Positions 1 through 45,828 of a stretch of 45,828 nucleotides of DNA are shown here, piece after piece. Made by a program: the position numbers and the translations under genes. The stretch spans positions 1-45,828 of the forward strand of contig RDOA01000027.1 in NCBI GenBank assembly GCA_011364925.1, given 5' to 3'. Source of the stretch: Promethearchaeota archaeon (lineage in GTDB: Archaea > Asgardarchaeota > Lokiarchaeia > Sigyniarchaeales > SOKP01). The notes under the pieces are model-generated. The model had not been told where the DNA came from. It did no database searches and was given only the letters and a program-made list of their open reading frames with translations. Every line of letters starts with the position of its first letter. Position 1 is the first letter of the stretch.

Positions 1-36
1 TTAATCAAGATTCATAGCTTTTTCTTTTCTTTTTAT

Positions 37-756
37 TTGGCAAATCGGTATGTTTTATATAGAAGTTCAACGAAATATTCTAATATAGGTAATCCAATTT
101 GGAGCAATAATCTAAAAGAATTGATTTTATTGAACGAAACTCAGAATAAACTTATTGAATGTCCTGAATGCGGGAAGAAAAACGACTCTGTGGCTAAATT
201 CTGCAAATTTTGTGGAGCAAATATGGCACTACCCGATTTTCAACCCTTTGAAATTTCTCAGACCATGCAAATCAGAAGGGGAGTTTATTCAATCTGTTGC
301 GTAATCTTTATAGTATTAGTATTTTATCTGGCTCTTGTGGTATTTCCGAATGCTATGCCCCCTGCTGCAGCAGTAATTGCGTCGACTCTCTTTATGATAC
401 TTCTTGGAGGAGTAAGTTTCATTAGTTTGATATACATATTAGTGATATATCGCAGTGCAGGTAAGCGTAGAATCTTTTCTATATCGCCTAAAGGTATTCG
501 AGTGGTGCTTCCAAGAGAACCTGTATTCGAAATTAATTGGTCAAAATTTGATACAATTGAATTAAAAAAATGGACTGGTTCTCAAAACCAAAAATTGTAT
601 CGATTTTATTTCATGTTACATGGAATAGTTCGTGAAGAAATTCTTATAAAAGGATCTATGCATTTTAGTGGAGCGAATTGCAGGACAATTGTTTCTAAAT
701 TACACGAATATGCACTAAAAATGAACAAGCAATTTATTCAGGGTAAAAAAAGATAA
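37..756 (+). CDS. Zinc-ribbon, two-TM membrane protein (start uncertain)
   Basis: Unknown function. A zinc ribbon with paired cysteines at residues 42/45 and 56/59 (CPEC...CKFC) is followed by two hydrophobic segments at about 84-104 and 110-137. A C-terminal part of about 100 residues, rich in beta-strand pattern, could be a PH-like or membrane-associated domain. The frame is open to the left edge of the window, so the gene may start outside it. A TTG at 37 is the nominal start. A TTG at 121 would put the zinc ribbon at the N-terminus, as is usual for zinc-ribbon membrane proteins. The gene converges on the methyltransferase gene at 769. Confidence 0.6.
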   Translation: MANRYVLYRSSTKYSNIGNPIWSNNLKELILLNETQNKLIECPECGKKNDSVAKFCKFCGANMALPDFQPFEISQTMQIRRGVYSICCVIFIVLVFYLALVVFPNAMPPAAAVIASTLFMILLGGVSFISLIYILVIYRSAGKRRIFSISPKGIRVVLPREPVFEINWSKFDTIELKKWTGSQNQKLYRFYFMLHGIVREEILIKGSMHFSGANCRTIVSKLHEYALKMNKQFIQGKKR

Positions 757-768
757 TACTTTTTCAAC

Positions 769-1857
769 TTATATTCTTTTTATTTTCAAATCTTTCTCAA
801 AAAAACCCGATGAGATTAAGTTTAATTTATTTTTATCTAAGTGAGTATATAACTCAATAGAGGAATTTTTATTAATGTGATTATCTTTATTCTTTCTATT
901 TTCAAGTAACCTTTTAAGTGTTAAATAAACTGAGTATTTCGAATTATCACATCCTATCCACCTTCTGTTTAATTTATCAGCGACAGTCAAAGTAGTTCCA
1001 GAACCACAAAAAAGATCCGCGATTAAATCATCTTCATTACTTCCTATTTTAATTATCCTTTCTATTAAGTTGTGGTGTTTCTGAGTAGGAAAACCAGTCC
1101 ATTCTTTTGAGGCTGGCTGTAAACACGGTATTCTCCAAACATCATCAATTTTTTTATCCGTAACTGTACGGTAAATTACGTGACCATTTTCGTCCTTAGC
1201 GTTTTTCAGTACACCATTTACCATTTCTCTTTTAAGTTGTTTAATTGGTTTGCTCCGAGGGATTCTTTCTTCGTTAAAAGTATAGTTTGATGACTTAGAA
1301 TAGACCAAAATGTTATCGTGTGCACGCGGAAGATTTTGTTTTCCCGCAGAGTACTTATTGTAATAATACCAGATAATTTCATTTATGAATCGGTTCCTCC
1401 CAAATACTTCGTCCAGAATTAATTTAACATAATGACTTGCGTGCCAGTCTAAATGAATAAACAACAATCCTTGTTTAGATAAGAGCTTTTTAAAAACTAC
1501 AATCCTTTCATATAACATTTGTAAGTACGAGTCTAAATCTTTATTCCAACAATCAAAATAAGCTATTGAATCATATTTAGAATCTCCTTCTAAAATCCTT
1601 ATGTTGTAATTAGATCCAGAAAAGAAAGGAGGATCGATGTATATCAAATCAATTTTTTCTTCAAAATCATTTATGAGGTAGTATGATACATTTAGGTTAT
1701 CGCCCCAAAATAACATATTTTCCCATGTTTGATTCTTATCAACCTGAGATGTTTGAGGATTTAAATTAATTATTTCGTAATAATCTCGAAATGCATTTTT
1801 TAACCTAGCGATATTATTTAAAAATTCCCTCTTATTTTCCCAGATTAGCTTTACCAT
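769..1857 (-). CDS. Site-specific DNA methyltransferase (N4/N6, beta class)
   Basis: Transfers a methyl group from S-adenosylmethionine to an amino group of adenine or cytosine in DNA. The catalytic motif DPPF (residues 75-78) comes before the SAM-binding motif FCGSGTT (283-289). That permuted order defines beta-class amino-methyltransferases, as in type III Mod subunits and related solitary enzymes. The protein is 362 aa and appears complete. No restriction endonuclease gene is next to it. The upstream gene on the same strand (MgtC/DUF4010-like) ends 30 bp away, so they may be co-transcribed. The target sequence cannot be read from the protein. A solitary or epigenetic methylase is as likely as part of a restriction system. 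Confidence 0.85.
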   Translation of the reverse strand: MVKLIWENKREFLNNIARLKNAFRDYYEIINLNPQTSQVDKNQTWENMLFWGDNLNVSYYLINDFEEKIDLIYIDPPFFSGSNYNIRILEGDSKYDSIAYFDCWNKDLDSYLQMLYERIVVFKKLLSKQGLLFIHLDWHASHYVKLILDEVFGRNRFINEIIWYYYNKYSAGKQNLPRAHDNILVYSKSSNYTFNEERIPRSKPIKQLKREMVNGVLKNAKDENGHVIYRTVTDKKIDDVWRIPCLQPASKEWTGFPTQKHHNLIERIIKIGSNEDDLIADLFCGSGTTLTVADKLNRRWIGCDNSKYSVYLTLKRLLENRKNKDNHINKNSSIELYTHLDKNKLNLISSGFFEKDLKIKRI

Positions 1858-1887
1858 TATAACTCATTAATTTATGATTGAATCTGA

Positions 1888-3159
1888 TTAGAGGATTGAT
1901 ATGTTAAATATCAATATTGTCAACCATGTCATTGAAATTAGGATACTTATTGTCACGAGAATATAAACGATAAGGTGAAGGACATATACTTTTTTGTTTT
2001 TCTTTTCATCCAAAGCTCTTGTAGAATAGAAAATCTTGTTCAATATTGCAGCAGATAATCCAATTGTTAACATCATTAGTGCGTTTCCTTCGCTAATTGA
2101 AGCTTTGTAAAACGAAAGTGCTACAAATAGAGAAGACGCACCTCCAGAAAGTAAACCCATTCCAAACACTATAATATAATAAGCGAGAAAAGGTAGTTCA
2201 AAAAAACTTAACACGATCGACAAAACTAAACCAATCAAATATGTTCCTGCAAAAATCAAAGCGCTTTTGATTGATAAGGGATTTTCTATTTTTTCTAAAG
2301 TTAGCTGAGTCTTTTTCCTTCTTAAAACTAAAAATGAACCAATTAAACCTATAAATGAAGTAACTAGAATAGGATATACAGCATAACCTAATAAATTTGG
2401 CGTGATCACTAACACAATAATCATCCTAATTAGCATTGTTTGAATTACAAGCCATATTGAAGAAGAAGATGCACCCGCTTCCGCTAGCTCAATAGTTGTA
2501 GCCTCACTGTGAGCAAAACCACCTAGAAACGAAATGTAATAAAGGTTTCTTTCGCTCGTGCTTTTTAATAAGAAGTAACTGAAATATTTTACCGCTAAAA
2601 TTATAATAAATATTATTATGATTGATTTAACACCAATACCAAAAATTTCCAAATTATCAGGAATCAAGATATAAAGCAATACTACAATCGCTATAAACTC
2701 AACAGTTCCCGTCCACTCAATATCTTTTAAGCTTCTAATTTTATTAAACTGCTTTTTAGTAGAAAGAATAATTAGAAAAATTACAGAGATTGTAATAGCA
2801 AGATATTCATTGTAATAACACATAGCCCCCACTATCATTGCTAATAACATTGAAAGTGTAGATGTATATCCAATATCTCCTTTACGAAATAACCTATGGA
2901 TAGAACCAATCAACAAAAAAATAATCATTCCGCCAAAAAATAAAACGGTAATAATAAATCCCTCCGATGTCGGTAAAAAAACTTCGTTTAGAATGATTAA
3001 AGATGTTGAAATCATTGAAAAAAAGATATGATCTCGAGCACCGTATTGGGCTTCAACCCTCGTACGCTCTATCCCTATAACAAAACCACAGAAAAACGAA
3101 ATAATGATTTTTAAAAATAAAATGTAAAATTCTTCTATTGGTATCATTTGGAACATCAA
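1888..3159 (-). CDS. MgtC/SapB-DUF4010 membrane protein
   Basis: An integral membrane protein of 423 aa with about 11-12 hydrophobic segments. The N-terminal third resembles MgtC/SapB (GFVIGIERTR, then GARDH). The C-terminal two thirds resembles DUF4010, including a GGFAHSEATTIELAEAG stretch like the GG-x-SS-x-ATT signature of that family. MgtC proteins are linked to magnesium or phosphate stress in bacteria, but the transport activity of this fused form is not established. It lies directly upstream of the DNA methyltransferase gene on the same strand. A functional link between the two is not evident. Confidence 0.75.
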   Translation of the reverse strand: MMFQMIPIEEFYILFLKIIISFFCGFVIGIERTRVEAQYGARDHIFFSMISTSLIILNEVFLPTSEGFIITVLFFGGMIIFLLIGSIHRLFRKGDIGYTSTLSMLLAMIVGAMCYYNEYLAITISVIFLIILSTKKQFNKIRSLKDIEWTGTVEFIAIVVLLYILIPDNLEIFGIGVKSIIIIFIIILAVKYFSYFLLKSTSERNLYYISFLGGFAHSEATTIELAEAGASSSSIWLVIQTMLIRMIIVLVITPNLLGYAVYPILVTSFIGLIGSFLVLRRKKTQLTLEKIENPLSIKSALIFAGTYLIGLVLSIVLSFFELPFLAYYIIVFGMGLLSGGASSLFVALSFYKASISEGNALMMLTIGLSAAILNKIFYSTRALDEKKNKKVYVLHLIVYILVTISILISMTWLTILIFNISIL

Positions 3160-3217
3160 AAAAATCTCGTTTTTATGAAATGTTCGAATAAATTTAAAAA
3201 TAAAACAAGAAGAAAAT

Positions 3218-3928
3218 TTAATCTTGTTTTCCAGAAAAAATTTCTTCCAATTCTTTATCTGAGAGGAAACCCTTTACAGACATCACTTCCCGAATCTTTT
3301 CAATAACTTGAGGCGCTCCTTTTGCCTCTTCAATATAACCCTCTAAGGATTTAATCTTTAATCCCATTGCTTCTATTTCTTTATTTTTTGCAACTATGTC
3401 ATTTTTCGTCCTGATGATTTCAGCTTCTTTACCATTTAATTGGTCTTTTAATTCGTCCCTTAAACTTTCAATTTCAACATATTTATCAGAAATCGTTTGT
3501 TGCAAATCTTTTTTTATGCTTTCAAGTTCTCTATCTTTTTGCTCATAATCTTCTTTTAATGATGCAACTTGAGGTTCAAGGTCCTTTAATTTTATTTCTG
3601 CATTTGAATATTTGTTTTTAAAATCTGAATGTTCGTTTCTTAAGCTCTCTAATTCCGTTCGCATCTTGTCATTTTCCTCCTTTAGAGAACTCAAATCTTC
3701 TTTAACAGAGTTCAGTTCTTGTGTTGTGTTACTTAGTTTTGATTCGTTGTTAGATAACTCTGTTTTAGTTTGGCTTAGTTCTTTAGAAATATTATCAATG
3801 TTTTTTTCCCTCTGTTTTAATTGTTTTTCTATATCTTCGATTTTTGCTCTTAAGTCCAATAAAAATCGCCCTTCTACTTTCTGGGATTTTTCTGGATTTT
3901 CTGACGCTTTTTCCCAGTCAATTGAAAT
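3218..3928 (-). CDS. Coiled-coil protein, paralogue A (AUU start inferred)
   Basis: Almost entirely heptad-like coiled coil, with a conserved C-terminal block (KIREVMSVKGFLSDKELEE). It is a tandem paralogue of the next gene upstream. The first TTG (3859) gives MDLRAK, but the similarity between the two paralogues continues 23 codons further upstream (ISIDWEK, then QKVEGR, then LLDLRAKI). Translation must therefore start earlier. That stretch has no ATG, GTG or TTG. The first conserved codon is ATT at 3928-3926, with AAAGGTG at 3943-3937 eight bases upstream, so I infer an AUU start giving 236 aa. Function is unknown; a structural or scaffold role is only a guess. Confidence 0.65.
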   Translation of the reverse strand: MSIDWEKASENPEKSQKVEGRFLLDLRAKIEDIEKQLKQREKNIDNISKELSQTKTELSNNESKLSNTTQELNSVKEDLSSLKEENDKMRTELESLRNEHSDFKNKYSNAEIKLKDLEPQVASLKEDYEQKDRELESIKKDLQQTISDKYVEIESLRDELKDQLNGKEAEIIRTKNDIVAKNKEIEAMGLKIKSLEGYIEEAKGAPQVIEKIREVMSVKGFLSDKELEEIFSGKQD

Positions 3929-3936
3929 TTCTCTTA

Positions 3937-3943
3937 CACCTTT
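3937..3943 (-). promoter_or_regulatory. Shine-Dalgarno before AUU start
   Basis: AAAGGTG on the minus strand, 8 nt before ATT at 3928. It supports initiation at that AUU codon because the upstream frame has no standard start before its stop. Confidence 0.5.
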
Positions 3944-4045
3944 ATTTATTTTCTTTTTACTTCATTATTTTTAATTTATAATTTTAGCATATACAATAAA
4001 TATTTTATTCAAATTATTTATTCACTCATATATCATCTGTTAAAA

Positions 4046-4708
4046 TCACTCGAAATCCTTTAAGATATTATCCATCTCTCGGTCACTAATAAAACCTTTA
4101 TGAACCATAGTATCTCTAACGCGGTCCAATATTTTAGGTGCAGCATCTACTTCAGTGAGTTTTTTCTCAAGCAATTTAACTTTTATTATTAATTCTTCTG
4201 TTTCAGCTTGATTTTCCTTGATGACTTGATTGAATCCATTAATTTCTTTTTTCGCATTTTCTAAATCTTCTTTATGGTTCTCAATGGTTTTATCTTTAAA
4301 TTTAATGCTTTGTTCCATCTCAGCGTTTTTCTCTGAAATAAATTTTAAATCATGCTCTAAGTTATTTATTGTATCGTTAGCTTCTTTTAAATTTGATTCT
4401 AGTTCCTCTAATTTTGGTCTCAATCGAGTTAACTCAATATCAGTATTTAATTTACTTTCAGACACATTATCTAAATTCTTTTTAGCCGAGGAGAACTTTT
4501 CACTGATTTTAACTAAACTTTTTTCTCTCCCAGTTAGTTTATTCTGAGTTTCTTTTAGTTCTTCTTTTGTTTTATTCAACTCTTCTTTTAGTCTTGCGGA
4601 TTCTCGTTCTAACTCATTAATTTTAGCCCGTAAATCTAACAGTATTCGACCCTCAACTTTTTGCAGTTTAGACGGATTTAGTTCACATTTCTCCCAATTT
4701 ATGCTAAT
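4046..4708 (-). CDS. Coiled-coil protein, paralogue B (AUU start inferred)
   Basis: Tandem paralogue of the coiled-coil gene at 3218-3928. It has the same layout: a conserved N-terminal block (ISINWEK, QKVEGR, LLDLRAKI), a long lysine/glutamate-rich coiled coil, and a conserved C-terminal tail (RVRDTMVHKGFISDRE). The first ATG (4579) lies inside the coiled coil and would remove the conserved block. The frame upstream of the block reaches TAA with no ATG, GTG or TTG. ATT at 4708-4706 is the first conserved codon. The purine-rich AAAGGTGGAGG (4722-4712) lies just before it, so an AUU start is inferred, giving 220 aa. Role unknown. Confidence 0.65.
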   Translation of the reverse strand: MSINWEKCELNPSKLQKVEGRILLDLRAKINELERESARLKEELNKTKEELKETQNKLTGREKSLVKISEKFSSAKKNLDNVSESKLNTDIELTRLRPKLEELESNLKEANDTINNLEHDLKFISEKNAEMEQSIKFKDKTIENHKEDLENAKKEINGFNQVIKENQAETEELIIKVKLLEKKLTEVDAAPKILDRVRDTMVHKGFISDREMDNILKDFE

Positions 4709-4711
4709 AAG

Positions 4712-4722
4712 CCTCCACCTTT
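4712..4722 (-). promoter_or_regulatory. Shine-Dalgarno before AUU start
   Basis: AAAGGTGGAGG on the minus strand. Its AGGTGG part ends six bases before ATT at 4708. It decides the inferred AUU start of coiled-coil paralogue B. Confidence 0.5.
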
Positions 4723-4932
4723 AACTTGAAATTGTCATTTATTTTACTTGTAGTTTGATGATATATGTTCAAAATTACCTTTGAGATTTTCTCTTAGTTG
4801 TTAAGAACTTATATTAATAGTCTCTTTTTCATTTATTAAACTTTGCTAAGCTATTTATTTTTTATAAGGAGTATTTATTATATCGAATACAGATATTCAT
4901 TAAAATAAAAATACCAGAAAAAAATTTCTCAA

Positions 4933-5733
4933 ATGGCAAAATTAAGTTTTGGGTGTGCGGGTTGGGATTATAAAGATTGGGTTGGAACCTTTTACCCTAA
5001 ACCACTTGAAAGGAACAACCATTTGGAATTTTACTCGAAATTTTTTGATATTATTGAAGTTAATTCCACCTTTTACAATCTTCCCACCAAAGCAATGGTT
5101 TCTAACTGGTATCATCAAGTTCCCTTAAATTTCAAGTTTATAGTTAAAGTATGGCAGAGAATTACTCATAACTTAAATGATCCCGATCTTGATTATCTTA
5201 TTTCTCAGTTTTTCACGCAATTAACCCCCCTGAGAGAAAAAGTTTTGCTCTTTTTATTCCAATTCCCTCCTTGGTTTAAATTTACAGAAAAGCACGCTTC
5301 ACAACTGAAATTTTTATTGAATCAACTCCCTCAAGAACATAAGTATGTGATAGAATTACGCGATAACTCTTGGTTTAATGAAGAGATCGTTTCAGAGATA
5401 ATTGATGGAAAGAGAATAATTTTAGGAACAACTTACATGCCTGGAATTGAAGCTTACTATTATAATAACCAAAATATATATTACATTCGTCTTATAGGCG
5501 ACCGAGAGTTAAACGAGTTTAATCGAATTCAGAGGAATCAAGAAGAAAGCGTAAATGGTCTTCTTAGAAGCTTACAAAATCTTGAAAACAAGCCTAACAT
5601 TTTTGAGATTTTTATAATCGTTAACAACCATTTTATGGGTAACGCACCTGAATCCATCAATCTATTAAAGAAGATGTTAAATCTACCAGTAAAAGATTTC
5701 GATCAACAGAAAAAATTGTCCGATTATTTCTAA
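4933..5733 (+). CDS. DUF72 family protein (COG1801)
   Basis: A 266-aa protein with the DUF72 N-terminal signature: FGCAGWDYKDW, then FYSKFFDIIEVNSTFYNLP, then a VIELRDNSW region near residue 141. The family adopts a TIM-barrel-like fold and is widespread in bacteria and archaea, but its biochemical role is not settled. The length is normal for the family and the gene looks intact. It is convergent with the membrane protein at 5771. The 224 bp upstream separate it from the divergent coiled-coil genes and presumably hold both promoters. Confidence 0.85.
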   Translation: MAKLSFGCAGWDYKDWVGTFYPKPLERNNHLEFYSKFFDIIEVNSTFYNLPTKAMVSNWYHQVPLNFKFIVKVWQRITHNLNDPDLDYLISQFFTQLTPLREKVLLFLFQFPPWFKFTEKHASQLKFLLNQLPQEHKYVIELRDNSWFNEEIVSEIIDGKRIILGTTYMPGIEAYYYNNQNIYYIRLIGDRELNEFNRIQRNQEESVNGLLRSLQNLENKPNIFEIFIIVNNHFMGNAPESINLLKKMLNLPVKDFDQQKKLSDYF

Positions 5734-5770
5734 TCTAAAATTCTAAAAAGAAAAAATAAAAAGTAAAAAT

Positions 5771-6472
5771 TTAGAGAATATTTGCGAAGACACTTACCCC
5801 GAATCCCCAAAGTAGAATTCCTTGGACAAAACCAAAGACCATAATAACGAAAGCAATAGGAGGCCATGAGAGAAATTTGGAAATCATTTGCGGTATTTTA
5901 ATGAAAAATTTAGTTACAACGGCAACGAGAGCGGTCACAATGAGGAAAATGATAATTAATACCCATTTTGGGTCAATATAACCGGCAATCCATTTTACAA
6001 CATAGTCAGGCACAGATAAAGCTAAAATCACAACCGTGGCTGATCCTGCAATAAGACCAAGGAGACTAGTAAGGGGAAAATCCTTTACAGGTTTAAAGAA
6101 CATTGCTATTCCAACAATAATCAAAAAAATACATGTAAAATGATCTGCCTGATTTGCAGTAACATCACGATAGGCAAAGCTTGGGGGAATATTTTGAATT
6201 AATCCCATAGACCCCGCCCAGATATCAAGTATTCCAATGATTACACCCGAGTAAGATATAATTCTTAATATAATTCTCATTGATTTGGAAATTAAAGATT
6301 CTTTTCCCTCATCAGATTTTCTGGTAAAGAACGAACCTCTTCGTTTCCGCTCGAAACCCAACCAAGATAAAAAGACAATACCGCTAATGAGAACAAAAAT
6401 TCCTGCTGATTCTGAAACCCAATTGAAAAATCCGCTTATATAGGGCCAAATAACATCGAATTGTAATATCAT
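5771..6472 (-). CDS. Membrane protein, about six TM segments
   Basis: I do not recognise the family. The 233-aa protein has hydrophobic segments at about 15-37, 66-86, 108-126, 131-151, 169-191 and 205-229. A basic loop follows the first segment (FERKRRGSFFTRK). There are no enzyme or binding motifs. It is convergent with the DUF72 gene and divergent from the membrane protein at 6594, about 120 bp away. The two membrane genes could be regulated from that shared spacer, but nothing shows a common function. Confidence 0.6.
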   Translation of the reverse strand: MILQFDVIWPYISGFFNWVSESAGIFVLISGIVFLSWLGFERKRRGSFFTRKSDEGKESLISKSMRIILRIISYSGVIIGILDIWAGSMGLIQNIPPSFAYRDVTANQADHFTCIFLIIVGIAMFFKPVKDFPLTSLLGLIAGSATVVILALSVPDYVVKWIAGYIDPKWVLIIIFLIVTALVAVVTKFFIKIPQMISKFLSWPPIAFVIMVFGFVQGILLWGFGVSVFANIL

Positions 6473-6593
6473 TTCTCAACATCACATACAAATTAACTAA
6501 AATTTAATTATTACATCGAGTAAGCTTTTTTATACTTATCGTTAGATCCTTCATATTATAAAACCTTAAATATTTGAGGTCTATCATTTTTGT

Positions 6594-7883
6594 ATGGATA
6601 CTATAGATAACTTAAAAAAGTTAGGACTAAAAGAAAATCGTAAGTATTTAATTCTGATAATATGGCTTTTAGTAAATATCACAATTATTCAGCTCCCATT
6701 TGGTATCACAGTCGAGATTTTTAGCGTTAAAGTAGATTTATTAGATTTAATTGGTGTTGTAACTTATATCCCCTTTCTAACATTCTTAATATTCGTGTTC
6801 TTATATTCTCTTATTGCTAAAAAAGATGTTAAAGAAGTAGCTTCGTGGAAGATATTATTAACTTTCTTTTTAACGCTTCCATTAATGTTTTTCTTGATCC
6901 CAATAATGGTAGGTATCTTTTTATTCTCTATCTTCTCTTATATATTCTTTACATCGTGGTTCATCTTATATGGTGGGTATCTTTCAAGTAAAAGATTGGA
7001 CAATAACCTCAAGAAGCGTGTACATAGCACTTTTTACAGAACAATTCAATTTTTTGGCGGTTCGACCCTTTCAATTGTTCTATTAGTTGGTTATGTGTTA
7101 GGTTCCCAGACTATTGGTAATTTAGTAGGATTAACCTTAACTCAAGCTGTTTACGATACATTGAACTATGTTGTAATTTTCATCGGGACTATAATTCTTA
7201 TGTTTATTATCGTTGGAATTGTGTTCATGGTTAAAAAAATCTTTAACGCTTGGTTAGGCATGTTTTCTCTAATGGTGGTAATATATACATTTTATTTGAT
7301 TGTTAAGATCTTCTTAGCTTTGAGAAGTACGGGTGGAGAAGATACTTCACCTACTACACAAGTAATAATGTTGATTTTAGATCTGTTAATATTACTCTAT
7401 TCTGTGAGTACTTTAATGGGTTCTCAAGCTGAGCTTTTAAGCAAAAAGCTAAAAAATAAACGGATAGGAGTTGATTCTGTTTTAATCTGGCTCGTGTTTT
7501 CAAAAGTAGCTTATGAATTTATCCATAATTATCCTTTTACATTGTTTAGTGGTTTCGCGTATATTAATTACATTGACTTATTAGATGAGAGTATAATTAA
7601 CTTGAGTAAAAATATCGGAGTTCTCTTTTTCTTTCTGATTCTTTTAGTAGCATTAGGCTTTTATCAAATAAGAAAATACAACCTTAACGAAAGAAAATTT
7701 AAGGATAAAATAGATCAAGAAGTTAAAGATTTATTAAGCCCTATAGAATTTGTTGAACAAGTAAAAGAACCTCTCCATGAAACTGAACCCTTAAATGAGG
7801 AAGAGAGTGTAAAAGTTGATTCCCACGAAGAAGAACCCCCCACTGAATATAATGAAGAAGATTTTTCAGAAGATCTTTTTTAA
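6594..7883 (+). CDS. Polytopic membrane protein with acidic tail
   Basis: I do not recognise the family. The 429-aa protein has about nine hydrophobic segments between residues 20 and 360. A hydrophilic C-terminal tail of about 60 residues is dominated by glutamate and aspartate (LNEEESVKVDSHEEEPP and similar). No transporter signature is visible. The acidic tail probably faces the cytoplasm and could bind proteins or metal ions; this is inference only. The start ATG at 6594 is preceded by an AT-rich stretch without a clear Shine-Dalgarno. Confidence 0.6.
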   Translation: MDTIDNLKKLGLKENRKYLILIIWLLVNITIIQLPFGITVEIFSVKVDLLDLIGVVTYIPFLTFLIFVFLYSLIAKKDVKEVASWKILLTFFLTLPLMFFLIPIMVGIFLFSIFSYIFFTSWFILYGGYLSSKRLDNNLKKRVHSTFYRTIQFFGGSTLSIVLLVGYVLGSQTIGNLVGLTLTQAVYDTLNYVVIFIGTIILMFIIVGIVFMVKKIFNAWLGMFSLMVVIYTFYLIVKIFLALRSTGGEDTSPTTQVIMLILDLLILLYSVSTLMGSQAELLSKKLKNKRIGVDSVLIWLVFSKVAYEFIHNYPFTLFSGFAYINYIDLLDESIINLSKNIGVLFFFLILLVALGFYQIRKYNLNERKFKDKIDQEVKDLLSPIEFVEQVKEPLHETEPLNEEESVKVDSHEEEPPTEYNEEDFSEDLF

Positions 7884-8026
7884 TCAGTTTTTACTTTCTT
7901 TTTTATTTTATTAACTTTTTATTGAAGAAAAATCACAAATTTGTATGAGATTAATCCTTTAATAAATAGTTTTATTAACCAGTAAATTAAAACAAATCAC
8001 ACTTATATTTATAGGTGCCATCTCTG

Positions 8027-8551
8027 ATGAGTGAAACTGAGAATTCAATTGATAAGGAGTTGTTTCTCGAGAAATTCGAAAAAATGTCGTTAAAAATCGA
8101 GCAATTAACTCACGAAATTTCTAAAATGAAAGATAAGTTGGATAAAACCAACAAGATTAATAGGAGCTTCGGATTAGAGGCAATAAGAAATTCAAAGCCT
8201 TTAACATTTGCAAAAGAGGTTCATGGGATAAAAAGCCCTACAAAAAGATATATCTTATCAATTAGAACAGTTTCAGAGTTATGGAAAGGCAGAAAAAACG
8301 ATTTTTTGATTACTATTAGGCAACAAGAGAGAGAAACGCATATGGACTTGAAAGCTCTTGGAATTAGAATTCCTATTGATGACATGAAGAATCTCACAAC
8401 CTTAGCAAAGGAAGTTCTTTCATTGCTTTATATTTCAAGTGAATTAAAAGGTATCGAAATCACCGAGATTTTAAGGGAGATTATTTCTGAAATCAATAAA
8501 GATGGAGATTCTATGGTCCGAGAAATCAAGCAAAATATGATGCTTCAATAA
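8027..8551 (+). CDS. Small helical/coiled-coil protein
   Basis: I do not recognise the family. The N-terminal 50 residues form a short amphipathic coiled coil (LEKFEKMSLKIEQLTHEISK). A mixed basic region follows, with a helical C-terminus. An in-frame GTG at 8015 exists, but AGGTG sits eight bases before ATG 8027, so the ATG is preferred, giving 174 aa. The gene is convergent with the ArsR-type regulator, with only eight bases between the two stop codons. Confidence 0.55.
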   Translation: MSETENSIDKELFLEKFEKMSLKIEQLTHEISKMKDKLDKTNKINRSFGLEAIRNSKPLTFAKEVHGIKSPTKRYILSIRTVSELWKGRKNDFLITIRQQERETHMDLKALGIRIPIDDMKNLTTLAKEVLSLLYISSELKGIEITEILREIISEINKDGDSMVREIKQNMMLQ

Positions 8552-8559
8552 TAGACATA

Positions 8560-9315
8560 TTACTCTTTACATATTTCAAATAGCATTTTAAGTGCTTTTA
8601 ATCCTCTTGTAGTAATGTGATAAGTTTTATCTTGATCACTAACTTCAACAAATCCAGCATTTTTTAATTCTTTAAGATGAAAATGAAAATGACCTCCTTT
8701 TAATCCTAAAATTCTTTCTAAATGAGAATAATGATTACTTCCTCTTGTAAGCTCTTTTAAGATTTTTATGCGCATCTCGTTTCCTAACACTGACATAAGT
8801 TTGCTCTCATGTTTTTCATTCCCTTCAAACGAATCGAATTCCACTTCTCTTTTGAGCATTTCGTTGAAACTTGAAGTTGCTTTACTATTTGATATAAATA
8901 ATAAATCTCTAATGTTTAATAACATAGATTTAGCGTTCTCTATACAAGATTCATCATTACAAATCCCAGTTTTAAAATATGAGTCTGCAATGTCGATATA
9001 TTTATTTACTAACATTTTTGCATCTTGATATCCTTTCTCTGAAAGGACTCTCAAAATTTTCATGGTTGCTTTTTGGATTGATGTAGAACATTGATTTAGC
9101 ACCTCACAATTAGGAGGTCTATTATCCAAGAAGATGTTTACCATTTCTTCTGTGGATTTTAATAATTGGGTACTCATTTCTGTTTTAATTTGATTTCTTG
9201 AAGTGAGATCATAATCTACCTTCATTTTAAGAAGAATATCTTGAAGTGATGCTAGTTTATTGTTTAAATCCTTAAAATTATGATCGTTATTCACTGTAGT
9301 ATCATGATTTTCCAT
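8560..9315 (-). CDS. ArsR-type winged-helix transcription regulator
   Basis: A 251-aa protein whose last 80 residues form a winged helix-turn-helix of the ArsR kind: LGNEMRIKILKELTRG, then HYSHLERILGL, a recognition helix around GGHFHFHLKELKNAGFVE, and a wing around DKTYHITTRG. The N-terminal 165 residues are helical with four cysteines (residues 75, 81, 118, 124) and could form a ligand-binding or dimer region. No typical ArsR metal motif is clear. It is divergent from the iron-sulfur protein gene (85 bp apart) and may control it or itself; this is inferred from position only. Confidence 0.75.
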   Translation of the reverse strand: MENHDTTVNNDHNFKDLNNKLASLQDILLKMKVDYDLTSRNQIKTEMSTQLLKSTEEMVNIFLDNRPPNCEVLNQCSTSIQKATMKILRVLSEKGYQDAKMLVNKYIDIADSYFKTGICNDESCIENAKSMLLNIRDLLFISNSKATSSFNEMLKREVEFDSFEGNEKHESKLMSVLGNEMRIKILKELTRGSNHYSHLERILGLKGGHFHFHLKELKNAGFVEVSDQDKTYHITTRGLKALKMLFEICKE

Positions 9316-9399
9316 TTTTTATCACTATAATAATCTGTAGTAAATACTACTATATTTATATAGTATGAATGATTGCCATAATTTATAAAATTAACTAAA

Positions 9400-10521
9400 A
9401 TGATGTTAATGAATGAACAAGGATTAGAAATTTATAAAAAATTACGCCAACATCTAGATAATCAACCAGTTGGATATCCTGAAACTGAATCTGGAGTTGA
9501 GATTCGAATTTTAGAACACCTTTTCACTCCAGAACAAGCTGAAATTGCACTAACTCTTGGATTTTATCCAGATAAGCTCCAAAAAATCCATAGGAAGTTA
9601 AAAAAATATGGTTTAGAGGAATTAGAACAGAAATTGGACGAGATGTATTTTAATGGTTTAATTAATCGAGGAATTCGAAATGAAAACAATATAGATATCA
9701 AGTATTATGCTTCAGCTCCACTTGCCATTGGTATGTTCGAATACCAATTAAATCGTCTGAAACCTGAATTCTTTAAAGATGTAAAGCAGTATTTCGATGA
9801 AGCATTTATGGAAGAGTATAACAGAATACACATCCCTCAATTGCGTACCATTCCTATAGAGCAAACGGTTGATCACGAGCAAACTATTGCCACATATGAT
9901 GACTTAAAAAAAGTAATTGAAACTATTGGAGGACCAATAGCAGTTGCAGAATGTATTTGTAGAAAGGGTATGGACCTTCTCGGAGAATCATGTAAAAAAA
10001 CTGATTTACGAGAATCTTGTTTTTCCTTCAGGACGGCCGCTAAATTATACATTGAGAAAGGTCTTGGAAGAGAAGTTAGTAAGGAGGAAGCTCTTGATAT
10101 CTTAAAAAAAGCTCAAGAAGATGGTTTAGTTCTTCAACCTGGAAACTCTCAGCGCCCTATGAACATTTGTACATGCTGTGGCTGTTGTTGCGAAGTATTA
10201 ACACATCAAAGCAAACTTGAAGAACCAGCTCAATTCTTTGCAACCAATTTCTATGCTAAAGTTGATCCAAACGAATGTATCGGCTGTGGAACATGCGAAG
10301 AACGATGTAATATGGATGCTGTTCATGTAGAAGATGCTATTGCGGAAGTAAACTTAGCACGTTGCATCGGTTGTGGTGTTTGCGTGCCAACATGTACTTC
10401 CGAAGCAATAAAACTATATAAAAGGGAAGGGGAAACCGTACCACCAAAAAATACCATAGAGACTTACATGGCTATAATGGACAAAAAAGCCGAATTAGCT
10501 AGAATAGAAAAAACCAATTAG
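9400..10521 (+). CDS. 4Fe-4S ferredoxin-domain protein with extra Cys clusters
   Basis: A 373-aa cytoplasmic iron-sulfur protein. Residues 1-150 are helical and look like a winged-helix region. Next comes a cysteine-containing block (CICRKG...C...C), then an unusually dense CTCCGCCC run at about 254-261. The C-terminus holds two classic 4Fe-4S motifs, CIGCGTCEERC and CIGCGVCVPTC. Similar proteins occur in anaerobic bacteria and archaea, where an electron-transfer role is assumed but partners are unknown. It stands alone, divergent from an ArsR-type regulator, and is followed by 568 bp without a clear gene. Confidence 0.8.
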   Translation: MMLMNEQGLEIYKKLRQHLDNQPVGYPETESGVEIRILEHLFTPEQAEIALTLGFYPDKLQKIHRKLKKYGLEELEQKLDEMYFNGLINRGIRNENNIDIKYYASAPLAIGMFEYQLNRLKPEFFKDVKQYFDEAFMEEYNRIHIPQLRTIPIEQTVDHEQTIATYDDLKKVIETIGGPIAVAECICRKGMDLLGESCKKTDLRESCFSFRTAAKLYIEKGLGREVSKEEALDILKKAQEDGLVLQPGNSQRPMNICTCCGCCCEVLTHQSKLEEPAQFFATNFYAKVDPNECIGCGTCEERCNMDAVHVEDAIAEVNLARCIGCGVCVPTCTSEAIKLYKREGETVPPKNTIETYMAIMDKKAELARIEKTN

Positions 10522-10572
10522 TCAAAGAATCGGGAATTAACATTAAAAATCGATTTAACTACCATTTAGATT

Positions 10573-10594
10573 TCGTGAAACAGAAGTTTCACGA
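10573..10594. terminator. Perfect 9-bp inverted repeat after the ferredoxin gene
   Basis: TCGTGAAAC and GTTTCACGA form a 9-bp stem around the tetraloop AGAA, 51 bp past the stop codon of the iron-sulfur protein gene. No clear U-run follows, so it may be an RNA-stabilising hairpin or protein-binding site rather than a terminator. Confidence 0.4.
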
Positions 10595-11089
10595 TCTTAA
10601 ATTATTAATGGCATAATAGTGTTATAAACCATTTATTGGAATCAAGAAATCTAATTGTCCTAATATACAATTTAAGCAATAAATTACGCACTAATTTGAT
10701 TTTTATCATCCCTTTTTGAAAGCTTTTAAAACCCATTAAAAGGGATAAGACGCTATTTTTTGATAAGTATCAGTAAATGACCTTTTATGTTCTCATATTA
10801 CGCATAAATACAAACGAAAACATTTATAAATAAAGTTGATTTTATGTGATTTCAAATAAAGCAATTTACTCAAATAAAAAAAAGTAAAATCTATTAGATA
10901 TTCCGATTAAATCCATAATAATGTTAACCAATTTACAAGATTTCAATATTGAGTTTACAAAAAACTTTGTTAAATTATATACCTATAAAGATGGAACATT
11001 TCGGAATAAGATCTATTTCAACTCTTTTATTTTGAACTATTTTAATAACTACTAAAGTGAAATGATAAATAAATCGAGCATGCGAAGAA
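10595..11089. other. Intergenic region without recognisable gene
   Basis: AT-rich, with stop codons in all frames and no tRNA-like or repeat structure that I can see. TTTATAAATA near 10829 is a plausible TATA box for the downstream methyltransferase/ATP-grasp gene, although 260 bp separate it from the ATG. A short untranslated RNA could be present, but nothing demonstrates one. Confidence 0.4.
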
Positions 11090-13039
11090 ATGAATACTCA
11101 GACTGAAAATAAGATTGGAAAAAATGTCGATTTAAAAAAGAAGGAAAATGAGAATGGTCTATGCCTTGGACCTATAACCAACTTAGAAGAATATGTTAAA
11201 AAAGACTGGTGGAAAAGACTTTTTAATTCCTATTACCTGAAAACCGATGGGGATGTTGTTGAAGATAAAAAAATAACATCATATGAAGCTGATTTGTTTT
11301 CAAGAATATTAAATTTAAATACCGAACATCGTATTTTGGATCTTTGTTGTGGTCAAGGACGCCATTCGATTGAGTTAGCAAAAAGAGGATATAATGATAT
11401 TGAAGGATTAGATCGTTCAAGGTATTTAATACAGAAAGCAAGAAGCACAGCGAAAAAAGAGGCTGTAGTATGCAAATTTCGTGAAGGAGACGCTAGAAAA
11501 TTACCATATTCTCCTGATACTTTTGATTTTATTATGATCTTAGGGAATAGTTTTGGATATTTTGAAGCGATAGATGATGATTTTAAAGTATTAAAAGAAG
11601 CTTTTCGTACTCTTAGACCATGGGGGAAAATTCTAATTGATATTACAGACGGCGAATACGTAAGAAATAATTTTCAGGAGCGTTCATGGGAATGGATTAA
11701 TAAAGAATATTTCGTATGCCGCGAAAGATCTCTGTCTTTAGATAAACAAAGATTAATTTCACGGGAAGTAATCACTCATGTTAATAAGGGAGTTCTCGTA
11801 GATCAATTTTATGGGGAGAGATTATATTCCCAAAATCAAATTTTAGACCTATTAGAAAAAGCAGGTTTTAGTGAAGTAACATTTCATGGGTTTATCAAAC
11901 CCGAATCTCAACGTGATCAAGATTTGGGAATGATGGAAAGAAGGCTTTTGGTAAGTGGTGTCGTAAAAAAAGAGTGGACATCTGTTAAGAAAAAAGCTGT
12001 TCCATCAGACAAAAATATCGTGGTAATTCTAGGAGATCCTAATAAACCAGATTTGCTTAAGCCGCTTACAATCTTTGATGATGATGATCTTTTCACCATT
12101 GATCAGTTGAAAGCAGCTTTAAAAAAGGTTGAGGGATATAATTTTATTTTTTTAGATGAACATGACACTCTAATCCAAGAATTACAAAAATTAAAACATA
12201 AAATTGACTTTGTTTTTAATTTATGCGATGAGGGTTATTACAACGTACCAAGAAATGAGTTACATGTTCCGGCTTTATTAGAGGTACTTAAAATTCCTTA
12301 TTCTGGTTCCGGTCCACAAAGTCTTGCTTTCTGCTACGATAAATCATTAGTAAGAGGTATCGCCAAAGAGTTAGAAATTCCTGTTTCAGAGGCAATTTAC
12401 ATTAAACCCGAGGATAAAATCATTGACTTACCATTATATTTCCCAGCTATAGTTAAACCTAATTTCGGAGATTCTAGTTTTGGTATAACTCAAAAGAGCG
12501 TGGTCAACAATGGAGAAGAACTTCTTAACGCTATAAACGAAATAAGAGAGAAATTTGGGTATGACAAGCCAATTTTAATTGAACAATTCCTCACTGGAAA
12601 GGATCTAACATTAGGAATTATTGGTAACCCTCCTGATAATTATAAAGTTCTCCCAATTATCGAAGAGGATTATTCTGCTTTACCAAATGAATTGCCTAAG
12701 ATATGTGGATATGAAGCTAAATGGTTACCAGATTCACCTTATTGGAATATCACATCAATACTCGCTGAAATTCCAGAAGAAACAAGACTATTTATTGAAT
12801 CTTGTTCCTTAAAATTATTCGAACGGTTAGAATGTAATGACTATGTAAGATTTGATTGGAGACTGGATGGTGAAGGAAATCCAAAACTACTAGAAGTAAA
12901 TCCAAATCCCGGATGGTGTTGGGATGGACACCTAGCCAAAATGGCTAAATTTGCAGATATATCCTATAAAGAGATGTTAAAGATGATTATTGATGCTGTA
13001 GAACGACGTTTAGATATTTCAAAAGAAAAATCAAACTAA
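11090..13039 (+). CDS. Methyltransferase/ATP-grasp ligase fusion
   Basis: A 649-aa two-domain enzyme. Residues 60-290 are a class I SAM-dependent methyltransferase (motif I ILDLCCGQGRHSIELA at 82-97). Residues 310-640 are an ATP-grasp ligase of the D-alanine-D-alanine-ligase type: SGSGPQSLAFCYDK at the substrate lobe, IVKPNFGDSSFG for ATP binding, IEQFLTGKDLTLG, and the metal-binding FDWRLDGEGNPKLLEVNPNPG near the end. ATP-grasp enzymes of this type join a carboxylate to an amine. With a methylase attached, a modified amino-acid or peptide product is plausible. The permease gene starts 12 bp downstream, so the pair is probably an operon that makes and moves the product. Confidence 0.8.
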   Translation: MNTQTENKIGKNVDLKKKENENGLCLGPITNLEEYVKKDWWKRLFNSYYLKTDGDVVEDKKITSYEADLFSRILNLNTEHRILDLCCGQGRHSIELAKRGYNDIEGLDRSRYLIQKARSTAKKEAVVCKFREGDARKLPYSPDTFDFIMILGNSFGYFEAIDDDFKVLKEAFRTLRPWGKILIDITDGEYVRNNFQERSWEWINKEYFVCRERSLSLDKQRLISREVITHVNKGVLVDQFYGERLYSQNQILDLLEKAGFSEVTFHGFIKPESQRDQDLGMMERRLLVSGVVKKEWTSVKKKAVPSDKNIVVILGDPNKPDLLKPLTIFDDDDLFTIDQLKAALKKVEGYNFIFLDEHDTLIQELQKLKHKIDFVFNLCDEGYYNVPRNELHVPALLEVLKIPYSGSGPQSLAFCYDKSLVRGIAKELEIPVSEAIYIKPEDKIIDLPLYFPAIVKPNFGDSSFGITQKSVVNNGEELLNAINEIREKFGYDKPILIEQFLTGKDLTLGIIGNPPDNYKVLPIIEEDYSALPNELPKICGYEAKWLPDSPYWNITSILAEIPEETRLFIESCSLKLFERLECNDYVRFDWRLDGEGNPKLLEVNPNPGWCWDGHLAKMAKFADISYKEMLKMIIDAVERRLDISKEKSN

Positions 13040-13051
13040 CTGCTACTTAAT

Positions 13052-14344
13052 ATGGATCTTTTACTTCTTATAACCATTTTTATAATTTTTTTTATAATTC
13101 TAATTAGTTATTCTATAAAAGATTTAGATTTTGTAGCTATTTCATTTATTGGTTGCTTAATCGCGGGTACGATAACTGGATTAAGTAAAGGCTTAAACAT
13201 TTTTGATTTTATCAATTACATTGAATGGGAGGCCATAATAGTAATCTTATGCATGAGCATAATCACTAAAATTGCCCAAGATTCAAATATTTTAGAATTT
13301 TTAGCCGTTAAACTTTTTAAAATATCAAAAGGGAGCAGAACAATATTTTTTTATTTGATTTGCATTATAACAACACTTTTAGCATCGATTATCAGTGATG
13401 CAGTAGTAGTTCTGATATTAGCTCCAGTAGTAATCAGACTTTGTCGCTTCTTACAGATAAAAGCTGGTACATATTTACTTGGAATAACTATTTGTATTAA
13501 TATTGGTTCAATTATAACACCGTTTTCGAGTGGAGAAAACATAATTATTTCCACCCAATTTGGGCTTGACACATTATATTTTATACAGTATTACTGGATC
13601 TTTTCTTTTTTCTTATTATTTGTTACGGCCTTTTTAATAGATAGATTACTCTTACGTAAAGAGCCTGTTATTGATGACTTTAATAAAAAAAAGGTATTAG
13701 ATTTAATAAATGCTGATGTAATGATTTCTAATAAAAAGATGTTCTATTTTAACAGTGTAGCAATAATTATTACAGTTGTGTTATTTGCGGTTTTACCGTT
13801 GCTTTACTTAACAGCGGCATTTTCAGCATTCATCCTAATTTTAGTTAATAAAAAGTTCACACGTAAGAAAACTGGTGAATTTTTTGTAGATATTGAATGG
13901 GAAATTATCTTTTTCTTTATATCTTTATATGTTGTAATTGGGTGTCTCTTAGAAGCTGGTTTTAATGATCTATTTAGCGGGATACCCTTTTATTTATTAA
14001 CTCCTCTTCTTCTAAGTTTATCTATTCTGATCATAGTTAGCTTAATTTCTGGTTTTGTAGCAAACACTCCGACTGCATTGGTTTTTATTCCCATTATTAG
14101 CTTATTACTTAAGGACTTTCCTTCGGTTCCCTTATTCTTTGCATTTATCATTGGAATAAATATTGGGGGTAATTTAATTCCCCAAGGAGCTGCATGTGAT
14201 ATGATAACTCTCAAAATTGCTCAAAAGAACAATGTTGAAAACCTTAGTTATAAAAGATTATTAAAGGTAGGTGGATCCATGGCAATCGTTCATATAATCC
14301 TCTCGATAGGATACTTATCAATTTTAACATTATTTTATGGCTAA
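13052..14344 (+). CDS. Ion-transporter-superfamily permease (ArsB/NhaD/CitM-like)
   Basis: A 430-aa integral membrane protein with about 11-12 hydrophobic segments. It has the internally duplicated layout of the ion transporter (IT) superfamily: a conserved loop after the SDAVVVLILAPVVI helix in the first half, and FVANTPTALVFIPII followed by GGNLIPQGAACDMITL in the second half. IT permeases move anions, dicarboxylates, arsenite or sodium; the substrate here cannot be read. It follows the methyltransferase/ATP-grasp gene by 12 bp and is probably translated from the same message, so export or import of that enzyme's product or substrate is a reasonable guess. Confidence 0.75.
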   Translation: MDLLLLITIFIIFFIILISYSIKDLDFVAISFIGCLIAGTITGLSKGLNIFDFINYIEWEAIIVILCMSIITKIAQDSNILEFLAVKLFKISKGSRTIFFYLICIITTLLASIISDAVVVLILAPVVIRLCRFLQIKAGTYLLGITICINIGSIITPFSSGENIIISTQFGLDTLYFIQYYWIFSFFLLFVTAFLIDRLLLRKEPVIDDFNKKKVLDLINADVMISNKKMFYFNSVAIIITVVLFAVLPLLYLTAAFSAFILILVNKKFTRKKTGEFFVDIEWEIIFFFISLYVVIGCLLEAGFNDLFSGIPFYLLTPLLLSLSILIIVSLISGFVANTPTALVFIPIISLLLKDFPSVPLFFAFIIGINIGGNLIPQGAACDMITLKIAQKNNVENLSYKRLLKVGGSMAIVHIILSIGYLSILTLFYG

Positions 14345-14391
14345 TTAGCGGAAAGATTCATTCTAAGAGTATCTTTATAATTAGATAATAA

Positions 14392-15156
14392 TTAGGAATG
14401 CTTATTCATTCTTTTTTTAGCCACATATTCTTTAAATTTTCTCTCTCTTTCAAGATCGTCTAGATCAAACTCAACCTTAAAAGTGGGTTTTATTAATTTA
14501 TTAAAAATGAAGGGAACTAATCCAATGAACAAGAGATATAATCCTAAGATAGCATAAATTATTAGACTGAAGTTAGCATAATCTAAAGCATCAAAAGGGA
14601 TGATAAAATCAACAAAATACTCCGTAGTTTCGTTATATACTACAGTATCATTTTTCATTACAAAATGATATGTCACCTTTCCTGTTGAATTGCACACATC
14701 TCCTTTTTTCATCATATAACCCGAATTAAAGTAAATATTTGAGATGGGATTTTTATAAGACTCAGAATCATGTTCAATTACTCTTAAGTTTTTTAGATGC
14801 AATTGCCATCTAAAAGAGAATCCTATTGTTTCTATGTTTTCGCTAGCAATCATAGAAATAGAAGTATAAACCATATACCCAAACATTACATCTCCGGTTT
14901 GGACATCCTTGAAAGCTGTTCGAACGATATCAAGTTCTACAAGAATCCCCGCAGATTCGTTTCTATAATCATTTATATAGGTCTTTTCAGCATGAAAATA
15001 ACCTATATGGAATGTTTGCTCAACTTTAGTAGTATCAAACCAAAAAGGGATATATGGAAGTAATAATGAAATTGTTATAAGAGTTAAAAAAATGTAAGCT
15101 CTATTTCTTTTTTTAAAACCCGCATTTATTTTATCTACAATTTCTTTATCGTTCAA
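14392..15156 (-). CDS. Two-TM protein with extracytoplasmic domain
   Basis: I do not recognise the family. The 254-aa protein has a basic N-terminus, a TM segment at about 19-37, an extracytoplasmic domain of about 150 residues, and a second TM at about 200-222. The C-terminal tail is cytoplasmic and basic (ERERKFKEYVAKKRM). Asparagine-X-Ser/Thr sites (NES, NST, NDT, NET, NFS) suggest it may be N-glycosylated. It is convergent with the permease gene at 13052. Confidence 0.55.
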   Translation of the reverse strand: MNDKEIVDKINAGFKKRNRAYIFLTLITISLLLPYIPFWFDTTKVEQTFHIGYFHAEKTYINDYRNESAGILVELDIVRTAFKDVQTGDVMFGYMVYTSISMIASENIETIGFSFRWQLHLKNLRVIEHDSESYKNPISNIYFNSGYMMKKGDVCNSTGKVTYHFVMKNDTVVYNETTEYFVDFIIPFDALDYANFSLIIYAILGLYLLFIGLVPFIFNKLIKPTFKVEFDLDDLERERKFKEYVAKKRMNKHS

Positions 15157-15429
15157 CTTTTTTACCCAGAAACAGGGTTTACTGCTTCCTTAAATTTAAT
15201 ATGCATGAAAACTCATCTAAACTTAAAAACATTTCTTCAAGTTTCATCTTTAGGCTCTTGGTCATTTTCTAAACTCGGAAAAATAAAGTTAAGTTCGATT
15301 TTGACACCCTTTTTTAAAGAACTTGAGTTCTTCTGAGACTAATTATATTTAGGAATTATTAAATATATCAAGAACATTCTATTGATTAGTTGTTATTTTG
15401 AAAACTTTATTTTGTTGAGATGAGATTTA

Positions 15430-16221
15430 ATGGATTATGAAGATATATTGTTTGAAAAGAAAGATGGAATTGCTAGGATAACCATCAATCGTCCTCAACG
15501 TTATAACGCTTGTACGCAACAGACCGTCCATGAACTGATTGACGCGTTTAATCGATGTATGGAAGATGAAATAGGTGTTGTTGTGTTTACTGGTGCTGGA
15601 GAAAAGGCATTTTGCACAGGAGGAGATCAGACCACCCGTGAAAAAGGAGGCTACAAAGGAGGTTACATGCTACCATTAGAGGTGGGCTGGCAACATGTGA
15701 CTCGATTAATTCGTACTTTACCCAAACCTGTCATCGCTCGAGTAAATGGATACGCGATTGGGGGAGGTCATGTGTGGCATGTTGCATGTGATCTAAGTAT
15801 TGCTGCAGAACACGCTCAACTTGGACAAGCAGGTCCCCGTGTTGGCTCATTTGATCCTGGATATGGAACGGGAGATCTAATGCGTGCTGTTGGAGTAAAA
15901 CGAGCGAAAGAGATATGGTTTCTTTGTCGTAGATATACTGCTCAACAAGCTCTAAATATGGGTTTAGTTAATGCAGTAGTACCATACGAAAAATTAGATG
16001 AAGAAGTTGAAAAATGGTGCCAAGAAATATTAGAAAAAAGCCCGACTGCTTTGAAGATGTTGAAATTTGCGTTCCTCGCCGAATCAGATGGGACGCACGG
16101 TATTACACAATTAGGTGTTGGAGGGTTGTCTCTCTATTATGGTACTGAAGAAGCTGTGGAAGGTAAAGATGCGTTTGTAGAAAAACGCAAAGCAGATTTT
16201 ATGAAATTTAGGAAGAAGTGA
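15430..16221 (+). CDS. Crotonase-family enzyme, MenB/BadI-like
   Basis: A 263-aa crotonase-fold enzyme acting on acyl-CoA esters. It shares signatures with dihydroxynaphthoyl-CoA synthase (MenB) and 2-ketocyclohexanecarboxyl-CoA hydrolase (BadI): FCTGGDQ, NGYAIGGGHVWHVACDL (oxyanion-hole region), GSFDPGYGT, KRAKEIWFLCRRY, and a C-terminal EKRKADFMKF. The GSFDPGYGT form and the ending resemble BadI slightly more than MenB. No other menaquinone genes are visible. The dehydrogenase gene starts 7 bp downstream, so the two form an operon for acyl-CoA conversion, perhaps ring or branched-acid breakdown. The exact substrate is uncertain. Confidence 0.8.
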   Translation: MDYEDILFEKKDGIARITINRPQRYNACTQQTVHELIDAFNRCMEDEIGVVVFTGAGEKAFCTGGDQTTREKGGYKGGYMLPLEVGWQHVTRLIRTLPKPVIARVNGYAIGGGHVWHVACDLSIAAEHAQLGQAGPRVGSFDPGYGTGDLMRAVGVKRAKEIWFLCRRYTAQQALNMGLVNAVVPYEKLDEEVEKWCQEILEKSPTALKMLKFAFLAESDGTHGITQLGVGGLSLYYGTEEAVEGKDAFVEKRKADFMKFRKK

Positions 16222-16228
16222 GGAGATA

Positions 16229-17080
16229 ATGGAAATCAAAAATGTATGCGTAATTGGTGCTGGAGTGATGGGCTCAGGAATCGCACAGTTAGCTTCAATA
16301 TATGGATATCAAGTAAATTTAGTCGATATTAATGAAAACATTCTAGAAAAGGCGAAGAGCAGTATCGAAAAGAACTTGAATAGATTTTTCGTGGCAAAAG
16401 GAAAAATCTCCGATAATGAAGCGGAAGAAATTCTTAATAGAATCCGATTAGTAGCGGAAAGAGAAGACGCGATAACGGATGTTCAAATCGTAATTGAAGC
16501 TGTCTTTGAGGATATGGATTTAAAACAGCAGCTATTTTCCGAGCTTGATGAAAAATGCGATGAGGACATCATACTAGCGTCTAATACTTCATCATTGAGT
16601 ATAACCGATATTGGAACAAAAGCAAAAAATCAAGAGAGAATAATAGGAATTCATTTCTTTAATCCTGCTCCAGTAATGAAATTAATAGAATTAATTAAAG
16701 GAAAAAACACTTCAAATGATGTTTTGGAAACCGCCATGAAATTTTCTGAAAGTTTGAATAAAACCGTTGTTACTGTAAACGATTCGCCTGGATTTATAAC
16801 AACTAGACTAATTTATGTTTTATGCAACGAGGCAATAAACATGAAGAAAGAGGGTATTGCGAGCACTGAAGATATTGATACTGCGGTAAAATTAGCTTTT
16901 AACTTTCCAATGGGACCGTTGGAACTGTCTGATTTAGTAGGTAATGACATTTATCTTCACATTGGAGAATATTTGGCCAAAGAACTGGGAGAACATTATC
17001 AACCAAGTCCATTATTAACGAAAATGGTCAAAGACAATTATTTTGGTCGAAAAACAAATAAGGGATTCTATAATTATTAA
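16229..17080 (+). CDS. hbd: 3-hydroxyacyl-CoA (3-hydroxybutyryl-CoA) dehydrogenase
   Basis: Oxidises 3-hydroxyacyl-CoA to 3-ketoacyl-CoA with NAD(P). The 283-aa protein has the Rossmann motif GAGVMGSGIAQ near the start, the SNTSSLSI segment, the catalytic HFFNPAPVMKLIE region, the NDSPGFITTR hinge, and the helical C-terminal domain (FPMGPLELSDLVG). The length and all motifs are normal for a single-function enzyme. A GAGGAG Shine-Dalgarno lies just before the ATG, seven bases after the MenB/BadI-like gene. The two probably work in sequence. Confidence 0.92.
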   Translation: MEIKNVCVIGAGVMGSGIAQLASIYGYQVNLVDINENILEKAKSSIEKNLNRFFVAKGKISDNEAEEILNRIRLVAEREDAITDVQIVIEAVFEDMDLKQQLFSELDEKCDEDIILASNTSSLSITDIGTKAKNQERIIGIHFFNPAPVMKLIELIKGKNTSNDVLETAMKFSESLNKTVVTVNDSPGFITTRLIYVLCNEAINMKKEGIASTEDIDTAVKLAFNFPMGPLELSDLVGNDIYLHIGEYLAKELGEHYQPSPLLTKMVKDNYFGRKTNKGFYNY

Positions 17081-17108
17081 AAATTTTTAAGAATTAAAAA
17101 AAAAAGGC

Positions 17109-17354
17109 TTAGAAGTATCCATAATTCCCATAATAAACATTTCTTTTCGCAACATCCGGGGAAACTAACTCTTCCAGATATTTTGCGTTATATTTTCCTT
17201 TCTTTAACAATTTTAATAACGCTTTTTTAACTGGCTTTTGTTCTTCCTGTGGTTTCGCAAGTTCAGCTTGGTCTTTTTTAAGTGGAAATTCCTCTAAAAC
17301 TACTACTTCAAATCTTAATTCCGGTTCCACTTTCTTTAAAAGCACTTGTTCCAT
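17109..17354 (-). CDS. Small lysine/glutamate-rich protein
   Basis: Unknown function, 81 aa. A strand-like N-terminus is followed by a proline/glutamine-rich middle and a lysine-rich stretch (KKALLKLLKKGKYNAKYLEE), then a tyrosine-rich end (VYYGNYGYF). A strong Shine-Dalgarno (AAGGAGGT) sits eight bases before the ATG, which supports a real gene. It is probably co-transcribed with the similar-sized gene just upstream and converges on the dehydrogenase gene. Confidence 0.6.
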   Translation of the reverse strand: MEQVLLKKVEPELRFEVVVLEEFPLKKDQAELAKPQEEQKPVKKALLKLLKKGKYNAKYLEELVSPDVAKRNVYYGNYGYF

Positions 17355-17380
17355 GATGATTTACCTCCTTTTTGTAATTT

Positions 17381-17608
17381 TTATAGATCTTTTAAGCCAA
17401 ATTTGAATTTGTCAGGATTTAAATAATAATATCCTTCCGATTTTTTCCATCTTTTAAGCGATCGATCTTTATCAACCTGCTCCAATTCTTCTTTTTCAAA
17501 GGGGAATTTTACAGGCTCAAGTTTTACCTCATCTCTGAGACTTTCCTTCAAAACTTCATATAAAGACTGATCTAACTCAAAATTGACTCTACTTTTACTT
17601 TCTACCAT
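17381..17608 (-). CDS. Small charged protein, upstream partner
   Basis: Unknown function, 75 aa from ATG 17608. An in-frame GTG at 17620 exists, but that GTG is part of the AGAGGTGG Shine-Dalgarno serving the ATG. The protein is rich in lysine, glutamate and aromatic residues (KRWKKSEGYYYLNPDKFKFG). A 5-bp inverted repeat (CCCGA/TCGGG, 17625-17641) lies in the leader. The next small gene starts 26 bp downstream, so the two are likely expressed and may act together. Confidence 0.55.
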   Translation of the reverse strand: MVESKSRVNFELDQSLYEVLKESLRDEVKLEPVKFPFEKEELEQVDKDRSLKRWKKSEGYYYLNPDKFKFGLKDL

Positions 17609-17814
17609 GTATTTCGCCACCTCTCCCGATAGTTTTTCGGGTTTTCGTTAATATAAAATAGGGTAATAGTATATATTTAGTTTTTAATTGCGAACTTGAA
17701 TTGGACTTTTAAATTATGATTAAACCGTTCCAATATTTAATTATTTAAGGGGAAATAGTGAGTTTTTTTTAGGGTAGTATTTTTAATTATTGTTAATCAA
17801 TTCAATTTTAGATA

Positions 17815-17997
17815 GTGAAAATAGTGCCAAACAAGGAAATAATATGTGAAAATTGCGGAGAAAATCCCAATGGTATGATTTATGAATGTTATGAGTGTAG
17901 TAACCAAATTTGTGATAACTGTGCTAACATTTGTGACAAATGCAATGAAAGTTTCTGTGATGGTTGTTATCACGATCATATAATCGCTTGTAAATAA
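17815..17997 (+). CDS. Cysteine-rich zinc-binding miniprotein
   Basis: A 60-aa protein with about eleven cysteines and histidines arranged in CxxC pairs (CENCGENP, CYECSNQICDNC, CDKCNESFCDGC, then HDH), like cross-brace B-box or RING-like zinc fingers. Two zinc ions are probably bound. The start is GTG (17815); a second GTG at 17824 is equally possible. The stop codon abuts the ATG of the DUF123 gene with no spacer, so translation of the two is probably coupled. The role is unknown; nucleic-acid or protein binding would fit. Confidence 0.65.
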   Translation: MKIVPNKEIICENCGENPNGMIYECYECSNQICDNCANICDKCNESFCDGCYHDHIIACK

Positions 17998-18402
17998 ATG
18001 ATAGGAAGTTATATTATTGTAGTTTTTTTACCGGAGAGAATAACTATTCAAGTTGGGGCTTTGGGGAATCTTGACTTCATTAGAGGATATTATTTATACG
18101 TTGGATCTGCTATGGCAAAAAAGGGCCCAAATACTTTAGAAAATAGAATTAAAAGGCATCTTTCAGAATCTAATCAAAAAAAACTCTTTTGGCATATAGA
18201 TTACTTGTTAACAAAGGGAAGTTGTAAAATTTCCAAAATATACCTAATACCTAGCACTATTCGGTTAGAGTGCACTATTTCTAACGAGATCCTAAGGGTA
18301 TCGGATAATTTCGTCAAAGATTTCGGTTCCAGTGATTGTCGATGCCCAAGTCATCTTTATTATTTCACAAAATTCACAGGGTTGGAAGAATTATCTAATT
18401 GA
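17998..18402 (+). CDS. DUF123/COG1833 GIY-YIG-like (Uri superfamily) protein
   Basis: A 134-aa protein of the DUF123 family, which is related to GIY-YIG nucleases. Visible signatures are GSYIIVVFLPE, RGYYLYVGSA (the GIY-YIG-like pair), NRIKRHL, FWHIDYLLT and SSDCRCPSHLYYF near the C-terminus. The nuclease activity of this family is not well shown. The ATG follows the stop of the cysteine-rich gene directly. Its last eight bases overlap the end of the convergent gene on the other strand. Confidence 0.8.
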   Translation: MIGSYIIVVFLPERITIQVGALGNLDFIRGYYLYVGSAMAKKGPNTLENRIKRHLSESNQKKLFWHIDYLLTKGSCKISKIYLIPSTIRLECTISNEILRVSDNFVKDFGSSDCRCPSHLYYFTKFTGLEELSN

Positions 18403-18829
18403 TTTTATCTCTGTCGATTACTTTCAATTCCATTATAATTCTTCCCCAACCACCGCACTTTAATCCGATGTCAACGCATCCGAGTCTTTTAAAACTCATC
18501 TCGTTAGGATCGACTCCAGCATGCATTAATTCGACCGCAGAATGAATTAATGTGTCAAGAACCGATAAAGCAAACATACATATTTTTTTAGGACTTAGTT
18601 TTGTAAGTAGATTACCCGTTCCATCAAAATAGATTTTGTCGCCCTTTTTGTGTTGACTATTACATCCGTGCGAATCAATAACTTCAATAACAATAGTTTT
18701 ATTCAACAAAGGTAAGGATTTTGCGAGTAAATCGAGATTATTTGGGTTATCGAGAAAAATTTTGAACTCTTCGTCTGTATATCCTAAATGTTCTTTGATA
18801 TTTTCCTTCATATCTTCGCTTAATTTCAT
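18395..18829 (-). CDS. TIGR04076-like conserved protein
   Basis: A 144-aa protein with a helical N-terminal third and a compact domain: VIDSHGCNSQHKKGDKIYF, a CMFALSVLDTL helix, and a terminal CVDIGLKCGGWGRIIMEL strand pair. The spacing of HK-x-GD and the cysteines resembles the uncharacterised TIGR04076 family, which occurs in anaerobes. I call this from memory of the pattern, and no function is known. It is convergent with and overlaps the DUF123 gene by eight bases. Confidence 0.5.
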   Translation of the reverse strand: MKLSEDMKENIKEHLGYTDEEFKIFLDNPNNLDLLAKSLPLLNKTIVIEVIDSHGCNSQHKKGDKIYFDGTGNLLTKLSPKKICMFALSVLDTLIHSAVELMHAGVDPNEMSFKRLGCVDIGLKCGGWGRIIMELKVIDRDKIN

Positions 18830-18876
18830 GTATTTTCAACTATTTTTGTGAGAGTTTAATATTAGAAATTAGGAAG

Positions 18877-19395
18877 TTATGGAATAAAAATGGATGCTCC
18901 AAGAAAAATTAAAATTAGTGAAAGAACGCAGATTATTATAATTTCAATAATAATGCCCGATCGTTTATATGTTCTCTGAGGAAGCCAAAAAAATAGCTTT
19001 TTTCTTGACCAATCAACCATTCGATGGAAGTAATAATTATCCCCCCATTTAGATTCTGGATTCTTGGATTTTCTCTTCTTTTGAATAGGTCGTAGTATAA
19101 ACCAGTCCCAAAGATCAATAACATTAGCGAATAACAAGCTTAACCAATATGGAAGAAGGAAAATAATTGTTGAGAGGATGGATAAAGCATATATGATGTA
19201 ATGCCATATGAGCCAAAACTTATCATCTTTTCGAGCTTCAGGCGTATGGTAGGTAATGACCGAGAAATCATCAACTAAGATATGAGATATAAAGGCTAGG
19301 ATAATTGTGAATATGATATTCCAAGGAAATAGTAAGAAAGCAAAGCATAAAATTTGAATTATTACCGCAACAAGGTTGTGGGTTATTGTCTCCAA
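18877..19395 (-). CDS. Membrane protein with N-terminal THN...SH..D motif
   Basis: A 172-aa protein with about four TM segments. The N-terminal THNLVA and following SHILVDD suggest a distant relation to the YdjM/DUF457 family of membrane-bound metal-dependent hydrolases, which share histidine and aspartate residues at such positions. The rest (YHRMVDWSRKK and a C-terminal TM) is not recognised. It is divergent from the SDR gene at 19528. Confidence 0.5.
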   Translation of the reverse strand: METITHNLVAVIIQILCFAFLLFPWNIIFTIILAFISHILVDDFSVITYHTPEARKDDKFWLIWHYIIYALSILSTIIFLLPYWLSLLFANVIDLWDWFILRPIQKKRKSKNPESKWGDNYYFHRMVDWSRKKLFFWLPQRTYKRSGIIIEIIIICVLSLILIFLGASIFIP

Positions 19396-19527
19396 CGTAA
19401 TCTTTACTTATTTTATTAAATTATAATCTGTATTTATTTGAATTATCTCAAATTCTTAAAATTTTTTAACTTTGCAATTCATTTTAACATAACAAATTCA
19501 AACTTAAAATTTTTGATGTGATTTGAA

Positions 19528-20472
19528 ATGGGAATGTTAGATGGAAAAAATGCCATCATAACTGGCGCTGGTCGAGGCTTAGGGAGAGAAGAAGCGTTAC
19601 TTATGGCAAAGGAAGGGTGTAATTTACTGATTAATGATCTAGGCGCAGGATTTGATGGTAAAGGGGCAGAAGCTAAAGTAGCTGACCTTGTTGCTGAGGA
19701 ATGTAGAAAATTAGGAGTTAAAGCAATTAGTAATTATGATTCAGTTACCGATTTTAATAAAACGAAAGCAATGATTGATCAAGCAGTGTCCGAATTTGGT
19801 AGACTCGATATTGTAGTGAATAACGCAGGCATCCTTAGAGATCGTATGCTTTTTAACATGAGTGAAGAGGAATTTGATGATATTATAGCTGTTCACTTAA
19901 AGGGCACATTTAATATGACTCGACACGCAGCAGCTTATTTTAGAGAAGCGGGGAAAGCTGATCCTGGCTTAAAAAATTTTGGACGCGTAATTAATACCGC
20001 TTCTGATGCTGGACTTTTGGGAAATATGGGACAGACTAATTATGGAGCCGCAAAGGCAGGAATTGCTGCATTCACAGTAATTTCCTCTATGGAATTGAAA
20101 AAGTATGCTACAGTAAACTGTGTTGTTCCCGTTGCGAGAACGAGACTTACAACTGATGCGACCCCAACCATGATTGATGTAATGAATAAACTGGATGAAT
20201 CAGGTTTTGATGTTTTTGATCCCGCTAATGTTGCTCCTATGGTTGTATTCTTGGCTTCAGAAGAAGCAAAGAAAATTTCTGGAGAAGTATTTCGTGTTGT
20301 TGGCGATCGAGTTTTCCTCTTTCAAGGTTGGCATACGCATAACCAAATAAATAATGGGGGTAAGCCCTTTACGCCACAAATTTTAGCTGAGAGAGTTAAA
20401 TCCGAATTAATGAAGGGTGCTCCTAGGAAAGAAACATTAATGGACTCAATTGGGTCATTAATAAAAATGTAG
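19528..20472 (+). CDS. Short-chain dehydrogenase/reductase (HSD17B4/FabG-like)
   Basis: An NAD(P)-dependent oxidoreductase of 314 aa. It has the cofactor motif TGAGRGLGREEA, the NNAG motif, and the catalytic Ser-Tyr-Lys set (SDAGLLGNMGQTNYGAAKAG). The insertion after the first strand (NDLGAGFDGKG) and the C-terminal extension (residues 255-314) resemble the dehydrogenase domain of peroxisomal multifunctional enzyme type 2 and its bacterial relatives, which act on 3-hydroxyacyl-CoA. A role in the acyl-CoA metabolism encoded 3 kb upstream is possible. Confidence 0.82.
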   Translation: MGMLDGKNAIITGAGRGLGREEALLMAKEGCNLLINDLGAGFDGKGAEAKVADLVAEECRKLGVKAISNYDSVTDFNKTKAMIDQAVSEFGRLDIVVNNAGILRDRMLFNMSEEEFDDIIAVHLKGTFNMTRHAAAYFREAGKADPGLKNFGRVINTASDAGLLGNMGQTNYGAAKAGIAAFTVISSMELKKYATVNCVVPVARTRLTTDATPTMIDVMNKLDESGFDVFDPANVAPMVVFLASEEAKKISGEVFRVVGDRVFLFQGWHTHNQINNGGKPFTPQILAERVKSELMKGAPRKETLMDSIGSLIKM

Positions 20473-20514
20473 TTAAAATGTCTTTCAATATCTTTAATTT
20501 TTTTTTATTATCTA

Positions 20515-20796
20515 TTATCGCTGTAATTTGTTAACGATTTCTTGAAATACATGATAAATAATTAGGATAACTTTATCGAAATCTTCATCTGATAATTCGG
20601 TGTCATTATTTTTTAGAGTATTTAAGATATAATTTAACTTGTTCAATGCGTTCTTAAGGCTTTTAGTTTCCTCAGTTATAGACGCCTTCTTCAATTCACT
20701 TTTTAAAAAGATAATTTCACTTAGAAGTAAATTTACTAATTTCTCTCTTCTTGGTTCAAATAAGTCCGAATACTGCCACTTTGTTACTTTACTCAT
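20515..20796 (-). CDS. Small helical protein
   Basis: Unknown function, 93 aa, predicted to be all alpha-helical with leucine/isoleucine heptads (LLLSEIIFLKSELKK, LNKLNYILNTLKNN). No cysteines or catalytic pattern. GGAGGTCG lies about 14 bases before the ATG, somewhat far for a ribosome site. It lies between the SDR gene (convergent) and the M20 gene (same strand, upstream). Confidence 0.45.
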   Translation of the reverse strand: MSKVTKWQYSDLFEPRREKLVNLLLSEIIFLKSELKKASITEETKSLKNALNKLNYILNTLKNNDTELSDEDFDKVILIIYHVFQEIVNKLQR

Positions 20797-20920
20797 AACT
20801 TTTCCACGACCTCCATGGTTCTTACTAAAATGAATTGAAAAGGATATTAAACTCTTAAAGAGTCCAATTTTTGCACTTTTCTAACTTTATGTATATATAA
20901 ATAAAGAGGAAAGGATAAAA

Positions 20921-22348
20921 CTACTTTTTCAGTCTTCGAAAAGGTGGTTTTAATCCATCAGGGAGTGGAGAAGTATAAATTTTATCTCTGTGCATATATT
21001 CGTGTTCTTTACATGCTTTCTCGACTAATTCTGGATTATTCATAAATTCAAGAGATGAAACAGCCAATACTTTTGCAGCGGTTAACATTCCCTTATGGCC
21101 AATACTCATTCCAGATGTGGCTACATTTTGCCAAGAATGCCCCGGAGAGCCCATTATTTCACAAGCGGTTCCAAACTCCCCAAGTGGCACTTTCCACGAC
21201 ACATCAGCAACATCCGTGCTTCCTGGAAGCACGTTACCTTCTCCTATTGGTGGGATTATTACTTTGTTCAAAGGCTGGCTGAGAATCGCTTTTGCCAATT
21301 CCATCATGTTAGGAGGGATCAACCGATAATATCCATCAAGAGAATCTTTTGGTATCGATTTTTTTAACTCGTTTGCGAAAGCTATATCTTCTTTGTTAAA
21401 TCTTGGTGCCCCAACAGTTCTCATTGAATTTGAAATTACCTCTGAAACTATGGGAGTATACATCGTATTGTACGTACCGCTTAAAAAATCGATATCCATA
21501 GTAGTTTCTGTCATCAAAGTAGCTCCTTTTGCTATGTTTACTAATCTCGCGTATAATTCTTCTACCTGATGTCGTTCTGGAGCACGAACAAAGTAGTGAA
21601 CTTCAGCTTCGGCAGGAACTACATTTGGAGCGTCACCTCCATGAGTTATAACATAGTGAAGCCTTGCGTCGGAAATCATGTGTTCCCTCATAAAGTTTGC
21701 CCCTATATTCATTAACTCTACACCATCTAACGCGCTTCTCCCATTCTGAGGGTCTCCTGCTGCGTGGGCTGTTCTTCCATGAAATTTGAACTTAACAGAA
21801 TTCATTGCTAAGCATGTCATTAAATTTAGCATGTTAAAGTTCCCAGGATGCCATGCAAGAGCTATATCTACATCGTTGAACAAGCCTTCTCGTATCATAT
21901 AACCTTTTGCGTTAAATATTTCTTCAGCAGGACACCCGTAAAATCTAATTGTCCCTTTAACGACTCCTAAATCTATCGCTTCTTTTACAGCTATTACTGC
22001 TCCTAACGATCCTGCCCCTAAAAGATTATGTCCGCAACCATGACCCGGTGCCCCTTCGTTTATTACTTCTCTATAAGGTTCTGCTTTTTGACTAAGACCC
22101 GGAAGCGCGTCATATTCTCCTAATATTCCAATTACGGGTTTTCCTTTACCATAATCTGCGTAAAATGCTGTAGGCATGTCTGCAACATTCGAATTTACTG
22201 AAAAACCTGCTTCGTCTAATGTTTTAATCAGGAGTTGTGACGATTTAAACTCTTCCAAACCCAATTCCGCAAATCCCCAGATCTGATCGCTAACATCTAT
22301 TAATATATCTTGGTTTATTTTAACGCTCTTGATTGCTTGTTTAAACAT
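20921..22348 (-). CDS. M20-family amidohydrolase, AbgB-like
   Basis: A zinc peptidase/amidohydrolase of 475 aa. It shares the features of p-aminobenzoyl-glutamate hydrolase subunit B and related amidohydrolases: GILGEYDALPGL, the metal-binding GHGCGHNLLG, AEE in CPAEEIF, the WHPG segment, and HAAGDPQNGRSALD in the dimerisation domain. The substrate is an N-acyl amino acid or peptide-like amide; AbgB-type folate-catabolite cleavage is one option, not proven. The gene stands alone. Confidence 0.82.
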   Translation of the reverse strand: MFKQAIKSVKINQDILIDVSDQIWGFAELGLEEFKSSQLLIKTLDEAGFSVNSNVADMPTAFYADYGKGKPVIGILGEYDALPGLSQKAEPYREVINEGAPGHGCGHNLLGAGSLGAVIAVKEAIDLGVVKGTIRFYGCPAEEIFNAKGYMIREGLFNDVDIALAWHPGNFNMLNLMTCLAMNSVKFKFHGRTAHAAGDPQNGRSALDGVELMNIGANFMREHMISDARLHYVITHGGDAPNVVPAEAEVHYFVRAPERHQVEELYARLVNIAKGATLMTETTMDIDFLSGTYNTMYTPIVSEVISNSMRTVGAPRFNKEDIAFANELKKSIPKDSLDGYYRLIPPNMMELAKAILSQPLNKVIIPPIGEGNVLPGSTDVADVSWKVPLGEFGTACEIMGSPGHSWQNVATSGMSIGHKGMLTAAKVLAVSSLEFMNNPELVEKACKEHEYMHRDKIYTSPLPDGLKPPFRRLKK

Positions 22349-22489
22349 GATTAATCAATATGCAAGTTGATTATATTTGAACTAAAAAATGAATGTTATT
22401 TATTATTCTTTGTTTTAAATTTTACACTTAAATACAATCAAACCATAAATATCAATTAATATACTCAAAAAATTCATCAGTGATAAAAT

Positions 22490-23530
22490 ATGAGCGAAGA
22501 AGAAATAAACATTAAAAGAGTTCAATCAACACGGGAACGATTGTATTGGATCGATCACGCGAGAGGCTTTATAATGCTTTTGTTAGTTATTACGGAGTTT
22601 CTCCCCAATACTTTCAGAGAGGCATCTGAGATCACTCGATTCTTTCTTGCGCATCCCCCTAATCAAACAATAGTTACATATATGAATTTTTACGATATTG
22701 GTGCTCCTGCGTTCATTTTTATAATGGGTTTACTTATGCCACTGTCTTTTGCACATAGAAAAGAACGAGATGGCGTCAATAAAGCCGTTAGACATATGAT
22801 TATACGATATGGGATAATCTTAGTTTTAGGTTTAGTTGTGATTCTAATAGATCATGGTGAAATGATAACAATGGTTGGAGATGTTCCTATTATTATTTGG
22901 GATGTTCTCCCAACATTAGGGTTGGTAGGACTTATAGCTTTACCATTACTTTGGTTAAAAACAAAACCTCGCGCCATTGTAGCTACTGCTATGCTAGTCT
23001 TCTACCAATTTATGCTTTTATTTGGTGGTTGGAGAGAATACGCGATCTACTCCATTCATGGCGGTATATTTGGAACTATTTTTGGATTCTCTGCAATGAT
23101 GATTTACGCAACATGTTTAGGGGATGTGCTATTACTAAATAAAGAGTATTCGGATAAAAAAAGATATCTAATTTACGCAATTGTGGGTGCTGTTGCTTTA
23201 GTTGCTGGTTTCCTACTCTGGTTGATACCGGGATGGTATCCAAATAAACGTCAGGTAACCTTAACATATATATCAATCAGTTTAGGAGCGACAATATTAT
23301 TATCGTTCATTACTATTGGCATCGATAAATTAGTTGAAAAGCCGATATTCATTTTAGACAGTTATGGGAAATCTCCGTTTGTCATTTATGTGATAGCAAT
23401 TGTCTTAGAATTTTTAATATCAGATATTATTGGATACGAGATGGATATTCTAATATTCATAATCATGATAATCGTGATGTCCGCCATTGCAATCCTGCTT
23501 GATAAGTGGGGCAAAATCATAAAGCTATAA
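22490..23530 (+). CDS. Membrane acyltransferase, HGSNAT/DUF1624-like
   Basis: An integral membrane protein of 346 aa with about ten TM segments. The start ERLYWIDHARGFIMLLLVI matches the RxxxxDxxRGxxM pattern of DUF1624/DUF5009 and heparan-alpha-glucosaminide N-acetyltransferase. The next helix pair carries GAPAFIFIMGLLMPLSFAHR. Such proteins transfer acyl groups across the membrane to sugars. The substrate here is unknown; cell-surface glycan modification would fit. A GTGAT ribosome site precedes the ATG. Confidence 0.7.
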   Translation: MSEEEINIKRVQSTRERLYWIDHARGFIMLLLVITEFLPNTFREASEITRFFLAHPPNQTIVTYMNFYDIGAPAFIFIMGLLMPLSFAHRKERDGVNKAVRHMIIRYGIILVLGLVVILIDHGEMITMVGDVPIIIWDVLPTLGLVGLIALPLLWLKTKPRAIVATAMLVFYQFMLLFGGWREYAIYSIHGGIFGTIFGFSAMMIYATCLGDVLLLNKEYSDKKRYLIYAIVGAVALVAGFLLWLIPGWYPNKRQVTLTYISISLGATILLSFITIGIDKLVEKPIFILDSYGKSPFVIYVIAIVLEFLISDIIGYEMDILIFIIMIIVMSAIAILLDKWGKIIKL

Positions 23531-23660
23531 TCTTATTTTTTTCCTTTTATGTGTACTTTTTTTTAAACTCAAAAATTCTAAACTTAAATAATATTAAATC
23601 TTAAATATCACTAACAAGATTATTCTAATAATTCTTAATATATTATTTAAGATGAGATGA

Positions 23661-24017
23661 ATGAGTGAAGGAAGGATTCAAGAGGTTCTGGAAAGTCTTA
23701 AATCGATAAAAGGAGTCCATGGAGCAGCAATTATCGAAAAATTTGGATTGATTAAAGGTAGTGCTTTACCAGGTTGGGTAGATCCAGAGGCAGTTGCCGC
23801 TATGGTTACGCTTATCTTAAAAGCTTCTCAAAGAGCAACAAAGGAACTAGAACAGGGGCAGTTTTACAACGCAATAATCGAAAGTGCTAAAGGAAGAATA
23901 TTGTTTTCTGAGATAAAAGGTAATATATTGACTATTATTGCAACTACTGATGCAAAACTGGGTATTATTAATTTGAAACTTGGCGCAGCAGTAGAAGTTC
24001 TTCGAGAGCATTTATAA
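23661..24017 (+). CDS. Roadblock/LC7 domain protein
   Basis: A 118-aa single-domain Roadblock/LC7 (longin-like) protein: IQEVLESLKSIKGVHGAAII for the first helix-strand, a central long helix, ESAKGRILFSEIKGNILTIIATTDAKLGIINLKL for the sheet, and a final helix. Roadblock proteins bind or regulate Ras-like GTPases (MglB on MglA, Ragulator on Rag) and are strongly expanded in Asgard archaea. It is a plausible partner of the small GTPase encoded at 40439-41174, although the two genes are not adjacent. Confidence 0.85.
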   Translation: MSEGRIQEVLESLKSIKGVHGAAIIEKFGLIKGSALPGWVDPEAVAAMVTLILKASQRATKELEQGQFYNAIIESAKGRILFSEIKGNILTIIATTDAKLGIINLKLGAAVEVLREHL

Positions 24018-24044
24018 GAAAGATGGTATATTCTTTACTTTTAC

Positions 24045-25499
24045 TTATTTTTTCAGTAATGCTAACATTAAATCTCTTGTCAATGTAGGATCGGCTTGTC
24101 CTTTTGTTTTAGCCATCACTCTCCCGATTAAAGCTTCCAATGCCTTAGGATTCTTGACATAATCCTGAACTATCTGAGGATTTTCTTTTATTACCTCTCG
24201 ACAGTGTTTTTTAATGATTTGTTCGTCAGATAGGCGCGTTTTACCTCTCTCTTTAATAATATGTGAAATAGATATCCCTTGCATCATATCATCTACAAAA
24301 CCTTTAGCAATTTTAGTAGTGATCTTTCCATCCCTAATATATTTAATTAAATCTTCCAAATGTTTAGGGGTAATCTTGGTTTTGTCAATTGTAGTAGTGT
24401 GTTCATTTAGCCATCCAGAAATATTATTCATTAGCCAATTACAATATTGTTTATATTCCGTAGACCCAAAAGTGGGATCAGCGTTTGCGCCTTCTTCATA
24501 GAAGTCAGCAATGCGTTTGTCTAAAACTAAATTCTCAGAATCGAATTCAGATAACATATATTCTCTACGTAGTCGTTGAGCCCTCTCATTTGGCATTTCT
24601 GGAAGATATTCCTCGACTTTTTGTACAAAATCTTCGTCAATTTCAATTGGAACAAGATCTTGTTCTGGAAAATATCGATAATCCTCTTCAAATTCCTTAG
24701 ATCGTAGCGAAATTGTAATTTTTCTTTTATCATCCCAGTGTCTTGTCTCTTGAGTTAATACTTTTCCTCGTTTAATAGCGTTTTTCTGTCTTATAATCTC
24801 GTGTCTTAACGCTCGTTCAACTTCTTTAAAACTATTAATATTTTTTACTTCGCTACGCGCGTGACCTTTAATGGAAATGTTAGCATCAACTCTAACCGAA
24901 CCCTCTAACTCTAAATTCGAGATTCCAGTGTACTGAACGATAGATTTTAATTGCTTAAGAAATTCTCTCGCTTCTTCTGGCGAACTAATTACGGGGTCAG
25001 TTACAATTTCAATCAAACATACACCAGATCGATTATAGTCAACTAAAGTAAATGGTGAAGAAGCTATACTTCCCTTATGAACTAATCGAGCAGGATCTTC
25101 TTCGAGATGAATCCTATTTAGATTAATGTCTTTTTTATGGTTATTCAATCTGATCGTGATTTTTCCCCCATCTGCAAAAGCTCTTCCTCCCGCTTTGTTA
25201 TATTGGCTAATTTGAAATCCTTTAGGTAAATCTGGGTAGTGATAATTCTTTCTAAAGAACCAAAACTGGTTATTAATATCACATTCCAAAGCTATGGCTA
25301 ATCTTGTAGCAAATTCGATTGTTTTTATATTTATTGTTGGAAGTGAGCCGGGTAAACCTAAGCATATTGGACAGACAAATGTATTAGGTTCAGCACCACG
25401 ATAATCATTACTACAACTACAAAAAAGCTTTGTTTTAAGATTAGTTAATTGGATATGGACTTCTAATCCAATAATAACTTCATGATCTTGACTATTCAG
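24045..25499 (-). CDS. gatB: Aspartyl/glutamyl-tRNA amidotransferase subunit B (CUG start inferred)
   Basis: GatB of the GatCAB complex, which converts misacylated Asp-tRNA(Asn) or Glu-tRNA(Gln) to the amide form. The GatB catalytic-fold motifs (FFRKNYHYPDLPKGFQISQY, IEIVTDP, SVRVDANIS) and the C-terminal YqeY-like tRNA-binding region are present. The first ATG (25289) would cut off about 70 conserved residues. The frame continues upstream through VIIGLEVHIQL and CPICLGLPGSLPT, which are GatB hallmarks. No ATG, GTG or TTG lies just before them. CTG at 25499 gives a normal N-terminus (484 aa) and follows GGAGG by eight bases. It directly follows the GatA stop codon. Confidence 0.88.
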   Translation of the reverse strand: MNSQDHEVIIGLEVHIQLTNLKTKLFCSCSNDYRGAEPNTFVCPICLGLPGSLPTINIKTIEFATRLAIALECDINNQFWFFRKNYHYPDLPKGFQISQYNKAGGRAFADGGKITIRLNNHKKDINLNRIHLEEDPARLVHKGSIASSPFTLVDYNRSGVCLIEIVTDPVISSPEEAREFLKQLKSIVQYTGISNLELEGSVRVDANISIKGHARSEVKNINSFKEVERALRHEIIRQKNAIKRGKVLTQETRHWDDKRKITISLRSKEFEEDYRYFPEQDLVPIEIDEDFVQKVEEYLPEMPNERAQRLRREYMLSEFDSENLVLDKRIADFYEEGANADPTFGSTEYKQYCNWLMNNISGWLNEHTTTIDKTKITPKHLEDLIKYIRDGKITTKIAKGFVDDMMQGISISHIIKERGKTRLSDEQIIKKHCREVIKENPQIVQDYVKNPKALEALIGRVMAKTKGQADPTLTRDLMLALLKK

Positions 25500-25500
25500 A

Positions 25501-26988
25501 TCATCCGCCTCCAGAATGTAGTGAGGGAGTCTTTCGAAAAATGCCTAACTCTTGTTCTAATTGATACCCGATGTTTAGAATTCCTTTCTCGTCGAAGTAA
25601 TTCCCAATTATTTGAAAACCTATTGGTAAATTGTTACTATCAAAACCACATGGGATCGAAAGAGCGGGGATTCCTGCTAAATTGATAGAACAGGTCAGAA
25701 TATCTTGAGTATACATTTCTAGAGGATCTTTAATCAATGACCCAACTTTAAATGCCGTCGATGGCATCGTCGGACACACAAGAGCGTCACACTGCTTAAA
25801 AGCTTCAACAAAATCATTTTTAATTAACGATCGCACTTTTAATGCTTTGATATAGAACATATCGTAATACCCTGCTGAAAGGGCATAAGTCCCTAAATAA
25901 ATCCTCCTTCTTACCTCAGGTCCGAAATTTTTTCCCCTTGTTCGACTTATCGTGCTATAAACATCACCAGATAGATCATCGCTCCCTTTTCCATACCTTA
26001 ACCCATCAAATCTCGCTAAATTCGAGCTTGCTTCACACATACATACTAAATAATATGTGGCAATCGTAAACTCTAAATGAGGTATTGAAATTTCAGTTGT
26101 AGTTGCTCCTAAGCTTTCCAATTTTTCGATTGATTTATAAATGGCGTTTTTTACTTCGGATTCGATCCCCTCTCCAAAAAATTCTTTAGGCACTCCAATA
26201 ACACATTTTTCAAGAGGTTTCTTCAACTCTTCTGTGTACTTATCCGCTTTAATATTCACGGATGTAGAATCAAGGGGATCCTTACCAGATATAATCTCAA
26301 GAACTAAAGCTGAATCGCGAACGCATTTTGTAATTGGTCCAATTTGATCCAAAGAATTGGCAAACGCTACTAATCCATAACGCGATACTCTACCATAAGT
26401 CGGTTTTAAACCCACAACTCCACAAAAGGCTGCTGGACATCTAATACTACCTCCAGTATCGCTACCTAACGCAAAAATAGCTTGGCCTGAAGCGACTGCG
26501 GTAGCAGATCCTCCACTCGATCCCCCAGGAACTCTTGTTAGATCCCAGGGATTATAGGTAGGACCATAGCAACTATTCTCTGTAGAACCCCCCATCGCAA
26601 ACTCATCCATATTAGTATTACCAACATGAATGGCATTTTCAGCTTCGATTAATTTCTCTATTACTGTTGCGTTGTAGGGAGGACGATAATCTTGTAAAAT
26701 TTTTGAACTGCAAGTCGTAGGAAAATCTCTAACACAAATAAGGTCTTTATTTGCTAAAGGTAAACCAAACAGTTTCCCTATTTTTTTTCCTTTTTTTAAT
26801 TGATCATCATAGTATTTTGCTTTGCTTAAACTCTTTTCAATATTAAGAGTAACAAACGAATGAAGTTGTGGCTCAACTTCATCTATCCTCTTAGAGCACG
26901 ATTCGAGAATATCTCGTATTTTAATGTTTCCATCTTTAATCTTCTCGATTAATTCGTATCCCATGTAATCATAGAGTTTAATTGACAC
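25501..26988 (-). CDS. gatA: Aspartyl/glutamyl-tRNA amidotransferase subunit A
   Basis: GatA, the amidase subunit that releases ammonia from glutamine or asparagine for GatB. The 495-aa protein has the amidase-signature Ser-cisSer-Lys set: the lysine in LANKDLI, the GGSSGGSATAVA segment, and the catalytic serine in SDTGGSIRCPAAFCG. The length is normal. GatB begins one base after the GatA stop, and the GGAGG encoding the last GatA glycines doubles as the GatB ribosome site. GatC is not seen in the window. AsnRS is encoded 1.1 kb upstream, so GatCAB is not strictly needed for Asn-tRNA. Confidence 0.93.
   Translation of the reverse strand: MSIKLYDYMGYELIEKIKDGNIKIRDILESCSKRIDEVEPQLHSFVTLNIEKSLSKAKYYDDQLKKGKKIGKLFGLPLANKDLICVRDFPTTCSSKILQDYRPPYNATVIEKLIEAENAIHVGNTNMDEFAMGGSTENSCYGPTYNPWDLTRVPGGSSGGSATAVASGQAIFALGSDTGGSIRCPAAFCGVVGLKPTYGRVSRYGLVAFANSLDQIGPITKCVRDSALVLEIISGKDPLDSTSVNIKADKYTEELKKPLEKCVIGVPKEFFGEGIESEVKNAIYKSIEKLESLGATTTEISIPHLEFTIATYYLVCMCEASSNLARFDGLRYGKGSDDLSGDVYSTISRTRGKNFGPEVRRRIYLGTYALSAGYYDMFYIKALKVRSLIKNDFVEAFKQCDALVCPTMPSTAFKVGSLIKDPLEMYTQDILTCSINLAGIPALSIPCGFDSNNLPIGFQIIGNYFDEKGILNIGYQLEQELGIFRKTPSLHSGGG
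25508..25512 (-). promoter_or_regulatory. Shine-Dalgarno for the CUG start of gatB
   Basis: GGAGG within the last codons of gatA, eight bases before CTG 25499. It is the only ribosome site near the required N-terminus of GatB. Confidence 0.5.
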
Positions 26989-27163
26989 AAAATCACTAAA
27001 AGAGAATCATTAAGAGCAGTTAATCCTTATATTTTAAACTTATAAATGCTAGTACACTAAAAACTTTACGCATTCTTCATCCTCTCTATTTTGATATTAA
27101 AGTTTAAATCTAATACTGTCTATTTTCTAGATTGATTTTTCATATAATATAGACACCAAAGTA

Positions 27164-27171
27164 AAAGGTGG
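27164..27171 (+). promoter_or_regulatory. Shine-Dalgarno before AUA start
   Basis: AAAGGTGG, five bases before ATA 27177, the first codon after an in-frame TAA. It supports initiation upstream of the first ATG. Confidence 0.45.
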
Positions 27172-27176
27172 TTTAA

Positions 27177-28079
27177 ATAACAATCTTAAATTCTGAAGGT
27201 AAAATTAATAATAATTATTATCTAATAGATGCTATGCCCATGGGATTACCCAAATTTCTCTCAATTTATGTTATCGAACACGATGGCATGCGACTAATGA
27301 TAGATGTTGGAGAAACATCAAAAGCAAGAACAGTCATTAAAAAACTCAAAGATTTTGGGCTCTATCCTATTCATAAAATTGTTATTACCCATACTCATTG
27401 GGATCATGCTCAAGGCCTTTCTAAATTGAGTAAACTAATGCAAGACATAGATGTGGAAATATTAGCTTCGGAAAACGCGATTGATAACTTAAGACATCCC
27501 GAAAAAATGATTGAGGGTTACGAAGGAATTGGTGTAAATCCTTTTGAAGATAAGGTTACCCCCTTAAAAGAAGGCGACATAATTGATTTGAATGGATTAG
27601 AATTGAAGGTTATGAATTTTTCTGGACATACTATGGATTCTATTGCGTTATTTGACGAATCAAATAAAAATATTTTTATTGGGGATGCTGTTACTATGAG
27701 ATTAGATGAAGATGCTTATTTTATCCCTCTCATGCCACCTGACTTTCATGAACAGGATCTTCTCAACTCTTTTAAGAAATTACGCAATATGAAAGATAGA
27801 CTAAATTCAATCTCTTTAGCTCATTTTGGAGTGTGGAAAGATAAACATTTTGAACAAATAATAACAGAAATGGAAGATCTATATTTTAAAGTAAAAAACC
27901 GTTTAATAGAATGGTATAGCGAAGATACTTCAATTGAAATTATTACTAATAAATATTGTAAAACTTTGATGCCAAATTCTAAATTCTGGAATGAAAAAAT
28001 ATTTGAATTTATTGTAAGTATGATGTTAAACGGTTTGAAGATAAGTGGAATGATAGAGGAAAAATCGATTTCACTCTAA
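27177..28079 (+). CDS. Metallo-beta-lactamase-fold hydrolase (AUA start inferred)
   Basis: A binuclear-metal hydrolase. The metal-binding motif THTHWDHAQG, the later SGHTMDSIALF histidine and the GDAV aspartate are all present. The first ATG (27234) gives MPMGLPKFL, but the usual first strand of the fold lies upstream in the same open frame (INNNYYLIDAMPMG). That frame has no ATG/GTG/TTG before its TAA. The first codon after the stop is ATA 27177, five bases behind AAAGGTGG, so an AUA start is inferred, giving 300 aa. The substrate is unknown; the family includes thioesterases, lactonases and nucleases. Confidence 0.75.
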   Translation: MTILNSEGKINNNYYLIDAMPMGLPKFLSIYVIEHDGMRLMIDVGETSKARTVIKKLKDFGLYPIHKIVITHTHWDHAQGLSKLSKLMQDIDVEILASENAIDNLRHPEKMIEGYEGIGVNPFEDKVTPLKEGDIIDLNGLELKVMNFSGHTMDSIALFDESNKNIFIGDAVTMRLDEDAYFIPLMPPDFHEQDLLNSFKKLRNMKDRLNSISLAHFGVWKDKHFEQIITEMEDLYFKVKNRLIEWYSEDTSIEIITNKYCKTLMPNSKFWNEKIFEFIVSMMLNGLKISGMIEEKSISL

Positions 28080-28080
28080 C

Positions 28081-28097
28081 TTCTAATTTTTTTAGAA
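28081..28097. terminator. Bidirectional hairpin/T-run between convergent genes
   Basis: TTCTAA and TTAGAA pair around a T-loop between the ends of the metallo-hydrolase gene and asnS. It could end transcription from both sides. Confidence 0.4.
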
Positions 28098-29399
28098 TTA
28101 AGGTGTTTTTCTTATCATAGTCCTTGGGAAAGGAATTGCGTCTTTTATATTATCCAATCCACACATCCATTGAACAACACGTTCCACCCCTAATCCATAC
28201 CCAGAATGAGGCACGCTCCCATATTGCCGCAATGCAAAGTACCAACTATAATTTTCAGGATCTTCACCATCAGCTTCCAATCTCTTCTTCATATCTTCAA
28301 CCAGTAGACTTCTTTGGGAACCTCCTATAATTTCACAGTATCCTTCAGGAGCTAACGCGTCAAAACAAAGCGCTTCTTTAGGATTTTCTGAACTAGGAGG
28401 TTTATAGAAGCCCATAATTTCAGTAGGATAATGTGTAACGATCACTGGAACTTTAAAATGTTCTGCGATTTTTGCTTCCTCTATCGTTCGTAAATCTTTA
28501 CCCCATGGGACATCCATATGATATTCATTATTAAGAATATCTAATGCTTCAGAATACTTAATAGTAGGATATTTAGATTCCGCATAATGTTCCAGTAGCT
28601 TAATATCTCTTTCTAAAATTTCAAGTTCCTTTCTATTATGTTTTAAAACTTCCTGTACAATGAATCTGATTTCATCTTTAGCAATCTCAGTAACTTCCTC
28701 GAGATTCATCCACGCCGCTTCCATTTCTGCCATCCAAAATTCCGCCAAATGCCTTGATGTTTTTGATCTTTCTGCTCGAAAAGTAGGGCCCATATTGTAT
28801 ATTTTACCAAGAGCAAAGATTCCAGCTTCAGCGTACAATTGCCAAGTTTGACTAAGGTACATTTTATCTTCGAAGTATTTCACCTCAAAAAGCGTTGCGC
28901 CTCCTTCGGATTGACTTGGTTGAAAAATTGGTGCGTCAAATTCGTAATACCCTCGACTCCTAAAAAATTCGTGAATTGCCCCTACTACTGTGTGTCGAAT
29001 TTTTAAAACCGCACTTAGTTTTCGGGATCTTATCCAAAGATGCCGATTATCATATAAAAGCTCTGGGGATTGGTGTTCTGTAATAGGGAAAGGTTCAGCG
29101 ACTTGGACAATTTCCAAGTCTGTTACAGCTACTTCATATCCAGTGGGTGCTCTTTCGTCCTTTTTTAATTCGCCTGAAACTTTTAATGAAGATTCAATCG
29201 TAAGTTTTTCAGCCTTTTCAAAGAGTTCAGGATTTTTACTTTTCGAAATCACGCACTGGATGATGTCGGACTCATCTCTAAGCACGATAAATACAAATTT
29301 GTTACTTTTTCGTTCTCTATAGACCCATCCTCTCAAATTTACAGTTTGAGGTTTTTTACTTATGGCTTCCTCGATCGTTAGGTAATTTGATTCAGTCAT
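28098..29399 (-). CDS. asnS: Asparaginyl-tRNA synthetase
   Basis: Charges tRNA(Asn) with asparagine. The 433-aa class II synthetase has an N-terminal OB-fold anticodon domain (VNLRGWVYRERKSNKFVFIV) and a catalytic core. The core has motif 2 with FRAERSKTSRHLAEFWMAEME and motif 3 with GYGLGVERVVQWMCGL, ending in IPFPRT. The FWMAEME form, rather than the aspartyl form with FLMVD-like residues, and the archaeal length point to AsnRS; an archaeal AspRS is the only close alternative. It sits in a translation-gene cluster with gatA/gatB. Confidence 0.9.
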   Translation of the reverse strand: MTESNYLTIEEAISKKPQTVNLRGWVYRERKSNKFVFIVLRDESDIIQCVISKSKNPELFEKAEKLTIESSLKVSGELKKDERAPTGYEVAVTDLEIVQVAEPFPITEHQSPELLYDNRHLWIRSRKLSAVLKIRHTVVGAIHEFFRSRGYYEFDAPIFQPSQSEGGATLFEVKYFEDKMYLSQTWQLYAEAGIFALGKIYNMGPTFRAERSKTSRHLAEFWMAEMEAAWMNLEEVTEIAKDEIRFIVQEVLKHNRKELEILERDIKLLEHYAESKYPTIKYSEALDILNNEYHMDVPWGKDLRTIEEAKIAEHFKVPVIVTHYPTEIMGFYKPPSSENPKEALCFDALAPEGYCEIIGGSQRSLLVEDMKKRLEADGEDPENYSWYFALRQYGSVPHSGYGLGVERVVQWMCGLDNIKDAIPFPRTMIRKTP

Positions 29400-29513
29400 A
29401 GTCCTAAATTTATAAATATTGATGAAAATAAATAGTTATTTTCTATAGAGAAGAATTGCTTATATAAAATATGATCGTAAATTTTGACGCAGAAAATTCA
29501 AAATTTGAAGGTT

Positions 29514-30062
29514 TCAAACGATAAATATTGCTGCTGCTAAAGTACATGCCCATTCTTCTTCCTCTCGGACTATAGCGTGAGCAGTAACACTTTTTGTCTC
29601 TACAATTTTTCCACCCATTTTATAAACTTCCCTCTTCTCATCATAATTCAGATCAGGATCGAATTGCACTCCGAGCGTTGACGCAAGCATTTCTGCTGCT
29701 AAATCTTCTGCCATGTCAGCCACATTCTCAGGTCTTTTTCCAAAATCATGATATTCACTTAAATAACCGTATTGACCTTTGTCTGCAGGTTTTGCTACTC
29801 CAATTGACGAGGCAATAACCCGATTATATTCATTAGATTCTTCTCTAGCGAGTACGCAATATATGATTTGACCAGGACGTAGTTGCTTTAAACCATCTTC
29901 TTTTTGAATTTCAATACAATAAGGTGGTAAAATAGAAGATACACTTACTAAGTTATATTTCTCAATTCCTGCATCTCTAAGTGCTTGTTCAAAAGCTGCT
30001 AGCTTCTTTTTATGATATCCTTTACCTGATACAAAAAATACCTTTTTGGGAACGAGTGACAT
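29514..30062 (-). CDS. pdaD: Pyruvoyl-dependent arginine decarboxylase
   Basis: Converts arginine to agmatine, the first step of archaeal polyamine synthesis. The 182-aa proenzyme has the self-cleavage site VSVSSILPP. Cleavage between Ser42 and Ser43 turns Ser43 into the pyruvoyl cofactor of the large chain. The EYHDFG and EEEEWACTLAAAIF segments are typical of the family. It is divergent from the deoxyhypusine synthase gene, with an AT-rich spacer of 268 bp. Agmatine-derived polyamine feeds hypusine formation in archaea. Confidence 0.93.
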   Translation of the reverse strand: MSLVPKKVFFVSGKGYHKKKLAAFEQALRDAGIEKYNLVSVSSILPPYCIEIQKEDGLKQLRPGQIIYCVLAREESNEYNRVIASSIGVAKPADKGQYGYLSEYHDFGKRPENVADMAEDLAAEMLASTLGVQFDPDLNYDEKREVYKMGGKIVETKSVTAHAIVREEEEWACTLAAAIFIV

Positions 30063-30330
30063 CTTATAATTATAAAGCTATTATAATAATAAATTAATTA
30101 TATAATAAAACTTATTTATATTTAAATTTAATTCAAACTCAATATAGAAATGTAAATATAAATAATTAAGTACATGAATATTATCCTAATTCATAAATAC
30201 AGAGGATATCTCTTTTATTTGAACGAAATCTAAAAGAAGGTAATATAAAATTAACTCAGTTTAAACAATTTTTAATTTAAAAATTTTTAATTAGGATTGT
30301 TTAAAAAATTTGAAAAATATTATTATTACT

Positions 30331-31320
30331 ATGAATAATAAGCCGAACGATGAATATTTACAAAAAAAAATTACGCCATTTAATGTGTATCAAAATAAAA
30401 CTGTAGAAGAAATGCTTAATTCATTAAAGGAATGTGGATTTCAAGGCAGAAATCTCGGAGTGGCACTTGACATTTTGCATAAGATGGTATCAAGTTCTGA
30501 TATTTTAACAGTTTTAACGTTGTCTGGAGCGATGGTTCCAGGAGGCATGGGAGAAATAATTTGCGCTTTAATAGAGAATAATCTTATAGATGTTATCGTT
30601 AGTACTGGTGCAAATATTATCCACGACTTAGTGGATGTCTTTAACGATGTTGGTCATTATGTGGGAACATCTTATATTGATGACGGTGAACTATTTCATC
30701 ATCGGATCAACAGAATTTATAATGTTTTTTTACCAGAAGGTAACTATAAAAGTACTGAAAAAGAAATTCTCTCAATTATTAAGACAGAGTTTAAACAGAA
30801 GACTATTGAAATTACACCCTCCGAATTTTTAAATAAATTAGGTTCTAAGATAAATAAACGATGTATTTTGTCAGTAGCTTCAAAATTTGGAGTTCCAATC
30901 TTTGTTCCGGCATTTTCTGATTCTGAATTAGCACTAGATTTGACTCTCTTCTCTTTGAGGGAAGGATACCAATTTAAATTCGATATTCTTGGAGACATTT
31001 TGAAATTTTACGAAATAATAAAGAGCTACAATGAACATGGAACTTTGATAATCGGTGGTGGCGTTCCTAGGAATTGGAGTCAACAAATTTTTCCATTTTT
31101 AGACCAAGTTGAAAAAGTAAGTGATTTAGGATATAAATATTCTGTAAGAATTCACACTGCAGTAGAATACGATGGAGGATTGTCGGGATGTACCGTCTCT
31201 GAATCAAAATCTTGGGGTAAATATTCTTTAGAATCTAAGTATGTTAGTGTGTGGTGTGATGCTACAATCGCTTTACCGATATTGGTCACGGGATTATTTC
31301 AGAAACTCAAATTAGTATAA
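30331..31320 (+). CDS. dys: Deoxyhypusine synthase
   Basis: Transfers an aminobutyl group (from spermidine, or from agmatine-derived donors in some archaea) to a lysine of translation factor aIF5A. The 329-aa protein shows the NAD-binding pattern (LTLSGAMVPGGMGEI, STGANIIHDL), the IIGGGVPRN segment and the active-site lysine in SWGK (Lys297). A TTG seven codons upstream is open, but ATG 30331 gives the normal start. The pairing with pdaD on the other side of the spacer suggests coordinated polyamine supply and use. Confidence 0.9.
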   Translation: MNNKPNDEYLQKKITPFNVYQNKTVEEMLNSLKECGFQGRNLGVALDILHKMVSSSDILTVLTLSGAMVPGGMGEIICALIENNLIDVIVSTGANIIHDLVDVFNDVGHYVGTSYIDDGELFHHRINRIYNVFLPEGNYKSTEKEILSIIKTEFKQKTIEITPSEFLNKLGSKINKRCILSVASKFGVPIFVPAFSDSELALDLTLFSLREGYQFKFDILGDILKFYEIIKSYNEHGTLIIGGGVPRNWSQQIFPFLDQVEKVSDLGYKYSVRIHTAVEYDGGLSGCTVSESKSWGKYSLESKYVSVWCDATIALPILVTGLFQKLKLV

Positions 31321-31339
31321 TAAGAAATGTAAAAAAATT

Positions 31340-31365
31340 GATTAAAAAAAACCTATTTTTTAATC
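31340..31365. terminator. Bidirectional terminator
   Basis: GATTAAAAAA and TTTTTTAATC form a 10-bp stem with T-runs in both orientations. It lies between the ends of the deoxyhypusine synthase gene and the acidic miniprotein gene. Confidence 0.6.
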
Positions 31366-31390
31366 TTTTGTAGATCTGACAGTAATCTAT

Positions 31391-31516
31391 TTAGCTATAG
31401 ATATCGTCGTCGTCTTCCTCTTCCCAATCGTCGTCGTCTTCATCCCAATCTTCGTCTTCATCCTCATCTGAGTAATCAAAATCGTCGTCATCGTCATCAT
31501 TAAATTTTTTACTCAT
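31391..31516 (-). CDS. Very acidic miniprotein (41 aa)
   Basis: An ATG-started 41-codon gene whose product is two-thirds aspartate and glutamate, with a few aromatic residues between the acid runs (DDDDDDFDYSDEDEDEDWDE and on to WEEEDDDDIYS). GAGGAG sits about ten bases before the ATG, and a bidirectional hairpin terminator follows the stop, so it looks like a real transcription unit. TTTAAATAT about 100 bp upstream may be its TATA box. The role is unknown; DNA mimicry, histone binding or cation buffering are possibilities. A chance acidic repeat is less likely given the signals. Confidence 0.6.
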   Translation of the reverse strand: MSKKFNDDDDDDFDYSDEDEDEDWDEDDDDWEEEDDDDIYS

Positions 31517-31901
31517 ACTATCAACACTCCTCTTTTATCCTAACCTTTTATTTTTAGTGAGTTTTAAATTAAAATTAACTTAAGTATCTAATTATCTACA
31601 ATATAATTTCAAATATTTAAACATTCCTCTTTTAAAAGCTTGAATTCCTTCAAGACTTATACAGTTTAAGAGATATTTTATTTGATTTAAATTTATGAAC
31701 TTAGCATATGATTAACCCCAATATAAAATTATCGTTATTTTTAAAGGAATTAACCCTTAGCATATTTTCGGCTAGTCCGGTTTCAAATTTTTCAAAACGA
31801 GTTAAAAGAGGGAGAACAATTCCAGTTCATGCATTTTTTAAAAAGAGTCTGACTTTTATTTAACAGTTTCTTATTTTACAAAACAGGAGGTATTTCCGAT
31901 C
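31517..31901. other. Intergenic region, no convincing gene
   Basis: Between the acidic miniprotein and cofE. It contains the likely promoter of the miniprotein (TTTAAATAT near 31612) and a 51-codon open frame at 31708-31863 without a ribosome site or recognisable product. No RNA gene is apparent. Confidence 0.4.
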
Positions 31902-32681
31902 TTACCTATTTTTTTCAGTTAAATACTTAGAAAAAATGTTCATATAAAGACACTCTTCTGGTGGCATTTCAGGAGTAAATATTGGTTCTTCAGTAAATTC
32001 TACATTGCTATCCCTAATAATTACGACAGGAGTTCTTTGATCTGTTTCACTAAGTAAAAATTGTGCAGCACTCGCCAAATCATCCGCTATTGCTCTCATT
32101 GTAATTTCCATAGGACGATTGAATAGATCAGGATATCCTATTAAATTTTCTATTGGTTCAAATCCTGCAGTTGCGATGGCAATACCTATTGTTCCCTTCC
32201 TTAAAGGCTGGACTCTTGAATCTGCAATAATTAAACCTATTTTTTCGAGATTATATCTCTTTTTCAAGCTTTCCCGATATTCCCAAACTATTTTCTTTAA
32301 ATTGTTCGGAAGTAAAACGACATTATTAGGTCCAGCATTAGATTGATCGATGCCTGCGTTTGCAATCAAAAAGTCATTAACTTTAGCTAAAATCACATGC
32401 CTCATTCCACCCAATATCATTGAAGATTCTCTTAAAATGAGTTCTACATATCTCTCATCCATATCAAATTTTTTAGAGAGTGATTTTGCTTCTGAAGAAA
32501 TGTTTTTTACGTCTGATAAATTCACTACTCTCCCTTGAGAGGTAGCTACGACTTTTTCGGCTATAACGACTATGTCTCCTTCTTTTAACGATTTTCCTTG
32601 GTCTTCTAAAACAGAAATAATTATATCAAGAAGTGGGTCTCCTTTTTTTATCAGCGGAAGTTTTAACGCAAATAACTCCAT
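31902..32681 (-). CDS. cofE: Coenzyme F420-0:L-glutamate ligase
   Basis: Adds glutamates to F420-0 to make the redox cofactor F420. The 259-aa protein from ATG 32681 has the family pattern: FALKLPLIKKGDPL at the start, GDIVVIAEKVVATSQGR, NAGIDQSNAG, LIIADSRVQPLRKGTIGIAI and a C-terminal RDS segment. An upstream ATG at 32738 would add a 19-residue hydrophobic leader not typical of CofE. It would also overlap the divergent DHPS start, so the inner ATG is preferred. The genes cofE and the DHPS gene are head to head, and both feed C1/redox cofactors. Confidence 0.9.
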   Translation of the reverse strand: MELFALKLPLIKKGDPLLDIIISVLEDQGKSLKEGDIVVIAEKVVATSQGRVVNLSDVKNISSEAKSLSKKFDMDERYVELILRESSMILGGMRHVILAKVNDFLIANAGIDQSNAGPNNVVLLPNNLKKIVWEYRESLKKRYNLEKIGLIIADSRVQPLRKGTIGIAIATAGFEPIENLIGYPDLFNRPMEITMRAIADDLASAAQFLLSETDQRTPVVIIRDSNVEFTEEPIFTPEMPPEECLYMNIFSKYLTEKNR

Positions 32682-32736
32682 TATAATAAAAAGAATTAAA
32701 CTTATTTGATATACTTTTTTTAAAATATCGTAAATC

Positions 32737-33600
32737 ATGAATGGAATTTATGCAAAATTCTTCGATCACCTAGAAATTGGAGATAATTATCCTACTATCG
32801 TTATGGGTGTACTAAATTTAAGTCCAGAGTCTTTCTACAAGGGTTCTATCTACGACAATAAGAAAAAAATAGATTTCGCCACTACGGAAATGATCGGAAA
32901 TGGTGCAACGATCCTGGACCTTGGGGCTAGATCAACCGCTCCTTGGTCGGAAAAAATTACAATTGATGAAGAAATTAAAAGAATGGAATCAGCAGTGAAA
33001 ATTGTATGTAATATTATCCCAGATAATATCATTCTATCTATTGATACTCAATATAGGAGAGTAGCTCAAAGAGCGTTGGAGATATCAAACGAATTTATGA
33101 AAAAAATCTTAATAAATGATGTAAGTTGTCTGAAAACCGACCCAGAATTAGGTGATTTTGTCGTGGAAAACGATTTACCAATCGTGCTTATGGCTTCAAA
33201 AAAAGTTCCAGGAGATTTATTAACGACTTCTGAAATTTTATCTGAATTTAACATAACATTTGAATTATTAGAGCATAACGGTTATGACCTAAAAAAAATT
33301 ATTATCGATCCTGGAATAGGTAGATGGATTGATGAGAAGACGCCTGAATTTGACTTAAAGATTTTAGGAAATTTAAATAAACTTCGCTCTCTAAATAAAC
33401 CAATATTAGTAGCGATATCCAGAAAATCCTTCATAGGGGCTACATTAAATATTGCAGAACCAGAAAAAAGACTGAATGGAACGCTCTCAGCGACAGCCAT
33501 AGCAGTATATAAAGGAGCACATATAGTTCGAACTCATGATGTAAATCAACAATTAATGGAAATTATAAAAATTGCTGAGGAGATTAGAAAAAACCAATAG
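32737..33600 (+). CDS. folP: Dihydropteroate synthase family protein
   Basis: A pterin-binding TIM-barrel enzyme of 287 aa. Motifs in order: GVLNLSPESFYKGS, DLGARSTAPWSE (a variant of the usual DIGGxSTRPG), SIDTQYRRVA, ILINDVSC, IIDPGIGRWIDE and SRKSFIG. In archaea such proteins serve folate or tetrahydromethanopterin synthesis, and some couple other aryl amines, so the exact product is open. It is divergent from cofE, with 55 bp between the two ATGs and no Shine-Dalgarno, so leaderless transcription is likely for both. Confidence 0.85.
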   Translation: MNGIYAKFFDHLEIGDNYPTIVMGVLNLSPESFYKGSIYDNKKKIDFATTEMIGNGATILDLGARSTAPWSEKITIDEEIKRMESAVKIVCNIIPDNIILSIDTQYRRVAQRALEISNEFMKKILINDVSCLKTDPELGDFVVENDLPIVLMASKKVPGDLLTTSEILSEFNITFELLEHNGYDLKKIIIDPGIGRWIDEKTPEFDLKILGNLNKLRSLNKPILVAISRKSFIGATLNIAEPEKRLNGTLSATAIAVYKGAHIVRTHDVNQQLMEIIKIAEEIRKNQ

Positions 33601-33882
33601 ATCTGCTATGAATTCTCTAATAAAATTGGGAGGAATAAAAGGCTTCAAAATTACAATATAAAGAAATCTAGAACAGAAATTGAAATTCTAAAGATATTAG
33701 TAAGTTTTTATGTTTTTGTGTTTATCTCTTCTGCGATTAGATAATCTAAAGCGTAAACAAAATGGGCTAACATTTATAATTACGCAATACCATACATTAT
33801 TTGTAAATTGTTAAATTATCATCTAAGTTTCAACTATATTTGATAGATTTACCTTTACAAAACACAGAATAAATCGATTCTT

Positions 33883-35947
33883 ATGTCTGAGGATAAGAAT
33901 AATTCTTACGATGCCGATGACATCCAAGTACTAAAGGGCCTGGACGGCGTAAACTAATTTATAATTCATGAATAGTAGCCAAAGGCGCAGGCCTGCTATG
34001 TATATTGGGGATCAAGGCAAAAAAGGGCTCCATCATTTAATTTATGAAGTTCTGGATAATGCCGTTGATGAAGCAATTGGTGGATTTGCCAATGAAATCA
34101 AGGTTACTCTTTTTAAGGACAATTCTGTACAAATTTACGATAATGGACGGGGGATACCTATTGATACACATCCAGAATTTAACAAACCAGCCCTTGAAGT
34201 AATCATGGAGCATTTACATTCTGGAGGTAAATTCGATAACAAGAGTTATAAAATTTCTGGGGGACTACATGGTGTTGGACTTTCCGTTGTCAATGCATTA
34301 ACAGAATGGATGGATGTAGAAATTTGCAGAGATGGGTTGTTGTATAAACAAAGATTCTCTAGAGGGAAAAAAGAGACAGAACCAGAAATAACTAAGAGTA
34401 ATAGTAAAGAAACCTACACAAAGATTACATTTTATCCAGATGACGAGATATTTGAATTTGAAAACAATGAGGAGATTTTTAGTCCTTCGTCAATTTCTAG
34501 TAGAATGCGAGAGTTAGCTTTCCTTACTCCTCAAGCTCGATTTGAACTACATAATAAAATCATAGACGAAAAAGAGGAGTTTTATTATGAAGGTGGACTC
34601 AAAGAATTTATTGCGTATTTAAACAAAGATAGACAACCCCTTCATAATGATATTATTTACATAAGTGATTCTGCTGAAGATGAAGATGGTGCCCTTATCT
34701 ATTGTGATTTAGCGATGCAGTATAATACGACTTATCAAACGAATATTCAAACCTACGCTAACACGATTAATACCATAGAGGGAGGCACTCATCTTACGGG
34801 CTTTAAATCGGCTCTTACAAGGACATTCAATTCTTATATTGAAAATTTCATGGATAAAAAGAACAAAGAACATGTTTTATCAGGTCCTGATACAAGGGAA
34901 GGATTATCTGCTGTGCTTTCTATTAAGCTGCCAAATCCACAATTCGAAAGTCAAACGAAAATAAAACTCGGTAATCCTGAAGTTAGGCAAGTTGTAAGTC
35001 AAATTGTCACAGAGAAATTGGCTCAATACTTAGAAGAACACCCTGAGAATGCTAAAAAAATAGTGATGAAAACAATTAACGCTAAATTAGCAAGAGAAGC
35101 CGCCCAAAAAGCACGGTCATTAATTCGTAGAAAATCGATTCTGGATGGTGCTAGAATGCCCGGAAAGCTAGCCGACTGTTCCTCGAATGATCCAAGAGAG
35201 TGTGAAATTTTCATAGTTGAAGGCAATTCTGCAGGTGGATCCGCAAAACAGGGGAGGGATAGAGCTTATCAAGCGATTTTGCCTTTAAGGGGTAAAATTT
35301 TAAATGTAGAAAAAGCACGAATGGATAAAATACTGCAAAATAATGAAATCCAATCAATTATTAAAGCCTTGGGAGTAGGAATTCAAGAATTCTACGATGT
35401 TAACGGTGATGAAAATGGTAATGGAGAGGAAGAAAATGCTGATGATGCCGAAGACCTAGAATCTGAATTTGATTTAACCAAGCTGAGATACCATAAAACG
35501 GTTATTATGTGCGATAGTGACATAGATGGGCACCACATCGAAACTCTTCTATTAACGTTTTTCTTTCGATACATGCGGCCATTAATTGATGAGGGTCATT
35601 TGTATCTTGCAGTTCCACCCCTATATAAAGTTTCGTATAAAAAAGATAAATTTTATGTCCTTTCAGATAAAGAGAAAGAAGAACAAATTAAAGAACTGAA
35701 GGAAAAGTATAAATTAAAAAATACTGATACAATTAAGATTCAGCGGTACAAAGGATTGGGTGAGATGAACCCCGATGAACTATACCAAACTACGATGAAT
35801 CGAGAAACTAGAACCTTAAAGAAGGTAACATATGAAGATTATATCGAAAATGATTTAATCTTTACAAAATTGATGGGAAGAGAGGTATTATCTCGTAAAA
35901 AGTATATATTCTCCAATTTTGATAAGGCAACAGAATTGGATATTTAA
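33883..35947 (+). CDS. gyrB: DNA gyrase subunit B, interrupted by a 31-nt BHB-like intron
   Basis: The ATPase subunit of gyrase. Coding sequence reads join(33883..33951, 33983..35947), 677 aa. Exon 1 encodes the 23-residue N-terminus ending LKGLDGV. Removal of 31 nt then gives RRRPAMYIG, matching the universal VRxRPxMYIG motif. Without removal the frame stops at TAA 33955. The GHKL ATPase motifs (EVLDNAVDEA, NGRGIP, GGLHGVGLSVVNAL) and the TOPRIM residues (EGNSAGGSAKQGRD, CDSDIDG) are intact; the first has Asn where E. coli has Asp. The acidic stretch at 486-505 is a species insert. gyrA follows 46 bp later. Gyrase in archaea is of bacterial origin. Confidence 0.9.
33952..33982 (+). other. 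Putative BHB intron of gyrB (31 nt)
   Basis: Seen: 5' exon GGCG faces AGCC at the insert 3' end (3 of 4 pairs). The bulges are TAA and AAA; cutting after their second base gives exactly the in-frame junction. The insert folds as ACTA-(A)-TTTAT, loop AATTC, ATGAA-TAGT. The exons add an outer helix, GGCCTG with CAGGCC. Known: the archaeal tRNA-splicing endonuclease recognises such BHB motifs. Inferred: this is a spliced mRNA intron. Confidence 0.85.
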
Positions 35948-35993
35948 TTTTAGCTTTTTGGCTTTTTATTGAAAATAAAATTAGGTTGTGATT

Positions 35994-38450
35994 ATGACTA
36001 CAGAAAATATTAGGGAAGTATCTTTAAAAGAAGAAATGAAAAGTAGTTATATTGACTACGCTATGTCTGTTGTTATCGCTCGGGCAATACCTGATGTGAG
36101 AGACGGACTGAAACCCGTGCATCGAAGGATAATTTACGCAATGGCAGACAATAATTACTTCTACAATCAACCTCATGTGAAATGCGCTAGAATTGTTGGA
36201 GAGACAATGGGGAAGTACCATCCTCACGGGGACGCGGCAGTTTATAATAGTTTAGTTCGAATGGCACAAGATTTCTCAATGCGATATCCTTTAATAGATC
36301 CTCAAGGAAATTTCGGTTCTATTGACGGCGATCTTCCCGCTGCTATGCGATATACTGAAGCAAGGTTAGCAAGAATATCGATGGAATTGATTGAGGATTT
36401 AGACAGCGAGACTGTAGACTTTCAGCCTAATTTTGACGATAGTCTGCAAGAACCAGTCTTTTTACCAGCTAAACTTCCTAACATGTTAATCAACGGAACA
36501 AAAGGGATCGCAGTAGGAATGGCTACGGCTATGCCTCCTCATAATTTAACAGAAGTTTGTAATGGGATTATAGCAACAGTAGACGATCCTGAAATATCCA
36601 TTGAAGAATTGATGGAAATTATAAAAGGTCCAGATTTTCCAACTGGAGGAACAATTACAGATACAGATGGTATTTACGACGCATATACAACTGGTACGGG
36701 AAATCTAACTTTAAGAGGAACTGTTGAACTTGAAACTAAAGGGGGTAAAGATAGTTTAATTATTACTGAGATTCCTTATCTAGTAAATAAAACTGTTCTC
36801 GTTGAATCCATTGCCAGATTAATCAAAGATGGAGTATTAAAAGACATTCGAGATTTACGAGATGAGTCTGATAGAAAGGGAATGCGAGTTGTAATAGAAC
36901 TCAGTAAAAACGCTCAACCCGTTATTATCAAAAATATTCTTTTTAAAAGAACCAAACTCCAAGCAACGATTAGTATAAGCAATTTAGTACTTATCAACGA
37001 AGGTAAACAACCAAAGATTCTCAATCTAAAAGAGTTAATCGAGGAATATATTGAGCACCGACTTAAAGTAATATATAAACGGACTGAATTTTACCTTAAA
37101 AAAGCAAAAACAAGGCTTCATAGAGTTGAAGGGCTCTTAATTGCTCTAAATAATATTGACGATGTCGTTAAAATCATCAAGAGCTCTAAAGACACTGATG
37201 ATGCGAAGGAAAAATTAAAAGATGCTTACGATTTAAGTGATATTCAAGTCCAAGCAATACTAAGTATGCCACTCTCCCGTTTAACTAATTTAGAACAGCA
37301 AAAATTAGTGGATGAGGAAAAATCACTTAAAGAAAGCATTAAAAAATATGAACAAATTTTAGCTAGTAAAAAACTCCGATTAGATATCATAAAACAAGAA
37401 TTAACAGAATTAAACGAGAGATATGGAGACAAAAGGAAAACTAAAATCGTGATTCTTAATCAAAACGAGAAAAAGGAAATCCGAAAGCAAGATTTAGTGA
37501 AAAAGGAACCTACAATTATAATTTTCACTAAAAATCAATATATTAAAAGAATTTCAGTGGAAGAATATAAGGCGCAAAGGCGTGGTGGGCGTGGTAAAAA
37601 AGGAATGACCGTTCGCGAAGAGGATATAATTGACGATCTCTTTGTATGTTCTACTCACGACACAATTTTAATATTTACTTCTAAAGGGCGAGTTTATTCG
37701 TTAAAATGTTTTGAAATTCCACTACAGAAACGTACTGCAAGAGGAAAGCCAATTGTTAATTTAATTCCACTACAAACTGAAGAGAAGATTTCTGACATGA
37801 TCCCTATTCGTAACTTCAACACTAACGAAATGCTAATAATGACAACAAAAAACGGTATAATAAAGAAAACCCCTTTAAGGTTATATGCTAAGTTTAAAAC
37901 CACGGGAGTAAGAGCTCAAAGAATTAGATCGGACGACGAATTAATAAGCGTTAAAAGGCTTTCAAACGATATCCAAGATATTTTTATTGCAACAAAATTA
38001 GGATATGCCATTAGATTTGACGAAACTGAGTTGCGCGTTTTAGGAAGAACATCAATGGGCGTGAAAGGAGCTGAGTTAAGGGAAGGAGATGAAGTAATTG
38101 ATAGCCTACTCGTTACTGATGATAATATTATCTTGACATTAACAGAAAAAGGTTATGGGCAACGAACCCTCTTAAAAGAGTATAGAAAAACTGGACGCGG
38201 AGCGAAAGGAGTTAAGAATATTACATTGGATCCAATTAAAAAAGACAAGGTTATCGCAATAAAAATGGCAAAACAAATGGATATTTTGATCGGAACAGAG
38301 CAAGGACAAGTCATTAGAGTAGATGTCGACTCGATAAGGATAACTCATAGAAAAGCTAAAGGAGTTAGGTTGATAAAATTATATGCTAATGACTCCGTTG
38401 TAGCTATAGGCAAATGTGCTACACAAATCGAAGAACAAGAAGAATCATAA
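35994..38450 (+). CDS. gyrA: DNA gyrase subunit A
   Basis: The DNA-cleaving subunit. The 818-aa protein from ATG 35994 has the breakage-reunion domain with the catalytic tyrosine at 120 (AAMRYTEARL) and the C-terminal beta-pinwheel. The GyrA box QRRGGRG marks a true gyrase rather than topoisomerase IV. A GTG two codons upstream is open but not needed. The quinolone-contact positions equal to E. coli Ser83 and Asp87 are Ala81 and Asn85 here. It lies 46 bp after gyrB in the usual gyrB-gyrA order and is presumably co-transcribed. No insert is visible in gyrA. Confidence 0.96.
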   Translation: MTTENIREVSLKEEMKSSYIDYAMSVVIARAIPDVRDGLKPVHRRIIYAMADNNYFYNQPHVKCARIVGETMGKYHPHGDAAVYNSLVRMAQDFSMRYPLIDPQGNFGSIDGDLPAAMRYTEARLARISMELIEDLDSETVDFQPNFDDSLQEPVFLPAKLPNMLINGTKGIAVGMATAMPPHNLTEVCNGIIATVDDPEISIEELMEIIKGPDFPTGGTITDTDGIYDAYTTGTGNLTLRGTVELETKGGKDSLIITEIPYLVNKTVLVESIARLIKDGVLKDIRDLRDESDRKGMRVVIELSKNAQPVIIKNILFKRTKLQATISISNLVLINEGKQPKILNLKELIEEYIEHRLKVIYKRTEFYLKKAKTRLHRVEGLLIALNNIDDVVKIIKSSKDTDDAKEKLKDAYDLSDIQVQAILSMPLSRLTNLEQQKLVDEEKSLKESIKKYEQILASKKLRLDIIKQELTELNERYGDKRKTKIVILNQNEKKEIRKQDLVKKEPTIIIFTKNQYIKRISVEEYKAQRRGGRGKKGMTVREEDIIDDLFVCSTHDTILIFTSKGRVYSLKCFEIPLQKRTARGKPIVNLIPLQTEEKISDMIPIRNFNTNEMLIMTTKNGIIKKTPLRLYAKFKTTGVRAQRIRSDDELISVKRLSNDIQDIFIATKLGYAIRFDETELRVLGRTSMGVKGAELREGDEVIDSLLVTDDNIILTLTEKGYGQRTLLKEYRKTGRGAKGVKNITLDPIKKDKVIAIKMAKQMDILIGTEQGQVIRVDVDSIRITHRKAKGVRLIKLYANDSVVAIGKCATQIEEQEES

Positions 38451-38465
38451 ATTTTGAATTTCGTT

Positions 38466-38825
38466 CTATTTATTAAGATATGGAATCAAACAGAGAAATA
38501 TGAAATCTTCCTGACCAAGGTTTTTTATTCCATGCTTCTCATTTGGAGGAATATATACAACATCTCCTCTTTCTACGATTTTTTCTTCTCCTGAATCGTT
38601 GAAAAACTTGCCTTTTCCACTTAAAATATAAATTTCGTGATCTTGAGAATGACTATGTAGTGGTACGTTTGTTTCTGCCCTAAGTTCAAAGCGTCTCATA
38701 GCAAAGTTATTGGCACCATCGTGTTCCTTGTCAATTAACCATCGAACATATACATTTTCTACGGGAGTACCATCGCTTAATACTGCGGGTTTATTCTCCA
38801 CTTGCCTATAATTTTTAATTCGCAT
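38466..38825 (-). CDS. Small cupin-domain protein
   Basis: A 119-aa single cupin barrel starting at ATG 38825. An open upstream stretch would add 36 unrelated residues. Motif 1 is HSHSQDHEIYILSGKGKF and motif 2 is GDVVYIPPNEKHGIKN. His/His/Glu/His positions are present, so metal binding is likely. Similar small cupins occur widely with unknown substrates. It is convergent with gyrA and divergent from the GIFT-domain gene. Confidence 0.75.
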   Translation of the reverse strand: MRIKNYRQVENKPAVLSDGTPVENVYVRWLIDKEHDGANNFAMRRFELRAETNVPLHSHSQDHEIYILSGKGKFFNDSGEEKIVERGDVVYIPPNEKHGIKNLGQEDFIFLCLIPYLNK

Positions 38826-38894
38826 AATTGAAATAATTTTTAATCTGATAAAATAATATCTTATATTAATTGAATTTTCTATCAAGACTTTAAT

Positions 38895-39824
38895 ATGAAA
38901 ACAGAGTTTAATATCGGTTTCGATTGTTCTCATCAGAACAAGTTAAGTATCGAGGATCCAGGCTTTAATGATTTTATAGAATATCTCTTCAACTCGGATT
39001 TAAAGTTGGGAAAAATCGAAGCAGGAATCACATATGAAAAGTTGTCAGACTATAACGTTTTCATAATAGGAGTTCCTTTTGCTGGATCTTATATTACCGT
39101 CGAAGAAATCGACAGTTTGACCCAATACGTGAAAGATGGCGGGTCGCTTCTCATCATTAATGATAAGGGGGGAGAGTTCGAAAATAAGAATAATTTAAAT
39201 GAGCTAACGAAAATTTTTGGTATTAAATTCAATCCAGATCAGCTCTTTGATAACGATCATTTTTCTAAGGATATTTCTCGCCCGATAATTAAAGATTTTA
39301 AAAAACATTTTATAACTCGTGATCTTACCCAAATTATTCACTCTAACGGATGTACTATCCAAATCGATAAATCAGTAGAAACTGAAGATATAGATGTGTC
39401 AGCAATCGCGTTCTCCTCTGAGGATTCCGCTTGGCACAAAATATTTAATGGGGAAGTATGGTTAGATGAACCTGTAGAAAAAGCTCCCGTTATCGCTATC
39501 AGTCATTACGGTATGGGAAAAGTGGTAGCTATCGGAAATTTGTCTCTTTTTTCAGGATTTCATGCGTTATACGGTATACAAGCTGCTGATAATTTTAGGT
39601 TGATTTCTAATATCATAGCTTGGCTTATGAATAAAGCCCACTCCAAGGAAGCACAGTTATCTCAGCCAATTTTTATCACTATTCCTGTTGAACAAGATTT
39701 ATACTATTGGATGAAAGAAAAACTAGATGAAGAACGCTGGCAGAATGTTGAAGAAATCATAAACTTTGCTCTAAAAGTAGTTAAATTTAGAATGAGAAAG
39801 CAAGAAAGCCTAGAAGATTTATAG
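38895..39824 (+). CDS. GIFT-domain (GldG/IFT52-like) protein
   Basis: A soluble 309-aa protein. Residues 5-130 match the pattern of the GIFT domain shared by bacterial GldG-type proteins and eukaryotic IFT52: IGFDCSHQNKLSIED, then YNVFIIGVPFAGSYITVEEI, then VKDGGSLLIINDKGGEFENKNNLNELTKIFGIKFN. A later segment (ISHYGMGKVVAIGNLSLFSG) completes the glutamine-amidotransferase-like fold. The C-terminal 80 residues are helical. There is no catalytic triad, so it is probably a binding module. The call comes from pattern recognition, not a search. It is followed 41 bp later by the phosphoesterase gene on the same strand. Confidence 0.55.
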   Translation: MKTEFNIGFDCSHQNKLSIEDPGFNDFIEYLFNSDLKLGKIEAGITYEKLSDYNVFIIGVPFAGSYITVEEIDSLTQYVKDGGSLLIINDKGGEFENKNNLNELTKIFGIKFNPDQLFDNDHFSKDISRPIIKDFKKHFITRDLTQIIHSNGCTIQIDKSVETEDIDVSAIAFSSEDSAWHKIFNGEVWLDEPVEKAPVIAISHYGMGKVVAIGNLSLFSGFHALYGIQAADNFRLISNIIAWLMNKAHSKEAQLSQPIFITIPVEQDLYYWMKEKLDEERWQNVEEIINFALKVVKFRMRKQESLEDL

Positions 39825-39865
39825 GGAATATTAATTAGATAATTTTGAAAAATAAGGTTTTGAGT

Positions 39866-40408
39866 ATGATTAAAACAGAAAAAGAAGAAATTTTAATTGG
39901 TTTGCTATCGGATACACACATTCCAGCAAGAACACATAGCATGCCTGATAGAGTGCTTGAGGATTTTAAAAATAGAAAGGTCGATTATGTGTTTCATTTA
40001 GGAGATTTCACTTCTTTTGAGGTATATGAGAGATTAATAGAAGCATTCGGGAGAGATAAAGTAGTCGCGGTTAAAGGAAACATGGATTTTGACTCCAAAA
40101 TAAAAAATTCCCTGCCCGATACTTTGGAGTTTAAGATTTACGAACATCATGTTCTGATGCTCCACGGAATGGGTGGTCCAAACATGATAATAAGAAGATT
40201 GATTAAAAACTTAGACTTGCTCAATTCAAATTACGATCTAATAATCTTTGGGCATACACATAAACCAGTTAACGAAAAACATAACGGTATTCTATTTTTT
40301 AATCCCGGAACTACAACTCCTATAGATAATAAACTTACCGTAATAAGTTCTTACGGCTATCTTAGAATTTCAAAAAATAAGATTGAACCTGAAATTATAT
40401 ATCTTTAA
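39866..40408 (+). CDS. YfcE/MJ0936-type metallophosphoesterase
   Basis: A calcineurin-like phosphodiesterase of 180 aa from ATG 39866; a TTG seven codons upstream is also open. The metal ligands are present in order: SDTHIPA, LGDF, KGNMDF, LHGMG and GHTHKP, followed by the NPGTTTPI loop typical of the MJ0936/YfcE group. These hydrolyse phosphodiesters such as 2',3'-cyclic nucleotides or artificial substrates; the physiological target is unknown. It sits in the same direction as the GIFT-domain gene and converges on the GTPase gene, with 30 bp between. Confidence 0.85.
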   Translation: MIKTEKEEILIGLLSDTHIPARTHSMPDRVLEDFKNRKVDYVFHLGDFTSFEVYERLIEAFGRDKVVAVKGNMDFDSKIKNSLPDTLEFKIYEHHVLMLHGMGGPNMIIRRLIKNLDLLNSNYDLIIFGHTHKPVNEKHNGILFFNPGTTTPIDNKLTVISSYGYLRISKNKIEPEIIYL

Positions 40409-40438
40409 ATTATCTAAAATAAGTAAGATGGTTGAAAA

Positions 40439-41174
40439 TTAGAAACTTTCCATTGTTGTACCCGATAATTTCTTATAATGATTAAGCACAGCTTGTCGAG
40501 CTGCGTAGACAAAAGCTCTTTTCACGTTTACCCCCGTTATCGCTATGGTTTCATATATTAAGCAGTGATTAAGCTTGGCGGTGTCGAGCACCTGTCGTAA
40601 CTTCGATATCTCTATTATACCTTCTAAATCTCTTTTATTTGCTAAAACAACGATTGGAACCTCAGGTGGATCGAAAGGTTTCGGTGGAATTAGCTTATCT
40701 CCGTAAAACTTAAGCAGTTCCTTGAGAGACCAGATGTTCTTGAGTAGTTAATCCCTAATTATTAACTAATTCTCCCCATTGGTCAATCAAAGAATCCCAT
40801 GTGAATATTACCGCGTCTGTACCTTTAAGAACCGTTTGGCGCTGGAATTTGTGGCGTCTCTGACCGGCAACTGTCTGTATAGTTTCTCGAGACGAGAAAT
40901 CTAATATACCTGAAATACCACGTTAGATACGCGTGCTACAACCCGGTCAAAGAATAATGTTCGGCCCGTTGGGTCTTGGATTTGCTGCATCTAGTGAGAA
41001 ACACCAAAATAGTAATTTCATATCACCTGAAGCAAGTCCCTTTATAAATAACAATCGAAAAGATTATTATTCTTTATTGTAGACCCACTCAAGTGCCGTA
41101 GTTTTTCCGCCTAAACTTGGTCCGTAAAAGCAAATTTTAAAGACTAAGGTTCCATCGCCCCTACGCGATGGCAT
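40439..41174 (-). CDS. Ras/MglA-like small GTPase, split by four BHB-like introns
   Basis: A small GTPase in five exons (minus strand): 41174..41072, 41041..41022, 40990..40904, 40874..40770, 40738..40439. Unspliced, the 736 nt contain many stops and are not a multiple of three. Spliced, the 615 nt give 204 aa with no stop. It has the P-loop GPSLGGKT (18-25), switch region PTGRTLFFDR, G3 VFQVYTVAGQ (in line with LQIWDTAGQ of Ras), G4 NKRD (139-142) and an ETIAITG G5-like segment. The start MPSRRGDGTLVFK is preceded by GGAGGTG, so the gene looks active rather than decayed. Introns sit after or within residues 35 (phase 1), 41, 70 and 105 (phase 0). The fold resembles Asgard MglA/Rag-like GTPases. 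Confidence 0.85.
40739..40769 (-). other. Putative BHB intron 4 of the GTPase gene (31 nt)
   Basis: Inner hairpin TAGTTAAT/ATTAACTA is a perfect 8-bp stem around AATTAGGG. 5' exon GGAG faces CTCA (three pairs, one mismatch). The bulges are AAT and AGA, and cuts after the second base of each restore GGA GAA AAC. The exons add an outer helix (GACCA with TGGTC, then ATG with CAT, one bulged C). This is the clearest structure of the four. Confidence 0.85.
40875..40903 (-). other. Putative BHB intron 3 of the GTPase gene (29 nt)
   Basis: 5' exon GTAT pairs with ATAC at the insert end (4 of 4). The bulges are ATT and AGA. The inner hairpin is TTTCTCG/CGAGAAA around TCT, extended by AG/CT after one bulged A. 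Cutting after the second bulge bases gives TAT ACA, restoring the G3 strand FQVYTVAGQ. The outer exon helix is weak. An alternative GT...AG excision of 35 nt would delete Val-Tyr and break the G3 alignment. Confidence 0.8.
40991..41021 (-). other. Putative BHB intron 2 of the GTPase gene (31 nt)
   Basis: 5' exon GGTG faces CACT (4 pairs, one G-T). The bulges are ATA and AGA. The inner stem GAAA/TTTC has a 14-nt loop after one T-T mismatch. The exons add an outer helix, GCTTCA with TGCAGC (5 of 6 pairs). Cuts after the second bulge bases join GAT to ATG CAG. The inner stem is the weakest of the four, so the exact edges could shift by a few bases. Confidence 0.7.
41042..41071 (-). other. Putative BHB intron 1 of the GTPase gene (30 nt)
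   Basis: 5' exon ATAA pairs with TTAT at the insert end (4 of 4). The bulges are AGA and AAA. The inner hairpin ATAATAATC/GATTGTTAT is a 9-bp stem (one T-G) around TTTTC. Cuts after the second bulge bases give AAA GAG GGA, reading KEGL. The outer helix is poor. Unspliced, two stop codons in a row follow the P-loop exon. Confidence 0.8.
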
Positions 41175-41182
41175 TCAAGTTT

Positions 41183-41189
41183 CACCTCC
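41183..41189 (-). promoter_or_regulatory. Shine-Dalgarno of the GTPase gene
   Basis: GGAGGTG, eight bases before ATG 41174. It fixes the start and shows the message is built for translation, which argues against a dead pseudogene. Confidence 0.75.
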
Positions 41190-41346
41190 AATATTCTTAA
41201 TTGTATTCATATCTAAATTAACCATTATCATAATTATATCATACTTAATTAAATATATTAAATGAATAAAACTATAGTAATTTAAAAATATGTTTTCCAA
41301 AAAAAATACGCAATGGATTAACATATAAACATATCAAAATAGGAAT

Positions 41347-42723
41347 TTAGTCGCCTAAAGAATTTGAACTACGCTTCCTACTAAGACTAAATAAATAACT
41401 ATCCATCATTGAACGAAAAACAATAGGGCTTAAGTTCAATGCATATACTAATTTATCTGGAATGATTTTTCCATCTTCAAGATAGCTACTTAAATCTGAT
41501 TGTATATAAACCTTGTTCTTTATCTCAAACAATGATTTTACATCATCTAAGAGCTTTTTATTTGACGAATAAATCCTACCTTGATTACTGCCAATATAGG
41601 TACCATCACCATCATAAAAGCCCAAAAGCCACGCATGAGCCATGCGGCCTGAGTGTGTAGTAAACCATTGGATACTATTAAACCTTGCTTCCTTCTTAGC
41701 GTTTATAATAAATGACTTGATGACCTGGGGTACACCGATTTCCCCTGATTTTAAACCATGAAAATCAAGACTCTTTAAACTTTCTGCTATTTGACTAGAA
41801 GAAAACCTTATCTTTGAGGTCCTACCAGTTCGAACCTTACCTTTATAAGTCCAAAATCTCCTCTGCTGAGTAATTCGAGAAGAATCTAAACCCATGGAAT
41901 AACAAAAGTGTCTAATAATCACCTCATCTTTAATTGCTAATTCTATCGAGATTCTTGGTCGTGTTGATGACAAGCTTCCGTCTGCAGACAAGAAACCTAG
42001 CCAATATGCTTTAAATATCAAATTAATTTCATTAAAGAAATTTTTGCGCTTTATCGAATAGTCCTTTTCATGCCAATAATGTAAATCTGGATTATGCAAT
42101 TTGTATCGATTTATGTTCTCCAGAAGATTCATTGCATTACTTCTAAAAATGTTTTTTAAAGATTTCTTAAATTCTTCTAAACGTTCTAAAGTAAACTTAT
42201 AATCTGGATTATACCAACGCTTTGACTGTGGATTATTAATTGTATCCAATACCCGATGTATAAAATCTTTATCCCCTGCCAATATCAAGCTAAGTTCTTC
42301 ATTAGTAATAGCTACTTCGCCAGAAATTCTTCCTAATTCATTTTCAAGCTTTTCAATGAATTTTAGAGTACTCAAACCAGAATTAAGATTCTTATATTCT
42401 TGGATAATATCAATACAGCATACAACTTTAGCACCGAAGTTCCCTGCTAAATTCTTCTCAAGGAGACCCAGACTAGTCTCTGTATCTTCAAACCTGAATT
42501 CTGGATTGTAGTCTCTATTTTTTGAATTATTTATTTTATTTTTAACCCTTGCTATGTAATGAAAATTACTACCTCTCCATAATCTTGAAAGATCTCGATC
42601 AGAAAAACGCTTTATACGATCTGGGAAGATTTCAGCTAGGATTTCAGAATGAACGCGTAGTTCTTGACGCAAATCTTCAATTAAATCTAAAGTTGAATAG
42701 ACGGTATCATTAGTATAAGTCAT
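41347..42723 (-). CDS. LAGLIDADG homing endonuclease (free-standing)
   Basis: A 458-aa protein with two LAGLIDADG helices, WLGFLSADG (241-249) and WLLGFYDGDG (364-373), each carrying the acidic metal ligand, so a monomeric double-motif nuclease is predicted. The N-terminal 200 residues hold two copies of a helical unit (about 41-78 and 140-177; LSRLWRGSN..INNSKNRDYNPEFRF against LSLILAGDK..INNPQSKRWYNPDYKF), probably for DNA binding. It is not inside an intein or a visible intron. It lies 172 bp upstream of the intron-bearing GTPase gene on the same strand. The frame is intact, so it may still be active. Confidence 0.85.
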   Translation of the reverse strand: MTYTNDTVYSTLDLIEDLRQELRVHSEILAEIFPDRIKRFSDRDLSRLWRGSNFHYIARVKNKINNSKNRDYNPEFRFEDTETSLGLLEKNLAGNFGAKVVCCIDIIQEYKNLNSGLSTLKFIEKLENELGRISGEVAITNEELSLILAGDKDFIHRVLDTINNPQSKRWYNPDYKFTLERLEEFKKSLKNIFRSNAMNLLENINRYKLHNPDLHYWHEKDYSIKRKNFFNEINLIFKAYWLGFLSADGSLSSTRPRISIELAIKDEVIIRHFCYSMGLDSSRITQQRRFWTYKGKVRTGRTSKIRFSSSQIAESLKSLDFHGLKSGEIGVPQVIKSFIINAKKEARFNSIQWFTTHSGRMAHAWLLGFYDGDGTYIGSNQGRIYSSNKKLLDDVKSLFEIKNKVYIQSDLSSYLEDGKIIPDKLVYALNLSPIVFRSMMDSYLFSLSRKRSSNSLGD

Positions 42724-42825
42724 AATTATTAGAATAGCAGTCTATTTAAGGAAAAAAAGTATTTTCCGTTGAAGCGAATTAAGGATTTTTTGAATAAATA
42801 CTAGTAGTCGTAATAAATTTTTAGG

Positions 42826-43974
42826 TTAATAAAAAGGATTATGATATTGACTCTGTTCTGGAGAGCCTAAAGTTTTTAACTTGAGTTCTTTATCAATCAA
42901 TCCCTCAATGTGACAGAGATATTCATACTCGTCTTTTAAACAAAGTGTAATTGCAACTCCGAGTTTGTTCATACGGGAAGTTCTTCCGATACGGTGAATG
43001 TAATTTTCTGGATATTTTGGGATATCATAATTAAAAACGTGAGAAATGTTATCAATATCTAGTCCCCTTGCGGCAACATCTGTTGCAATGAGTAAGTTAA
43101 TTCTATGATCTTTAAAGTTGTTCAAAATCTTTTCTCTCTGGAATTGTGATAAATCCCCTGAGATAAGATCGACCTTGTAGTGGAAACTTTTTAAAGATTT
43201 TAATTTATTACTCAACCAAGTTGCGGTCTTTTTAGTATTAACGAATACTAATAAGTGTTTAGGCTTCTCTTTTCTAAGGATTTTAAGGAATGTTTTTAAC
43301 TTATCGCTGTAATTATCAATCATATAATAAAATTGCCGAGTATTTCTGACCGTAAGATTGTCCCTGCTTAAATTAATGAATTCAAATTTATTTTTAGAAT
43401 ACTTTTTTACTAACTCCCTTATACCGTAGTCAAACGTCGCAGAGAATAGCATGAATTGATAATTCGTGTGAATCTGATCCAAGATATATTTAACATCTGG
43501 GGCAAATCCCATATCAAACATTCTATCAGCTTCATCAACGACGACAAATTGAATATCATTTAACCTTAACTTTTTTCTCTTGTATAAGTCAATTATTCTT
43601 CCAGGAGTCCCAATAATGATGTTAATGCCGTTTTCGAGTTTTGTGATTTGATTATTTATTGATACTCCTCCATAAATAGGATACGCTTTAACTCTTGAGT
43701 TTTCCAAATCTCTAATTACTTCATAAATTTGATTTGCTAGTTCTCTCGTAGGAGCTAAGATTAGAGCTTCATTTTTTTTATACTTCAATTTTTCTATGAT
43801 TGGAAGCAGAAAAGCTAATGTTTTACCGCTACCTGTTCGGGCTTGAGCCATAACATTTTGGCCCTTTAAAATTAGAGGGATTGCCTTTTGTTGGACAGGT
43901 GTTGGGGTATGAATATTGACTTTTTTCAACGCGTTTGCGTTGTGATGGTTAATTCCTAATTCTGTAAAATTCAA
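42826..43974 (-). CDS. DEAD-box RNA helicase
   Basis: An ATP-dependent RNA helicase core of 382 aa with little extension. Q motif TPTPVQQKAIP, motif I ARTGSGKT, Ib TPGRI, II VVDEADRMFDMGF, III SAT, V ATDVAARGLDI and VI HRIGRTSR are all present. It works in RNA unwinding, perhaps in ribosome or RNA maturation. It is a lone gene 103 bp upstream of the LAGLIDADG gene on the same strand. A role in unfolding structured transcripts of the neighbouring genes is imaginable but unsupported. Confidence 0.93.
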   Translation of the reverse strand: MNFTELGINHHNANALKKVNIHTPTPVQQKAIPLILKGQNVMAQARTGSGKTLAFLLPIIEKLKYKKNEALILAPTRELANQIYEVIRDLENSRVKAYPIYGGVSINNQITKLENGINIIIGTPGRIIDLYKRKKLRLNDIQFVVVDEADRMFDMGFAPDVKYILDQIHTNYQFMLFSATFDYGIRELVKKYSKNKFEFINLSRDNLTVRNTRQFYYMIDNYSDKLKTFLKILRKEKPKHLLVFVNTKKTATWLSNKLKSLKSFHYKVDLISGDLSQFQREKILNNFKDHRINLLIATDVAARGLDIDNISHVFNYDIPKYPENYIHRIGRTSRMNKLGVAITLCLKDEYEYLCHIEGLIDKELKLKTLGSPEQSQYHNPFY

Positions 43975-44114
43975 TTTATATGTTCACTAAAAAATACTTT
44001 CTTTTTCACTCTTATTCATGTATATAATATTTTAATGTAAGATAAAGTTTTCTAAAATTCAACTTATTGATTAAAACGGTATAGTTTGTTTAATTTTTAT
44101 TAGTTTTATTAATA

Positions 44115-45828
44115 TCAAATCTTAAAAACTACTTCTTTTGCTAATGTATCTAATTTACTCAATTTCTGAGCGATGAAAGTTCTTACTTTATCAGGTGTTA
44201 TTTTTGGATTGTTTGACGCTAAATCTTGCACAACAGATTGATATTTTTGGCCTTTTTTTGCTAATTTTCTGTGAGTTTCGTTCTCGTGGTTGTATAGAGG
44301 AATAGGAAAAGAGAAAGGTCTTTTATGGATATGCCTGCTCGATTTAATTAATTTAATCTTCTTAGAAAAGATCGGAGCGTTAAAAATTGCGGCTAAGTAA
44401 TGTGCTTCATTCTGTGAATCTGTGGAATAGTAATAGTTTTCTGAACAGATTACCGTAATCTTTTCTTCATTGTCGATGACAGCAGATTTTAAGTTTGAAC
44501 CGCTAGCGTTGTATACAACAATATACTGTTTCATTTTAACTTGTTTAGTCAACTTGTTCCAGTAGTTTAAATTTGAGAATAGAGTATTAATATTACTGGT
44601 TTCTTTTTTATTTGTTTGATAAAAAGAATTAAGTTTTCCATAAAATTCTAAAGCTCGTGGATTATCCCTAAGGTAATCTTTATCCATTTCAAATTTTCGA
44701 TTAATCGGTAAAAAAACATCCTTAAATTGTTTAATATAAAAAGGGACCATATCTTTGTTTAAAAAAGTCTTAAATCTAAAATTATTTTCAATTTTTACAT
44801 TATGAAAAGAGTATCTCCATTGTTTTTTAGCCCGAGAATTAGCTTCGGGATCAGACGATATTTGAAGGTATTTATCTTGACTCTTTTCAGTTTTAAAGAA
44901 GACTAAAGTACGCGGAACTAAAGTCGCTCCTTGGAAGAATTTAGATCTGTATTTACTAGGGGATAAGGTATCTAGGAATCTAATTTCCGCTTCAGGTAAT
45001 ATAATTTTTGCTCCATTTTCGCTAATTTCTAAACTAGTATATTTAGTAGTTCGTTGGAGATTAAAATCACTGTCGTAAATTTTAGTTTCGATTGGATATT
45101 TCTCCGAAATCAGAACTTCGGTTGCTTTTCCTATATATTCTGCTTTCAAACAAATATGCTCTACATTAAAAGTATAACTATTAGGAAAATCCCAAATTTC
45201 AATATTATTAAAAATTGAAAATGTGCGAAACTTATAGCAGTGATCTCCATTTAAAATGCTTTTAGTAAGGACAAAAAAGATGGTTCCTCCTATTTTTAAA
45301 TACGATAATGGAATAGCATAGAAAAAAATTGCAGCAAGTTCAATGTGTGTTATATATTGGCTAGGAGGTTTTATTTCCAGATCCTCCGATAATGTTCGAA
45401 TTTTGATTTGATACGCTTTATTAGTAATGTCTTTATATGTTAACCAAGGGGGGTTCCCAATAATTAGATCAAATGATTTATACAATTCGGAAATATTAAA
45501 CTTAAAATTCTTTTGATATTGATTTGGAAAAAGAGCATCTATTAAATATACATTAATTTTTGGAAATACTTTGGGTTCTACACCATAATTTTCAATAAAT
45601 AATAATAAGATATTTACTTTTGCAGTAAAGGTTGCCAATGGATTAATATCGAATCCAAAAAGGTTTTCTATTGCTTTAAATTTCTGCGTTTCTTTTGCGC
45701 TGGAGTTCATAATTTTAATAATAAGCTCTATTAAAAAGCCTCCTGAACCACAAGATGGATCTAAAGTTTTTTCGCCAAATCTATATGAGTTATCAATCAT
45801 TTCTCTTACTAGATTTGGTGGTGTATAG
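44115..45828 (-). CDS. N6-adenine DNA methylase, Eco57I/type I-like (5' end outside window)
   Basis: A gamma-class adenine methyltransferase, cut by the right edge. The frame continues upstream of the first Met (45800) as YTPPNLVRE, the usual YTPP motif, so the true start lies outside. The SAM motif DPSCGSGGFL comes first, then the catalytic NPPW about 100 residues later. That alpha/gamma order is that of type I HsdM and Eco57I-like fused enzymes. The remaining 440 residues include a region like a target-recognition or restriction part. The ending KLDTLAKEVVFKI looks complete. No specificity or endonuclease gene is seen. Confidence 0.85.
   Translation of the reverse strand, partial: YTPPNLVREMIDNSYRFGEKTLDPSCGSGGFLIELIIKIMNSSAKETQKFKAIENLFGFDINPLATFTAKVNILLLFIENYGVEPKVFPKINVYLIDALFPNQYQKNFKFNISELYKSFDLIIGNPPWLTYKDITNKAYQIKIRTLSEDLEIKPPSQYITHIELAAIFFYAIPLSYLKIGGTIFFVLTKSILNGDHCYKFRTFSIFNNIEIWDFPNSYTFNVEHICLKAEYIGKATEVLISEKYPIETKIYDSDFNLQRTTKYTSLEISENGAKIILPEAEIRFLDTLSPSKYRSKFFQGATLVPRTLVFFKTEKSQDKYLQISSDPEANSRAKKQWRYSFHNVKIENNFRFKTFLNKDMVPFYIKQFKDVFLPINRKFEMDKDYLRDNPRALEFYGKLNSFYQTNKKETSNINTLFSNLNYWNKLTKQVKMKQYIVVYNASGSNLKSAVIDNEEKITVICSENYYYSTDSQNEAHYLAAIFNAPIFSKKIKLIKSSRHIHKRPFSFPIPLYNHENETHRKLAKKGQKYQSVVQDLASNNPKITPDKVRTFIAQKLSKLDTLAKEVVFKI

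Follow-up and report, generated by a model that had tools for sequence, protein, structure and literature searches.

In the literature, cbf5 is described as the only archaeal coding mRNA with a bulge-helix-bulge (BHB) intron, which measures 16-44 bp and occurs once per gene; the other mRNA cases are an intron in a 5′-UTR of Haloferax and, in a virus, putative inserts of 12 bp (PMC2738675, PMC7714728). A first-pass annotation of the DNA studied here stated that BHB introns in archaeal mRNAs are known only from a few genes such as cbf5. In Thermoproteales and some Asgard lineages, tRNA introns are numerous and non-canonical in position (PMC11291895, PMC4090602). A search of open-licence papers gave no description of introns in Asgard mRNAs.

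The window analysed in this study, that is, the whole stretch of 45,828 nucleotides, is a contig (G000:C35) of the 3.9 Mb genome of a Lokiarchaeon, an Asgard archaeon and hence a member of the group nearest to eukaryotes. Its minus strand carries, at 41174..40439, an MglA/Ras/Arf-type GTPase gene in five exons, and the four short inserts that separate these exons are very probably archaeal BHB introns of the GTPase pre-mRNA. The cbf5 intron of Desulfurococcales and Sulfolobales is similar in that it is a short BHB intron within a coding mRNA of archaea (PMC2738675, PMC7714728), has been gained and lost in particular lineages, depends on a host endonuclease of the (alpha-beta)2 type, as is probable here too, and has a size range of 16-44 bp, which includes the 29-33 nt found here. 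However, the gene in question encodes a small GTPase in the Asgard phylum, with as many as four introns in one gene, eight positions overall and a patchy occurrence between sister species. Moreover, the splicing of cbf5 has been shown by experiment, whereas that of the GTPase introns is predicted from sequence.

The tRNA introns of the same genome resemble the GTPase introns in size and BHB anatomy; the latter, however, interrupt a protein-coding gene and show no clear sequence similarity to the tRNA introns compared. The intron of HVO_1309 in Haloferax volcanii is also a BHB intron of an mRNA, but it is single and resides in the untranslated leader (PMC7714728), whereas the GTPase introns lie within the coding frame. 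Those introns of archaeal rRNA genes that are accompanied by LAGLIDADG homing endonucleases have BHB junctions and can be mobile, and the GTPase gene likewise has a LAGLIDADG open reading frame (ORF) nearby, which, in contrast, lies outside the introns and adjoins the gene in only two of the seven intron bearers. The byp elements of mitochondria are also many short hairpin inserts in coding genes, but the GTPase inserts follow the BHB register and obey no take-off/landing triplet rule.

If spliced, the GTPase gene would be the second beside cbf5, located in the phylum nearest to eukaryotes, with one to four introns per species and gain or loss visible between sisters. Asgard archaea would then host multi-intron protein genes by way of the tRNA splicing pathway, and not by group II or spliceosomal introns. 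With its intron-bearing and intronless versions, the gene offers natural material for the study of intron gain, and automated annotation breaks genes that are interrupted in this way.

A GTPase gene in five segments

When 41174..40439 is read directly, the frame translations show a Ras/MglA-like GTPase scattered over frames with stops throughout. We performed a spliced alignment of the DNA with a profile of 20 uninterrupted orthologues, in which gaps of 20-50 nt were allowed anywhere and in any phase and no structural term was used. This alignment yielded one joined frame of 204 amino acids plus stop (205 codons), interrupted by four inserts that measure 30, 31, 29 and 31 nt; the parts are arranged as follows.

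41182..41189, minus strand: Shine-Dalgarno sequence GGAGGTGA, read from the sequence, with the ATG 7 nt downstream
41072..41174, minus strand: exon 1, 103 nt, with ATG and P-loop GPSLGGKT (spliced profile alignment; P-loop in the joined protein)
41042..41071, minus strand: candidate intron 1, 30 nt, within codon 35 (phase 1); 4/4 pairs in the central helix ATAA/TTAT
41022..41041, minus strand: exon 2, 20 nt (spliced profile alignment)
40991..41021, minus strand: candidate intron 2, 31 nt, ahead of codon 42 (phase 0); 4/4 pairs in the central helix GGTG/CACT and 5/6 in the outer exon-exon helix
40904..40990, minus strand: exon 3, 87 nt (spliced profile alignment)
40875..40903, minus strand: candidate intron 3, 29 nt, ahead of codon 71 (phase 0); 4/4 pairs in the central helix GTAT/ATAC
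40770..40874, minus strand: exon 4, 105 nt (spliced profile alignment)
40739..40769, minus strand: candidate intron 4, 31 nt, ahead of codon 106 (phase 0); 3/4 pairs in the central helix GGAG/CTCA, with G.A as the mismatch in the outer position
40439..40738, minus strand: exon 5, 300 nt, with NKRD motif and stop

The first-pass annotation had proposed a comparison with uninterrupted homologues of this kind. Its reading of five minus-strand segments as one 205-codon frame including the stop follows both from the frame translations and from the structure-free alignment, the four insert lengths it gave were recovered, and the strong Shine-Dalgarno sequence it had noted is present ahead of the ATG. 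Likewise, the hairpin and BHB junction claimed for each insert are found at the cuts defined by homology, with 4/4, 4/4, 4/4 and 3/4 pairs in the central helices.

The joined protein contains the P-loop as well as the NKRD motif of the GTPase G domain, and its homology extends over nearly the full length. It matches the Pfam families Arf (1.3e-8) and Ras (3.3e-7), and its best match in the PDB is MglA (5ymx, E=3.6e-23). In the vicinity, an ORF on the plus strand (38895-39824) matches the IFT52 GIFT domain (7.3e-12) and is conserved beside the GTPase gene in relatives.

Recurrence and geometry of the inserts

In a sample of 65 genomes of the family, 43 gave a strong match to the GTPase, and about 40 genes were complete. 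Seven of the latter, including the window gene, are interrupted. Together they contain 15 inserts of 29-33 nt at eight positions, namely the four of the window gene and 11 in six relatives, which carry one to three each in the GTPase gene, often at other positions. According to the spliced alignments, which used no structural information for the relatives either, the inserts are located at the following codon sites.

Window gene: 35, 42, 71, 106
L062: 20
L067: 103
L069: 42
L070: 69, 103
L076: 13, 35, 42
L078: 13, 42, 103

The six interrupted relatives are MAGs assigned to Candidatus Lokiarchaeota/Lokiarchaeia, with differing sample and isolate names. Outside this family, the GTPase orthologues found elsewhere in the order are uninterrupted. 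In four genomes (G019, G020, G066 and G069, 97-99% complete) we found no GTPase orthologue, which reflects either real loss or an assembly gap; a search for hidden orthologues in the near-complete genomes seemingly without the gene revealed none.

The BHB criterion applied here demands pairing between two tetramers, one in the exon just ahead of the 5′ bulge and one in the intron just ahead of the 3′ bulge, and a cut that follows the second bulge nucleotide, the junction register being chosen so that the protein stays unchanged. All 15 inserts fit this one geometry, with cut sites that are those demanded by protein homology. The central helix is complete (4/4) in 11 inserts and comprises 3/4 pairs in the other four, three of which have the mismatch at the outermost pair. 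Thus, 56 of 60 central pairs are formed, as compared to 28.8 +/- 3.7 at random positions with the same register freedom (maximum 43 in 20,000 draws). When the intron partners were swapped among junctions, 29.2 +/- 4.0 pairs were obtained and 56 was reached in 0 of 100,000 swaps, and counting one junction per distinct exon tetramer gave 34/36 pairs versus 16.7. Moreover, when both sides were slid independently from -4 to +4, the maximum of 56 was located exactly at the predicted offset. The outer exon-exon helix of the 15 inserts is likewise enriched (58/90 versus 34.5 +/- 4.5), as are the inner hairpins. Clear sequence homology was found neither among the introns, even at one site, nor with the tRNA introns compared.

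The genome encodes two PF01974 splicing-endonuclease subunits, one catalytic (alpha) and one non-catalytic (beta), whose genes lie on C29 and C22. Judged by residues read by eye, the alpha product contains the expected Tyr/His/Lys, whereas the beta product lacks the His; the best match of alpha is 3p1z, an enzyme of the Aeropyrum type. The host enzyme is probably of the (alpha-beta)2 type, a type with a broad substrate range (PMC12397907). A gene for the RtcB ligase is present as well. Many of the genome's own tRNA genes measure about 100 nt or more, and the following introns, which are the clear ones, have the BHB geometry of the mRNA inserts.

tRNA-Gly(GCC): 31 nt
tRNA-Ala(TGC): 31 nt
tRNA-Pro(GGG): 30 nt
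tRNA-Pro(CGG): 27 nt
tRNA-Thr(TGT): about 28-29 nt, boundary set by hand

Since these tRNA introns measure 27-31 nt and share the same BHB geometry, the mRNA inserts match those of the host tRNAs in size and build. The intron-bearing tRNA genes are located at C104:6831, C86:231, C91:4964, C11:40621, C58:8987, C44:8815 and C16:64348. Several of their ~30-nt BHB introns occupy non-canonical positions, and the length of the tRNA genes at C44 (159 nt) and C16:64348 (128 nt) suggests more than one intron in each.

Taken together, geometry, cut sites, insert size, host tRNA introns and the presence of endonuclease and ligase agree in favouring the BHB introns that the first-pass annotation had suggested, and they suggest the following splicing pathway. 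The last nucleotides of the upstream exon would pair with the 3′ part of the intron and form the 4-bp central helix, which would adjoin the intron-internal hairpin, with one 3-nt bulge on each of the two strands. In each bulge, the cut by the host endonuclease, probably of the (alpha-beta)2 type, would follow the second nucleotide. Ligation of the exons by RtcB would then result in an mRNA for the 204-aa MglA/Ras-like GTPase. The same endonuclease and ligase would process the ~30-nt introns of the host tRNAs.

Alternatively, as the first-pass annotation had considered, the inserts could remain in the mRNA and ribosomes could hop over the hairpins, as known for the mitochondrial byp elements or T4 gene 60. 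In line with such translational bypassing, the inserts are short, hairpin-forming, uniform in length and located inside a coding gene, and intron 2 of the window gene is flanked by matching ATG triplets. However, matching take-off and landing triplets are present at only one of ten phase-0 junctions, and the codons for two conserved residues, Ser20 of L062 and Glu35 of L076, arise only when the exons are joined at the RNA level. Furthermore, bypassing does not predict a 4-bp exon-intron helix in fixed register, yet such a helix is observed. We therefore consider bypassing very improbable.

Within 115 codons spanning all four introns, the window gene differs from its nearest intronless relative by 73 nucleotides but by only 2 amino acids. 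A second copy of the GTPase was not found in the genome, where the next best match is 38% identical, and 13 of the 15 inserts would introduce a stop or a frame shift if retained in the mRNA. These observations indicate that the window gene is under selection as a joined protein, and the purifying selection on the spliced exons is strong. Consequently, the argument of the first-pass annotation against a pseudogene is upheld by the selection on the joined frame and the lack of a second copy. Although the raw frame contains stops and frameshifts, as expected for a decaying pseudogene or an assembly artefact, the purifying selection, the uniform anatomy of the inserts, their recurrence in seven species from different assemblies and the absence of an intact copy as a replacement render this explanation even less probable than bypassing. 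In particular, an assembly artefact is not credible, because the six interrupted relatives stem from MAGs of differing samples and isolates. Self-splicing (group I/II) or spliceosome-like introns, in favour of which we find nothing beyond inserts that interrupt the frame, have hardly any probability, as a ribozyme would need far more than 30 nt, the window has no Rfam match at gathering thresholds, and the intron ends follow neither the GT-AG (or AT-AC) rule nor a shared sequence.

Distribution and origin of the introns

The introns seem to be concentrated in this GTPase gene. Ab initio scans of 400 kb (about 10%) of the genome, run with loose and with strict settings, looked for BHB inserts whose removal restores a frame. 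At a sensitivity that recovers about half of the known introns in exact register, they gave no excess over register-shifted controls, and no further intron-bearing protein gene was recognised in this portion. The top hits were rejected as introns, as they looked like operon gaps with Shine-Dalgarno sequences. The matched regions of the other GTPase paralogues found in the genome contain no stops, and cbf5 is uninterrupted in this and in related genomes.

Within the family, the distribution is patchy, and some of the exons that flank introns look recombined; the deep nodes of the GTPase gene tree are weak (support 30 at the window gene). At site 42, the window gene and L069 share 28 nt of exon flank, whereas L067, the sister of L069 without that intron, differs. 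Permutation analysis of local excess identity among bearers gave P values of 1e-4 for site 42, 0.008 for site 35 and 0.057 for site 103, and no excess at site 13. The sister species L067 and L069 harbor different single introns, and their genes are 22% divergent at nt 108-309, a stretch bounded by these two introns, as compared to 6% elsewhere in the gene and mostly 0-13% in the 2 kb downstream. L078, which apart from its 5′ part is nested among intronless species, is 35% divergent from L051 at nt 6-117, adjoining two of the L078 introns, and 7% elsewhere. Such tracts look like gain or replacement of introns together with co-converted exon.

The introns could also be old and vertically inherited with many losses, in which case the alike flanks would reflect the constraint of the BHB helices and not gene conversion or homing. 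Consistent with vertical inheritance, sites 13, 35, 42 and 103 are common to several species in the same phase. In addition, the outer helix at site 42 comprises 5/6 pairs in all four bearers, versus a mean of 2.4/6 in genes without the intron, and part of the flank similarity may be due to this helix itself. Pairs of intronless GTPase genes are mosaic as well and show recombination signals. Against vertical inheritance speak the sisters that carry different single introns on either side of a 200-nt divergent stretch, and the divergent 5′ part of L078 amid intronless species; helix constraint does not extend over 100-200 nt. Because intronless pairs are mosaic too and the outer helix may explain part of the flank similarity, intron gain by co-conversion is not proven, and we grant vertical inheritance somewhat less than an even chance.

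Among the close intronless relatives, L047/L049 and L046/L047 are mosaic at nt about 90-320, as if past conversions had left no intron. At the L078 locus (3200-4140), the flank is rearranged, and only a C-terminal remnant is left of the DEAD helicase gene that precedes the GTPase gene.

The LAGLIDADG neighbour

Upstream of the GTPase gene, the window contains the following ORF, which is possibly a homing endonuclease.

41347..42723, minus strand: ORF of 458 aa that contains two LAGLIDADG-like motifs and is separated by 172 nt from the GTPase start; PF14528, E=1.5e-8

Among 38 GTPase loci of relatives, a homologue is found only at the intron-bearing locus L067 (55% identity), where it represents the C-terminal part of a 984-aa ORF (866-3820); none of the intronless loci compared contains it. 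The ORF thus adjoins the gene in two of the seven intron bearers, the window gene and L067, and in both it is located outside the introns, none being inside. A possible third co-occurrence, in G019, was left uncounted, since the contig ends there and the upstream gene is indecisive. The link between the LAGLIDADG ORF and the introns is therefore suggestive only.

Because the ORF adjoins the gene in two bearers and at no intronless locus, a homing-type spread is plausible but unproven. Tentatively, we envisage a mobile mRNA-intron system of Asgard archaea, in which gene conversion would carry ~30-nt BHB introns from species to species into a single conserved GTPase gene. The process would be promoted in trans by the neighbouring LAGLIDADG endonuclease, whose targets the introns would interrupt. 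Several introns per gene would be tolerated because the broad-specificity tRNA splicing enzyme removes them. We regard this scenario as possible, though rather unlikely.

Relatives of the LAGLIDADG ORF occur elsewhere in the family, some of them as C-terminal parts of longer ORFs, and in the ORF lists none of the genes next to them was recognised as interrupted. The N-terminal ~500 aa of the ORF in L067 (866-2425) recur with 85% identity at another place in the genome of the sister species, G030 (L148, 2488-3966). In this copy they are joined to a different LAGLIDADG domain, which is 30% identical to that of the window, as if domains had been swapped.
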